In this document: positions 1 through 47,000 of the stretch, piece by piece
Layout of the letters: the number at the start of each line of letters is the position of its first letter
How positions within the stretch are numbered: position 1 is the stretch's first letter
DNA from: an uncultured Chloroflexota bacterium
Lineage (GTDB): Bacteria; Chloroflexota; Anaerolineae; Aggregatilineales; Phototrophicaceae
DNA: 47,000 nt
Assembly (NCBI GenBank): GCA_903864435.1
Contig: CAIPFY010000241.1
Span: forward strand, 1-47,000
Direction: 5' to 3'
Notes under the pieces: generated by a model
Told to the model about the DNA's origin: nothing
What the model saw: only the letters and a program-made list of their open reading frames with translations
Databases searched by the model: none
Position numbers and translations under genes: made by a program

Positions 1-389
1 ACAGATGCAGCCGTCGAAACAGCCTGTTCGGGTGCAGGAGGCGGGCGGGTGGCCGTGACAATCGCGTTCAGCGTGGGCTGTAAATCGCTGCTCACCTCGG
101 CTGGCGCGATGGGAAGCAGGTTAGTATCTGCGCCAACCGCTGCCAGCGTAGGCGGCGCGAAAGAGGCTGTAGGAATGGCAACCGTTGGCAGCGGGGTACT
201 GTTGCTGCCGAATCCCTCACGCAGAACCGTTTGCCACGACTGCGGGTTTTCGGTGGGAACAGCCTGCGTGGGAATAATTGTCCGCACAGACTCGGACGAA
301 CGCGCATTCAGCCACACAAACGCGCCAAACAAGCCAGCGGCTGCCAGCACCAGCAAAAATGCAGGAACCCCTTCACGCTTGCGTCTCAT
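1..389 (-). CDS. Membrane-anchored protein with Thr/Pro linker, incomplete (runs off the window start)
   Basis: The reading frame opens at the ATG at 389-387 and stays open to the window edge, giving 129 codons of the N-terminus. It begins with a short basic stretch (MRRKREG), then one hydrophobic segment at about residues 8-26 (FLLVLAAAGLFGAFVWL), then a low-complexity Ser/Thr/Pro/Ala region. This looks like an uncleaved signal anchor plus an extracytoplasmic linker. The catalytic or binding domain would lie outside the window, so no function can be given. Its ATG overlaps the TGA of the upstream beta-propeller gene in an ATGA arrangement, so the two are probably translationally coupled and in one operon. 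The frame is certain from the coupling and hydrophobic N-terminus; the identity is unknown. Confidence 0.7.
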   Translation of the reverse strand, partial: MRRKREGVPAFLLVLAAAGLFGAFVWLNARSSESVRTIIPTQAVPTENPQSWQTVLREGFGSNSTPLPTVAIPTASFAPPTLAAVGADTNLLPIAPAEVSSDLQPTLNAIVTATRPPPAPEQAVSTAAS

Positions 390-2575
390 GGTGCAACTGT
401 CGGTTGCGGAACGGCTGTCGGCGCAAAACCGCCAAGCTGTGCGTCGGTATATAACTGGCGCATCGCCAGATACCAGTCCAGCCCTTCGGTCTTTTCAAAC
501 AGCCAGTAATTCATGCTGTTGGCATTTGCCCGCCAATCCCCACCCGCAGCCGCCCGCAGCCAGCCATAATCTTCCGCTAACTGCGTAAAATCCACATAAT
601 AGCCGCCGGGAATAGTGGTTTTTAAGCGTCCGCCTTGATCGTAAGCCTGCACATCACCTGCGTTGCGGCTGAGGACATCCCACGGCATCGAACGCAGTGG
701 CTCGCCCAGTTGCCCCGCCTGCGCCTCATCCGGCACACGCACATACAGCCGCCAGTAGGTTTCCACGCCCAAATCCTCGCGCACCATTTCGATGCCTGCC
801 GGGAAGCCGGCGATCAGATTGCGCGTAGCGCCAAAAGCGCGTCCGGTCATATACCAGTTACGGCGTTCCTCACCGGGCTGTGGAGGCCGATCAATGTTCC
901 AGAAGGCATCATCCAGTTCACCGAGGAAATCCCACCCCACGCGATCCAGAGTCCGTTCGCGCAGCGCATTGAACGAGTCGTTCACCTTGTCGCTCAAATA
1001 AGGCGTTGAACGCGCCACTTCCACATTCAAAAGCTGCCCCAACCGGAACAACCCGTCTGCATCCGCCGGAGCCACCTGCTCCACATACAACGCCTGTGGC
1101 ACGCCGGAAGGCAGCCCACCGCTGTTCACCAGTGCCGCAGGAAGCGGTGTCCCCGTCCACGTAGGATGAGTCGCATGTTGCGGCACGCCCACCACCAGCG
1201 TAGAAACGCCTGTTTCGCTGAACGGCCCCGCCACCAGTTGCGTGCCTTCCAACGACTCAAGCGTGTAAATCAAACTGGCACCATCCGGCGACCATGCAGG
1301 CGCTGCGCCACGTTCCAATACCTGCGCCGCCGCCTGTATATTCTCTGTTGACTTTACGAAAACCTTCTCAAGCCCCTCATCAACCGCGCTGTACGCCAGC
1401 AGTTTCCCATCAGGACTCCACGATGGACGATTTTCCTGCCGCGTCGGTGTGTTCGTCACGTTCACGACGGCGCTATCACTGGGGTTATCCAGCGAAAACA
1501 AATAAATGTCCTGATTGCCATCTCGCCACGACACAAACGCGATTCGCCGGCCATCTGGCGACCACACGGGCGAGAAATCCGGCGCTTCGTTCTCCGTCAC
1601 CCGTTGAGCAGGCTGTGAACCATCCACCGGAACTACATACACATCCAGATTGCCACCCTGATAGCTCTCGTAGACCAACCACTGACCATCAGGACTCCAG
1701 CCCGGCCCCCCCTGAAACGAAAGGTCATACGTCATGCGTGTAGTCTGACCGGAACCCAGATCGTAAATATAGACTTCCCAGTTGCCATCCTGATTTGACG
1801 CATAGGCCAACCGCCGACCATCTGGCGACCACGCAGGATCACGCTCATCCCCCGGACTGTTCGTCAGCCGCAGCGGGGTGCGCGTCCCGATTCCCAGTGC
1901 CCACAGGTCATCCTGCCCGTTCTCGCGGGCGGTATACGCGATGCTCCCCCGCGCTTCCAGCACCGAAGGCAGCGTGGTCGCGGTTGGCACCGGTGTACTC
2001 AACAGCGGTGCCGATGTGGGATTCAACGTTCCAGCCAGCAACAACGCGCTCCCGTTCAACGGATTTGTGCCATTTTCAGGCAACCCGCCGCCCGTTCGTG
2101 CCGGGTTGGTCGCCCACAGCACCACACCGATCAAAACCGCCAGCAGCGCCACCGTTACAAGGCTCAACACACGGTTCTGAACCCGCAGCGGGTCTTCCGT
2201 CACCGCAGCACGCATCTCGGCCTGCGCTGCCCGCCGCGCCATTGCATCCGCAGCGACGCTACTGGTCGAGCTGACCACCCGCGTGCTGCTGCGTCGTACT
2301 GCGCGGGCGGTCACACTACCGCCGCGCCCGACCACGCTGAACAGCATTCGGAACAGGCCAGCAACGATCCATACCAATCGCCGCAGGATGTTCCGTACAA
2401 CGCTGAACACCCCGTACAACAGCGCGAATAGCACGCCAAAGACCAGCGCGAACAACCGTCCAATCACCCGCGTGATGGATTGCATCCCTTGAAGGAGGGT
2501 GTCGGTCAACAGCAACAGGCTTTTGAGCAGTGCTGTGCCAAACTTGTCAGTCAACCGATACGTGCGTACCAGCAT
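386..2575 (-). CDS. Membrane-anchored TolB/PD40-like beta-propeller protein with a conserved C-terminal domain of unknown function
   Basis: The protein has 729 residues. The N-terminus has hydrophobic stretches at about 40-60 and 65-83 and a clear membrane segment at about 136-155, followed by a Pro/Thr linker. Residues about 208-475 hold at least five WD40-like PD40 repeats, each with a W-S-P-D-G signature (near 249, 293, 338, 386 and 428), as in TolB and related propellers. Residues about 490-715 form a separate Trp/Tyr-rich globular region that I cannot assign to a named family. The propeller probably binds protein or glycan ligands outside the membrane. I saw no catalytic motif. The gene ends in an ATGA overlap with the next minus-strand gene. 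A TTGCCC-N17-TACAAT promoter lies upstream. Confidence 0.85.
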   Translation of the reverse strand: MLVRTYRLTDKFGTALLKSLLLLTDTLLQGMQSITRVIGRLFALVFGVLFALLYGVFSVVRNILRRLVWIVAGLFRMLFSVVGRGGSVTARAVRRSSTRVVSSTSSVAADAMARRAAQAEMRAAVTEDPLRVQNRVLSLVTVALLAVLIGVVLWATNPARTGGGLPENGTNPLNGSALLLAGTLNPTSAPLLSTPVPTATTLPSVLEARGSIAYTARENGQDDLWALGIGTRTPLRLTNSPGDERDPAWSPDGRRLAYASNQDGNWEVYIYDLGSGQTTRMTYDLSFQGGPGWSPDGQWLVYESYQGGNLDVYVVPVDGSQPAQRVTENEAPDFSPVWSPDGRRIAFVSWRDGNQDIYLFSLDNPSDSAVVNVTNTPTRQENRPSWSPDGKLLAYSAVDEGLEKVFVKSTENIQAAAQVLERGAAPAWSPDGASLIYTLESLEGTQLVAGPFSETGVSTLVVGVPQHATHPTWTGTPLPAALVNSGGLPSGVPQALYVEQVAPADADGLFRLGQLLNVEVARSTPYLSDKVNDSFNALRERTLDRVGWDFLGELDDAFWNIDRPPQPGEERRNWYMTGRAFGATRNLIAGFPAGIEMVREDLGVETYWRLYVRVPDEAQAGQLGEPLRSMPWDVLSRNAGDVQAYDQGGRLKTTIPGGYYVDFTQLAEDYGWLRAAAGGDWRANANSMNYWLFEKTEGLDWYLAMRQLYTDAQLGGFAPTAVPQPTVAP

Positions 2576-2649
2576 AGGATTTTGCTTATCTATTGCTTCT
2601 GTAGCCGTCTGTTAGCAAGACAGCACACGACCATTACTGTGCGAAACTG

Positions 2650-2678
2650 ATTGTACTGGCAAATTCAGGAAGGGGCAA
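2650..2678 (-). promoter_or_regulatory. Predicted sigma70-type promoter for the beta-propeller gene
   Basis: On the minus strand a -35 TTGCCC (2678-2673) and a -10 TACAAT (2655-2650) are separated by exactly 17 bases, 75 bases before the ATG at 2575. An imperfect inverted repeat GCACA-N10-TGTGC (2623-2642) lies just downstream near the expected start of transcription. The rest of the 232-base divergent intergenic region (2576-2807) holds only this promoter and the opposing one. Confidence 0.5.
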
Positions 2679-2738
2679 TTATGCGGACGCGAATCACGGG
2701 GAAAGAGTAGGCTTTAGCAGATGCCCGATGAGCGATAA

Positions 2739-2767
2739 TTGACCTCATGTAAAAGTTCGTGTAATTT
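2739..2767 (+). promoter_or_regulatory. Predicted sigma70-type promoter for the LysM/L,D-transpeptidase gene
   Basis: TTGACC (2739-2744) and TAATTT (2762-2767) are separated by 17 bases and lie 40 bases before the GTG start at 2808. The -35 is strong and the -10 is weaker. Confidence 0.45.
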
Positions 2768-2807
2768 TGAGCATACGCAATCATCTTGAAAATCAGGAGA
2801 TCATGTC

Positions 2808-3917
2808 GTGGCGCATCGCACCAAGTTCATGCTGACGCTCTGTTTCATCGTAGTCCTACTCGCTGCCACCGCCATCATGCCAGCTGCGGCACAAGAACAA
2901 ACCACACACGTCGTCCAGCGTGGCGAAACCCTGTACCGCATCGCGCTGCGCTACGGCGTGAGCGTGTCGGCGCTATCCGAAGCCAACGGAATCACCAACG
3001 CCAACCGGATTTACTCCGGTCAAAACCTGATTATCCCCGGTTTCGACAGCACGCCAGCGGTGGTCGAAAATCCCACTCTAGCGGGAACGCCCGCCTATCA
3101 CACCATTGCTTACGGCGACACGCTCGCCAATATCGCCGCCAAATATGGCATGACTCAGCAGCAATTGATTGAACTAAACAACATTGCCAACCCGAACCTG
3201 ATTTATCGCGGTCAGAAGCTAACGGTATGGGCAACCGGCAATGCCGAACCGAACCTCAACGATCCCGCTGCGCCGCAGATTGCGCCGGAACAAGCTCCCG
3301 CAGCCGCTGAACCAGCGCCGATTGCACCGGCGAACTCGACCACTTATGTCGTGCAGCGCGGGGATGGCCTCGCCAACATCGCCCGCCGCTTCGGTCTGAA
3401 CTGGACAGAACTGGCACAGGCCAACAACCTCTCTAATCCCAACCAGATTTTCGCAGGGCAAACGCTCATCATTCCCGTCGCCAGCACCGTGAGCGATCTA
3501 GGGATTGTAGACTCGGCTGTGCCGGTAGCCGCGATGGATGTCCCTCAACCCACCCTCGGCGCAGGCCGTCAGGTGGTGGTGGATCTAAGCGATCAAATGC
3601 TGTATGCGTTTCAAGATGGCGTGATGGTGCGCATGGTGCTGGTTTCTACAGGCTTGCCCGGTTCGCCCACTGTGCTAGGCGACTACACGGTCTATGCCAA
3701 GTACGCTTCGCAAACCATGAGTGGCCCCGGCTACTACCTGCCCGGCGTCCCCTGGATTATGTACTTCTATCAGGGTTACGCGCTGCACGGCACCTACTGG
3801 CACAACAACTTCGGCAATCCCATGAGTCATGGTTGCGTGAACATGCCTACCCCTGAATCCGAGTGGTTTTTCAACAACTTCGTGGACATTGGCACGCCCG
3901 TCCACGTTCAGATGTAG
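2808..3917 (+). CDS. Secreted L,D-transpeptidase with three LysM domains
   Basis: A 369-residue exported cell-wall enzyme. A signal peptide covers about residues 1-29 (hydrophobic core LTLCFIVVLLAATAIM, cleavage near AAA-QE). Three LysM peptidoglycan-binding repeats follow at about 33-77, 97-141 and 179-223, each with the pattern Y/V-x-V-Q/A-x-G-D/E-x-L. Residues about 254-369 form the YkuD-type L,D-transpeptidase domain, with the catalytic S-H-G-C-V-N-M motif at 340-346 (Cys343, His341) and an upstream His327. The family forms 3-3 cross-links or attaches proteins to peptidoglycan. The start is GTG at 2808, preceded by AGGAGA (2795-2800) at 7 bases; the ATG at 2803 is in another frame and soon stops. 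It has its own promoter and ends in a hairpin shared with the convergent HD gene. Confidence 0.93.
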   Translation: MAHRTKFMLTLCFIVVLLAATAIMPAAAQEQTTHVVQRGETLYRIALRYGVSVSALSEANGITNANRIYSGQNLIIPGFDSTPAVVENPTLAGTPAYHTIAYGDTLANIAAKYGMTQQQLIELNNIANPNLIYRGQKLTVWATGNAEPNLNDPAAPQIAPEQAPAAAEPAPIAPANSTTYVVQRGDGLANIARRFGLNWTELAQANNLSNPNQIFAGQTLIIPVASTVSDLGIVDSAVPVAAMDVPQPTLGAGRQVVVDLSDQMLYAFQDGVMVRMVLVSTGLPGSPTVLGDYTVYAKYASQTMSGPGYYLPGVPWIMYFYQGYALHGTYWHNNFGNPMSHGCVNMPTPESEWFFNNFVDIGTPVHVQM

Positions 3918-3933
3918 GCATATGCTCAACTGT

Positions 3934-3958
3934 CGGGGTGGCCTATTGCGCCACCCCG
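3934..3958. terminator. Hairpin between convergent genes (possible bidirectional terminator, no U-tract)
   Basis: CGGGGTGGC (3934-3942) pairs perfectly with GCCACCCCG (3950-3958) around a 7-base loop. It follows the transpeptidase stop and overlaps the last codons of the convergent HD gene. Neither side has a T-run, so factor-independent termination is uncertain. Confidence 0.5.
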
Positions 3959-4512
3959 GCTAACCCCAATTCCCCGGCACGTTCCTGCATGGCCTTCAGC
4001 ACCAGTGGTACATGGAATTCCCACAGGTCAACCCCAAGCAGCGCCGCGCCCTGCTCCACATCTTCGCGGTTCACCCCGCGTGCAAACGCCTTGTCCTTCC
4101 ACTTCTTGCGGATGGACGACACTTCTACATCGCGCACATTCTTAGACGGACGCACCAGCGCCGCCGCCGTCACCAATCCGGTGAGTTCATCCACCGCGAA
4201 CAGCGCCTTGTCCCGCAGCGTCCGGCGATCATCCGCTGCCAGCGGCCCGTGACTCAGGATCGAGCGAATATCTTCCTCGCTCAAGCCGCGCTCCCGTAGA
4301 ATCGGTGCGCCGTGCATGGGATGTTGTTCGAGCGTGGGGTGAATTTCCCAGTCGAAATCATGCAGCAGTCCCACCAACCCCCAGCTATCCGAATCCTCCC
4401 CATAATGCGCCGCATAAGCCCGCATCGCGCATTCCACCGACAGCATGTGCTTACGCAAACTGTCTGACTGCACAAACTCGCACACAATTGCCCATGCTTC
4501 AGCCCGATTCAT
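3943..4512 (-). CDS. HD-domain phosphohydrolase-like protein
   Basis: A 189-residue cytoplasmic protein when started at the ATG at 4512, which is preceded by GGAG at about 9 bases; a longer in-frame version from 4599 lacks this support. The HD-type metal motif is visible: an early His in RKHMLSVE, then LLHDFDWE, then the HPMHG and LSHG segments. This matches small HD/HDIG hydrolases that act on nucleotides or phosphate esters, but no substrate can be inferred. It stands alone between a convergent transpeptidase and a divergent PhoX-like gene. Its C-terminal end overlaps the terminator-like hairpin. Confidence 0.85.
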   Translation of the reverse strand: MNRAEAWAIVCEFVQSDSLRKHMLSVECAMRAYAAHYGEDSDSWGLVGLLHDFDWEIHPTLEQHPMHGAPILRERGLSEEDIRSILSHGPLAADDRRTLRDKALFAVDELTGLVTAAALVRPSKNVRDVEVSSIRKKWKDKAFARGVNREDVEQGAALLGVDLWEFHVPLVLKAMQERAGELGLAGVAQ

Positions 4513-4634
4513 CGTTACCCGCTCCAATCCAATTCCCTGAAACCCGCTATCAGAATAACGTGCGCGGCGCGATTTCACCAGCCACCCTATCGCCTCCAAC
4601 CGAACCGCAATAGGCTAAACCCCGCCGGAGACTG

Positions 4635-4640
4635 TATAAT
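4635..4640 (+). promoter_or_regulatory. Predicted -10 element for the PhoX-like gene
   Basis: A perfect TATAAT lies 70 bases before the ATG at 4711. I see no good -35 at 16-18 bases, so this is a -10-only prediction. The 4513-4710 intergenic region holds nothing else recognisable. Confidence 0.35.
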
Positions 4641-4710
4641 AACCGTCGTAACGCAAAGCACCATACCCACACATCGCCCCGTTTGAAGGCGATCACCCAC
4701 AGGACGCTAC

Positions 4711-6210
4711 ATGACTTTCAGAATTTCGCCGGTTGGATTGTTTTGCATTTGCCTGCTGATCGTCACCGGATTGGCAGTCGCGCAGGAAACAATCCCCGTC
4801 CCCTCACTATCCCCCGATGATCCCTACGCCCCCTTCCTAGATACCTATCACTTTGCGATAGATAAAGGTGCCAGCACAGAATGGCACAAGTTGGAAGGCG
4901 TAGCGCTGGATGCCGATGCAGGCAAAGTCTATTTCGCCGTGTCATCCATCCACAAAGAGATGGCGGACGACAGCGGCGACCTGCAATTGCGCGAAAACAC
5001 CTGCGGTGCGGTGTTTATGGGGCAACTCGACGGCGATATGAACATCACCTCGGTAGCGCCCGTGCTGACTGGCGGCCCCCACGACGAAAACAATGCCGAA
5101 AACACCTGTGACGTAAATGCCGTCGCCGGGCCGGACAATCTGGCGATAGATGGCAGCGGTCATCTCTGGATCGGTGAAGATTCCGATGGTCACAAGAACA
5201 ATGTGCTGTGGATGTGGGACGGCAACACGCTCCAACGGTTCGCCACCCTCCCGTTGGGTGCGGAAGTGACGGGCGTACACATCGCCGCCAATGGCACGTT
5301 GTTCCTGAACGTGCAGCACCCGGACGACACCAACACCCCGCCGTTTGATCGCGGCACGATTGGCGTTATCACGGGCTACACCGCGGGCGACCCGTTCAAC
5401 CCCATCAGCGTCCCCACCAGTGACAGCGAAAAGACCACCCTGCGGATCGCGGCGGGCGAGTATCAGCTTTTGGGACGTGTCGGTGATCCTATCCCCGGTT
5501 CAACTCAAGAGGAAACCTTCGGGAACCTCATTACCCACGACAATCTGCATCTAAGCACCTGCAACAAACCCGATGGCAATATGTTCCTGCCAACCGGCGA
5601 CAACACGGGCATTCTGTACACCAACTTTGAATGTGGCGTGGGCGGCATCAGCCAGATGCACCTCGAACGCGACGCTTCCGGCACATGGACAACCTCCGAA
5701 GGGCAGCTGTTGGATTTTGCCCCCGTCAATGGCACAGCCAACAACTGCGCCGCCAGCATCACCCCTTGGAACACCGGCCTCAGCACCGAGGAATACCCCG
5801 GCGATAACCCGGACAACTGGCTAGGCTGGATCAACAACCAGCGAGACACCCTCAGTATATGGCTCGGAAAACCCGTTAATCCCTTCGATCTAGGCTACAT
5901 GATCGAACTCACCCCGACCGATACCGGCACACAAATCGTCAAGCATTACGCAATGGGGCGTTTCAGCCACGAAGTCGGTGTGGTGATGCCCGACCGCAGA
6001 ACGGTCTATTCAGGTGATGATGGCAGCAGTCGTGTGCTGTTCAAATTCGTGGCGGATGTCAGCAGCGATTTGAGCGCGGGAACACTGTACGCCGCCCACA
6101 TCACGCAGGACGGCGACACGCTCAACATCGAATGGATTGAACTGGGGCATGGCAACGATGCCGACATCTACACCGCCATCCGTTCGCATGACGGGGAATA
6201 CGACAGCTAA
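4711..6210 (+). CDS. Secreted PhoX-like (DUF839) protein with circularly permuted segment order
   Basis: A 499-residue exported protein with a signal peptide (about 1-24, ending AVAQ). PhoX-family segments are recognisable but out of usual order. EWHKLEGV (57-64), WIGEDSDGH (153-161), GAEVTGVH (183-190) and NVQHPDD (200-206), normally C-terminal, come first. NNCAASITPW (344-353) with TEE (359-361), GRFSHE (416-421), SGDDGSSRVLFKFV (434-447) and GTLYAAHI (457-464), normally N-terminal, come last. PhoX enzymes are six-bladed beta-propeller phosphatases using Fe and Ca; the acidic candidates E360/E361, E421 and D436/D437 are present. Phosphatase activity is inferred from the family only. The gene is monocistronic, between a divergent HD gene and a convergent kinase gene. 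Confidence 0.8.
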   Translation: MTFRISPVGLFCICLLIVTGLAVAQETIPVPSLSPDDPYAPFLDTYHFAIDKGASTEWHKLEGVALDADAGKVYFAVSSIHKEMADDSGDLQLRENTCGAVFMGQLDGDMNITSVAPVLTGGPHDENNAENTCDVNAVAGPDNLAIDGSGHLWIGEDSDGHKNNVLWMWDGNTLQRFATLPLGAEVTGVHIAANGTLFLNVQHPDDTNTPPFDRGTIGVITGYTAGDPFNPISVPTSDSEKTTLRIAAGEYQLLGRVGDPIPGSTQEETFGNLITHDNLHLSTCNKPDGNMFLPTGDNTGILYTNFECGVGGISQMHLERDASGTWTTSEGQLLDFAPVNGTANNCAASITPWNTGLSTEEYPGDNPDNWLGWINNQRDTLSIWLGKPVNPFDLGYMIELTPTDTGTQIVKHYAMGRFSHEVGVVMPDRRTVYSGDDGSSRVLFKFVADVSSDLSAGTLYAAHITQDGDTLNIEWIELGHGNDADIYTAIRSHDGEYDS

Positions 6211-6232
6211 TCGCTCATCTCGCAGCGCAGCA

Positions 6233-6251
6233 ACGGGTTTGCTTAACCCGT
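6233..6251. terminator. Hairpin between convergent genes (no U-tract)
   Basis: ACGGGTT (6233-6239) pairs with AACCCGT (6245-6251) around the loop TGCTT. It overlaps the TAA stop of the kinase gene and follows the PhoX-like stop by 22 bases. No T-run follows on either strand. Confidence 0.4.
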
Positions 6252-8330
6252 CTCGAACACGTTGAGGCTAATTTCCAGCGGCTCACCGATGGCAATTTGC
6301 CCCGGCGTCCGCAGTTCCCATATGCCGATCTTAAGCCCGCCTTTGGCTGGTGTCTTGCCTTTGAACAGCAGGTCTATCGTCTTACCCGGTTCCACCCGCT
6401 GCCCCAAGAAAATGAACGGCCCCGCGCCAAAACTCTCGCCTGAACCACTGACGAACGCGAGGAACGCCGTTTCTTCCCACGCGCATGTCCCCGAATTGAG
6501 GAGCGTAATCGTGCGTTCGTAGTCCTTATTGGCGGCAAAATCGCCCCCATCTGCCGGCTCCTGTTGCACGATGATGTATTCCCACTGGCAAGCCGCTGTC
6601 GTCGCGGTCTGCTGAACAGCCAACTGCGTAGCCGCCACAATCGTCAGCGTGGGATTGGGGGACGGCGTGAAAGTCGGCGTGGGCGTGCGGGTCACTGTAG
6701 CCGAGGGGGTAATGGTCGGCGTGCGAGTCGGCGTGGGGGTTTTCGTAATGGTCGGCGTGGGGGTGAATGTGGGCGTGGGCGGCAGAGCAGTGGGCAGCGC
6801 CCCCAAATTACCTGCTGCTTCCAGTCGGGCTGCAAGCGCCCATCCCTGTAGCCCGTTCGCGGTCTGCACCTTAAACCACACGCTATCCGGGCTGATGGCG
6901 ATAATCTGCACGCTCTCGCCCGCCCGCACCTGCACAATCAGCGGGTAATCTTCCCCCGGTCCCACACGCATCTCCACTGCCCCCTGCGCTCGCCCCACCG
7001 GAGTCGCCGGAGTCGCGCTGGGTGTAATCGTCAAAGTCGAGGTCGCCGTCTGAGTGGCGGTGACGGTCGGCGTCGGCGTCGCAGTCTGGGTAGCGGTGGC
7101 GGTCGGCGTCGGTGTAGCCGTCCACGTCGGTGTGATGGTTTTGGTCAGCGTAGCACTGGGCGCTGTCGGCACAGTCGCGGTAGGTTGCAAGGGTGTTTCG
7201 GTTGCCGCCACCACCGCCCCTTCGCGGGTCGCGTCGGGCAAAGCAGCAAGCGGGACAGGCGTGGGCGTTGCGCGTCCATCCGGCGCATTGAGGCTCATCA
7301 TAATCAAAAACACCGCCGCTGCCACACCCGCCAGAACAGCAAACCATCCCCACACGGGCATCCTGCGGTTACTGGCGGCGCTGAGTGCAGCGGCTTCGGC
7401 CTTCTGCGTATCCGTCAGATTGACCGTGATCGGCGCTTTATCCATCTCCGGCACAACCACGCTATCCTGTTCCGCGCCGGATGTGGCATCGCTGCCCACT
7501 GTGCGGCTAATGCGATCCAAATCCTCAATCATGCCAGCAGCGTTCTGATAGCGGTCGGCGGGGTCTTTCGCCATCGCCTTCAGAATCAGCCTTTCGACGT
7601 TTTCCGGGATGTTTGGATTGATTGCGCGGGGCGAAGGAATTGGCGAATTCAGATGCTTGAGGATGGTCGCCAGCGGGGTATCGGCCTCATAGGGCAGTTT
7701 GCCCGACGTCAGCTGATACAGAATCACCCCTAGCGAATACAGATCGGAGCTTTCGTTACCCGGTTCGCCTAGCCCCTGCTCCGGGGACATGTAGGCCGGC
7801 GTGCCGACCATGCCGCCACTGGCGGTAAATTGTGCGCCGGTCAAAATTTTAGCGATGCCGAAATCCGTCAGCACCACCCGGTTGTCGTGGTCGAGCATCA
7901 GGTTCGCCGGCTTCACGTCGCGGTGAATCATCCCGCGACTGTGCGCGTAACCCAATGCGCTGGCCGCATCCCGCAGCACACGCAGCGCCTCGGTCAACGG
8001 CAGTAGCTTGCCACGCTCGGCAGCCGCGTTCAGCCGATCTTTCAGCGTCACGCCGTCTACCAGTTCCATCACCATGTAGTAATAATCGCTGTCCGTATCT
8101 TTGTCGAAGTCATAGACTTGAACAATGTGCGGATGCTTCAACTTGGCGATGTTCTGCGCTTCACGCTCAAATCGGGAGATAAATTCAGGATCATCTGCGA
8201 GGAAAGCGTGCAGAATTTTGATCGCCACAAAACGATCCAAATTCACATCGCGGGCGCGGTACACTTCCGCCATCCCGCCACGCCCCAACCGTTCCAATAC
8301 CTCGTATTTCCCGATTCGACGGTTTGCCAC
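6243..8330 (-). CDS. PknB-like membrane Ser/Thr protein kinase with extracytoplasmic SH3b and NBR1-type Ig domains
   Basis: A 695-residue transmembrane kinase. Counting from the GTG at 8330, the kinase domain covers about 7-275: Gly-loop GRGGMAEVY, Lys38 in VAIK, catalytic HRDVKPAN (Asp138), DFG (Asp156) and the SPEQ activation-loop end. A single membrane helix lies at about 325-347. Outside are a Thr/Pro-rich stretch, an SH3b domain (about 447-503, MRVGPGEDYP to GWALAARL), a second Thr/Pro stretch, and a C-terminal NBR1-type Ig-like domain (about 583-695, with N-S-G-T-C-A-W). The outer part probably senses a wall ligand, replacing the PASTA repeats of typical PknB. I prefer GTG 8330 because AAGG lies 6 bases upstream; a TTG at 8336 is the alternative. 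A promoter lies at 8376-8404. Confidence 0.92.
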   Translation of the reverse strand: MANRRIGKYEVLERLGRGGMAEVYRARDVNLDRFVAIKILHAFLADDPEFISRFEREAQNIAKLKHPHIVQVYDFDKDTDSDYYYMVMELVDGVTLKDRLNAAAERGKLLPLTEALRVLRDAASALGYAHSRGMIHRDVKPANLMLDHDNRVVLTDFGIAKILTGAQFTASGGMVGTPAYMSPEQGLGEPGNESSDLYSLGVILYQLTSGKLPYEADTPLATILKHLNSPIPSPRAINPNIPENVERLILKAMAKDPADRYQNAAGMIEDLDRISRTVGSDATSGAEQDSVVVPEMDKAPITVNLTDTQKAEAAALSAASNRRMPVWGWFAVLAGVAAAVFLIMMSLNAPDGRATPTPVPLAALPDATREGAVVAATETPLQPTATVPTAPSATLTKTITPTWTATPTPTATATQTATPTPTVTATQTATSTLTITPSATPATPVGRAQGAVEMRVGPGEDYPLIVQVRAGESVQIIAISPDSVWFKVQTANGLQGWALAARLEAAGNLGALPTALPPTPTFTPTPTITKTPTPTRTPTITPSATVTRTPTPTFTPSPNPTLTIVAATQLAVQQTATTAACQWEYIIVQQEPADGGDFAANKDYERTITLLNSGTCAWEETAFLAFVSGSGESFGAGPFIFLGQRVEPGKTIDLLFKGKTPAKGGLKIGIWELRTPGQIAIGEPLEISLNVFETG
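6642..6794 (-). repeat. Low-complexity Thr/Pro-coding repeat (linker 2 of the kinase)
   Basis: Degenerate tandem units built on Pro-Thr codons (on the plus strand, variations of gtcggcgtggg) encode the linker between the SH3b and Ig domains. It is coding and in frame. Its length probably varies between strains by slippage. Confidence 0.7.
6999..7175 (-). repeat. Low-complexity Thr/Pro/Ala-coding repeat (linker 1 of the kinase)
   Basis: The same kind of degenerate Thr-Pro and Thr-Ala-Thr codon repeats encode the spacer between the membrane helix and the SH3b domain. It is coding and uninterrupted. Confidence 0.7.
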
Positions 8331-8375
8331 AGCCAACCTTAAACTTGTGATAATTGGGACAATCCGAACATGCAG

Positions 8376-8404
8376 AGTATACCGGATTCCAACCTATTGC
8401 CCAA
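8376..8404 (-). promoter_or_regulatory. Predicted sigma70-type promoter for the kinase gene
   Basis: On the minus strand TTGGGC (8404-8399) and TATACT (8381-8376) are separated by 17 bases, 45 bases before the GTG at 8330. Confidence 0.5.
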
Positions 8405-8439
8405 ATTGCCCCGTTGCCTATGCGGAATTTGCCCGGTTC

Positions 8440-8472
8440 ATTCCACCCTACCGTAAAACAGCAGGGTGGAAT
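8440..8472 (-). terminator. Hairpin downstream of the lyase gene (no U-tract)
   Basis: ATTCCACCCT (8440-8449) and AGGGTGGAAT (8463-8472) form a perfect 10-bp stem with a 13-base loop, 15 bases past the lyase stop. No T-run follows on the minus strand. Confidence 0.5.
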
Positions 8473-8487
8473 TTCCAAACTATCGTT

Positions 8488-9903
8488 CTAGCCGCCGCCA
8501 CTAATCCCCTGAATGCCGCCCTCGGTCATCTTGCGGGCATCCAGCGCCTGTGCCGCATCCGCTTCGGACATGTAGCCGAGGTCGGTCACGATGTCCTTGA
8601 TGCTGCGGTTTTCCGCCAGTGACTTCTTCGCCACTTGAGCGCCCTTCTCGTAGCCGATGATCGGGTTGAGCGCCGTCACCAGAATCGGGTTCTTCGCCAG
8701 CCAACCTTCGGCCTTTTCGCGGTTGACGATCAAACCCACCACGCACTTATCGGTGAAGGCGTTCACCGCGCCAATCATGACGTGCATGGCTTCAAACAGG
8801 TTATGGGCGATAATCGGCATCATCACGTTCAGTTCCAGCTGACCCGCCTGTGCCGCCATCATCACCGTCAAATCCTTGCCCATGATATGGAACATCGCCA
8901 TATCCAGCATTTCCGCCATCACCGGATTCACCTTACCGGGCATGATCGAAGAACCGGGTTGCACCGGCGGGCAGGTGATTTCCGCGAGGCCGGTGGTGGG
9001 GCCGCTTGCCAGCAAACGAATATCATTGGCGATGCGTACCAAATCCTGCGCCACCGAGCGAATCGCACCGGAGAAGAACACCGCGTCCTGCATGGACTGC
9101 ATGGACTCGAACAGATCGTCCGATTCGTACAGCTTCAAGCCGCTAATCTGGCTCAACTTCTGCACCATGCGGGCATGGTATTCGGGATGAGCGTTCAGGC
9201 CGGTGCCGTTCGCTGTGCCGCCAATGCCCAACCGCCGCAGCCCTTCCGCCGCCTGCTGAATCTTCACGATATTGCGCTCGATGGCCTTCGCCCACGCGCC
9301 CACTTCCTGCCCCAAACGGATCGGCACCGCGTCCTGCAAGTGGGTGCGCCCACTCTTGGTAATCTCGTCCCAGTCCTGCGACTTGGCGCGGAAGGCATCT
9401 GCGCAGTGCTGAAGCGCCGCCACCAGTTCATCCACACGCCACAGCGCCCCCAGACGGATCGCCGTCGGGATGGTGTCATTGGTACTCTGCGCCATATTGA
9501 CATGATCGTTGGGGTTCACGGACTTCTTGGCAGCGTCCAGCTTGTAGCCCAGAATCTCGTTGGCACGGTTCGCCATCACTTCGTTCACATTCATATTGTG
9601 GCTGGTTCCCGCGCCGGCTTGGAACGGGTCAACTACAAATTCGGCATTCCATTTGCCGGCCAGCACTTCATCGCCAGCCTGCATAATGGCCTTCGCCATC
9701 GTTTCGTCCATCAGCCCCAAATCGAGATGCACTTCGGCGGCGGCGCGTTTAATCAGCGCCATAGACCAGATGAAAGCCGGATAGGGCTTCAGACCACTCA
9801 CCGGGAAATTATCCACCGCACGCTGGGTCTGTGCGCCGTAATACGCCCCGGCGGGGACATTGACTGGCCCTAATGAGTCTTTTTCTACACGAAAATCTGT
9901 CAT
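8488..9903 (-). CDS. Class II fumarase/aspartase superfamily lyase (aspartate ammonia-lyase or fumarate hydratase)
   Basis: A 471-residue cytoplasmic enzyme of usual length, normally a homotetramer. Family landmarks are YYGAQTQRAVDNFP, AGAGTSHNMNVNEV, GRTHLQDAVP and the flexible-loop signature GSSIMPGKVNP with the catalytic Ser. The family adds water or ammonia to fumarate or removes it. QSTND rather than QSSND, VVDPFQAGAGTS, THLQDAVPIRLGQE and GQLELNVMMP resemble bacillary AspB-type aspartases, as I recall them. GTANGTGLN, LVTALNP and the overall loop also fit fumarases. I lean slightly to aspartase; the substrate cannot be settled by eye. Start ATG 9903 has AAGGAG 10 bases upstream. The gene follows the sod terminator, so it is likely transcribed alone. 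Confidence 0.88.
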   Translation of the reverse strand: MTDFRVEKDSLGPVNVPAGAYYGAQTQRAVDNFPVSGLKPYPAFIWSMALIKRAAAEVHLDLGLMDETMAKAIMQAGDEVLAGKWNAEFVVDPFQAGAGTSHNMNVNEVMANRANEILGYKLDAAKKSVNPNDHVNMAQSTNDTIPTAIRLGALWRVDELVAALQHCADAFRAKSQDWDEITKSGRTHLQDAVPIRLGQEVGAWAKAIERNIVKIQQAAEGLRRLGIGGTANGTGLNAHPEYHARMVQKLSQISGLKLYESDDLFESMQSMQDAVFFSGAIRSVAQDLVRIANDIRLLASGPTTGLAEITCPPVQPGSSIMPGKVNPVMAEMLDMAMFHIMGKDLTVMMAAQAGQLELNVMMPIIAHNLFEAMHVMIGAVNAFTDKCVVGLIVNREKAEGWLAKNPILVTALNPIIGYEKGAQVAKKSLAENRSIKDIVTDLGYMSEADAAQALDARKMTEGGIQGISGGG

Positions 9904-9973
9904 AATCTATTTGCTCCTTACGCAGTTATCCCTACGCTGATTTTGTGGCTTAGTGGGGCGCAAAAACCCCAAC

Positions 9974-10005
9974 AGAAAAGGCGTTAGAAGTGTAACGCCT
10001 TTTCT
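9974..10005 (-). terminator. Intrinsic terminator of the superoxide dismutase gene
   Basis: AGAAAAGGCGTTA (9974-9986) and TAACGCCTTTTCT (9993-10005) form a perfect 13-bp stem with a 6-base loop. Read on the minus strand, the descending arm ends in TTTTCT. It lies between the sod stop at 10059 and the lyase start at 9903. Confidence 0.8.
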
Positions 10006-10058
10006 AATTCTCCGCATAGTCGGATGGACTGCGAAGGTGATCTATGTCCTCGCGGCGG

Positions 10059-10670
10059 TTACTTCCCCGCAGCGTACAGTTCCGCCACCTTGTCCCAATC
10101 CACCACGTTCCACCACGCCGCGATATAGTCCGGGCGGCGGTTCTGGTAGTTCAGGTAGTAGGCATGTTCCCACACATCCAAAGCGAGGACGGGGGTTTTC
10201 TTGTCCATGACGGGTGTATTCTGATATTCCGTCGAGGTGATGCTCAACGCACCGCCCTTGTCCACGACCAGCCACGCCCAGCCCGAACCGAAGCGCCCCA
10301 CGCCGGCTGCCGCGAACTTGGTCTTGAAATCCGCGAAACTGCCGAAGGCCGCATTGATCGCCGCCGCCAGTTCGCCCGTCGGTTCGCCGCCCTTGCCCGA
10401 CCCCATCAGGCTCCAGAACAGCGTATGATTGGCATGACCGCCGCCATTGTTGCGAACCGCAGGACGGATCGCTTCTGGCAGGCTATCCAACGACTGAAGC
10501 AGTTCTTCCAACGACTTGCTTTGCAGGTCGGGGTAGCTTTCCAACGCCTTGTTCAGGTTGGTCACGTAAGCCTGATGATGCTTCCCGTGATGAATTTCCA
10601 TCGTGCGGGCATCAATGTGCGGCTCAAGAGCATTGGTCGCATAAGGCAGAGGTGCAAGTTCAAACGCCAT
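10059..10670 (-). CDS. sodA: Superoxide dismutase, Mn/Fe family (probably Mn type)
   Basis: A 203-residue enzyme that converts superoxide to peroxide and oxygen. The four metal ligands are visible: His in the [10 protein letters not shown] region, His in [11 protein letters not shown], and Asp and His in [23 protein letters not shown] and GSGWAWLV favour Mn or cambialistic enzymes over classic Fe-SOD. There is no signal peptide, so it acts in the cytoplasm. Two ATGs lie close together. The second, at 10670, is chosen because GGAG lies 8 bases upstream; it lies only 2 bases from the first ATG at 10676. It is monocistronic with a strong terminator. Its presence implies exposure to oxygen. Confidence 0.95.
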
Positions 10671-10783
10671 ATCCATATCTCCTTCACGAATTCACAGCAC
10701 CGATTGCTGATGATCTTATGCTATCACAAACCGTTTGGCATGTCATAATGCCCTATTCGTTATATCCAGTGAAAAATGGACTT

Positions 10784-10812
10784 TTGACCAGTCCAATAGC
10801 TAATGATACGAT
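10784..10812 (+). promoter_or_regulatory. Predicted sigma70-type promoter for the EamA transporter pair
   Basis: TTGACC (10784-10789) and TACGAT (10807-10812) are separated by 17 bases, 50 bases before the ATG at 10863. The -35 lies inside a small inverted repeat TGGAC-N9-GTCCA (10777-10795). Confidence 0.45.
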
Positions 10813-10814
10813 GA

Positions 10815-10837
10815 GAAGATTGGATCGAACGATCTTC
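10815..10837. promoter_or_regulatory. Inverted repeat near the transcription start (possible operator)
   Basis: GAAGAT (10815-10820) and ATCTTC (10832-10837) are perfect inverted arms separated by 11 bases. They begin 3 bases after the predicted -10 of the transporter promoter, where a repressor or a 5' leader hairpin could act. Confidence 0.3.
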
Positions 10838-10862
10838 ACCGTGCCCAACCTTCAGGGATTAC

Positions 10863-11822
10863 ATGACAGAATCGAAGTCGCCTGCCACAATCGTGCCGCA
10901 GCAACCGCCGCTGCAAGCCTATCTGGTGATTGTGATGGGTGTGGTCGCAGTTTCGTTGGCGGCCATCTTCATTCGCCTCGCGCAGGGCGAGCATATCCCA
11001 TCGTTGTTCATCGGCGCGGCGCGAATGTCGCTCGCCACGCTCATCATCACGCCCATCACGCTCCGCCGCTACTGGGGCGAAATCCGCCGCCTGCGCCGCA
11101 GTGACTTTTTATGGGTGGGCATCTCCGGCGCATTCCTCGCCATCCATTTCGCCTCATGGATACTCTCACTGGAATACACCAGCGTCCTCATTAGCGTGGT
11201 GCTAGTGAATACCAACCCGCTGTGGGTGGCGGCGCTGGAAGTCCTGTTCTTACGCGCCCGTCTGGGGAAATGGGTGATCGGCGGCCTACTGATCGGCCTC
11301 ATCGGTAGCCTCATTGTGGCTATCCCACCGGGCGGCGCGATTTCCGCCGGACAGAACCCGGTGTTGGGCAGCCTGCTCTCCATCACGGGCGCGGTCACAG
11401 TCGCCGCCTATTTCGTGATTGGTCGCAAGCTACGCGCCACCCTGTCGCTCATGCCGTACATCTGGCTGGTGTATGGCACGGCGGCCATCCTGCTGATGGC
11501 GGTGGTCATTGTGACGGGTGTCCCCATCACGGGCTACAGTTCGCAAGGGTATTTCTGGCTGCTGGCGATGGCAGCTGTACCGCAACTGCTCGGTCATTCG
11601 TCCTTCAACTTTGTCCTCAAATACTTCCCGGCCACTTACGTGGGTATCGCTGTTCAAATGGAACCGGTCTTTAGTGCGTTGATCGCCCTCTTTTTATTCA
11701 AAGAAATCCCTCTCGCCTTCCAGATTATCGGGAGCGCGACCATTCTTTGTGGGGTCGTTTTTGCCAGCATCGGTCAATCGCGTTCGACGGCTGCCAAACC
11801 CGCATCAGCCCCGGCTGATTAG
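10863..11822 (+). CDS. EamA-family (DMT superfamily) transporter, copy 1
   Basis: A 319-residue inner-membrane protein with about ten predicted membrane helices and the two-fold EamA repeat, typical of drug/metabolite transporters. Hydrophobic stretches include AYLVIVMGVVAVSLAAIFI, VISVVLVNTNPLWVAALEVL, VIGGLLIGLIGSLIVAI and FQIIGSATILCGVVFA. The substrate is unknown; the family exports amino acids, nucleosides and similar metabolites. It is followed after about 50 bases by a second, related EamA gene on the same strand, so the pair is probably one transcript from a local duplication. The ATG at 10863 fits the family N-terminus, though only a weak AGGGA precedes it. Confidence 0.9.
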   Translation: MTESKSPATIVPQQPPLQAYLVIVMGVVAVSLAAIFIRLAQGEHIPSLFIGAARMSLATLIITPITLRRYWGEIRRLRRSDFLWVGISGAFLAIHFASWILSLEYTSVLISVVLVNTNPLWVAALEVLFLRARLGKWVIGGLLIGLIGSLIVAIPPGGAISAGQNPVLGSLLSITGAVTVAAYFVIGRKLRATLSLMPYIWLVYGTAAILLMAVVIVTGVPITGYSSQGYFWLLAMAAVPQLLGHSSFNFVLKYFPATYVGIAVQMEPVFSALIALFLFKEIPLAFQIIGSATILCGVVFASIGQSRSTAAKPASAPAD

Positions 11823-11870
11823 CACAGCACCCAACAGCGGTTAGTGGCGCATCACGCGCCGGGAATTGTC

Positions 11871-12839
11871 ATGAGCGTTATCGTATCCAGAGTGCAATCG
11901 TTCACCAATCAGATCAACATCTCGCGTGGCATGCTCCTCATGCTGTTCGGCACCTTCGCCGGCGCATGGGCCTCCATTTTCGGGCGCATCGCGCAGCAAG
12001 AAGGCGTTCCCACCACAAGTATCGTGGCCTACCGCATGATACTGGGGGCGCTGGTTTTGACCCCGTTCGTCCTACAAAACCACCGCCACGAACTGCGCCG
12101 CCTTCGCAGACGGGATGTGCTCATCACAGCCTTCGCAGGAATCTGGTTTGGCATCCATTTGGTCTTCAACTTTGAATCCTTCAAGCACACCAGCATCCTC
12201 GTCAGCGGTGTACTGGCGGGTACGGCTCCGCTGTGGATTGCGCTGCTCGAAACGCGCATCCTGCGGACGAAGCTCAATCGGATGGTGTGGTTGGGGCTGA
12301 TTATCACGCTGCTCGGCGGGGTCATCATCACACTGTCGGGGCGCAGCGATATGAATCTGGGCGATAACCCCCTGCTCGGTAGCGCCCTCGCGCTGGGCGC
12401 GGCCATCTGCGGCGCGTTTTACACCATCACCGGACGCGGCACGAAAGACTCAATCTCGTTCCTGCCCTATATATGGATGTTGTTCATCTTCGGCGGCCTT
12501 ACCGGGCTGGTCAGCGTGGGCATCACACACGCGCCAATGACCGGGTTCACGCCCAAAGCCTATTTCGCGCTGGTCATGCTCACGATCCTACCGCAGCTCA
12601 TCGGTCACGTTGTCTACAACTACTCGCTGCGGCAACTGCCGGCCACCTTCGTCAGCGTCATCGGTCAGTCGGGTATCATCATCAGCGCAACGCTGGCCTA
12701 CTTCATCTTTCAGGAAGTGCCGCACATCCTTCAAATGCCGGGCAGCATCGCCATCCTGATCGGCATCATGATGGTCAACCTGAATAAACCGCGCACGGGA
12801 AGCACAAAACAGCGAGAGATAACTACCCGCCCAGACTGA
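11871..12839 (+). CDS. EamA-family (DMT superfamily) transporter, copy 2
   Basis: A 322-residue protein with the same ten-helix double-EamA layout as the gene before it. Shared blocks include the G-x-x-x-A-I-F-x-R-x-A-Q start region, W-x-G-I-x-x-x-I-H, L-P-Y-I-W and F-x-x-x-Y-x-P-A-T-F/Y-V. The pair could work as two halves or as separate exporters. I start it at ATG 11871, which has a GGGAA upstream, rather than at the in-frame GTG 11844. Its last 17 bases overlap the convergent solute-binding gene (12823-12839). Confidence 0.9.
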   Translation: MSVIVSRVQSFTNQINISRGMLLMLFGTFAGAWASIFGRIAQQEGVPTTSIVAYRMILGALVLTPFVLQNHRHELRRLRRRDVLITAFAGIWFGIHLVFNFESFKHTSILVSGVLAGTAPLWIALLETRILRTKLNRMVWLGLIITLLGGVIITLSGRSDMNLGDNPLLGSALALGAAICGAFYTITGRGTKDSISFLPYIWMLFIFGGLTGLVSVGITHAPMTGFTPKAYFALVMLTILPQLIGHVVYNYSLRQLPATFVSVIGQSGIIISATLAYFIFQEVPHILQMPGSIAILIGIMMVNLNKPRTGSTKQREITTRPD

Positions 12840-14580
12840 AGTTCAGGTAAGTCGCTACCCCCGGCCAAATATCAGCCGGGAGCATGTCTTCCGGTTGCAT
12901 GACCGCTGCCAGCAGCGCCGGCCATGCGCCGGAACGCCCGATCTCTTGCAGCGTGTATTCCACCAGCAAGCGCAAATCAATATCGTTACGCGGGACAGCC
13001 AGCCCCACATAAACGCGGCTGTACCATACATCGGGGTTGCTGCCGCGTGTCGTCAGCCGGAACACATCGGGATTGGCCTGCATCTGTGCCAGCAGTTTGA
13101 TGCTGTCGCCAAACGCGACATCGGCGCTGTTGCTATCCAGAATGGCCTGCGCCATATTCGGCTCATTGTTCACCGTGAAGATGCGAACGCCGGAACTCAC
13201 ACTCTCCGCCAGCGCGTTCACGCGGTCAGCCGCGCCCGCTTCGCTGCCGAACACCGCCACCCAGCGCCCGCGCAAATTCTGAAACGTCTCGTAGTCCGAG
13301 TCTTTCTTGACCATCAGCCGTTCGCCATGCAGCAGGTAAGGCGCGGTCAGATCAACCCGATCCGTCAGCGCCCAGTCCAGCGGAACGCCCACCGCAATAT
13401 CCGCCTGCCCCGTCGCCACCAGATCAGCAGCATTCGCGGCGCTGTTCGGCACATATTCCACTCGCACGCCCCAGCGTGCCGCCAGCGCCTCCATTACAGC
13501 GCGATTGACGGCATCCCACCGCCGCTGGCTTTCGCTGGCTTCGGTGGGTAGATCATCCAACCCGGCCACCCGCACCACGCCCGCCGCCTGAATGCGCGGC
13601 AGGGCATACTGCGCGGGATACGGCACATCCGTCGGGAATTCGGCGGGTTTGGGCGCCTCATCCCCCACGCCAGCCCACACCGGAATCAGACCGGGCAAAA
13701 ACTTCGTCCCCGGCAGCGTCGCCTGCTGAATCTCCTGCATCCGGCCTTTGCGCGTCAAATACTGAAGAGTCTTGTTAATCAGGTTGCGCCAGTTCACATC
13801 CTGCCGCCGCGCCACCACCGCATACGGTTCCGGCGCAACCGGCTCATCCAGAATTTTTGCGATGGGCTGCTGGGTGAAGCGCAGCAGATGAACGCGATCT
13901 TCCACCACACCGTCAATCTCGCTTGCCACCAGCGCCGTAACCGCCTGATCGAGAGTCAGATACGGGGTGACGGTGAGCGTGATGCCCGTGCGCTGCTGCC
14001 ACAGGTTGATCGCCTCACCAGCCGGCGACCCCAGCACATAGCCGACCTTGCGGTTCGCCATATCGCCCAAGCCCGCCGCGCCGTCATCCTGTCGCACCAG
14101 CATGGACTGGCTGTTCTGCACATAGGTATGGCTGAATTCGACTTCAAAATCCAGATCACGGCGATGAGTTTGCGCCGCCAGCAGCATATCTACATCACCC
14201 GCCTTAAGCAGGCTCAAGGCGGTTTGCCGCGTGACTTGCACCGGCACGAACTTCACGCCCCACGCATCCGCCAACGCCCGCGCCAGATCAGCATCATAGC
14301 CGGACACCTCGCCGCGCACGTTCAACTCGCCAAAAGGCGGCGCGTTATACAGCAGTCCCACGCGCACCTCGCCGCTGCTCTGCACCCGCGCCAACGCCGA
14401 CTCGCCCAGCAGCGCATCCGTCGCGCCCGCATCTGTCGTCGGAACCAGAGTCGGCGGCACGAGCGTCGGCACCGGCTGAACAGCCGCAACGGTCAGGCCA
14501 GCGCCCATCCCCGACAACGCCAGTAGCACCCCCAGCGAGAGCAGCACGAAGCGCGAAGTGATCGTCCGGGTTGAGTTCAT
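12823..14580 (-). CDS. Exported protein with two fused solute-binding (SBP family 3-like) domains
   Basis: A 585-residue protein with a signal peptide or signal anchor (hydrophobic core about 11-33) and a Pro/Thr linker. Two periplasmic-binding domains follow: about 64-300 (GEVRVGLLYNAPPFG, SGYDADLARALADAWG) and about 325-560 (GVVRVAGLDDLP, AVMEALAARWGV, QADIAVGVPLDW). Each resembles amino-acid/polar-compound receptors of ABC importers. No ABC permease or ATPase lies nearby, so it may be a sensor, a scavenger, or serve a transporter encoded elsewhere. The start at ATG 14580 has AGGTGA 8 bases upstream and lies 7 bases after the nadD stop; a longer frame from 14685 lies inside nadD and is rejected. 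The 3' end overlaps the convergent EamA gene by 17 bases. Confidence 0.87.
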   Translation of the reverse strand: MNSTRTITSRFVLLSLGVLLALSGMGAGLTVAAVQPVPTLVPPTLVPTTDAGATDALLGESALARVQSSGEVRVGLLYNAPPFGELNVRGEVSGYDADLARALADAWGVKFVPVQVTRQTALSLLKAGDVDMLLAAQTHRRDLDFEVEFSHTYVQNSQSMLVRQDDGAAGLGDMANRKVGYVLGSPAGEAINLWQQRTGITLTVTPYLTLDQAVTALVASEIDGVVEDRVHLLRFTQQPIAKILDEPVAPEPYAVVARRQDVNWRNLINKTLQYLTRKGRMQEIQQATLPGTKFLPGLIPVWAGVGDEAPKPAEFPTDVPYPAQYALPRIQAAGVVRVAGLDDLPTEASESQRRWDAVNRAVMEALAARWGVRVEYVPNSAANAADLVATGQADIAVGVPLDWALTDRVDLTAPYLLHGERLMVKKDSDYETFQNLRGRWVAVFGSEAGAADRVNALAESVSSGVRIFTVNNEPNMAQAILDSNSADVAFGDSIKLLAQMQANPDVFRLTTRGSNPDVWYSRVYVGLAVPRNDIDLRLLVEYTLQEIGRSGAWPALLAAVMQPEDMLPADIWPGVATYLNFSLGG

Positions 14581-14587
14581 AAGGCGT

Positions 14588-15184
14588 TCACCTGTAGAGT
14601 TTCTCTTGATGGATATACTCACGCACCGCGTCCGGCACCCAGTAGCGAATGCTCTGTCCGGCACGCACACGTTCCACAACCGCACTGGATGACACCTCTA
14701 GCAGGGGAGCATCCACAACCGTGACCCGCCCCATCAGGTCAGGCAGCACAGCCGCGTGCATATCGGCCTGCACACCATCGCCGGGACGATGCATCACCAG
14801 CAAGCGACATAACCGGATGAGTTCATCCGGTCGGTACCATGTCGGCAGCGCCGCAAAAGAATCGCCGCCGATCACAAAATACAGTTCCGCGCCGGGGTAC
14901 TGCTGCCCGATCAAACGCAGCATATCCACCGAGTAATGCGGCCCCGGACGATCCACATCCACCCGCGACAACGCAAAACGCGGATTATCCGCAATCGCCC
15001 GCTGCACCATCGCCACGCGATGGTCTGCCGCAGCCTTCACTTGACCACGCTTGTGCGGCGGGTCAGCCGCCGGCACAAACAAATAATGATCGGCGTTCAG
15101 CCAGTCGGCGGCGATTTCGCCCAGTATAAGGTGCGCCATGTGCGGAGGATCAAACGTCCCTCCCTGTATCCCAACGCGGCTCAT
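14588..15184 (-). CDS. nadD: Nicotinate-nucleotide adenylyltransferase
   Basis: A 198-residue cytoplasmic enzyme that joins nicotinate mononucleotide and ATP to make deamido-NAD in NAD synthesis. The nucleotidyltransferase signature GGTFDPPHMAHL lies near the N-terminus, with VIGGDSFAALPTWYR in the middle and GQSIRYWVPDAVREYI at the end. The usual ISST motif near the C-terminus reads SSSA here. I use ATG 15184, which gives the normal family N-terminus; GAGGAGG lies 13 bases upstream, rather far. An in-frame TTG at 15223, 4 bases after the obg stop, is the alternative. It follows obg, a common pairing, and leads into the solute-binding gene. Confidence 0.93.
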   Translation of the reverse strand: MSRVGIQGGTFDPPHMAHLILGEIAADWLNADHYLFVPAADPPHKRGQVKAAADHRVAMVQRAIADNPRFALSRVDVDRPGPHYSVDMLRLIGQQYPGAELYFVIGGDSFAALPTWYRPDELIRLCRLLVMHRPGDGVQADMHAAVLPDLMGRVTVVDAPLLEVSSSAVVERVRAGQSIRYWVPDAVREYIHQEKLYR

Positions 15185-15226
15185 ACCAGACGTTCCGCCT
15201 CCTCTGCCATCATTCACGCTCAACCG

Positions 15227-16492
15227 CTAATCGCTCCACTCCAGCTCATACTCGCCGATATGAACGGTATCGCCCACCTTCACACCCGCTTCTTCCAGAG
15301 CCGCCGAAATTCCCAGCACCTCCAGAATTTGCTGGAAGCGCATGATCGCTTCCTCATATTCCCAGTGCGTCATCAGCGCGGCGCGTTCGATGCGCTTGCC
15401 CGTCACCCGGAATACACCGTCGCCTTCGCGCACAATCTCGAAAATCGGTTCGTCCGCAGGCAATTCGTAGACCGGCATCTCAGTCACCGGAACTTTTACT
15501 TCTTCCGGCAGTTCGTCCATCACCTGAAAAATGCGTTGGATGAGCGTTCTTACATTCTGCTGCGTGGCGCCCGAAATCGCCATCGCTTCTATACCCATCT
15601 CCCGCAGCGCCGCTTGCACTTCCGGCCATCGCTCTTGCGCTTCCGGCAAGTCCAGCTTGTTGAACACCACAATTTGCGGCTTCTCCGCCAACTTTTCGTC
15701 AAACAGGGACAGTTCGGTATTGATCTGGCTGTAGTCGGCCAGCGGTTGTTCGCTCGCACCGTTCAGAACGTGTACCAGCACGCGGGTACGCTGCACATGC
15801 CGCAGGAAGGCATGTCCCAACCCGATACCCAGATGCGCCCCTTCGATCAGGCCGGGAATATCCGCCAGCACCAGATCACGATCGTCATAGGTCATCACGC
15901 CCAAGTTTGGCTCCAGCGTGGTGAACGGGTAATCGGCAATCTTGGGCTTGGCGTTGCTCACCACCGACAGCAGCGTGGATTTTCCGGCGTTCGGCACACC
16001 CACGATCCCCACATCGGCAATCAGCTTCAGTTCCAGAACCAGCCACCTCTCCTCGCCCGGTTCGCCTTTTTCGGCATAGCGCGGCGCTTGATTAGAAGGG
16101 CTGGCGAAATGTTGATTGCCACGCCCGCCACGTCCACCCTTCGCCACCACCACCTGCTCATCAGGGCGCACCAGATCAGCGATCACCTCGCCCGTTTCGG
16201 CATGGCGCACAATCGTGCCGGGTGGAACTTCGATCACCATCAATTTGCCGCCAGCGCCACTCATATTCTTCGCGCCGCCACGTTTGCCGTGTTCGGCTTT
16301 GAAATGGACGCCCTTCTGAAACGCAACCAGCGTATTCTGGCGGCGGTTGACCTGAATCACCACATCGCCGCCCCGCCCGCCATCGCCGCCCACCGGGCCG
16401 CCGCGTGGCATAAACTTTTCGCGCAGGAAGGCCACGATTCCATCGCCACCATCCCCGCTGCGGACATAAATCTTTACTTCGTCAAGCATCAT
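15227..16492 (-). CDS. obgE: Obg-family GTPase
   Basis: A 421-residue GTPase linked to large ribosomal subunit assembly and stress control. The glycine-rich Obg domain covers about 1-158 (DGGDGIVAFLREKF, GGDGGRGGDVV). The G domain follows, with P-loop GVPNAGKST, DIPGLIEGA (G3) and FNKLD (G4). A C-terminal OCT domain covers about 340-421, ending YELEWSD. The length matches OCT-containing Obg proteins of Gram-positive type. It lies 27 bases after the SDR gene and 42 before nadD, so SDR-obg-nadD-SBP is probably one operon. Two adjacent ATGs (16492 and 16489) are possible starts, with GGGGAT just upstream. Confidence 0.96.
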   Translation of the reverse strand: MMLDEVKIYVRSGDGGDGIVAFLREKFMPRGGPVGGDGGRGGDVVIQVNRRQNTLVAFQKGVHFKAEHGKRGGAKNMSGAGGKLMVIEVPPGTIVRHAETGEVIADLVRPDEQVVVAKGGRGGRGNQHFASPSNQAPRYAEKGEPGEERWLVLELKLIADVGIVGVPNAGKSTLLSVVSNAKPKIADYPFTTLEPNLGVMTYDDRDLVLADIPGLIEGAHLGIGLGHAFLRHVQRTRVLVHVLNGASEQPLADYSQINTELSLFDEKLAEKPQIVVFNKLDLPEAQERWPEVQAALREMGIEAMAISGATQQNVRTLIQRIFQVMDELPEEVKVPVTEMPVYELPADEPIFEIVREGDGVFRVTGKRIERAALMTHWEYEEAIMRFQQILEVLGISAALEEAGVKVGDTVHIGEYELEWSD

Positions 16493-16519
16493 ATCCCCAA
16501 TTCATCACACAGACAGCAG

Positions 16520-17521
16520 TCACGGACAGGCAAACTCCGGCAAATCGTCTGGTTGCCCAGCCCGATACCACGCGATTGTCCGCCGCGCCCCTTCTTCAAA
16601 CGAGATCGGAGCAAACCCCAGCTCGCGGCGTGCCTTTTCGCTGGATACTCGCCAATTGTTATACACATAGGAACGCAAATTCAATGGCCAGAACGGTTCC
16701 GTATGGGTCAGCGCCGACAAAAGTTCGAGAACGCGGGCCGTCGAAATGCCCAGCCAACTAGGAATAGGCAGCCTCGGCCACCACAACCCGGCCTCCCGAC
16801 ACACAATATCAAAGGCATCAAGATGCGAAATCCAATCTCCGCAGATATTATAGACTTCGCCCATGCGCCCTTTCTCCAAACCTTGAATCACACCCTGCGC
16901 CACATCGCTGATGTAGGCGGGAAAAATGATATGCCGCCCACCATCCACCTGCATGATAATCCCGCGCATCGGGTCTTTGAAGAACAGCCGGTTGAAGGCG
17001 TACTGCCCCAACGGGCCATAATACGCGCCCGGACGCAGCACGACCACCGGCAGTTGATGGCTATAGCAGGCGCTCATAACCACCTGCTCAGCTTGCCATT
17101 TACTACGCTGGTAAGCATCCGCAGGCTGCGCGGGGTGCGTTTCATCCACAATACCTCGCGGGTCAGGATGCCCCACCACAGCCACCGTAGACACATGCAC
17201 AAACCGCTGGACGCCCGCTTCTAATGCGGCAGCCACGATGTTTCCAGTTCCCTGTGCGTTGGTGACTGAAAAAGCGCGTTCATCGCCCCAGAAGCGAAAC
17301 ATACCACCGGCATGAATCACCGCGTCGCAGCCCTTCACCGCCTCGTGCAACACCGCCCGATCGGACAGATCACCCGCGACGACTTCCACCATTGGATACC
17401 GCTTCAGCCAAGCGTGCTGCTCCGGGTGGCGGGTCAAGACGCGCAGCGGCCTACCCGTCCGACACAGAGCCGGAACTAAGTGCCGTCCTAAAAAGCCCGT
17501 CCCGCCCGTGAGAAAAATCAT
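16520..17521 (-). CDS. NAD(P)-dependent epimerase/dehydratase family protein (extended SDR)
   Basis: A 333-residue Rossmann-fold protein. It has the nucleotide motif GGTGFLG at about 5-11, an aspartate in AGDLSD, and the catalytic Y-x-x-S-K as YQRSK. It resembles extended SDRs acting on sugar nucleotides, sterols or flavonoid-like substrates; the substrate is unknown. Start ATG 17521 has AAGGAAA 8 bases upstream and the right N-terminus, so the longer frame from 17575 is not used. It is the first gene of the probable SDR-obg-nadD-SBP operon. The 43-base gap after the preceding minus-strand gene holds a hairpin. Confidence 0.88.
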   Translation of the reverse strand: MIFLTGGTGFLGRHLVPALCRTGRPLRVLTRHPEQHAWLKRYPMVEVVAGDLSDRAVLHEAVKGCDAVIHAGGMFRFWGDERAFSVTNAQGTGNIVAAALEAGVQRFVHVSTVAVVGHPDPRGIVDETHPAQPADAYQRSKWQAEQVVMSACYSHQLPVVVLRPGAYYGPLGQYAFNRLFFKDPMRGIIMQVDGGRHIIFPAYISDVAQGVIQGLEKGRMGEVYNICGDWISHLDAFDIVCREAGLWWPRLPIPSWLGISTARVLELLSALTHTEPFWPLNLRSYVYNNWRVSSEKARRELGFAPISFEEGARRTIAWYRAGQPDDLPEFACP

Positions 17522-17594
17522 ATAGGGTTTCCTTCGTTGGGGGTTGCAGCGTCCGCCAGCCATCCAAGCGTACACCCGACTGTACCAACCAGAA

Positions 17595-17614
17595 GGCGGG
17601 AAAGCAATCCCGCC
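17595..17614 (-). terminator. Hairpin downstream of the degenerate receiver gene (weak)
   Basis: GGCGGG (17595-17600) and CCCGCC (17609-17614) pair around an 8-base loop, 4 bases past the stop at 17619. Only TTCT follows on the minus strand. Confidence 0.4.
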
Positions 17615-17618
17615 GTCA

Positions 17619-18644
17619 TTACTGGCGGTTGTTCATCACCATCCAGATGTTCTGTCGCAGTCGCGCTTTGCTCAACGGACGAACAAGGTAAACATCTACT
17701 TGAGCCACCACCAGCGCCATAGATTGCTGGTCAGGCGTGCCATGATCGGCAATCACGATAATCGGCAGATTGCGTAGGCCGTCAATCTCTTTGACCTTGC
17801 CGAGAATCGCCCATGCGTGCATATCCGTTGGTTTCAAATCCATCACCAGCAGGTCGGCGTGTCCGTCTTCCAGAAACTCCATCGCCCCCCGCCCTGTATC
17901 AGCAGGCCACACCACCATCTTCATCTCTGAACATAGCTCGCTGATTGCCTCACGTTCTTCCGCTTGGTTCAGCAACAGAACGGCCTGCTTATGAGCCGTC
18001 AGGGTGGTATCGGACTGGGAGGCGATAATCAAATCAAGGCCGATATTCCGCCCATCCAGCGGCTTGGTATCACGATTGATCGGGCTAAGTGAAACGTCCA
18101 CCTCGGTGAACGCGATAACCGTCTGGCTGAACATATTCGGAACTCGCGCACGGATTTTTTTCTGCCATTCCTCGGCCTCTCGCAGTTGCTTGAAGGGCCG
18201 CCCGCGCCGACCAAACACCATCACCTGTTCGCCGCGCACGTCCACCGTCAAATCATCGCCGAGTCCGATGCCCACCAGCAGTGCCCGCACTTTATCCGCC
18301 TGCGATTTAGGCAGCGTGGTATTCAGGTAATACACCCGCTGACGATCCGCAATCGCTTCAATCGTGTGCAAATCAGGATTCACCAGATGTGGTTCCGCCA
18401 ACGACAGCAGCCACACAAACTGGCGATTGAAGTCCTCTACAATGCCAGCCAATTTGAGTTGATTCAATTCATAATCAGCGATGGGGTGACCGAATCCCGT
18501 ATCATCGAGTTCCCGAAACTGCCCCGAAAGCAAATCCTGTAACCGATGTTCTGCCAGACGAGCCACAAACAGCCCATCTACAGTCACGTATACAAAATGA
18601 CGCGGAATCGCCGTACCTGCGTGATTTTTGCTCATGTCTACCAC
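17619..18644 (-). CDS. Protein with a C-terminal degenerate receiver (REC-like) domain
   Basis: A 341-residue cytoplasmic protein of unknown role. Residues about 219-338 have the receiver-domain layout: LLLNQAEE, LLVMDLKP with Asp269 at the phospho-acceptor place, IIVIADHG and YLVRPL. The acidic pair of strand 1 is missing, the conserved Thr/Ser is Ala299, and the conserved Lys is Arg322. This suggests a pseudo-receiver that does not undergo normal phosphorylation. Residues 1-215 are not recognised. It follows the AAA+ ATPase gene with 40 bases between and is probably co-transcribed. The start is either GTG 18644, whose GGGGA Shine-Dalgarno is in a hairpin, or ATG 18635. Confidence 0.75.
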   Translation of the reverse strand: MVDMSKNHAGTAIPRHFVYVTVDGLFVARLAEHRLQDLLSGQFRELDDTGFGHPIADYELNQLKLAGIVEDFNRQFVWLLSLAEPHLVNPDLHTIEAIADRQRVYYLNTTLPKSQADKVRALLVGIGLGDDLTVDVRGEQVMVFGRRGRPFKQLREAEEWQKKIRARVPNMFSQTVIAFTEVDVSLSPINRDTKPLDGRNIGLDLIIASQSDTTLTAHKQAVLLLNQAEEREAISELCSEMKMVVWPADTGRGAMEFLEDGHADLLVMDLKPTDMHAWAILGKVKEIDGLRNLPIIVIADHGTPDQQSMALVVAQVDVYLVRPLSKARLRQNIWMVMNNRQ

Positions 18645-18650
18645 AAATCA

Positions 18651-18671
18651 TCCCCGGCAGCGAACCGGGGA
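18651..18671 (-). promoter_or_regulatory. Intergenic hairpin covering the ribosome-binding region of the receiver-like gene
   Basis: TCCCCGG (18651-18657) and CCGGGGA (18665-18671) form a 7-bp GC-rich stem with a 7-base loop. On the minus strand its second arm contains the only Shine-Dalgarno-like sequence (GGGGA) for the GTG at 18644. It could be a partial terminator after the ATPase gene or a translation control element. Confidence 0.4.
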
Positions 18672-18684
18672 CAGCATCACCTGA

Positions 18685-20070
18685 TTATAGTTTGACGAAA
18701 TACGATGCAGCCGCACGATCCAGTAATTCTTTCGTCAGCTCAGGCGGGCGATTAAAATACGTGGCGATGTCCAGCAGTTGATTAAGGATATCACGCGGAT
18801 GCACCGCCCGCAGCGGGCGATCATGGTTGATATACCATTCTTTCAACAAGTAAGCCAGCGCCTGTTCGTCATAGCGAACCTTTTTCGCATCGCATACCCG
18901 TTTGAAAATCTCGCGGTAGTCCTCGTAACTGGGGTCACCAATCTCGATCTTGTGGCGGATACGGCGCAAGAACGCATCATCCACCAGCTCACGCGGATCA
19001 AGATTCGTGGAAAAGACAATCAACACATAAAACGGAATTTCGATTTTGCGTCCGGTGTGCAGCGTGAGAAAGTCTACGCCTTTTTCCAGCGGCACAATCC
19101 AGCGGTTCAGCAGGTCACGCGGGCGCACCTGCTGGCGACCAAAGTCGTCAATCAGGAACATCCCACCGTTGGCTTTCACCTGAAACGGCGCTTCATAGAA
19201 CTTGTTGGTATCGTCATAGACCAGATCAAGCCCTGCCAGCGTAAGCTCACCACCCACCATAATCATCGGGCGCTTAATCCGCAACCAGCGCGGGTCGGAG
19301 ATCACACCGGTACTCTGTTTCACGCCAGCGCGATCGGTAACGACATGGTTCACATCATCAAAGACGCGAATCACCTGTCCGTCCACATCAATCGCATACG
19401 GAATCCACATATCATCACCGAGAATCAGCCGCCCGATGACCTCCGCCACCGTCGTTTTACCATTCCCCGGAGGCCCGTACAGGAAAATCGAACGCCCCGA
19501 ATTGATGGCCGGGCCAATGCGCCCCAGCATTTCCTCCGAGATGACCAGATGATTCAAGACCTGCTTTAGTTCCTGCTCATGCACCACCAACCGTTCACGG
19601 TTCTGCATCTTGAGCGAGGTAATGTACTGTTCCAGCGTCACTGGCGCGGGGCCAGCATACTGCGAACGCTCCAACGCTTCACGCGCTTTTTCGCCGCCGC
19701 GTGATGAAATAATGTACTGGAACGATGCCTCACCCAAGCCGCCAGAGCCGCGCACTTCGATGTATTTTTCGCGCTTCAAGAAATCAATTATCGAATCCAG
19801 CACGCCGGTGTAAGGCAAGCGGACGACTTCCGCCACATCCAAGCCGGACATCACGCCGCCCAGATACAGCACCTTCATGACCAGATCAGCCACATTCAGC
19901 ATATTCAAGCCGGTATCTTCCATCCGGGACAGCGGAGCAGGCGTCCACCCCTGCGGGGTAATGGGCGCAGTGCCATGCGAAGGCGGTACAGGCGTTCCCT
20001 GTGATGTCAGCTTTTTGATAAGGGGTTGAGTGGGTCGCTGTGGGGCATTACGGCTCGATTGGTCGGACAT
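18685..20070 (-). CDS. AAA+ ATPase with N-terminal winged-helix domain, uncharacterised family
   Basis: A 461-residue cytoplasmic ATPase. A disordered Pro/Thr-rich N-terminus (1-50) precedes a winged-helix-like region at about 55-130 (VADLVMKVLYLGGVMSGLDVAE, then EVRGSGGLGEASFQYIIS). The ATPase core covers about 160-400, with Walker A GPPGNGKT (199-206), Walker B MFLIDDF (304-310), sensor-1 Asn356 in STNLDP and an arginine-finger-like FLRRIRHKI. I recall similar winged-helix/AAA proteins in several phyla, sometimes near pilus or two-component genes, but no function is established that I can name. It is followed by the degenerate receiver gene, which suggests a functional pair. A TATAAT promoter element lies 70 bases upstream. 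Confidence 0.85.
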   Translation of the reverse strand: MSDQSSRNAPQRPTQPLIKKLTSQGTPVPPSHGTAPITPQGWTPAPLSRMEDTGLNMLNVADLVMKVLYLGGVMSGLDVAEVVRLPYTGVLDSIIDFLKREKYIEVRGSGGLGEASFQYIISSRGGEKAREALERSQYAGPAPVTLEQYITSLKMQNRERLVVHEQELKQVLNHLVISEEMLGRIGPAINSGRSIFLYGPPGNGKTTVAEVIGRLILGDDMWIPYAIDVDGQVIRVFDDVNHVVTDRAGVKQSTGVISDPRWLRIKRPMIMVGGELTLAGLDLVYDDTNKFYEAPFQVKANGGMFLIDDFGRQQVRPRDLLNRWIVPLEKGVDFLTLHTGRKIEIPFYVLIVFSTNLDPRELVDDAFLRRIRHKIEIGDPSYEDYREIFKRVCDAKKVRYDEQALAYLLKEWYINHDRPLRAVHPRDILNQLLDIATYFNRPPELTKELLDRAAASYFVKL

Positions 20071-20124
20071 TACTACCTCGCAGGACTAACCAAGATGAAC
20101 AGTGCATAAATTGCAAAGGGAAAA

Positions 20125-20147
20125 GTATCTACCGATACCCCATTATA
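20125..20147 (-). promoter_or_regulatory. Predicted promoter and inverted repeat upstream of the AAA+ ATPase gene
   Basis: A perfect -10 TATAAT on the minus strand (20147-20142) has a weak -35 (TGTCTT) 17 bases upstream. Just downstream, over the expected start of transcription, lies the inverted repeat GTATC-TACC-GATAC (20125-20138). No clear plus-strand promoter for the divergent metallo-hydrolase gene was seen in the 152-base gap 20071-20222. Confidence 0.45.
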
Positions 20148-20222
20148 TCGTACACTGAATAAACAAGACAGCAGGCGCTCATTGGCCTGCCTGAACACCC
20201 TGATCGCCGGGAATAAAACATC

Positions 20223-20849
20223 ATGATTGACCGTATACAGTGGCTGGGACATGGTAGTTTTTTTATTCAGGGGCCGCCACTCATTTACATTAATCCCAGC
20301 CGCGTAACACGCCGCACCTTTCTGGCGGACGTAATCCTCGTGGGGCACGCCCATCAGGAACATTTCTCGGTGGCGGACATCAGCAAACTACGCGGCCCCT
20401 CCACACGGCTGTTCGGCAGCGCCAATGTCGCTAAAGAGGCAGAGAACTGCGAAATCTTGCGGGCTTGGCAGAGTGTTCAGATTGATCGCGCCGGAATTAA
20501 GGCCATCCCCGCCTATTCCCCCAACAGCTATGAACACCCCATCAGTGATGGCGGATTAGGGTTCCTTATTTCGGTCAACTATTTTGACATTTACTACGCC
20601 GGAGACACCGGGCGCATTCCCGAAATGAGCCGCATCCATCCCGACATCGCCCTATTGCCGATTGATGGAGAAGGCACGCTCACCGTCGAAGAAGCGGTCG
20701 AAGTCGTCAAAGAAATGCGCCCGCGCTGGGTAATCCCCTTCAACTGGTCGCCCGAACAAACCGGACTCGCCCGCTTCTTTGAACGGCAGGTGGGCGGTCG
20801 CTCGCAGGTCGTCCTCCCCGGAATCACCAACCTGTTCACCGACCCCTAG
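20223..20849 (+). CDS. Metallo-beta-lactamase-fold (UlaG-like) protein with altered metal motifs
   Basis: A 208-residue cytoplasmic protein. It follows the UlaG-type layout: WLGHGSFFI at the start, the metal loop at 41-48, AYSPNSYEHP, YYAGDTGRIPEM (Asp128) and ALLPIDGEGTLTVEEAVE. The canonical H-x-H-x-D-H reads HAHQEH (His42, His44, Glu46, His47). The late His found in P-M-H-Y/W is Asn174 in PFNWS. It may bind metal differently, or be a non-catalytic or altered hydrolase. The substrate is unknown. It is monocistronic and divergent from the AAA+ ATPase gene. It ends before a hairpin that mainly serves clpX. Confidence 0.82.
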   Translation: MIDRIQWLGHGSFFIQGPPLIYINPSRVTRRTFLADVILVGHAHQEHFSVADISKLRGPSTRLFGSANVAKEAENCEILRAWQSVQIDRAGIKAIPAYSPNSYEHPISDGGLGFLISVNYFDIYYAGDTGRIPEMSRIHPDIALLPIDGEGTLTVEEAVEVVKEMRPRWVIPFNWSPEQTGLARFFERQVGGRSQVVLPGITNLFTDP

Positions 20850-20862
20850 CGGTTTCACGCAA

Positions 20863-20889
20863 CAAAAAACGGGGAGACACGCTCCCCGT
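20863..20889 (-). terminator. Intrinsic terminator of the tig-clpP-clpX operon
   Basis: ACGGGGAG (20869-20876) and CTCCCCGT (20882-20889) form an 8-bp stem with loop ACACG. On the minus strand the stem is followed by TTTTTTGTT (the A-run at 20863-20868 on the plus strand). It lies 40 bases past the clpX stop and may also slow plus-strand transcripts. Confidence 0.85.
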
Positions 20890-20928
20890 CTTCAATCTCA
20901 TCACACAACCGTTCCGCCAGCGCCGACC

Positions 20929-22224
20929 TTATGCCGCCGGATGCAGTTTCCCATCATCCGACCATGTGAGTTCAACGCTACCTTCGTTGTAGATACGCGG
21001 GTGCATCTTGCCCCGGATCACATCGCCATCAATCACCACGCGCTTGATATCGTCCCTGCCGGGAATTTCAAACATCACATCCAGCAAGCGGCTTTCGATG
21101 ATCGAACGCAGGCCGCGTGCGCCGGTTCCGCGTTCCAACGCCAGATCAGCCGCCGCTTCCAACGCCGAATGCTCAAACGTCAGTTCAACATCATCCAGCA
21201 GCAGCAGGTGTTGATACTGGCGGGTGAGCGCGTTCTTCGGCTCCACCATGATCTTGATGAGTGCGTCGCGGTTCAGCGGATCCACGTTCACCAGCACCGG
21301 CAGACGCCCGACAAATTCGGGGATCAGGCCGAACGACATCAAATCTTCAGGACTCACCTCGCGCAGCAGCTCGCCCTTTTCCAGACGGGCTTTCGTTTCG
21401 TCCGCGTGGAAGCCCAACGAACCGCTGGTGCCAATCCGCCGCCCGATCCGTTCTTCGATGCGATCAAACGTCCCACCGCAAATGAACAGGATGTCGGTCG
21501 TATCAATCTGCAAGAATTCCTGATGCGGATGCTTACGACCACCCTGCGGCGGCACATTCGCCAGCGTGCCTTCCAGAATCTTCAGGAGCGCCTGCTGCAC
21601 CCCTTCACCGGACACATCGCGGGTGATGGACGGGTTATCGTTCGATTTGCGGGCGATTTTGTCAATCTCATCAATGTAGATGATGCCCTTCTCCGCCCGT
21701 GCGATGTCGCCATCTGCCGCCTGAATCAGGCGTAGCAGAATATTCTCCACATCCTCGCCCACATACCCCGCTTCGGTCAGCGCGGTCGCATCGGCGATGC
21801 AGAACGGCACATCCAACACCCGCGCCAGAGTCTGCGCCAGCAGCGTCTTACCGCTGCCCGTCGGCCCGACCACAAGGATGTTGCTCTTTTGCAGTTCAAC
21901 CCCGTCCGCGTTCTTATCCGACTGAATGCGCTTGTAGTGGTTGTAAACCGCCACACTCAGCACCCGCTTGGCCTGCTCCTGCCCCACCACATATTCGTCC
22001 AGATGCGCCATGATTTCACGCGGGGACAACAGCTTGTCCACATGGAAACCTTCGCTCGGTGGCGGGAAGCTGGAACCGAGGTTCACTTCCATCAGTTTCA
22101 ACTGGCAGCGTTCCACACAGCGGTTACAGATAAACACCCCGTTGGGGCCAGCCAGCAGATGCTCGACTTCCGAGTCGCTCCGTCCGCAGAACGAACAGCG
22201 GTGTGTGCCGGAAAAGAAACTCAC
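20929..22224 (-). CDS. clpX: ATP-dependent Clp protease ATP-binding subunit ClpX
   Basis: A 431-residue AAA+ unfoldase that feeds substrates to ClpP. The N-terminal zinc-binding domain has Cys10, Cys13, Cys33 and Cys36. The ATPase has Walker A GPTGSGKT, the pore loop GYVGEDV, Walker [10 protein letters not shown] and the region [20 protein letters not shown]. The ClpP-contact loop region reads SLGFHA rather than a clear IGF motif. It starts with GTG at 22224, which overlaps the clpP TGA as GTGA, so translation is coupled; AAGGAG lies upstream inside clpP. It is the last gene of tig-clpP-clpX and ends at a strong terminator. Confidence 0.97.
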
Positions 22225-22847
22225 TTTTTGGCATTCTCCTTCGACCCGTTCGGAGTGCCTGCACCCAGAACAGAATCGATCAACCCGTATTCCACAGCCT
22301 GTTCGGCGCTGAAATACACGTCACGATCGGTATCGCGTTCCAGAATTTCACGTTCCTGCCCGGTGTGCTTGAGCAGGATGTTGTTCAGCTTTTCCTTCAG
22401 GCGCATGATTTCGTTCGCCTGAATCACGATGTCGGAAGCCTGCCCCTGCGCCCCGCCTAGCGGTTGGTGCATGTGAATGGTGGCATTCGGCAGCGCGTAA
22501 CGCAGGTTCTTCTCGCCTGCGGTCAACAGCACCGTGCCGAAGCTGGCGGTAATGCCAATCGCCACTGTGCTGACCGGCGAAGAAATCTGCTGCATGGCAT
22601 CGTAGATAGCGAGGCCCGCATAGACCACGCCACCCGGCGAGTTGATGTACATATTGATCTGACGATCCGGGTCTTCGCGCTGAAGGTACAGCAATTGCGC
22701 CACAATCAGGTTTGCCACCTGATCGTTAATCGGCGTCCCCAAAAGCACGATTCGGTCACGCAAGAGCAAGGAATAAATGTCGTAAGCCCGTTCGCCACGA
22801 CTGCCCTGCTCAATCACCATCGGGATTACATTATAAACGCTGTTCAT
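22221..22847 (-). CDS. clpP: ATP-dependent Clp protease proteolytic subunit ClpP
   Basis: A 208-residue serine protease that forms the double-ring chamber of ClpXP. The catalytic Ser lies in [14 protein letters not shown], the His in [10 protein letters not shown] and the Asp in [15 protein letters not shown]. The sequence around the Ser (ASFG) differs slightly from the common ASMG. ATG 22847 gives the family N-terminus ([14 protein letters not shown]); the longer frame to 22970 runs into tig and is rejected. It lies 7 bases after tig and overlaps clpX by 4 bases. Confidence 0.97.
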
Positions 22848-22854
22848 CGTCCCT

Positions 22855-24309
22855 TTATCCTTCCGTATTCGCCTCGCCCGAAGGAGTCTCCGCCGCTGCA
22901 TCCAGAGCAGGAGCCTCCCCCTTCCCGATCTCGACAATCCGATCCAGTACACCACGTTCCAGAAGTTCATTACGCACGTTCTGGCGCATGGAGGGGGTAT
23001 CTACCGCAGACCGGAGCTGTTCAGCTTGCTCGCCAAACTGCGCCAGCATCTTCTCGATTTCTTCGCTCACCGCCGCTTCGGTCACATCAATCTTCTCGGC
23101 ACGCATCACTTCGCGCAGCACCAGCGAACGGCGCACATTCTTGATCGCAATTTCGCGGTAATCAACCTTGAGCGCATCGCGGTCTTTATTGGTGATCCGC
23201 ATGTAATCATCCAGCGTAAGGCCCTGACGGCGAAGGTCACGATCCATACGTTCCAGATACTCGTCGGTCTGGTCATTCAGCAGCACATCGGGATAACCGA
23301 TAGTGGCCTTCTCGACCATCATATCCAGCACTTCGGCAGAGAACTTGGACTTGGCCTCGTTCTCCATCGCCTTCTGCAAATCCTCACGCACCTTGATGCG
23401 CAGTTCCAGCAGGGTCGCCAGCGGCTTTTCCTGCTTTTCAGTCGCCCGCACCGCCAGATCATCGTTCATGGCAGGGAGTGTCATGTTTTCAATCTTCTTA
23501 ATCACCACCTTGAACTTCGCCCGCTTGCCCGCCAAGTCTTCGTATTCGGCAGAGTCATCCGGGTACGACAGTTCAAATTCGCGGCTCTCACCCACCGCCG
23601 CGCCCACCAGCGCCTCGCGGAAACCGGGTGCAGGCTGTTCGTTCTCCTCATTCAAAACCAGCACGGCGTTATGCTCGTGAATGAACTCCTCGCCATTGCC
23701 CTCTAAACCATGATCGTGGTCATGCCCGTCATGATCTTCGTGGTCATCGGCTTTTTCTTCCGCAGGGGCTTCCGCCGCTTCCCCTTCTTCGACGATCGTC
23801 TTTGCATACAGTTCCATCGCCACGCGGTTGCCCAGTTCCACCGGACGACTGCTTTCCTCGATGACTGCGAACTGTTCCTGAATCTGGGTCAATGCCCGAT
23901 TCACCTGATCGTCAGTTACTTCCGGCAGCACAAATTCCATACGCGCTTCACGATAGTCGTTCAGCGTCACAGCGGGTTGCAGCGGAACCACGAACACAAA
24001 CGTGGGTTCCGGTTCCAGCTTAAAATCTTCTAGCTCGCCGGGGCCATAGGGGTCAATCTGCGATTCGGTCAGTGCTTCTGCGTAGATTTTGTTTCCCAGA
24101 ATCTCCACAGCATCCTCAATAATCGCGCCTTCGCCAAAATACTGAAGGACGATCTTGTAGGGGGCTTTGCCCTTGCGGAAGCCGGGGATGTTCACCCGCC
24201 GCGATAGTTTGCGCGCTGCTTCCTGCTTGGCGCTGTCCAGACGGGCAGCATCAATCGCTATAGTAAAACGCGCTGTGTGATTTTCAAGACGTTCGGTTTG
24301 GATGTTCAA
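22855..24309 (-). CDS. tig: Trigger factor (ribosome-bound chaperone/PPIase) with His-rich insert
   Basis: A 484-residue chaperone that binds nascent chains at the ribosome exit tunnel. The ribosome-binding signature GFRKGKAP lies at 43-50. The PPIase domain (about 155-275) is split by an acidic and His-rich insert at about 174-213, with His at 190, 193, 196, 198, 200, 211 and 213. The C-terminal substrate-binding region follows, and the end is acidic. At 484 residues it is longer than the usual 430-450, mainly due to this insert and the tail. It is the first gene of tig-clpP-clpX and has a strong extended -10 promoter. Confidence 0.96.
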
Positions 24310-24343
24310 GACAGGTATCCTTACAGAGGCTAAAACAGCATTG

Positions 24344-24372
24344 ATTATAGCACTGACGAGAAGGGATGTCTG
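24344..24372 (-). promoter_or_regulatory. Strong predicted promoter (extended -10) for tig-clpP-clpX
   Basis: On the minus strand a -10 TATAAT (24349-24344), preceded by TGC to make an extended -10, sits 17 bases from a -35 CAGACA (24372-24367). It lies 35 bases before the tig ATG. No heat-shock inverted repeat such as CIRCE was seen. Confidence 0.7.
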
Positions 24373-24399
24373 TAAATTTTATATTAGATTAAGAAGGCC

Positions 24400-24426
24400 A
24401 ACGAAACGAAAAGCGCCTGACGCGCT
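24400..24426 (-). terminator. Intrinsic terminator of tRNA-Leu
   Basis: AGCGC (24412-24416) and GCGCT (24422-24426) form a short stem with a 5-base loop. On the minus strand it is followed by TTTTCGTTTCGTT. It ends 7 bases beyond the tRNA. Confidence 0.7.
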
Positions 24427-24433
24427 CTTTAAG

Positions 24434-24514
24434 TGGGGAAGGCGGGACTCGAACCCGCAAGGTAGAACCACATGATCCTAAGTCATGCGCGTATGCCAAT
24501 TCCGCCACTTCCCC
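24434..24514 (-). tRNA. tRNA-Leu, anticodon UAG
   Basis: The minus strand folds as a class II tRNA of 81 bases. The acceptor stem is GGGGAAG/CTTCCCC with discriminator A. The D arm is GCG..CGC. The anticodon stem CATGA/TCATG encloses the loop CTTAGGA, whose anticodon TAG reads CUA leucine codons. A long variable arm (TGGTTCTACCTT) and a T arm GCGGG-TTCGAGT-CCCGC follow. The CCA end is not encoded (CTT follows the discriminator), so it must be added by a nucleotidyltransferase. It has its own promoter and terminator, independent of the tig operon. Confidence 0.97.
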
Positions 24515-24526
24515 ATGAGGGAACTG

Positions 24527-24556
24527 ATTATATGCCAGTGCAGCCCTTGCGCTCAA
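24527..24556 (-). promoter_or_regulatory. Predicted promoter of tRNA-Leu
   Basis: On the minus strand TTGAGC (24556-24551) and TATAAT (24532-24527) are separated by 18 bases, and the -10 is 12 bases before the mature tRNA 5' end. Confidence 0.65.
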
Positions 24557-24580
24557 GTCCGAATCTGGCACACCATTGGG

Positions 24581-25183
24581 CTATTCCAGTTTGATACGCG
24601 ACACATCGTTCAAATCTACATCGCCCGTCTTCGTGAGAATGCTCGTAATCATCAGCTGCGCGAACCGGAACAAACTCTGCATCTGCTCGATTCGCTCCAG
24701 ATACAGCTTCGCCAGCGCCTGATCTTCGGGGGTCATGCTGGACAGCGCCGAGGACAAATCTCCCACGTTATCGTCCATGACCGTTAGCGCCCGATCCACA
24801 TCGCGCATTTCACGTCCGGCAAGAATATTAGAGATAATCTGCCAGAAATCCGTCTCCGCCTCGTAGAACTTGCGCCGCCCGCCCCGCCCACGCACCCACA
24901 CCTGTCGCACCATCCCCATGTGTTCCAACGTGCGCAAATTCATGCTCACGCTGGCCTTAGAGATGTCCAGCAATTCCACCAGATCGTCAAGACTAAGCGG
25001 TTCCGCGCTTAATAACAGAGCGCCATAAAGCTGCCCCATCACTTTGCTGAAACCAAAATACGAAGCCAACTGACCGAGTCCATCCAACATACTCTGCTGA
25101 ACTTGAATCAAACTGGCATGGTGAACGGGCGTACCGTTGCTGGTCGTGTTGACCGGAGAAACCATCTGCTGAACAACTTTCAT
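24581..25183 (-). CDS. GbsR/MarR-family transcriptional regulator
   Basis: A 200-residue DNA-binding protein. The winged helix-turn-helix covers about residues 38-105: FGFSKVMGQLYGALLLS, LSLDDLVELLDISKASVSMNLRTLEHMGMV and a wing with VRGRGGRRKFYEAE. This is the GbsR-type pattern, as in regulators of osmolyte uptake and synthesis. The C-terminal helices probably dimerise. It lies downstream of the MacAB-like operon on the same strand but has its own promoter with two overlapping inverted repeats, so autoregulation is likely. The signal and other targets are unknown. ATG 25183 lacks a clear Shine-Dalgarno sequence; ATG 25165 is a possible alternative. Confidence 0.88.
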   Translation of the reverse strand: MKVVQQMVSPVNTTSNGTPVHHASLIQVQQSMLDGLGQLASYFGFSKVMGQLYGALLLSAEPLSLDDLVELLDISKASVSMNLRTLEHMGMVRQVWVRGRGGRRKFYEAETDFWQIISNILAGREMRDVDRALTVMDDNVGDLSSALSSMTPEDQALAKLYLERIEQMQSLFRFAQLMITSILTKTGDVDLNDVSRIKLE

Positions 25184-25191
25184 CCGAAGAA

Positions 25192-25222
25192 AATGTTTAC
25201 AACATTCTAAAACTACAGAATG
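25192..25222. promoter_or_regulatory. Two overlapping inverted repeats, probable operator of the GbsR-type gene
   Basis: AATGTT-TAC-AACATT (25192-25206) and CATTCT-N8-AGAATG (25203-25222) are both perfect and share four bases. They lie between the predicted -10 (25223-25228) and the start codon at 25183, covering the expected start of transcription, which is typical of autorepressed MarR-type genes. Confidence 0.55.
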
Positions 25223-25251
25223 ATCCTAACATGATTAAGCGCCACTGACAA
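25223..25251 (-). promoter_or_regulatory. Predicted promoter of the GbsR-type regulator gene
   Basis: On the minus strand TTGTCA (25251-25246) and TAGGAT (25228-25223) are separated by 17 bases. It lies between the permease stop at 25265 and the regulator start. Confidence 0.6.
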
Positions 25252-25264
25252 CCGTGTGCGACCC

Positions 25265-26485
25265 TCATTCGTAACGCAGCGCGTCAATCGGGTTCAGGCC
25301 AGCAGCGCGGTTCGCCGGATAAATCCCAAAGAACACGCCCACCGCAAACGAAATGATCGTTGCCAAAATCACGCTCGAAGGCTGAATCCCCGCGCCCAGA
25401 TCAGGCAGCAGCGCACTCACCGCCAACGTACCGAGAAACGCAATCGTCACCCCCATCGCGCCGCCGATCAGCGCCAGAGTCACGGCCTCCACCAGAAATT
25501 GAAACAGGATGTCGTTCTTTTGAGCGCCAACCGCCTTCCTCAGCCCGATCTCTCGCGTGCGTTCGGTCACAGTGACCAGCATGATGTTCATGATGCCAAT
25601 GCCGCCCACAATCAACGAAATACCCGCAATCACCGCCAGAAACACCGTGAGCAATCCAGTCACGTTCCCCAGACTATCCAGTAAATCGGTCTGAGTAAAA
25701 ATCTGGAAATCATCTTCAGCACGAAAACTAATCTGATGCGATTCTCGCAAGGTCTGCCGGATTTGCTGTGCCACTTGATCTACACTGTCGCTATCCCGCG
25801 CCTGTACCACAATCGTGCTAATCGGTCGCTCCCCCGTCAGTTCCCGATCGCCGGACAACCGATTCAGCACGGTGGTCAGCGGCGCAAACAAGGTATCGTC
25901 ATCATTTGGCCCAAAACCGGCACCGCCCACCGAATTGAGCAGACCTTCCACGCGGAAGGTGATACCCGCCACACGCACATTTTGCCCGATGGGGTCTTGC
26001 CCATCCGGGAACAAGCGCCGCGCCGCATCCGGCCCTAGAATGGCGATTCGCGCCTGACTATCGTACTCCTCGCGGGTAAAAAAACGTCCCGCCGTCAAAG
26101 TGCGGTTGCGAACAGGCATATAATCCACCGTCACGCCCAGCACACGCACATCCAGCTCGCGCCCTTCCACGTTCACTGTGCGATTCACGCTGCGCTGCGG
26201 CATCACTGCCAGCGCGTCCGGCACCAGAAACGGGTCAGCAAGCACCTGCGCATCCTCGGTGGTCAGACGGCGCGTTTCGCCCTGTGCGTTCTCCGCCGGA
26301 AACACAATCAGCAAGTTTGTGCCAATGCCCAAAAACTGCTGACGCACGAAATTGTCCACCGCCTGCCCCAGCGATACCAGCACGATCACCGAGGCAACGC
26401 CAATGGTAATGCCCAGCATCGTCAGCACCGAGCGCAGTTTGTTACTCCCCAACCCGACCAGCGCCATACGCACATTTTCAAACAT
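25265..26485 (-). CDS. MacB-like ABC transporter permease, second copy
   Basis: A 406-residue inner-membrane protein. It has an N-terminal membrane helix (about 17-40), a large extracytoplasmic MacB_PCD-type domain (about 41-275) and a C-terminal FtsX domain with three helices (LLTVFLAVIAGISLIVGGIGIMNI, then two near the C-terminus). TERTREIGLRKAVGA is the FtsX cytoplasmic signature. MacB-type permeases do mechanotransmission export of peptides, toxins or lipoproteins rather than classic import. It is the last gene of the five-gene export operon, 21 bases after a homologous permease. The two permeases probably form a heterodimer with the single ATPase. Confidence 0.92.
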   Translation of the reverse strand: MFENVRMALVGLGSNKLRSVLTMLGITIGVASVIVLVSLGQAVDNFVRQQFLGIGTNLLIVFPAENAQGETRRLTTEDAQVLADPFLVPDALAVMPQRSVNRTVNVEGRELDVRVLGVTVDYMPVRNRTLTAGRFFTREEYDSQARIAILGPDAARRLFPDGQDPIGQNVRVAGITFRVEGLLNSVGGAGFGPNDDDTLFAPLTTVLNRLSGDRELTGERPISTIVVQARDSDSVDQVAQQIRQTLRESHQISFRAEDDFQIFTQTDLLDSLGNVTGLLTVFLAVIAGISLIVGGIGIMNIMLVTVTERTREIGLRKAVGAQKNDILFQFLVEAVTLALIGGAMGVTIAFLGTLAVSALLPDLGAGIQPSSVILATIISFAVGVFFGIYPANRAAGLNPIDALRYE

Positions 26486-26506
26486 CGCGGGGCTGCATCC
26501 TCTTGT

Positions 26507-27745
26507 CTATTCGAACCGCAAGGCATCAATCGGTCGCATCCGTGCCGCACGGCTGGCCGGATACAACCCGAAGAAAATACCCACAAAACTACTCACCACT
26601 GTTGCCAGCACAATCGAATCCGCGCTCACACCAATTTTCAGATCAGGCAGCAGAGCGCCCGCCACCAGCGTAACCGACCAGCCCAATCCCACGCCAATCA
26701 GCCCGCCCATCACCGACAGCACCAGACTTTCAATCAAGAACTGCATGAGAATATCACGCCCACGCGCCCCAACCGCTTTCCGCAGGCCGATTTCACGGGT
26801 GCGCTCTGTCACCGAAACCAGCATGATATTCATGATGCCGATGCCGCCTACCAGCAGCGAGATACCGGCGATCATCCCCAAAAACGCGGTCAGCACTCCG
26901 GTAATCCGGCTGAGCGAAGTCAGCAAATCGGCCTGATTGATGATGCTGAAATCCTGTTCGCCCTGAAATTGAATATCGTGCGCCCTCGTCAGATAATCTT
27001 CAATCTCGCGGGTCGTTTGCTTCATCGCGTCCTTAGAAATCGCTTGCACATGCAGCACATCCACCCGGTAGCCGCCATCTTTGGTGCGTGCCTGAGACAG
27101 GCGGGTTTGCGCGGTACTGATGGGTACAAAAACCACATTGTTCTCGTCACCCAGAAAGCCGCTGCTGCGTTCTTCCATCACACCAATCACGGTGAACACG
27201 CGCTCGTTAAGGCGAATCGTCCGCCCTACAGGGTCGAAGGCTTTATCGCCATACAACTTCTCCACCACCGTCGTTCCCAGAACCGCCACCCGCGCCGCAT
27301 TATCCACATCCGACTGCGAGATAAAAGCGCCCCCCGCACGGGGCAACCAGTTGCGCACATCCTGATAATTCGGGCTGATGCCGCTAATCGCCAGATTGAT
27401 GCGCTCCGAACCCGCGATCACGGTTCCAAACACCTGCGTTTCCAGCGCCACCTGACGGATGCTGGGCGCGAACGCAGGGTTACTCAAATCCGCCGCCTCC
27501 AGCGTGGTAAGCGACTGAATGGTCGTGCGGGTTCCTGATGAAGGCGGCGATGAAAACACAAACAGGACGTTCGACCCCAACGCCTGAAACTGCGAGGCAA
27601 TATAGTTTTCGACACCGCGCCCCAAGCTGACCAACCCGATCACCGCGCCCACGCCGATGATAATGCCCAGTGTGGTCAATACCGCACGCAGTCGGTTCAC
27701 CAGCAGCGCATCGAGCGAAATGCGTATCGTTTCACTGAAATTCAT
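26507..27745 (-). CDS. MacB-like ABC transporter permease, first copy
   Basis: A 412-residue paralogue of the next gene with the same layout: one N-terminal helix (LRAVLTTLGIIIGVGAVIGL), an extracytoplasmic MacB_PCD-like domain, and a C-terminal FtsX domain with TERTREIGLRKAVGA. Start ATG 27745 gives the normal N-terminus MNFSETIRISLDALLVNRLR; the longer frame to 27970 runs into the ATPase gene and is rejected. There is no clear Shine-Dalgarno sequence. It sits between the ATPase gene and the second permease gene. Confidence 0.92.
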   Translation of the reverse strand: MNFSETIRISLDALLVNRLRAVLTTLGIIIGVGAVIGLVSLGRGVENYIASQFQALGSNVLFVFSSPPSSGTRTTIQSLTTLEAADLSNPAFAPSIRQVALETQVFGTVIAGSERINLAISGISPNYQDVRNWLPRAGGAFISQSDVDNAARVAVLGTTVVEKLYGDKAFDPVGRTIRLNERVFTVIGVMEERSSGFLGDENNVVFVPISTAQTRLSQARTKDGGYRVDVLHVQAISKDAMKQTTREIEDYLTRAHDIQFQGEQDFSIINQADLLTSLSRITGVLTAFLGMIAGISLLVGGIGIMNIMLVSVTERTREIGLRKAVGARGRDILMQFLIESLVLSVMGGLIGVGLGWSVTLVAGALLPDLKIGVSADSIVLATVVSSFVGIFFGLYPASRAARMRPIDALRFE

Positions 27746-27785
27746 AGGGAATCCGGCAAATCCAGCGGCGTCCGGCAGGCCGCTA

Positions 27786-28631
<846 letters not shown>

Positions 28632-28661
28632 ACACAATCTGCTTTCTGCAAACGGCGGTTG

Positions 28662-30107
28662 CTAAGGCCCACCGCTGGCTATCGGGTCGAAACTGCTGCG
28701 CGGGATTAAGACCACCTGCTGACCGGCTTCCAATCCGCTGATGATCTGGCTTTCGGTTTCATTCCGCACCCCCAGCACCACCGGCACATCCTCATACACA
28801 CCGCTGCTGCTTTCTACCGTCGCATAAGCCTGCGCCGTTGCCCGATCAATGCGGATGAAGCGGTTCGGCAGGATCACAACATCTTTGAGCGCGTTGACCA
28901 CAATGGTTGAGGTGGCGGTCATGCCAGCACGCACCGCCGCCTGCGCCGGATCGAGCATCACCCGCACGGTATAAGTCACAAGTTGGCCGGCGCGAATCGG
29001 GGCGACAGCCACCCGCGTCACCTGTCCGGTCAATTTCTCGTCCGGCAGCGCATCCAGCATGATCGTCACCGATTGACCGACTTGCACCTTCACCACATCG
29101 GTTTCGTCTACCGCCACATCCACAAAGTAGGTGCTGGCATCCACAACCTGTATGGCTGCCGTCTGTGGGGGCAGTTCGCCCACTGTCAGGTTTGTTTCAG
29201 CCACCACGCCATCAAACGGCGCGGTCAGCACCGTCCGGTTGAGCGCGGCCTCCGCCTGTGCCACCGCCACTTCAGCCAGCGCAACCTGTGTTTCTGCGAT
29301 CTGCACTTCAATATCGGATGGGCCATTCAACAGGCGATCAAGCTGCACCTGTGCCGAAACAATCGCCGCGTTCGCAGACGACAAGCCGGAAACATCCGGC
29401 CCTTGATTCACCACGCCCGACTCGCTCACATCAGCCAGCGCCACGCCGTACTCGGCCTGTGAAATCGTGCTGGTCACATGATCGGCGGGGTCAATCGGCT
29501 GCTGGTTGGCATTAAATCCCATTGCCTGTGCTTGCTCAAGAAGCTGGTTGGACGACTGTGCCGCAGCATCCCGTGACAGTTGTGCCTGCCACAATTGATT
29601 GCGTGCCAACTCGGTCTGTAGCCGCGCAATCTCCTGCTGGTTGGAATCGGCTCCCAACGACACCGCGCCGGCCTGTGCCTGTGCCGCCGTCAGTGCGGCC
29701 TGCGCCACCGCAATATCTACTTCACGCGGGGGCGCAATCAGCGATTGGTAAGCAACCTGCTGCGCCGAAAGCGCAATCTCGGCGTTCGTCACCGCCGCTT
29801 CCAGATCGCCAGTATCCAACCGTGCCAGCACTTGCCCTGCCGTCACCGTCTGTCCAGTTTCAACCAGAATTTCGCGCACGGGAGCCGAAAACTCGAAACT
29901 CAACGCAATCTGACGGGCGGGTTGAAGGGCGCCAGTGGCACTTACCGTCACCGTCAAATCGCCCTTCTCAACCGTGATCGCATCCTCGACCACTGTAGTG
30001 CGCCGTCCCACATCCCCCGCAGGGCGATTCTGGAACGCCAGAATAGCGAATAGCACCACAATAGACAGGATCACCACCCGAATGACGATACGCAAAACAC
30101 GTTTCAC
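28662..30107 (-). CDS. HlyD/MacA-like membrane-fusion (adaptor) protein, second copy
   Basis: A 481-residue protein anchored by one N-terminal helix (IVIRVVILSIVVLFAIL). The biotinyl-lipoyl halves are visible (VREILVETGQTVTAGQVLARLDTGDLE, then TAPFDGVVAETNLTVGEL), flanking a long Ala/Gln-rich coiled coil at about 90-290. A beta-barrel and membrane-proximal domain follow. Start is GTG 30107, with GGAGG 8 bases upstream inside the end of the previous gene; a longer frame to 30164 is rejected. It lies 4 bases after the first adaptor gene. In a Chloroflexota envelope it may bridge the permease to the outside without a TolC-like channel. Confidence 0.92.
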   Translation of the reverse strand: MKRVLRIVIRVVILSIVVLFAILAFQNRPAGDVGRRTTVVEDAITVEKGDLTVTVSATGALQPARQIALSFEFSAPVREILVETGQTVTAGQVLARLDTGDLEAAVTNAEIALSAQQVAYQSLIAPPREVDIAVAQAALTAAQAQAGAVSLGADSNQQEIARLQTELARNQLWQAQLSRDAAAQSSNQLLEQAQAMGFNANQQPIDPADHVTSTISQAEYGVALADVSESGVVNQGPDVSGLSSANAAIVSAQVQLDRLLNGPSDIEVQIAETQVALAEVAVAQAEAALNRTVLTAPFDGVVAETNLTVGELPPQTAAIQVVDASTYFVDVAVDETDVVKVQVGQSVTIMLDALPDEKLTGQVTRVAVAPIRAGQLVTYTVRVMLDPAQAAVRAGMTATSTIVVNALKDVVILPNRFIRIDRATAQAYATVESSSGVYEDVPVVLGVRNETESQIISGLEAGQQVVLIPRSSFDPIASGGP

Positions 30108-30111
30108 AGCC

Positions 30112-31488
30112 TTAGCCTCCGAAGATGGATAGCTGGTCGCCGCCGAGATCAACCGCCAGCACATCCCCCGCGTGTAACCCGCTGATGACTTCGCTGGAGT
30201 CCTGCCCGCGCAGCCCCAGTTGCACCTCTATCTCCTCAAGCTGACCGCTGCTATTCACCTCACTCACATACGAGCGATTCCGCAGGCGATCCAGCCGGAT
30301 ATATTCGTTAGGAACCACCAACACCTGTGTGCGCTCATCCACCACCACCGAAGCGTCCGCCGTCAGGCCGACCCGTACACGCGGATCAAACCCGTCCAAA
30401 CGCACGCGCACATCGTAGCTGATGATGCCGTTATCGTTGGTTCCTAACAGCGCAATCTGCTCGATAGTCGCCGGAAGTTCCAGACCGGGCAGCGCATCCA
30501 GCTTAACAATCGCGGACATTCCCGGCGCGATTTGCCGTATATCCACTTCATCCACCTGTACGGTCACATGCAGCGCGGACACATCCATAATCTGCATGAC
30601 GGGAACACCCAACCCGACCAGACTACCCACCTCGGTATTGACCGCCGTCACCACCCCGTCGAACGGGCTAAGAAGCTGCCGGTCAGTCAGCGCCTTGAGT
30701 GCCTGATCCACCTGCGCCTGCGCCTGCTGAATGCTGACATCTGCCTGATCTATTCGCGCCTGAGTCGGCCCGGCCTGTACCTGTTCCAGCACCTTCTGGG
30801 CTTGCACCACCCGCGCATAGGCCGCATTTAACGAGCCGCCGTTGCTGGATTGAACGGCCTCCATCTGCAAGCGAGCGATTTCCTTGTTGAACCCTGCCGC
30901 GCCGATTTGCGCATCCAACAGTTGTAACGAGGCCTCGGTTTGTGGCCCCTGTACCGTGTTGCGGGCAGTAATCGCATCCTGTTCAGCCTGTGCCGCCTGC
31001 TGGTAACGCAGGTTTGCCGCCTGAACATCTTCGTTGGACACCGCGTTCTGGATGCCGGCATAAGCACCCCACGCGCTGTTGACATTGGCCTGCGCCACTG
31101 CGATGTCCCCCTCGCTGGCAGGTTCTAACAACTGTTCCTTCTGCAACTGCGCCAGATGGAGCGATTGCAAAGCGCGGTCATAAGCCAGTTGTTCGTCGTC
31201 GCTGCCCAAACGTGCCAGCACATCCCCGGCGACCACCACATCCCCCGGTTTCGCCAACACCTCGCCCACCCGTCCGCTTTTGGTGAAACTCAAATTGGCG
31301 GAAGCCACTGCATCCACCATGCCAATCGCGTTCACCGTCACATACACCGCACCCGGCTGTACGACGTAAAACACCAGATTTTGATCGGGCTTTGCCGACC
31401 GGAGTTGGTTCGCCCGCATAGAAAATACCAGCGCGGGCAGAGCGAAAAATATCAGCGCAAGAACGATCAAAGACCGCCGTACCGACAT
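30112..31488 (-). CDS. HlyD/MacA-like membrane-fusion (adaptor) protein, first copy
   Basis: A 458-residue protein with an N-terminal hydrophobic anchor (LIVLALIFFALPALVF), lipoyl halves (VGEVLAKPGDVVVAGDVLARLGSDDEQ, then LSPFDGVVTAVNTEVGSLVG), a Gln/Ala-rich coiled coil between them, and a beta-barrel with VRVGLTADASVVV. It is first in the export operon; the gene order is adaptor-adaptor-ATPase-permease-permease. ATG 31488 has AAGGAA 9 bases upstream. It is divergent from rex, with about 220 bases between. Confidence 0.92.
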   Translation of the reverse strand: MSVRRSLIVLALIFFALPALVFSMRANQLRSAKPDQNLVFYVVQPGAVYVTVNAIGMVDAVASANLSFTKSGRVGEVLAKPGDVVVAGDVLARLGSDDEQLAYDRALQSLHLAQLQKEQLLEPASEGDIAVAQANVNSAWGAYAGIQNAVSNEDVQAANLRYQQAAQAEQDAITARNTVQGPQTEASLQLLDAQIGAAGFNKEIARLQMEAVQSSNGGSLNAAYARVVQAQKVLEQVQAGPTQARIDQADVSIQQAQAQVDQALKALTDRQLLSPFDGVVTAVNTEVGSLVGLGVPVMQIMDVSALHVTVQVDEVDIRQIAPGMSAIVKLDALPGLELPATIEQIALLGTNDNGIISYDVRVRLDGFDPRVRVGLTADASVVVDERTQVLVVPNEYIRLDRLRNRSYVSEVNSSGQLEEIEVQLGLRGQDSSEVISGLHAGDVLAVDLGGDQLSIFGG

Positions 31489-31653
31489 GCGTTATTGTTC
31501 CTTAAATGGAAACCCTGATTGAAAGCGGCGAAAAAACGTGAGCAAACCATCTCTTTGTGCTTTTTCGCGCAATCGCTTCCATAATAGCATATATTTCCTA
31601 CGGGTTGCCTCAGTTTCAAGGGGAAAGCTAATCTAGCGTTAAGAAGCACAGAA

Positions 31654-31662
31654 TGGTAATAT
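31654..31662 (+). promoter_or_regulatory. Extended -10 promoter of rex
   Basis: TGG-TAATAT (31654-31662) fits the TGN-TATAAT extended -10 form with one mismatch. No good -35 is present, as expected for this promoter class. Transcription would begin near 31669, inside the Rex operator. The rest of the 31489-31653 gap presumably also holds the divergent promoter of the export operon; a TTGAAA lies on the minus strand at 31619-31614 without a convincing -10. Confidence 0.5.
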
Positions 31663-31666
31663 TTGG

Positions 31667-31684
31667 TTGAGACATCTTTCACAA
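31667..31684. promoter_or_regulatory. Predicted Rex operator upstream of rex
   Basis: TTGAGACATCTTTCACAA matches the known Rex consensus TTGTGAA-W4-TTCACAA with a perfect right arm (7/7), 5/7 in the left arm and 3/4 in the spacer. It starts 4 bases after the extended -10 and ends 23 bases before the start codon, an ideal place for autorepression relieved by a high NADH/NAD ratio. Confidence 0.65.
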
Positions 31685-31707
31685 AGATTGAGGATGCGTA
31701 TCCTTCT

Positions 31708-32325
31708 ATGTCCCACAACATCCCGGATATTGTGATTGGACGCCTTCCCATTTACCTTCGTGCGCTCACTCGCCTGATGAACGAGGGTCACGAAGTCACC
31801 TCCTCGCACGAGTTGGGGCGGCGACTCGGCATCAGTTCCGCGCAAATCCGCAAAGACCTCTCACACTTTGGCGGGTTCGGGAAACAGGGAACCGGATACC
31901 AGATTACGTATCTGATTGACCAATTGCGGCAGGTACTCAAAGTCAACCGCGAGTGGGAAGTGGCGCTGGTGGGCGCGGGCGATCTGGGCAGCGCGTTGGC
32001 ACACTACCGGGGCTTCTCGGATCGCGGGTTCCGCATCGCCTGCATCTTCGACAACTCGCCGCAAAAAGTGGGCAAGCAAATCTCCACCTTCACGGTGCAA
32101 CCGCTGAATGAGTTAAGCAATACAGTGGAAGAACACAACATCCGCATCGCCATGATCGCCGTTCCTGCCGAAAAAGCGCAGGAAGTAGCTGATCTGCTCA
32201 TTCAGGCAGGCGTCCGCGCCATCCTGAACTACGCGCCGATGAATCTGAATGTGCCGCCGGATGTGCGCGTTCAGTACATTGACCCGGTGGTACAGCTTCA
32301 GCGAATGACCTTCTACCTGACCTGA
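31708..32325 (+). CDS. rex: Redox-sensing transcriptional repressor Rex
   Basis: A 205-residue dimeric repressor that senses the NADH/NAD ratio. The N-terminal winged helix (about 1-70) has [33 protein letters not shown], the Rex DNA-reading signature. The Rossmann domain has the dinucleotide motif [10 protein letters not shown], then [10 protein letters not shown] and the C-terminal domain-swap helix. I start it at ATG 31708 ([16 protein letters not shown]), the typical Rex N-terminus; an AGGA lies 13 bases upstream. A TTG at 31663 would overlap the operator and is less likely. It is convergent with mreB, only 4 bases apart. Confidence 0.96.
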
Positions 32326-32329
32326 GTCG

Positions 32330-33337
32330 TTAAATCTGCCCGATCCGCCGCAAAATCGCCGGGTCTTCGAGCGCCCGTCCCGCCCCGACAGCCACCGCAA
32401 TCAGCGGGTTTTCGGCGCGATACACCGGAACGCCGGTTTCCCGCGTCAGGAATACATCCATTCCGCGCAGCAGCGCCCCGCCGCCCGTGAGGATAATTCC
32501 CCGGTCAATGATGTCGGAAGCCAGCTCAGGCGGCGTGGTTGCCAGCACGGATTTCACCACAGCCACGATCAAGCTAATCGGCTCTTGCAACGCTTCCACC
32601 ACTTCGCCCGTGCTGATGCTGATGGTACGCGGCAAACCGCTTACGTTGTCGCGCCCCTGAATCTCCATGCTCATGCTCTCGCCAATATCCGTCGCCGCGC
32701 CCACCTGAATCTTGACGGATTCAGCAGTCGGTTGACCGATGGCAAGGTTATACTTGCGGCGCACATAGCTGATAATGGCATCGTCCTGCCGCAGGCCGCC
32801 CACACGTCCACTTTCCGCCCGGACAATGTTGTTCATGCTAATCACGGCGGCTTCGGTGATTCCGCCGCCGATGTTCACCACCATATCGCCCGCCGGAGTC
32901 CCCACCGGCAGCCCTGCCCCGATCGCGGCGGCCAGCGGCTCCCAGATCAAGAAGGCTTCCCGCGCACCCGCCGAAAGCGCCGCTTCATGGACAGCGCGTT
33001 TCTCCACGCTGGTCACGCCATACGGCACAGTAATCATAATCGTCGGTTTGAACAGGCGCACCCGCCCCGCAACCTTATCCAGAAAATGCCGCAGCATGAC
33101 CTCAGTCACTTCATAGTCCGCGATGACGCCATCACGCAGCGGGCGCACCACCTGAATATCTTCCTCGTCCACCTTGCCTAGCATTTCGCGGGCAGGCTGA
33201 CCGATTTCAACAATACGCTCGTCCTCGGCAGTCAAAGCCACCAGAGACGGCTCTTGCAGCACAATCTGTCCATTTTCATAAATCAGGCAGTTGACCGTAC
33301 CCAGATCAACGCCCAGTTGTTTGCGCAGTAGTCCCAT
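32330..33337 (-). CDS. mreB: MreB-family rod-shape-determining actin homologue
   Basis: A 335-residue cytoskeletal ATPase that guides cell-wall synthesis along the membrane. Actin-family motifs are GVDLGTVNCLIY (phosphate 1), VVNIGGGITEAAVIS (phosphate 2), and the adenosine region ILTGGGALLRGMD. The glutamate-rich WEPLAAAIGAGLPV matches the MreB connecting segment. ATG 33337 is preferred, with AGG 5 bases upstream; GTG 33343 is the in-frame alternative. No mreC, mreD or rodA lies beside it, which is unusual for a primary mreB and more like a solo mreB/mbl paralogue. Confidence 0.94.
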   Translation of the reverse strand: MGLLRKQLGVDLGTVNCLIYENGQIVLQEPSLVALTAEDERIVEIGQPAREMLGKVDEEDIQVVRPLRDGVIADYEVTEVMLRHFLDKVAGRVRLFKPTIMITVPYGVTSVEKRAVHEAALSAGAREAFLIWEPLAAAIGAGLPVGTPAGDMVVNIGGGITEAAVISMNNIVRAESGRVGGLRQDDAIISYVRRKYNLAIGQPTAESVKIQVGAATDIGESMSMEIQGRDNVSGLPRTISISTGEVVEALQEPISLIVAVVKSVLATTPPELASDIIDRGIILTGGGALLRGMDVFLTRETGVPVYRAENPLIAVAVGAGRALEDPAILRRIGQI

Positions 33338-33375
33338 ATCCACCTAACTGTGGAACAATTCACGTTACAGATGCA

Positions 33376-33393
33376 ACTATACCATACATGGTA
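33376..33393 (-). promoter_or_regulatory. Palindrome overlapping a -10-like element upstream of mreB
   Basis: TACCAT-AC-ATGGTA (33380-33393) is a perfect 14-base palindrome. On the minus strand it is overlapped by TATAGT (33381-33376), a good -10, 39 bases before the mreB ATG. The -35 (CTCTGA) is poor, which would fit an activated promoter. Confidence 0.35.
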
Positions 33394-33430
33394 GAGCATC
33401 AGAGAGAGCAGGATTCAGCCCACCCGCGTC

Positions 33431-34531
33431 TTAGCAGCCCTCACGCTCCGCCAGTACGCAGCGCAAATGCTCAATCGTGCCGCGATAATCAGCGGTAAAA
33501 CGCGGGACAAACGCGGTCGCAATCGCGTTGTTCACGGCAATATCGGCGTCGGTGTGCGCCTGATTCGCTTTGCCAGTCAACAGTTCTTTGTACTCAATCG
33601 CGTTAAGCGCCTTCACCGGATTGCCCAGCACAACCTGAAGCACCGCGCTGATGGTCGCGTGTTCCACCTGATTATCGTTGCCCGGATCGCCCACATAGCG
33701 GTGCGCGAAACCGGATACGCCCCAGATTTCGCCCAACCAGATATTCTCGCCCATCCGGTAGCGCCACATGCTCGTGATATTGAAGCGGTTGAAAATGCTG
33801 TGCGAGATCACGCTTGCGCCCGTCAGGGGGTTGGTGCGGCTGGTGCTGAACATCACCTGTTGCCAGATCAGCACCAGCGCCTTGCCGTATTCGGCACGCC
33901 CCTTCGCATCATCGGGCGATTCCCCCGCCACCTTCTCGTAGTAATCCACGACCATCTGAAAAATATCAAACTCGGCATCCAGCGCCGTATCCTGTTCTTC
34001 GCCAGCCTGATGAAACGCCACTAGACGGTTATACGCCCGCGCCAGCAACGACAGGTACGGCTCGGAGTCGGGCTGTACAATTGCATCCGCGATAGCATAT
34101 TCCCGCAAGCCGTGCGTCCGCATATCGGTACTCTGCACGTCCCAGAACGTGACCGGAATCGGGTCGCCATAAGCGGCGGCCAACTCCGTCAGCTTCACCA
34201 GATTAGCCGCGTAACGGCGCACCGCATCCGGGCTAACCGCTCCCGCCCGCAGGCGTTCCAAATGTTCCGCCACGCCGGTACTCAGCAGATAATCGCCCTC
34301 CGGCAATCCCGCCGCCCGCAGCAAATCGCCAATCTCGGCAATTTCGGCCTCGGTGACGCTGCCCTCGAAAGGAGTAGCCGTCGGGAATGCGCCCAGTTGG
34401 ATGCTGTAGCTTTTCATGGCGGTTTGCAGCAGCGGCAGCCCGACCACCAACCCGACGATCACCAGCAAACCGAGAACACCTACTACAACAATCCAAAGTC
34501 GGCGGCGCGGCTGCGGAGAATGGCTGGACAT
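33431..34531 (-). CDS. Single-pass membrane protein of unknown function
   Basis: A 366-residue protein with a short basic N-terminus and one membrane helix at about 12-34 (LWIVVVGVLGLLVIVGLVVGLPLL). A short linker precedes a mostly helical, Trp/Tyr-containing extracytoplasmic domain (about 60-366). Recognisable blocks include TFWDVQSTDMRTHGLREYAIADAI, LIWQQVMFSTSRTNPLTG and EIWGVSGFAHRYVGDPGNDNQVEH. I see no family motif or catalytic signature. Its C-terminus has two Cys (CVLAEREGC) that could form a disulphide. It lies between mreB and the F1 ATP synthase genes on the same strand, after a hairpin, so it is probably separately transcribed. The steady codon use and long frame support a real gene. 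Confidence 0.75.
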   Translation of the reverse strand: MSSHSPQPRRRLWIVVVGVLGLLVIVGLVVGLPLLQTAMKSYSIQLGAFPTATPFEGSVTEAEIAEIGDLLRAAGLPEGDYLLSTGVAEHLERLRAGAVSPDAVRRYAANLVKLTELAAAYGDPIPVTFWDVQSTDMRTHGLREYAIADAIVQPDSEPYLSLLARAYNRLVAFHQAGEEQDTALDAEFDIFQMVVDYYEKVAGESPDDAKGRAEYGKALVLIWQQVMFSTSRTNPLTGASVISHSIFNRFNITSMWRYRMGENIWLGEIWGVSGFAHRYVGDPGNDNQVEHATISAVLQVVLGNPVKALNAIEYKELLTGKANQAHTDADIAVNNAIATAFVPRFTADYRGTIEHLRCVLAEREGC

Positions 34532-34591
34532 CGCACTCTATCCTGTCGAAACACATGAACAACCAAGCAAACCAGCAGATGAATGAATCGA

Positions 34592-34609
34592 GCAGACCCG
34601 ATGGTCTGC
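34592..34609 (-). terminator. Hairpin downstream of the ATP synthase genes (no U-tract)
   Basis: GCAGACC (34592-34598) and GGTCTGC (34603-34609) form a 7-bp stem with the tight loop CGAT, 54 bases past the atpC stop. No T-run follows on the minus strand. The remaining 34532-34662 sequence shows nothing else. Confidence 0.4.
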
Positions 34610-34662
34610 CCGATGGATACAACGTTCGTTGATGAACCCAACGATCATGGAAACGCGGTACG

Positions 34663-35115
34663 CTAGTCCTCGCTCTCGTCTTCCACGATACGCAGGATGG
34701 AAGGCCCACGCGCCTTCATCTTCATTTTGACCTTCAGCGCCAGTTCGGCATGACGCAGCGCCAGCGCCGCCTGACGGTTTTCCGTCTCCGGCACGCCATC
34801 GCGCATCATCTGCACCGCCCGCTGCCGCGCTTCTTCAATCTTGGTTTCGTCCAGATCAAACGAGGACTCTGCCAGATCAGCCAGCGCAACCACTTTATCC
34901 GGGCGCACATCCACCACGCCGCCGTAAATCACAAAACGTTCCTCGCGGTTGCCCTTGCGAACGACCAGTTCACCAAACCCCATCGTCGTCAGCACGGGCG
35001 CATGATGCGGCAGAACGCCCATTTCACCTTCGGCGCCCGGCACCATCACCATGTCCGCTTCGTGCTCCTGAAAGACGAGGCGCTCTTGCGTTACGATCTC
35101 TACATGAATGGGCAT
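34663..35115 (-). CDS. atpC: ATP synthase F1 epsilon subunit
   Basis: A 150-residue subunit of the rotor stalk. The N-terminal beta-sandwich has MPIHVEIVTQERLVF, GAEGEMGVLPHHAPVLTTM and GGVVDVRPDKVVALADLAE, and a C-terminal two-helix region follows (about 90-135). The extreme C-terminus adds an acidic tail (RIVEDESED) beyond the usual length of about 135. ATG 35115 has GGAGG 6 bases upstream. It follows atpD after 112 bases that contain a hairpin. Confidence 0.95.
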   Translation of the reverse strand: MPIHVEIVTQERLVFQEHEADMVMVPGAEGEMGVLPHHAPVLTTMGFGELVVRKGNREERFVIYGGVVDVRPDKVVALADLAESSFDLDETKIEEARQRAVQMMRDGVPETENRQAALALRHAELALKVKMKMKARGPSILRIVEDESED

Positions 35116-35185
35116 TTCTTGCCTCCTCCACAGCGATTCAACGATGAAAACCGCTGTTCCTCGTCACCAATGAAACTTCTTATAA

Positions 35186-35212
35186 CCCCCTCACCGCTGC
35201 GCGACAAGGGGG
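35186..35212 (-). promoter_or_regulatory. Hairpin in the atpD-atpC gap (possible attenuator)
   Basis: CCCCCT (35186-35191) and AGGGGG (35207-35212) can pair around a 15-base loop, 16 bases after the atpD stop. It may lower epsilon expression relative to beta, or stabilise the upstream mRNA. This is weak evidence. Confidence 0.3.
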
Positions 35213-35227
35213 CAAACGGGGCGAGGC

Positions 35228-36643
<1,416 letters not shown>

Positions 36644-36651
36644 TCACGCTC

Positions 36652-37932
36652 TCAGGCTTTGCGCCCGGCGGTCAATTGATCTTGTAAACGCTCCAAACCG
36701 TCCCAATCGCCAGCGGCAGCCAGTGCCGCCTGCTCAGGCCAACTCGGCAGCGCAGGTGCTAAACGCATCCCCGCCGCTTCAATCGCCTTTAACAACGCTG
36801 CCTCGTCCGACGCCGCCAGTTTCACGTAGGTATCAATCCCCGCCGCTACCAGTGCAGCAGACATCTTGGGGCCAATGCCTTCGATCACCGTCAAGTCGTC
36901 GCCGCTGCCGCCCTTCAGTGAAACGCGCCCGCCCGCCTTCGCCACCACCGGCGGAGACATCATCGCGTGTGCGCCATTCCCATTTTGTGGCTGGCTGGCG
37001 AGAATTTCGTCGGCCAGACCTTCGATAGAGGCTTGCAGCGCCTCGGCGCCGCCCACGATGTCCAGAATTTCGGCAGTGATGGCCGCCTGACGGGCTTTGT
37101 TGTAAACCAGCGTCAGATCGCCCATGAGCTGCGTCGCGTTGTCCGAAGCATTACGCATCGCCACCATACGCGCCGAATGCTCACTGGCTTGGCTTTCCAG
37201 CAGCGCCTGATAAATCTGGAGTTCGGTGAAGCGTGGCACGATTTCATCCAGAATGGCCGCCGCGTCTGGCTCATAGTCGTAGTCCGACTTGCCAGCACTC
37301 ACCGCAGGCACATCCTTAACCATCTCAGCCATCACCTGATCGTCCGTCGAATACGGAACCAGAGGCAACCACCCCAACACCACCGGGCGCTGGGTGAGCG
37401 TATTCACGAAATCGGTGTAGGCGATGAACACTTGATCCACCGTCCCCGCCAAAAATTCGTCAATCGCCAACCGTGCCACCGGCGAAATGCTGGCAATGGT
37501 CGGGTCAGCAGGCAGGCCGCTGAACTCCGCCACCACATTCTTGCCACCGCGAATGAACGAGTCGCGGGCTTTCTTACCAACGGTCACAAAGCGCGTCGGC
37601 TTGCCCATGCGGTGCGCAAAACGCTCCGCCACACGAATGATGTTCGTGTTATAAGCGCCAGCCAACCCACGATCCGAAGTCAGCACCACCACCATGATGT
37701 TCTTGATCTCATCACGGCTTGCCAGCAGCGGATGCAGCGGTAGCCCTTTGGTAGCTGTACTCTGCACATTCAACAGAATTTCCCACGCTTTTTCAGCGAA
37801 AGCGCGGCTGGCTAATACGCGAGCCTGCGCCTTACGCACACGCGACGCGGAAACCGCTTCGAGAGCGCGGGTAATCTGCGAAATATTCTTGACACTGCGA
37901 ATACGTTTCTTGATGTCGCGTGCTGTAGCCAT
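36652..37932 (-). CDS. atpG: ATP synthase F1 gamma subunit with C-terminal helix-hairpin-helix extension
   Basis: A 426-residue protein against about 285-300 for a normal gamma. Residues 1-300 are an ordinary gamma: the N-terminal coiled-coil helix ATARDIKKRIRSVKNISQITRALEAVSASR, Rossmann-like middle, and the C-terminal helix with ARMVAMRNASDNA and YNKARQAAITAEILDIVGGAEAL. A flexible Gly/Ala/Pro linker (about 301-345) leads to a module at 346-426: LTVIEGIGPKMSAALVAAGI, a hairpin motif, and PSWPEQAALAAAGDWDGLERLQ. Such modules occur alone or in membrane proteins of Chloroflexota and other phyla, as I recall. The frame is continuous with no stop or shift. ATG 37932 has AAGGAG 6 bases upstream. 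It lies between atpA and atpD. Confidence 0.95.
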   Translation of the reverse strand: MATARDIKKRIRSVKNISQITRALEAVSASRVRKAQARVLASRAFAEKAWEILLNVQSTATKGLPLHPLLASRDEIKNIMVVVLTSDRGLAGAYNTNIIRVAERFAHRMGKPTRFVTVGKKARDSFIRGGKNVVAEFSGLPADPTIASISPVARLAIDEFLAGTVDQVFIAYTDFVNTLTQRPVVLGWLPLVPYSTDDQVMAEMVKDVPAVSAGKSDYDYEPDAAAILDEIVPRFTELQIYQALLESQASEHSARMVAMRNASDNATQLMGDLTLVYNKARQAAITAEILDIVGGAEALQASIEGLADEILASQPQNGNGAHAMMSPPVVAKAGGRVSLKGGSGDDLTVIEGIGPKMSAALVAAGIDTYVKLAASDEAALLKAIEAAGMRLAPALPSWPEQAALAAAGDWDGLERLQDQLTAGRKA

Positions 37933-37991
37933 TCAATACTCCTTGTTACACCCCCGCCCCACCGCACACGGCAGAACAGGAGGATGAGATA

Positions 37992-39497
37992 TTAGCTCCA
38001 GCTCGCATTGAACGATTGCAGCGCATTCTTCAATTTGGCTTCCTGCTCATCGTTCAGCGTCTTGGTTTCCGCGATGCTGTTGGCAACATCGGAGAATTGC
38101 GTATTGAACGCACGCACGAACGCGGCCTGCCATTCCTTAACACGATCCACCGGCACATTGTCCAGATGACCCTTCGTACCGGCGTAAATGAGCGCCACCT
38201 GATCCGCCAGCGGGATCGGCTGGTACTGCGGTTGCTTCAACAGTTCGGTCAGGCGCAAACCACGATCCAACTGCTGCTGGGTGGACTTGTCCAGATCGGA
38301 GCCGAACTGGGCGAATGCCGCCAGTGAACGGAACTGCGCAAGGTCGAGGCGCAAGCCGCCGGCCACTTTCTTCATGGCCTTCGTCTGCGCGTCACCACCC
38401 ACGCGGCTCACGCTGATACCGACGTTCATCGCGGGGCGCGTGCCGGCGTAGAACAATTCCGGTTCGAGGTAAATCTGACCATCCGTGATCGAAATAACAT
38501 TGGTAGGCACATAAGCCGACACGTCACCTAGCAGCGTTTCGATGACGGGGAGCGCCGTCAAGCTGCCCCCACCACGCGATTCGCTCAACTGCGCGGCGCG
38601 TTCCAGCAAACGGCTGTGGAGATAGAACACGTCGCCGGGATACGCTTCACGCCCCGGAGGACGGCGCATCAGCAGCGACACCTGACGGTACGCCCACGCA
38701 TGTTTGGACAGGTCATCGTAAACGACCAGCGCGTGCTTGCCGTTTTCCATGAACCATTCGCCAATCGCGCAACCCGCGTAGGGGGCGATGTAGTTCATCG
38801 CGGCGGGGTCAGACGCAGAGGCCACGACAACGGTGGTATATTCCATCGCGCCGTATTCTTCGAGCAGAGCCACCAGACGCGCCACTTCGCCACGACGCTT
38901 GCCGATGGCGACGTAAATGCAGTACAGGTCTTTGCCCTTCTGGTTCAGGATGGTGTCAATGGCAATCGCGGTCTTGCCGGTCTGACGGTCGCCGATGATG
39001 AGTTCACGCTGACCACGACCAATCGGGGTCATCGCGTCAATGGCGATCACGCCGGTCTGAACCGGGCTGAACACGTTCTTACGTTCGATAACACCGGGGG
39101 CGATCCGTTCAACGTTGAAGTAGTCCGAAGCGACAATACTGCCCTTGCCGTCCACCGGATTACCCAGCGCATCCACGACGCGCCCAATCATGCCCGTCCC
39201 AACCGGGATCGAGGCGATACGTCCCAGTGGGCGCACTTCGTCGCCTTCCTGAATCGTATCATATTCGCCCAGAATGATGACACCGACATTATCTTTTTCA
39301 AGATTGAACGCGATGCCGGGCGTGCCATTGTTAAAGCGAACCAACTCGCTAAAACGGATATTTTCCAGTCCAGCAACGCGAGCGATACCATCGCCGATTT
39401 CCATCACGCGACCGACCTCGACCGCTTCGATGGTGGGCGAGAAACTCTCGACCTGCTCTAACAATGACTTAAAGATATCGTGGGAGATCTCTGCCAT
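37992..39497 (-). CDS. atpA: ATP synthase F1 alpha subunit
   Basis: A 501-residue nucleotide-binding, non-catalytic subunit of the alpha3-beta3 ring. It has the N-terminal delta-contact region, a beta barrel ([20 protein letters not shown]), P-loop GDRQTGKT and the arginine finger region [16 protein letters not shown] 39497 has AGGAGG 5 bases upstream. It is the first F1 gene here; the usual atpB, atpE, atpF and atpH upstream are replaced by a 200-base gap and proC, so the Fo and delta genes must be elsewhere. Confidence 0.98.
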
Positions 39498-39631
39498 TCA
39501 GGCCTCCTAGGTTTACTGTTTCCACTATCCGAATTCCGCGCCTGCGATCAGCGTTGTCGCTGGGTTGAACTTGGAATAATGAGTTGTGGATAGAATCTGA
39601 ACTCGGATGATTGTAACTGATGGAAAGCGGT

Positions 39632-39649
39632 CTGTCCACTTTTTCACAA
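39632..39649. promoter_or_regulatory. Possible weak Rex site upstream of atpA
   Basis: CTGTCCACTTTTTCACAA has a perfect right arm of the Rex consensus (TTCACAA) but only 4/7 in the left arm. It lies 135 bases before the atpA ATG in the 39498-39697 gap, which otherwise holds only the atpA Shine-Dalgarno. I could not identify a convincing promoter there. Confidence 0.25.
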
Positions 39650-39697
39650 ACATCATTTGGGCTTTTTTAAGGAATACTCACAGCCTCTCCGTAGTGG

Positions 39698-40555
39698 CTA
39701 CCGATCCCCGTCCAACACGTCGGGATTTCGCACCGTTCCCCCGCCACCCAATGCCGCCGAACGCTGAAACGCCGCCCATACCGCCCGCGAAATGACCGTT
39801 CGCAAACCGCCCTTTTCAAGGTGATAAATCGCCTCCGCCGATGTTCCGCCGGGACTCGTCACCTGATTACGCAGTTGTGCCGGATGCAGCCCCGATGACT
39901 CGGCATATTCGACTGACCCGCGCACTGTTTGCAGCACCAACCGTTCGGCATCGCGCCGCGAAAAACCCATATGAACGCCCGCATCAATCAGGGCTTCCAT
40001 GAACAGGAACACATAGGCCGGCCCCGACCCGCTGAGTGCCGTCGCCATATCCAGATAGCGTTCGTCGTCCACATGAATCTGTTCGCCTAACGCGCCCAGT
40101 AGCGCCTTCGCCTGTTCCCGCTGCGGATCGAGTACCTCCGGCGTGGCTGTCCACACCGTAATCCCCATGCCGATTTGCGCGGGCGTGTTCGGCATGGCAC
40201 GCACGACGCTGGCATTCGCCACGCCATCGGCAATCGTGCGAATACGCGCCCCGGCGATGATGCTCAACACCAGCTTGGAAGAATGTGCGCCGCGCCGCAC
40301 TTCGGGCATCACTTCGCCCAACACCTGCGGCTTGACCGACAGCACCAGAATATCCGCTACTTCGGCAGCCGTGCTGTTATCGGTCGTCCCGCGCAACCCG
40401 TAACGCGCAGCCAGTTCGTCCACCCGTTCCTGCCGTGTATCCGCAGCGATGATCTGCGAAGCAGGGAGCATTCCCTGTTTCAACAACCCTTTAATCATGG
40501 CTTCGGCCATCACGCCGCTGCCAATGAACCCAACTGTCATTTTTTCCAGCGGCAT
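39698..40555 (-). CDS. proC: Pyrroline-5-carboxylate reductase
   Basis: A 285-residue enzyme for the last step of proline synthesis, reducing pyrroline-5-carboxylate with NAD(P)H. The N-terminal Rossmann motif is VGFIGSGVMAEAMIKGL. The conserved C-terminal signature includes ALSGSGPAYVFLFMEALIDAGVHMG and the late VTSPGGTSAEAIYHLEKGG. Start ATG 40555 is used; M at 40540 is also possible. It is probably transcribed separately from atpA after a 200-base gap, and it follows the racemase gene after a hairpin. Confidence 0.95.
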   Translation of the reverse strand: MPLEKMTVGFIGSGVMAEAMIKGLLKQGMLPASQIIAADTRQERVDELAARYGLRGTTDNSTAAEVADILVLSVKPQVLGEVMPEVRRGAHSSKLVLSIIAGARIRTIADGVANASVVRAMPNTPAQIGMGITVWTATPEVLDPQREQAKALLGALGEQIHVDDERYLDMATALSGSGPAYVFLFMEALIDAGVHMGFSRRDAERLVLQTVRGSVEYAESSGLHPAQLRNQVTSPGGTSAEAIYHLEKGGLRTVISRAVWAAFQRSAALGGGGTVRNPDVLDGDR

Positions 40556-40601
40556 ATCCCCATCCCCTTGCTGAGCAATCCCATCAACTCGTTATATCCT
40601 A

Positions 40602-40631
40602 AAGCCCCCTCTACATGTTGAGAAGGGGCTT
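40602..40631 (-). terminator. Probable terminator of the racemase gene
   Basis: AAGCCCC (40602-40608) and GGGGCTT (40625-40631) pair; after one mismatch, TCT/AGA extends the stem. On the minus strand it ends GGGGGCTTTAGG, a short T-run. It lies 12 bases past the stop at 40643. Confidence 0.5.
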
Positions 40632-40642
40632 CGGTCAATCGC

Positions 40643-41794
40643 TTATTTGTGGTAGGTGTTGGCGGTGTCCCAGTGGTGCGCCGCCGCCTGTACCCGTTCC
40701 ATCTGCACTTCTACGCCGATACCGGGCGCAGTCGGCGCGGCGATGCGGCTCTGCGCCCCCAGCGCGAACGGCGGCTCGGTGATGTCGGGGTTATAGTAAC
40801 GGTCAGTAGCCGAAATGTCGCAGGGCAGTGTCACGGCGGGCAGCGAAGCGAACGCCAGATTCGCCGCACGTCCTACGCCCGTTTCCATCAAGCCGCCAAT
40901 CCACAGGGGAATATTGCGCTCCACACAAATTCTGTAGATTTCGAGGCTTTCGGTGTAACCACTCACCCGCGCCGGCTTCAGGTTCAGGATGCGACATGCG
41001 CCCAGATCAAGCGCCAACCGGAAATCGTTCGCAGAATGAATGCTCTCATCAAGGCACACCGACGTTTTCAACTGCGGCTGCAACTTGCTGTGTTCGTAAA
41101 TGTCGTTATAGCCCAACGGCTGCTCGATCATCAGCAGATTGAATTCATCGAACTGCTTCAGATGGTCAATATCCGCCAGCGTATAGGCGCTGTTGGCATC
41201 CAGCATCAGCAGAATGTCAGGGTGTACAGCACGCACCCCCCGCGCCAACTGCACATCCCAACCGGGTTCAATCTTGAGCTTGATGCGCCCGTACCCCTGC
41301 CCCAACCGCTTGTTGATGACTTCCAGCGTGGCTTCCACACTGGACTTAATCCCGATGCTCACGCCCACATTGGCATAGCCCCTCGGCTGATGATCGGCGG
41401 GCAAATGCCGCGCAAATGCCTGCGCCAGCGACAGACCGTTGGTTTTGGCAATCGCATCCCACACAGCGGCTTCCATCGCATGTTTCGCCAGTGGGTGCCC
41501 ACGAAACGCACTCAGCAGCGCCGGAACTTCCGTCGCGTCGCCGATGGTCTTGCCCAGCAGCGCCGGAATCAGGAACTCGCGCATGATGTGCTGCGATGTC
41601 CCGACGGTTTCGTAGCTGTAACCGGGGCTGCTCTCCGCCGAGCATTCGCCCCAACCCGTTACCCCTGCATCCGTTTCCAGAGCCACCAGAATCGCGCTTT
41701 TGAACGGTTCTTCGCCGAAGCTGGTACGCAGCGTTTCGACCATCGTCATCGCAATGGTGTAAATCTGGATGGATTTGACTGTAATGGACTTCAT
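40643..41794 (-). CDS. Enolase-superfamily enzyme: o-succinylbenzoate synthase / N-succinylamino acid racemase type (MenC2)
   Basis: A 383-residue muconate-lactonising-type enolase enzyme. Numbered from ATG 41794, the catalytic set is complete: KxK at 172/174 (RIKLKIEPG), metal ligands Asp199 (LDANSAY), Glu224 (IEQPLGY) and Asp249 (LDESIHS), and Lys273 (LNLKPARVSG). The pattern fits the NSAR/OSBS subgroup, which either makes o-succinylbenzoate for menaquinone or racemises N-succinyl amino acids. The gene after a GNAT acetyltransferase and without other men genes points to the racemase role, as in the Geobacillus-type D-to-L amino acid pathway. Three tandem ATGs exist; 41794 has GAGGA 6 bases upstream. 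Confidence 0.88.
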   Translation of the reverse strand: MKSITVKSIQIYTIAMTMVETLRTSFGEEPFKSAILVALETDAGVTGWGECSAESSPGYSYETVGTSQHIMREFLIPALLGKTIGDATEVPALLSAFRGHPLAKHAMEAAVWDAIAKTNGLSLAQAFARHLPADHQPRGYANVGVSIGIKSSVEATLEVINKRLGQGYGRIKLKIEPGWDVQLARGVRAVHPDILLMLDANSAYTLADIDHLKQFDEFNLLMIEQPLGYNDIYEHSKLQPQLKTSVCLDESIHSANDFRLALDLGACRILNLKPARVSGYTESLEIYRICVERNIPLWIGGLMETGVGRAANLAFASLPAVTLPCDISATDRYYNPDITEPPFALGAQSRIAAPTAPGIGVEVQMERVQAAAHHWDTANTYHK

Positions 41795-41813
41795 CATCAT
41801 TCCTCTTTTGGGG

Positions 41814-42716
41814 TTAGTTATGACTAAAATCTGTACTACCAAATACGCCTTCAGGCTGGCTCAACAGGTAAAATGCCCTTTCGACGCCAGCATAAGGTTC
41901 ACGCAAAAAATCGGTCACGATGAAACGCCGCTGAAGCAACGTTTGCAGCAGCACCCGCGTATGCTGCCGCCAGCGCCCCGCCAGCCCCACATCCTGCTGC
42001 GTCAGCGCCGCATAATCCACCGGAATCTCCACCAGCGCCAACGCCCCGCCGGGAACCAGTGCGCTGTCCGGCGGTTCCGGCAGGCCGGCGGCGTTCAGGC
42101 TGCTCAAGTTCGTGATCGGTGTCGCCGCGCTCAGATAATCCGCCAGCATGAGTGGCCTCCGACTGCCCGTCATACGTTCTTCCGCCCGGTACTGCGTCAC
42201 CCACCACTCCGCTAGAAAACGATCAGACGACCCCAGCGGAGCCAGACCGCTTTCGGGCGCAGTCCCATAGTAATCCGGGTAGTAGGTACGGCTGATCGCG
42301 CCCAGTTTGCGAATATTCAAATGCGCGTTCGGCGCCAGCAGCGGATCGAATGTCCACGTAATCAGCCGGATTCCCTGCTTGATCGCCAACCGCCGCTGCT
42401 CTCGCTTCAGATGATACCCCACACCCTGCCCGCGATAGGCTTCCAACACGACCATTCGCTTAGACACCATTTGCAGATTCGCCATCGCAGGCCGATCCGG
42501 TTCGTCCGGCAGCGTGCCCAGAAACCCGACCAGAACGCCGATCATCTGCTGCCGATCAAAAGCCGCCAGCACATGCCCGCCGCCCATCGCCAGTGAAAAC
42601 AGCATGTGTGCTGGAATCACGGATTCTAGATCATCGCCCCAGTAGGTACGCTGTAGCGCGACGGCCTCGACCATCTCATCCATACGATGCAGCAGCCGAA
42701 TTTCGCTCAAACCCAT
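41814..42716 (-). CDS. GNAT-family N-acetyltransferase (COG3375 type), likely N-succinyltransferase partner
   Basis: A 300-residue protein. The GNAT core covers about 5-190, with the acyl-CoA loop YRGQGVGYHLKREQR and, downstream, ITWTFDPLLAPNAHLNIRKLGA, the block typical of COG3375. A distinctive C-terminal half continues to residue 300. In some bacteria such GNATs sit beside NSAR-type racemases and succinylate D-amino acids. The gene is directly before the racemase gene, 19 bases apart, so the two form a probable operon with the SDR gene. No desuccinylase is visible in the window. The acyl donor is inferred, not proved. Confidence 0.85.
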   Translation of the reverse strand: MGLSEIRLLHRMDEMVEAVALQRTYWGDDLESVIPAHMLFSLAMGGGHVLAAFDRQQMIGVLVGFLGTLPDEPDRPAMANLQMVSKRMVVLEAYRGQGVGYHLKREQRRLAIKQGIRLITWTFDPLLAPNAHLNIRKLGAISRTYYPDYYGTAPESGLAPLGSSDRFLAEWWVTQYRAEERMTGSRRPLMLADYLSAATPITNLSSLNAAGLPEPPDSALVPGGALALVEIPVDYAALTQQDVGLAGRWRQHTRVLLQTLLQRRFIVTDFLREPYAGVERAFYLLSQPEGVFGSTDFSHN

Positions 42717-42731
42717 GATATTTCCCTGTAC

Positions 42732-43679
42732 TCAAGCAGCGCGTGGACGCCGACGTAAAGAATACCGCACCAGCGGCCACCAGTAGGACTTCTGTGGCAT
42801 GTAAGTGAGCAGCGTGTCCTCCAGACGGCGCGGTTGAAATCCGAAGGTGTTGTAGCAGTTGCCCAGCGATGCAGTACGGTTGGTCGCCAGAATATCCAGC
42901 CATTGCGGGGTCATCAGTGACCGGGGGAACACGCGGTTGTAAACCGCCGTCACCGTCCGCATCAAATAAGGCGCAACCGGCAACACCATCCGTCCAGCAC
43001 CCGACACGCGCATCACGGTAGAGATCAAATCCTCTAGCGTGATGTATTCTGGTCCGCCAATCTCGGTCAGGCTGTCCACCGTGTCAATCAGATCGAGGCT
43101 GCGAACCAATGCCGTCACCAGATCATCAATATAAATCGGATGCAGCACCACTTCACCGCGCCCCGGCATCACGAATACGAACGGTGTCGCCCGCAGCAGC
43201 ATCGCAATATGGTTGATGAACGCATCGTCCGGGCCAAACACCAGTCCTGACCGGATAATGGTATACGCTAACCCGCTGGAACGAATCAGTTCTTCTACCG
43301 TCCCCTTGACGCGCAACAGCGTGTACCCGGACGATACCGACGCGCCCAAATGGCTCACGTTGATAATGCGCCCCACACGCGCAGACCGTGCTGCGGCCAG
43401 CAAATTGCGCGTCCCGGCGATTTCGACCTGTTCCAAATCCTTCTGCCGCCCCCACCATTGGGCGCTTTCCAGATGGATAATCACATGCGCCCCCGTCACC
43501 GCCCGGAATGCGCTTTCCTCATCCTGCAAACTGCCAATCACGATTTCCGGGGATTGCTCCCACGGCAGGTTCCGCGCCTTCGACTCGCTAAGCAAACAGC
43601 GCACCGGTCTGCCTTCTGCCAGCAACCGCGCCACAAGATGCCGCCCGATGAATCCCGTCCCGCCGGTCACGACAATCAT
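42732..43679 (-). CDS. Atypical SDR / NAD(P)-binding protein (NDUFA9-like)
   Basis: A 315-residue protein with the N-terminal Rossmann motif GGTGFIGRHL. The catalytic YxxxK is not clear; the region reads SSGYTLLRVKGTVEELIRSSG, as in atypical SDRs related to the complex I NDUFA9 group. YTIIRSGLVFGPDDAF and LHPIYIDDLVTAL follow. The C-terminus is basic (RYSLRRRPRAA). The substrate is unknown; this group often acts in quinone or lipid metabolism or as a structural NADPH-binding protein. It lies 15 bases upstream of the GNAT gene and is divergent from fabF. It is more distant from the SDR at 16520-17521 than a recent duplicate would be. Confidence 0.85.
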   Translation of the reverse strand: MIVVTGGTGFIGRHLVARLLAEGRPVRCLLSESKARNLPWEQSPEIVIGSLQDEESAFRAVTGAHVIIHLESAQWWGRQKDLEQVEIAGTRNLLAAARSARVGRIINVSHLGASVSSGYTLLRVKGTVEELIRSSGLAYTIIRSGLVFGPDDAFINHIAMLLRATPFVFVMPGRGEVVLHPIYIDDLVTALVRSLDLIDTVDSLTEIGGPEYITLEDLISTVMRVSGAGRMVLPVAPYLMRTVTAVYNRVFPRSLMTPQWLDILATNRTASLGNCYNTFGFQPRRLEDTLLTYMPQKSYWWPLVRYSLRRRPRAA

Positions 43680-43776
43680 ATCCCCTCCGATGACTCGGAT
43701 TATAACAAACGGAGAGAGCAGCGAAAATCCCGCAAAAGTGCAACTCCCAACCCTGTAAGGGGTTTATGGAAACAGA

Positions 43777-43794
43777 TATAATTAACAGTTAATT
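43777..43794 (+). promoter_or_regulatory. fabF -10 element overlapped by a 15-base palindrome (possible operator)
   Basis: A perfect TATAAT (43777-43782) lies 68 bases before the GTG start. The palindrome AATTAAC-A-GTTAATT (43780-43794) overlaps it and covers the expected start of transcription. The -35 is weak (CTGTAA, 18 bases away). The remaining 43680-43849 sequence shows no other element I can support; no promoter for the divergent SDR gene is clear. Confidence 0.5.
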
Positions 43795-43849
43795 GGATCA
43801 GAAGTCAGCCATACGACCGCATGTGAGCAGTCGTTTTGTGGAGGCCATT

Positions 43850-45106
43850 GTGGAACGTCGTCGGGTAGTCATCACCGGAATTGGCATCATCTGCCCTACC
43901 GGAAACAGCGTTGAAGAAGCATGGGGAAATGCCGCTGCGGGTAAAACTGGTATTGGCACCATCACCCGCTTCGACACAAGCCATCTGGAAAATCACTTCG
44001 GAGGAGAAGTCAAAGGGTTCGACCCGAATGAATATCTGGGACGCCGCGAAGCACGCCGCACAGACCGTGTAACTCAGTTGGCGCTCTATGCCGCAGAAAA
44101 GGCCATGACCGACTCCGGCTTGCAGGTCACGGATGAAAACCGCTATGACATCGCCTGCATCATTGGCAGCGGCATCGGCGGCATCACATCCATCTTTGAA
44201 GGCGTGAAAGCCTTCATCGAACGTGGCGCGAAAGCAGTTAGCCCGCTGATGGTGCCGATGATGCTGCCCGATAGTCCATCCGCCCGCATCTCGATGACCT
44301 ACGGGCTGCGCGGCCCGAACTTTGCCATCTCCACCGCCTGCGCCACCGGAAACAACTGCATCGGTGAAGCCACCGAAATGATCCGGCGCGGGCAGGTCAA
44401 AGCAGCACTGGCAGGCAGCACCGAAGCCGGTCTGGTGGATATTGCCATCGCCAGCTTCAACAATATGACCGCGATTTCGCGCCGCAACAACGCGCCCGAA
44501 AAAGCCTCTCGCCCCTTTGATGTGGATCGTGACGGATTTGTGGTAGCCGAAGGCGCTGCCCTGCTGATGCTGGAAGATTTGGATCATGCACTGGCACGCG
44601 GCGCTAAAATCTATGCCGAAATCCTCGGCTACGGACACACCTCGGACGCTTATCATGTGACCGCCCCGCTGGAAACAGGCGAAGGCGCGGCTAAAGCCAT
44701 CACCCTTGCGCTCGCAGATGCCCACCTCCAGCCTACCGACATCAGCTACATCAACGCGCATGGGACGAGTACGCCGCTGAACGACAAGAGCGAAACACTG
44801 GCAATCAAGAGCGCGTTAGGGGAATATGCCTACAATGTCCCGATTAGCTCCACGAAATCGGTCACAGGTCATCTGATGGGCGCAGCCGGGGCGGTTGAAG
44901 CGGTCTTTAGTGTGATGGCGCTGCGCGAGAACTTTATCCCGCCCACCATCAACCTCGACAATCCAGACCCGGAATGCGATCTGAATTACACCCCGCTGGT
45001 GGGTGTCCAACGTGAACTGAATATCGTTATGAGCAATTCCTTCGGTTTCGGAGGCCATAACGCGGTGCTAATTTTTGGTAAGTACCGGCAAAATGGGCAT
45101 TCGTAA
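43850..45106 (+). CDS. fabF: Beta-ketoacyl-ACP synthase II
   Basis: A 418-residue condensing enzyme that elongates acyl-ACP with malonyl-ACP in type II fatty acid synthesis. The catalytic triad is Cys164 (STACATGNN), His304 (INAHGTSTPLND) and His341 (KSVTGHLMGAAGA). The glycine-rich C-terminus NSFGFGGHNAVLIF is normal. Start is GTG 43850, giving M-E-R-R-R-V-V-I-T-G, with GGAGG 5 bases upstream; longer in-frame versions from TTG 43793 and GTG 43823 are less likely. It overlaps fabH by 14 bases. No acpP, fabD or fabG lies next to it in the window. Confidence 0.95.
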   Translation: MERRRVVITGIGIICPTGNSVEEAWGNAAAGKTGIGTITRFDTSHLENHFGGEVKGFDPNEYLGRREARRTDRVTQLALYAAEKAMTDSGLQVTDENRYDIACIIGSGIGGITSIFEGVKAFIERGAKAVSPLMVPMMLPDSPSARISMTYGLRGPNFAISTACATGNNCIGEATEMIRRGQVKAALAGSTEAGLVDIAIASFNNMTAISRRNNAPEKASRPFDVDRDGFVVAEGAALLMLEDLDHALARGAKIYAEILGYGHTSDAYHVTAPLETGEGAAKAITLALADAHLQPTDISYINAHGTSTPLNDKSETLAIKSALGEYAYNVPISSTKSVTGHLMGAAGAVEAVFSVMALRENFIPPTINLDNPDPECDLNYTPLVGVQRELNIVMSNSFGFGGHNAVLIFGKYRQNGHS

Positions 45107-46304
45107 AGACGAATCGGCTGAACCACGTACCGGGACAGGGCTGTATGCTCATGTCGTGGGCTGGGGCATGGCTGTTCCAGACATCGTGATTACCAATCAA
45201 GACCTCGAAGCCATTGTTGAAACCAATGACGAATGGATTCGCACGCGCACGGGGATTCGTGAGCGCCGCATCGCCGGTGAGCGCGAATCCACAAGCAGCT
45301 TGGGGCTAAAAGCTGCGCGGCGGGCACTCGAAGTCGCCAATATGCTGCCAACCGATATAGACCTGATTATCGTTGCCACGTCCACACCGGAAAACGTCTT
45401 TCCCAGCGCCGCCTGCCTGATTCAAAACGGCTTGGGCGCCACCCGCGCCGGCGCGTTTGATCTCAGCGCCGCCTGTTCAGGGTTCGTGTATGGCGTGGAA
45501 ATGGCTTCGCAGGCCATTCGTTCCGGTTCGATCCGCGCTGCCGTCGTGATCGGTGCCGAAACCATGACTCGCATCTTGAACTGGCAAGATCGTGGCACCT
45601 GCATCCTGTTCGGGGACGGCGCAGGCGCGATTGTCCTGCGCGCCAGCGAAGCCGAAGGCGGCGTTCTTTCGGCGGTTCTCCGTTCAGATGGTTCCGGCGG
45701 CGACCTGCTCGGCCTGCCTGCGGTGGGCAGCATAGACCTCCTCAACTCCGATTATGTGAACGATGAGCATACGCTCAACAAGATGCACATGAACGGCGGC
45801 GAGGTTTTCAAGTTCGCCACCCGCGTCATCACCGAAAGCATCCATCAAGCACTCGAAAAAGCCAACCTCTCTATCGAAGACCTGTCGCTCATCGTGCCGC
45901 ATCAGGCCAACATGCGCATCATTCAGGCGGCAGCGCGGGCGCTCAAAATCGCCCCGGAAATGTTTATGAGCAACCTCGAACGGTACGGCAACACGTCGGC
46001 GGCATCCATCCCGATTGCCCTGTGCGAAGCCGTGCAAGAGGGGCGAATCAAGCCGGATGACAATATCGCGTTCGTCGGTTTCGGCGGCGGCCTGACATGG
46101 GCGGCCATGATCCTCCGCTGGGGCGACCCGCGTCCGGTAGACCGGCGCTCCGAAGCACTCATCAATCAAGGCCGCCGCGAATTCAGCTACTTTCTGGTGC
46201 GGATACGGGCTTCCCTGCGCCGTTTCAGCCGCCGCATCTCCAAACTGTTCGGGCGCAGCAACCGCATTCAGCGCCTGCGCGACAAAGCCGACAGGCTCGA
46301 CTAA
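45093..46304 (+). CDS. fabH: Beta-ketoacyl-ACP synthase III (KAS III) with basic C-terminal extension
   Basis: A 403-residue condensing enzyme that starts fatty acid synthesis from acyl-CoA and malonyl-ACP. The triad is Cys128 (LSAACSGFVYG), His270 (IVPHQANMRII) and Asn300 (ERYGNTSAASIP). The family core ends near residue 343 (AMILRW). A 60-residue extra tail follows, with 16 Arg and 2 Lys, partly amphipathic (SYFLVRIRASLRRFSRRISKLFG). Such tails could bind membranes or nucleic acid. The ATG at 45093 overlaps the fabF end by 14 bases, so fabF and fabH are co-translated. A TTG at 45075 is an alternative. A hairpin follows. Confidence 0.95.
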   Translation: MGIRKDESAEPRTGTGLYAHVVGWGMAVPDIVITNQDLEAIVETNDEWIRTRTGIRERRIAGERESTSSLGLKAARRALEVANMLPTDIDLIIVATSTPENVFPSAACLIQNGLGATRAGAFDLSAACSGFVYGVEMASQAIRSGSIRAAVVIGAETMTRILNWQDRGTCILFGDGAGAIVLRASEAEGGVLSAVLRSDGSGGDLLGLPAVGSIDLLNSDYVNDEHTLNKMHMNGGEVFKFATRVITESIHQALEKANLSIEDLSLIVPHQANMRIIQAAARALKIAPEMFMSNLERYGNTSAASIPIALCEAVQEGRIKPDDNIAFVGFGGGLTWAAMILRWGDPRPVDRRSEALINQGRREFSYFLVRIRASLRRFSRRISKLFGRSNRIQRLRDKADRLD

Positions 46305-46317
46305 AACAGCCCCAAAC

Positions 46318-46346
46318 GGGAGGACGCGCCACAGGTTCGTCCTCCC
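46318..46346 (+). terminator. Hairpin downstream of fabH (no U-tract)
   Basis: GGGAGGACG (46318-46326) and CGTCCTCCC (46338-46346) form a perfect 9-bp stem with an 11-base loop, 13 bases past the fabH stop. It is followed by ATCCCC rather than T's. The rest of 46347-46474 shows no clear promoter for the next gene. Confidence 0.55.
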
Positions 46347-46474
46347 ATCCCCTTCCCCGCACAGGACTTTAGTACCAGTTTTCAAAAGTCACCGAAACCT
46401 TTTTGCCCGTTTGCCGTCGGTATTGGCGTAATCAACACGGATCGGTAGTTATCAGCAAAAAGGGAGATTGGGTC

Positions 46475-47000
46475 ATGGTTACTTCAAAATATCGTCAGAT
46501 GTTCGGTCTGCTGGTCGCACTCGTTGCGGTCTTCACCATATTCTTTGGCACCACCATCATCAGAGCGCAGGAACCGGCCACGCTGGTCGAAATCACTGGC
46601 CTCATTCAAGCGATGGATGCCCAGACCATTACGGTCAACAATCAGGTCATTCAGATCAACACCGCCGAAATCCAGACTTCGCTCGAACTTGGCAAGCAGA
46701 TCACCATTCACGCCACGTCCCAGAATGGTCAATTCGTTGCCACCGAGGTCAGTGACCCCGGCACAAGCACAGGCGCACTCCATGTTGGCGAGATTGAAAT
46801 CGTCGGCCTGCTCTCAGCGATTGACGGCACAACCATCACCGTCGGGGGCATTCAGTTCAACATCGAAACATCCGGCCTGTATGCGAACGCAGCCATTGGC
46901 GACATCGTGAGCATCAAAGCCTCGATCAATACCGATGGGCAGGTGGTTATCCGCGAAGTGGGGCTGAGTTCTGCCGATGACAACAGCAACGATAACACGG
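46475..47000 (+). CDS. Secreted DUF5666-like protein, incomplete (runs off the window end)
   Basis: The frame opens at ATG 46475, with GGGAG about 9 bases upstream, and continues to the window edge (175 codons seen). A signal peptide covers about residues 1-32 (LLVALVAVFTIFFGTTII, ending RAQ). Two beta-rich repeats follow at about 38-85 and 103-155, each in the DUF5666 style: V-x-I-x-G-L-I-x-A-x-x-x-x-x-I-T-V, then a G-x-x-I/V-x-I step. The domain is thought to be an OB-like beta barrel of unknown role. An acidic Asp/Asn/Ser stretch begins where the window ends. It is probably exported and wall-associated. Confidence 0.8.
   Translation, partial: MVTSKYRQMFGLLVALVAVFTIFFGTTIIRAQEPATLVEITGLIQAMDAQTITVNNQVIQINTAEIQTSLELGKQITIHATSQNGQFVATEVSDPGTSTGALHVGEIEIVGLLSAIDGTTITVGGIQFNIETSGLYANAAIGDIVSIKASINTDGQVVIREVGLSSADDNSNDNT

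Follow-up and report, generated by a model that had tools for sequence, protein, structure and literature searches.

The DNA analysed here, called the window, is a 47,000-nucleotide stretch from an uncultured Chloroflexota bacterium of the family Phototrophicaceae. A single stop-free open frame on its minus strand (36652-37932) translates into a 426-residue protein, the bulk of which is the gamma subunit of the F1 ATP synthase, with scores of 304.7 bits against Pfam PF00231 (cut-off 39.9) and 304.6 against NCBIfam TIGR01146 (cut-off 194.45). The gene is encoded alongside those for alpha, beta and epsilon (34663-39497; Table 1) and is the one PF00231 match in the window's genome, indicating that gamma is single copy. 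With bacterial F1 gamma (PF00231, TIGR01146) it shares a full-length core, the neighbouring alpha, beta and epsilon genes and the single copy, whereas the helix extension, the linker and the folded C-terminal module are additions of the fused protein. A search at E 1e-10 gave 48 solved gamma sequences, none with a best-scoring stretch that extends past residue 302; the comparison covered best-scoring stretches, and two chloroplast chains had a second one that lay outside it. Just past epsilon lies a 366-residue frame (33431-34531, minus strand) with no Pfam match below E 0.16 and, by eye, the look of a membrane-anchored protein.

Table 1 Parts of the fused gamma gene and the neighbouring F1 genes, in window coordinates
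Feature	Position	Strand	Basis
F1 ATP synthase gamma core, residues 1-299	37036..37932	-	PF00231 residues 4-299, E 1.1e-90; TIGR01146 over cut-off
Extension of gamma C-terminal helix, residues 300-313	36994..37035	-	AlphaFold2 helix 224-313
Disordered linker, residues 314-344 (predicted)	36901..36993	-	pLDDT under 50 over 318-328 and 330-341; Ala/Pro/Lys-rich, poorly conserved
Dual helix-hairpin-helix module, residues 345-426 (predicted fold)	36655..36900	-	HHH_5; five predicted helices; purifying selection
Stop codon of fused gamma gene	36652..36654	-	Translation
F1 alpha subunit, upstream of gamma, same strand	37992..39497	-	PF00006, PF02874, PF00306
F1 beta subunit, downstream of gamma	35228..36628	-	PF00006, PF02874
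F1 epsilon subunit, after beta	34663..35115	-	PF02823

The full-length AlphaFold2 model, built with 61 relatives, was mostly confident over the gamma core and its last helix, which runs unbroken from residue 224 to 313. The pLDDT lay below 50 at residues 318-328 and 330-341 of the linker and reached 91-97 in the module blocks from 351 to 420. Folded alone with 60 module sequences, the module gave five helices at a pLDDT of 90.6 and a pTM of 0.81. An earlier note on this DNA had described a 45-residue Gly/Ala/Pro linker; the flexible tether stands, but its disordered part covers about 31 residues (314-344) rather than 45, because residues 300-313 prolong the gamma C-terminal helix, and its commonest residues are Ala, Pro and Lys. 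With linker bounds set by script, 38 fused gene rows gave a composition of 25% Ala, 13% Pro, 11% Lys and 8% Gly, followed by Ser. The module itself, described earlier as 81 residues with I-E-G-I-G-P-K and W-P-E-Q-A-A-L-A-A-A-G-D-W-D motifs, matches that description and comprises about 82 residues.

When the last 119 residues were searched alone, HHH_5 (PF14520) matched residues 346-382 with 27.7 bits (E 3.9e-6; cut-off 27), and in the whole protein it scored 23.8 bits, below the cut-off. DUF4332 (PF14229) remained below its cut-off of 23.2 on the tail (22.1 bits, 1.8e-4; 19.6 in the whole protein). The tail also weakly matches the C-terminal parts of the NCBIfam models for L21 (NF008916, 4.6e-6), NuoE (NF009040, 5.2e-4), S2 (NF008966, 0.012) and the phasin PhaH; NF008916, NF009040 and NF008966 represent other host proteins, and the gamma tail scores far under their whole-protein cut-offs. 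The fusion of gamma to a helix-hairpin-helix module, proposed in the earlier note, is borne out by the open frame, the PF00231 core, the borderline HHH_5 match of the tail and the relatives described below. Taken together, the open frame and the selection acting on it show that the gene product is one protein, in which gamma is followed by what structure prediction depicts as a C-terminal helix a few turns longer than that of solved F1 gammas, a flexible tether and an independently folded acidic module.

The same fusion was present in 29 of the 91 family genomes with a gamma match (of 98 family genomes), spread over 11 of the 23 genera with such a match. This count comprises 27 genomes assigned by match range and two, G009 and G355, read from sequence; within it, G059 rests on match range plus the module frame, and G347 is truncated at its start. 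Among the 62 genomes not counted as fused are G346, represented by a 115-residue piece only, and many judged by match range and frame length; G011 and G016 had no gamma match. We read 89 of the 93 gamma loci (leaving out L153, L157, L172 and L196), which correspond to 78 distinct gamma sequences because some genes came from two collections, and 28 of these are fused and 50 unfused. Within the genus of the window's genome, 15 genomes gave a gamma match, of which 10 have the fusion and five have no module on gamma. A class-level draw of 298 genomes, 247 of which matched at a cut-off of 1e-33, yielded seven tail-covering matches among the matches listed, all in the same family; a long-linker fusion splits into two matches, as in G009, so this draw can miss some. 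A tail scan of genome contigs recovered at least 13 gamma fusions among 80 of 108 loci, judged by reading frames.

The window's genome is a 464-contig assembly, in which a sequencing or assembly error might have joined two genes, but with the same fusion in so many family genomes, one of them (G358) listed as a single contig, the likelihood of such an error is negligible. The deletion of a gamma stop by a sequencing error, which the earlier note had considered fatal to the fusion, is not the case, as 29 of 91 family genomes and 28 of 78 distinct sequences are fused. The other threat it had named, a separate module gene in relatives, did not materialize directly downstream of gamma in any of 51 unfused gamma rows: neither a module gene nor a remnant was found in the next 426-600 bases on the downstream side (51/51), where the sole tblastn match covered 12 residues with an E of 8.6.

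In pairwise comparisons of fused genes, the module dN/dS was 0.03-0.20 in the 9 of 11 pairs for which it was computable, and the five pairs with a module dS below 1 covered the same range. The gamma core gave 0.02-0.08 in all 11 pairs, and the linker gave 0.24-1.21 in 8 of 11; the pairs are partly non-independent (four among L006, L007 and L008, and those around L003). Since its dN/dS is 0.03-0.20 in nine pairs, the module is constrained as a protein, under purifying selection that is weaker than that on the core in all nine, and the linker drifts.

In a tree built quickly from 78 gamma cores, 28 of them fused, with support by SH-aLRT alone, the fused state was limited to the family and required at least 13 state changes, six of which are forced by starred branches. 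Among the five unfused species of the genus, gamma ends in linker-like sequence in all but G003. The module tree (83 columns, 101 rows) showed gamma modules intermixed with those of membrane proteins; a single clade of gamma modules was neither supported nor rejected (p 0.394). One fused and one unfused gamma occur in G012, a bin with 8% contamination, and its second gamma is sister to that of G014. A second, far-diverged gamma-like match (23-24% identity) was seen in four relatives (G013:C480, G038:C520, G033:C21 and G020:C226); in G013, G038 and G033, a second delta match lies nearby on the same contig, perhaps marking an alternate F1Fo ATPase.

One other copy of the module was found in the window's genome, at 41% identity, hanging on an Ala/Pro/Lys linker at the C-terminus of the ribosomal protein bL20 (L131:1059-1799; G000:C266). 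At least 10 of the 17 genus genomes carry the module on bL20, two recognized by Pfam and eight by motif, among the part of the second modules of the genus that was fetched. The hosts confirmed by Pfam are bL27 (L033), bL20 (L113, L131), bS16 (L089), bL17 (L093) and the glycogen branching enzyme GlgB (L140). A hydrophobic segment lies ahead of the module in 81 of 101 non-gamma frames by a simple hydropathy rule, with starts set by rule and some genes fetched twice, and many of the membrane-type carriers have two such segments, the plan of protein-O (see below). These frames were found by their likeness to the gamma tail and are therefore no census of hosts. One Saprospiraceae frame (L097:1407-4919) carries six modules in tandem and, close to its start, a hydrophobic segment.

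The C-terminal domain of protein-O, a component of the purple-bacterial reaction centre complex RC-LH1, from Dinoroseobacter shibae (PDB 8YY9 chain O) is homologous to the module, with an E of 4.5e-12 over 72 residues using profile A1 and of only 0.013 using the single sequence. In RC-LH1, as in F1, an energy-converting complex has a subunit whose C-terminus bears the module on a long flexible loop; the carrier there is a two-helix membrane protein, whereas gamma is a rotor subunit. According to PMC12079452, the protein-O domain is invisible in the map, the functions of such domains are obscure, and NuoE, an endonuclease and an 'ATP synthase subunit E' have similar C-termini. Our literature search, with subscription papers mostly outside its scope, returned only this paper on the module family, and nothing on a gamma-HhH fusion or a Chloroflexota b-delta stator.

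The predicted structure of the module suggests a dual helix-hairpin-helix fold similar to that of the acidic repeats of NusA. NusA AR2 (PDB 6ib8 chain C; PMC6614801) has such a fold and also forms the C-terminal part of a larger protein, but the gamma module has an extra C-terminal helix, the hosts differ, and the similarity is one of fold only, and modest. Homology of the module to NusA or RadA was rejected, as the evidence amounts to modest fold likeness and a weak RadA profile match.

The N-terminal domain of delta normally sits on the alpha3-beta3 crown. The only delta match in the window's genome is to the C-terminal part of PF00213 (87-171), within a 301-residue protein that starts as subunit b (L205:841-1743; G000:C283); the search revealed no delta N-terminal domain in this genome, where one may be diverged or fall into an assembly gap. 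A delta match was present in 38 of 41 relatives (L208-L236), and in 37 of these 38 it covers the C-terminal part only, starting at profile position 66 or later, with G028 (14-172) as the exception. The readable delta frames of the relatives are 198-347 residues long or shorter, and the part before the delta domain looks like b, an identity assigned by Pfam for the window's genome only. On this sequence evidence, delta seems to be reduced to its C-terminal domain and fused to b, which would give a stator without the usual crown contact in this order. Ahead of its usual membrane helix, the b portion (L205:841-1050) shows, by eye, a hydrophobic signal-like segment at the N-terminus and an acidic stretch rich in Ala.

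The suggestion in the earlier note that the gamma tip lies near delta, where the module could contact it, is doubtful: the case for such a contact is weakened because the genome gave no match to the delta N-terminal domain, and the match is confined to the C-terminal part in 37 of the 38 relatives. The absent domain may explain why a tail is tolerated at the gamma tip. A swap of the module for the delta N-terminal domain was rejected, because unfused relatives share the state with the delta C-terminal domain only.

By analogy, we tentatively favor the reading that the module works like a NusA acidic repeat, as a protein-docking handle whose partner is shared with the sister modules and which tethers or recruits F1 or unassembled gamma; we hold this to be plausible, though somewhat short of probable. 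The tether would let the module exit at the top of the alpha3-beta3 crown; judging from the genome, the crown of this lineage apparently lacks the canonical delta N-terminal domain. The module would dock a protein partner also recognized by its sisters on ribosomal and membrane-anchored proteins, and docking would tether or recruit F1 or unassembled gamma. Rotation could continue in the docked state, since a tether of one chain would be free to swivel. The main rival to protein docking is nucleic-acid binding, in which the hairpins would bind the backbone of DNA or RNA and keep F1 or unassembled gamma close to the nucleoid or ribosomes. Binding to DNA is common among helix-hairpin-helix motifs, the modules show little or no variation in the E-G-I-G-P-K hairpin, the nearest folds include regions of RadA, polymerase iota/IV and polymerase-theta, and several module hosts are ribosomal proteins; however, the modules are mostly acidic (54 of 60 net negative, one neutral and five positive; median pI 4.9), and we consider a nucleic-acid tether unlikely. 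The module might instead be an assembly or quality-control handle used on free gamma, for chaperone binding or solubility, with no role in the finished F1. This idea fits its frequent absence and the fact that its hosts include individual subunits of large complexes (gamma, bL20, bL27, bL17 and bS16), but the 81 of 101 non-gamma hosts with a membrane segment by the simple rule are not obviously subunits of large complexes, and such a handle is rather unlikely.

A rotor brake or regulator, with the module folding back on the crown or stator and slowing ATP hydrolysis, would have analogues in the epsilon C-terminal domain, the mycobacterial alpha extension, zeta and IF1, which inhibit hydrolysis through contact with both rotor and stator. 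The tether does begin beyond the end of the axle helix, and the module is under purifying selection, but nothing specific to gamma is seen, because ribosomal, glycogen and membrane proteins carry modules of this family too; moreover, the delta N-terminal domain, a part of the proposed contact, was not found, and 62 of the 91 family genomes with a gamma match were not counted as fused. We therefore regard a brake as distinctly unlikely: the one argument for the gamma-specific version suggested in the earlier note is geometry, against the many other hosts and the 5 of 15 genus genomes with no module on gamma. A swappable docking handle is likelier than such a brake because the module's relatives sit on ribosomal proteins, on GlgB and mostly on membrane-anchored proteins. 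Finally, the module could be a passenger, an appendage that spreads to the 3' ends of conserved genes and is functionless on gamma, as the minimum of 13 state changes, the many unrelated hosts and the weaker constraint compared with the gamma core might suggest; this is very improbable in view of the low module dN/dS in the nine computable pairs and the single origin of gamma modules that was not rejected.

An extension of the docking reading, which we regard as a long shot, is that a single cell uses one docking module at the rotor tip, on the large ribosomal subunit (through bL20, or through bL27 or bL17 elsewhere) and, for most relatives, on membrane-anchored proteins. Homotypic or common-partner docking would then cluster energy supply and translation, and the loss of the delta N-terminal cap would have opened the top of F1, letting the rotor be tagged.

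At its buried end the ATP synthase axle consists of the gamma C-terminus, and a domain tethered there must thread out of the crown and live with rotation. Sister modules on ribosomal, RC-LH1 and membrane proteins raise a neglected question, namely what appended hairpin domains bind, and a partner identified for one module would inform the others.
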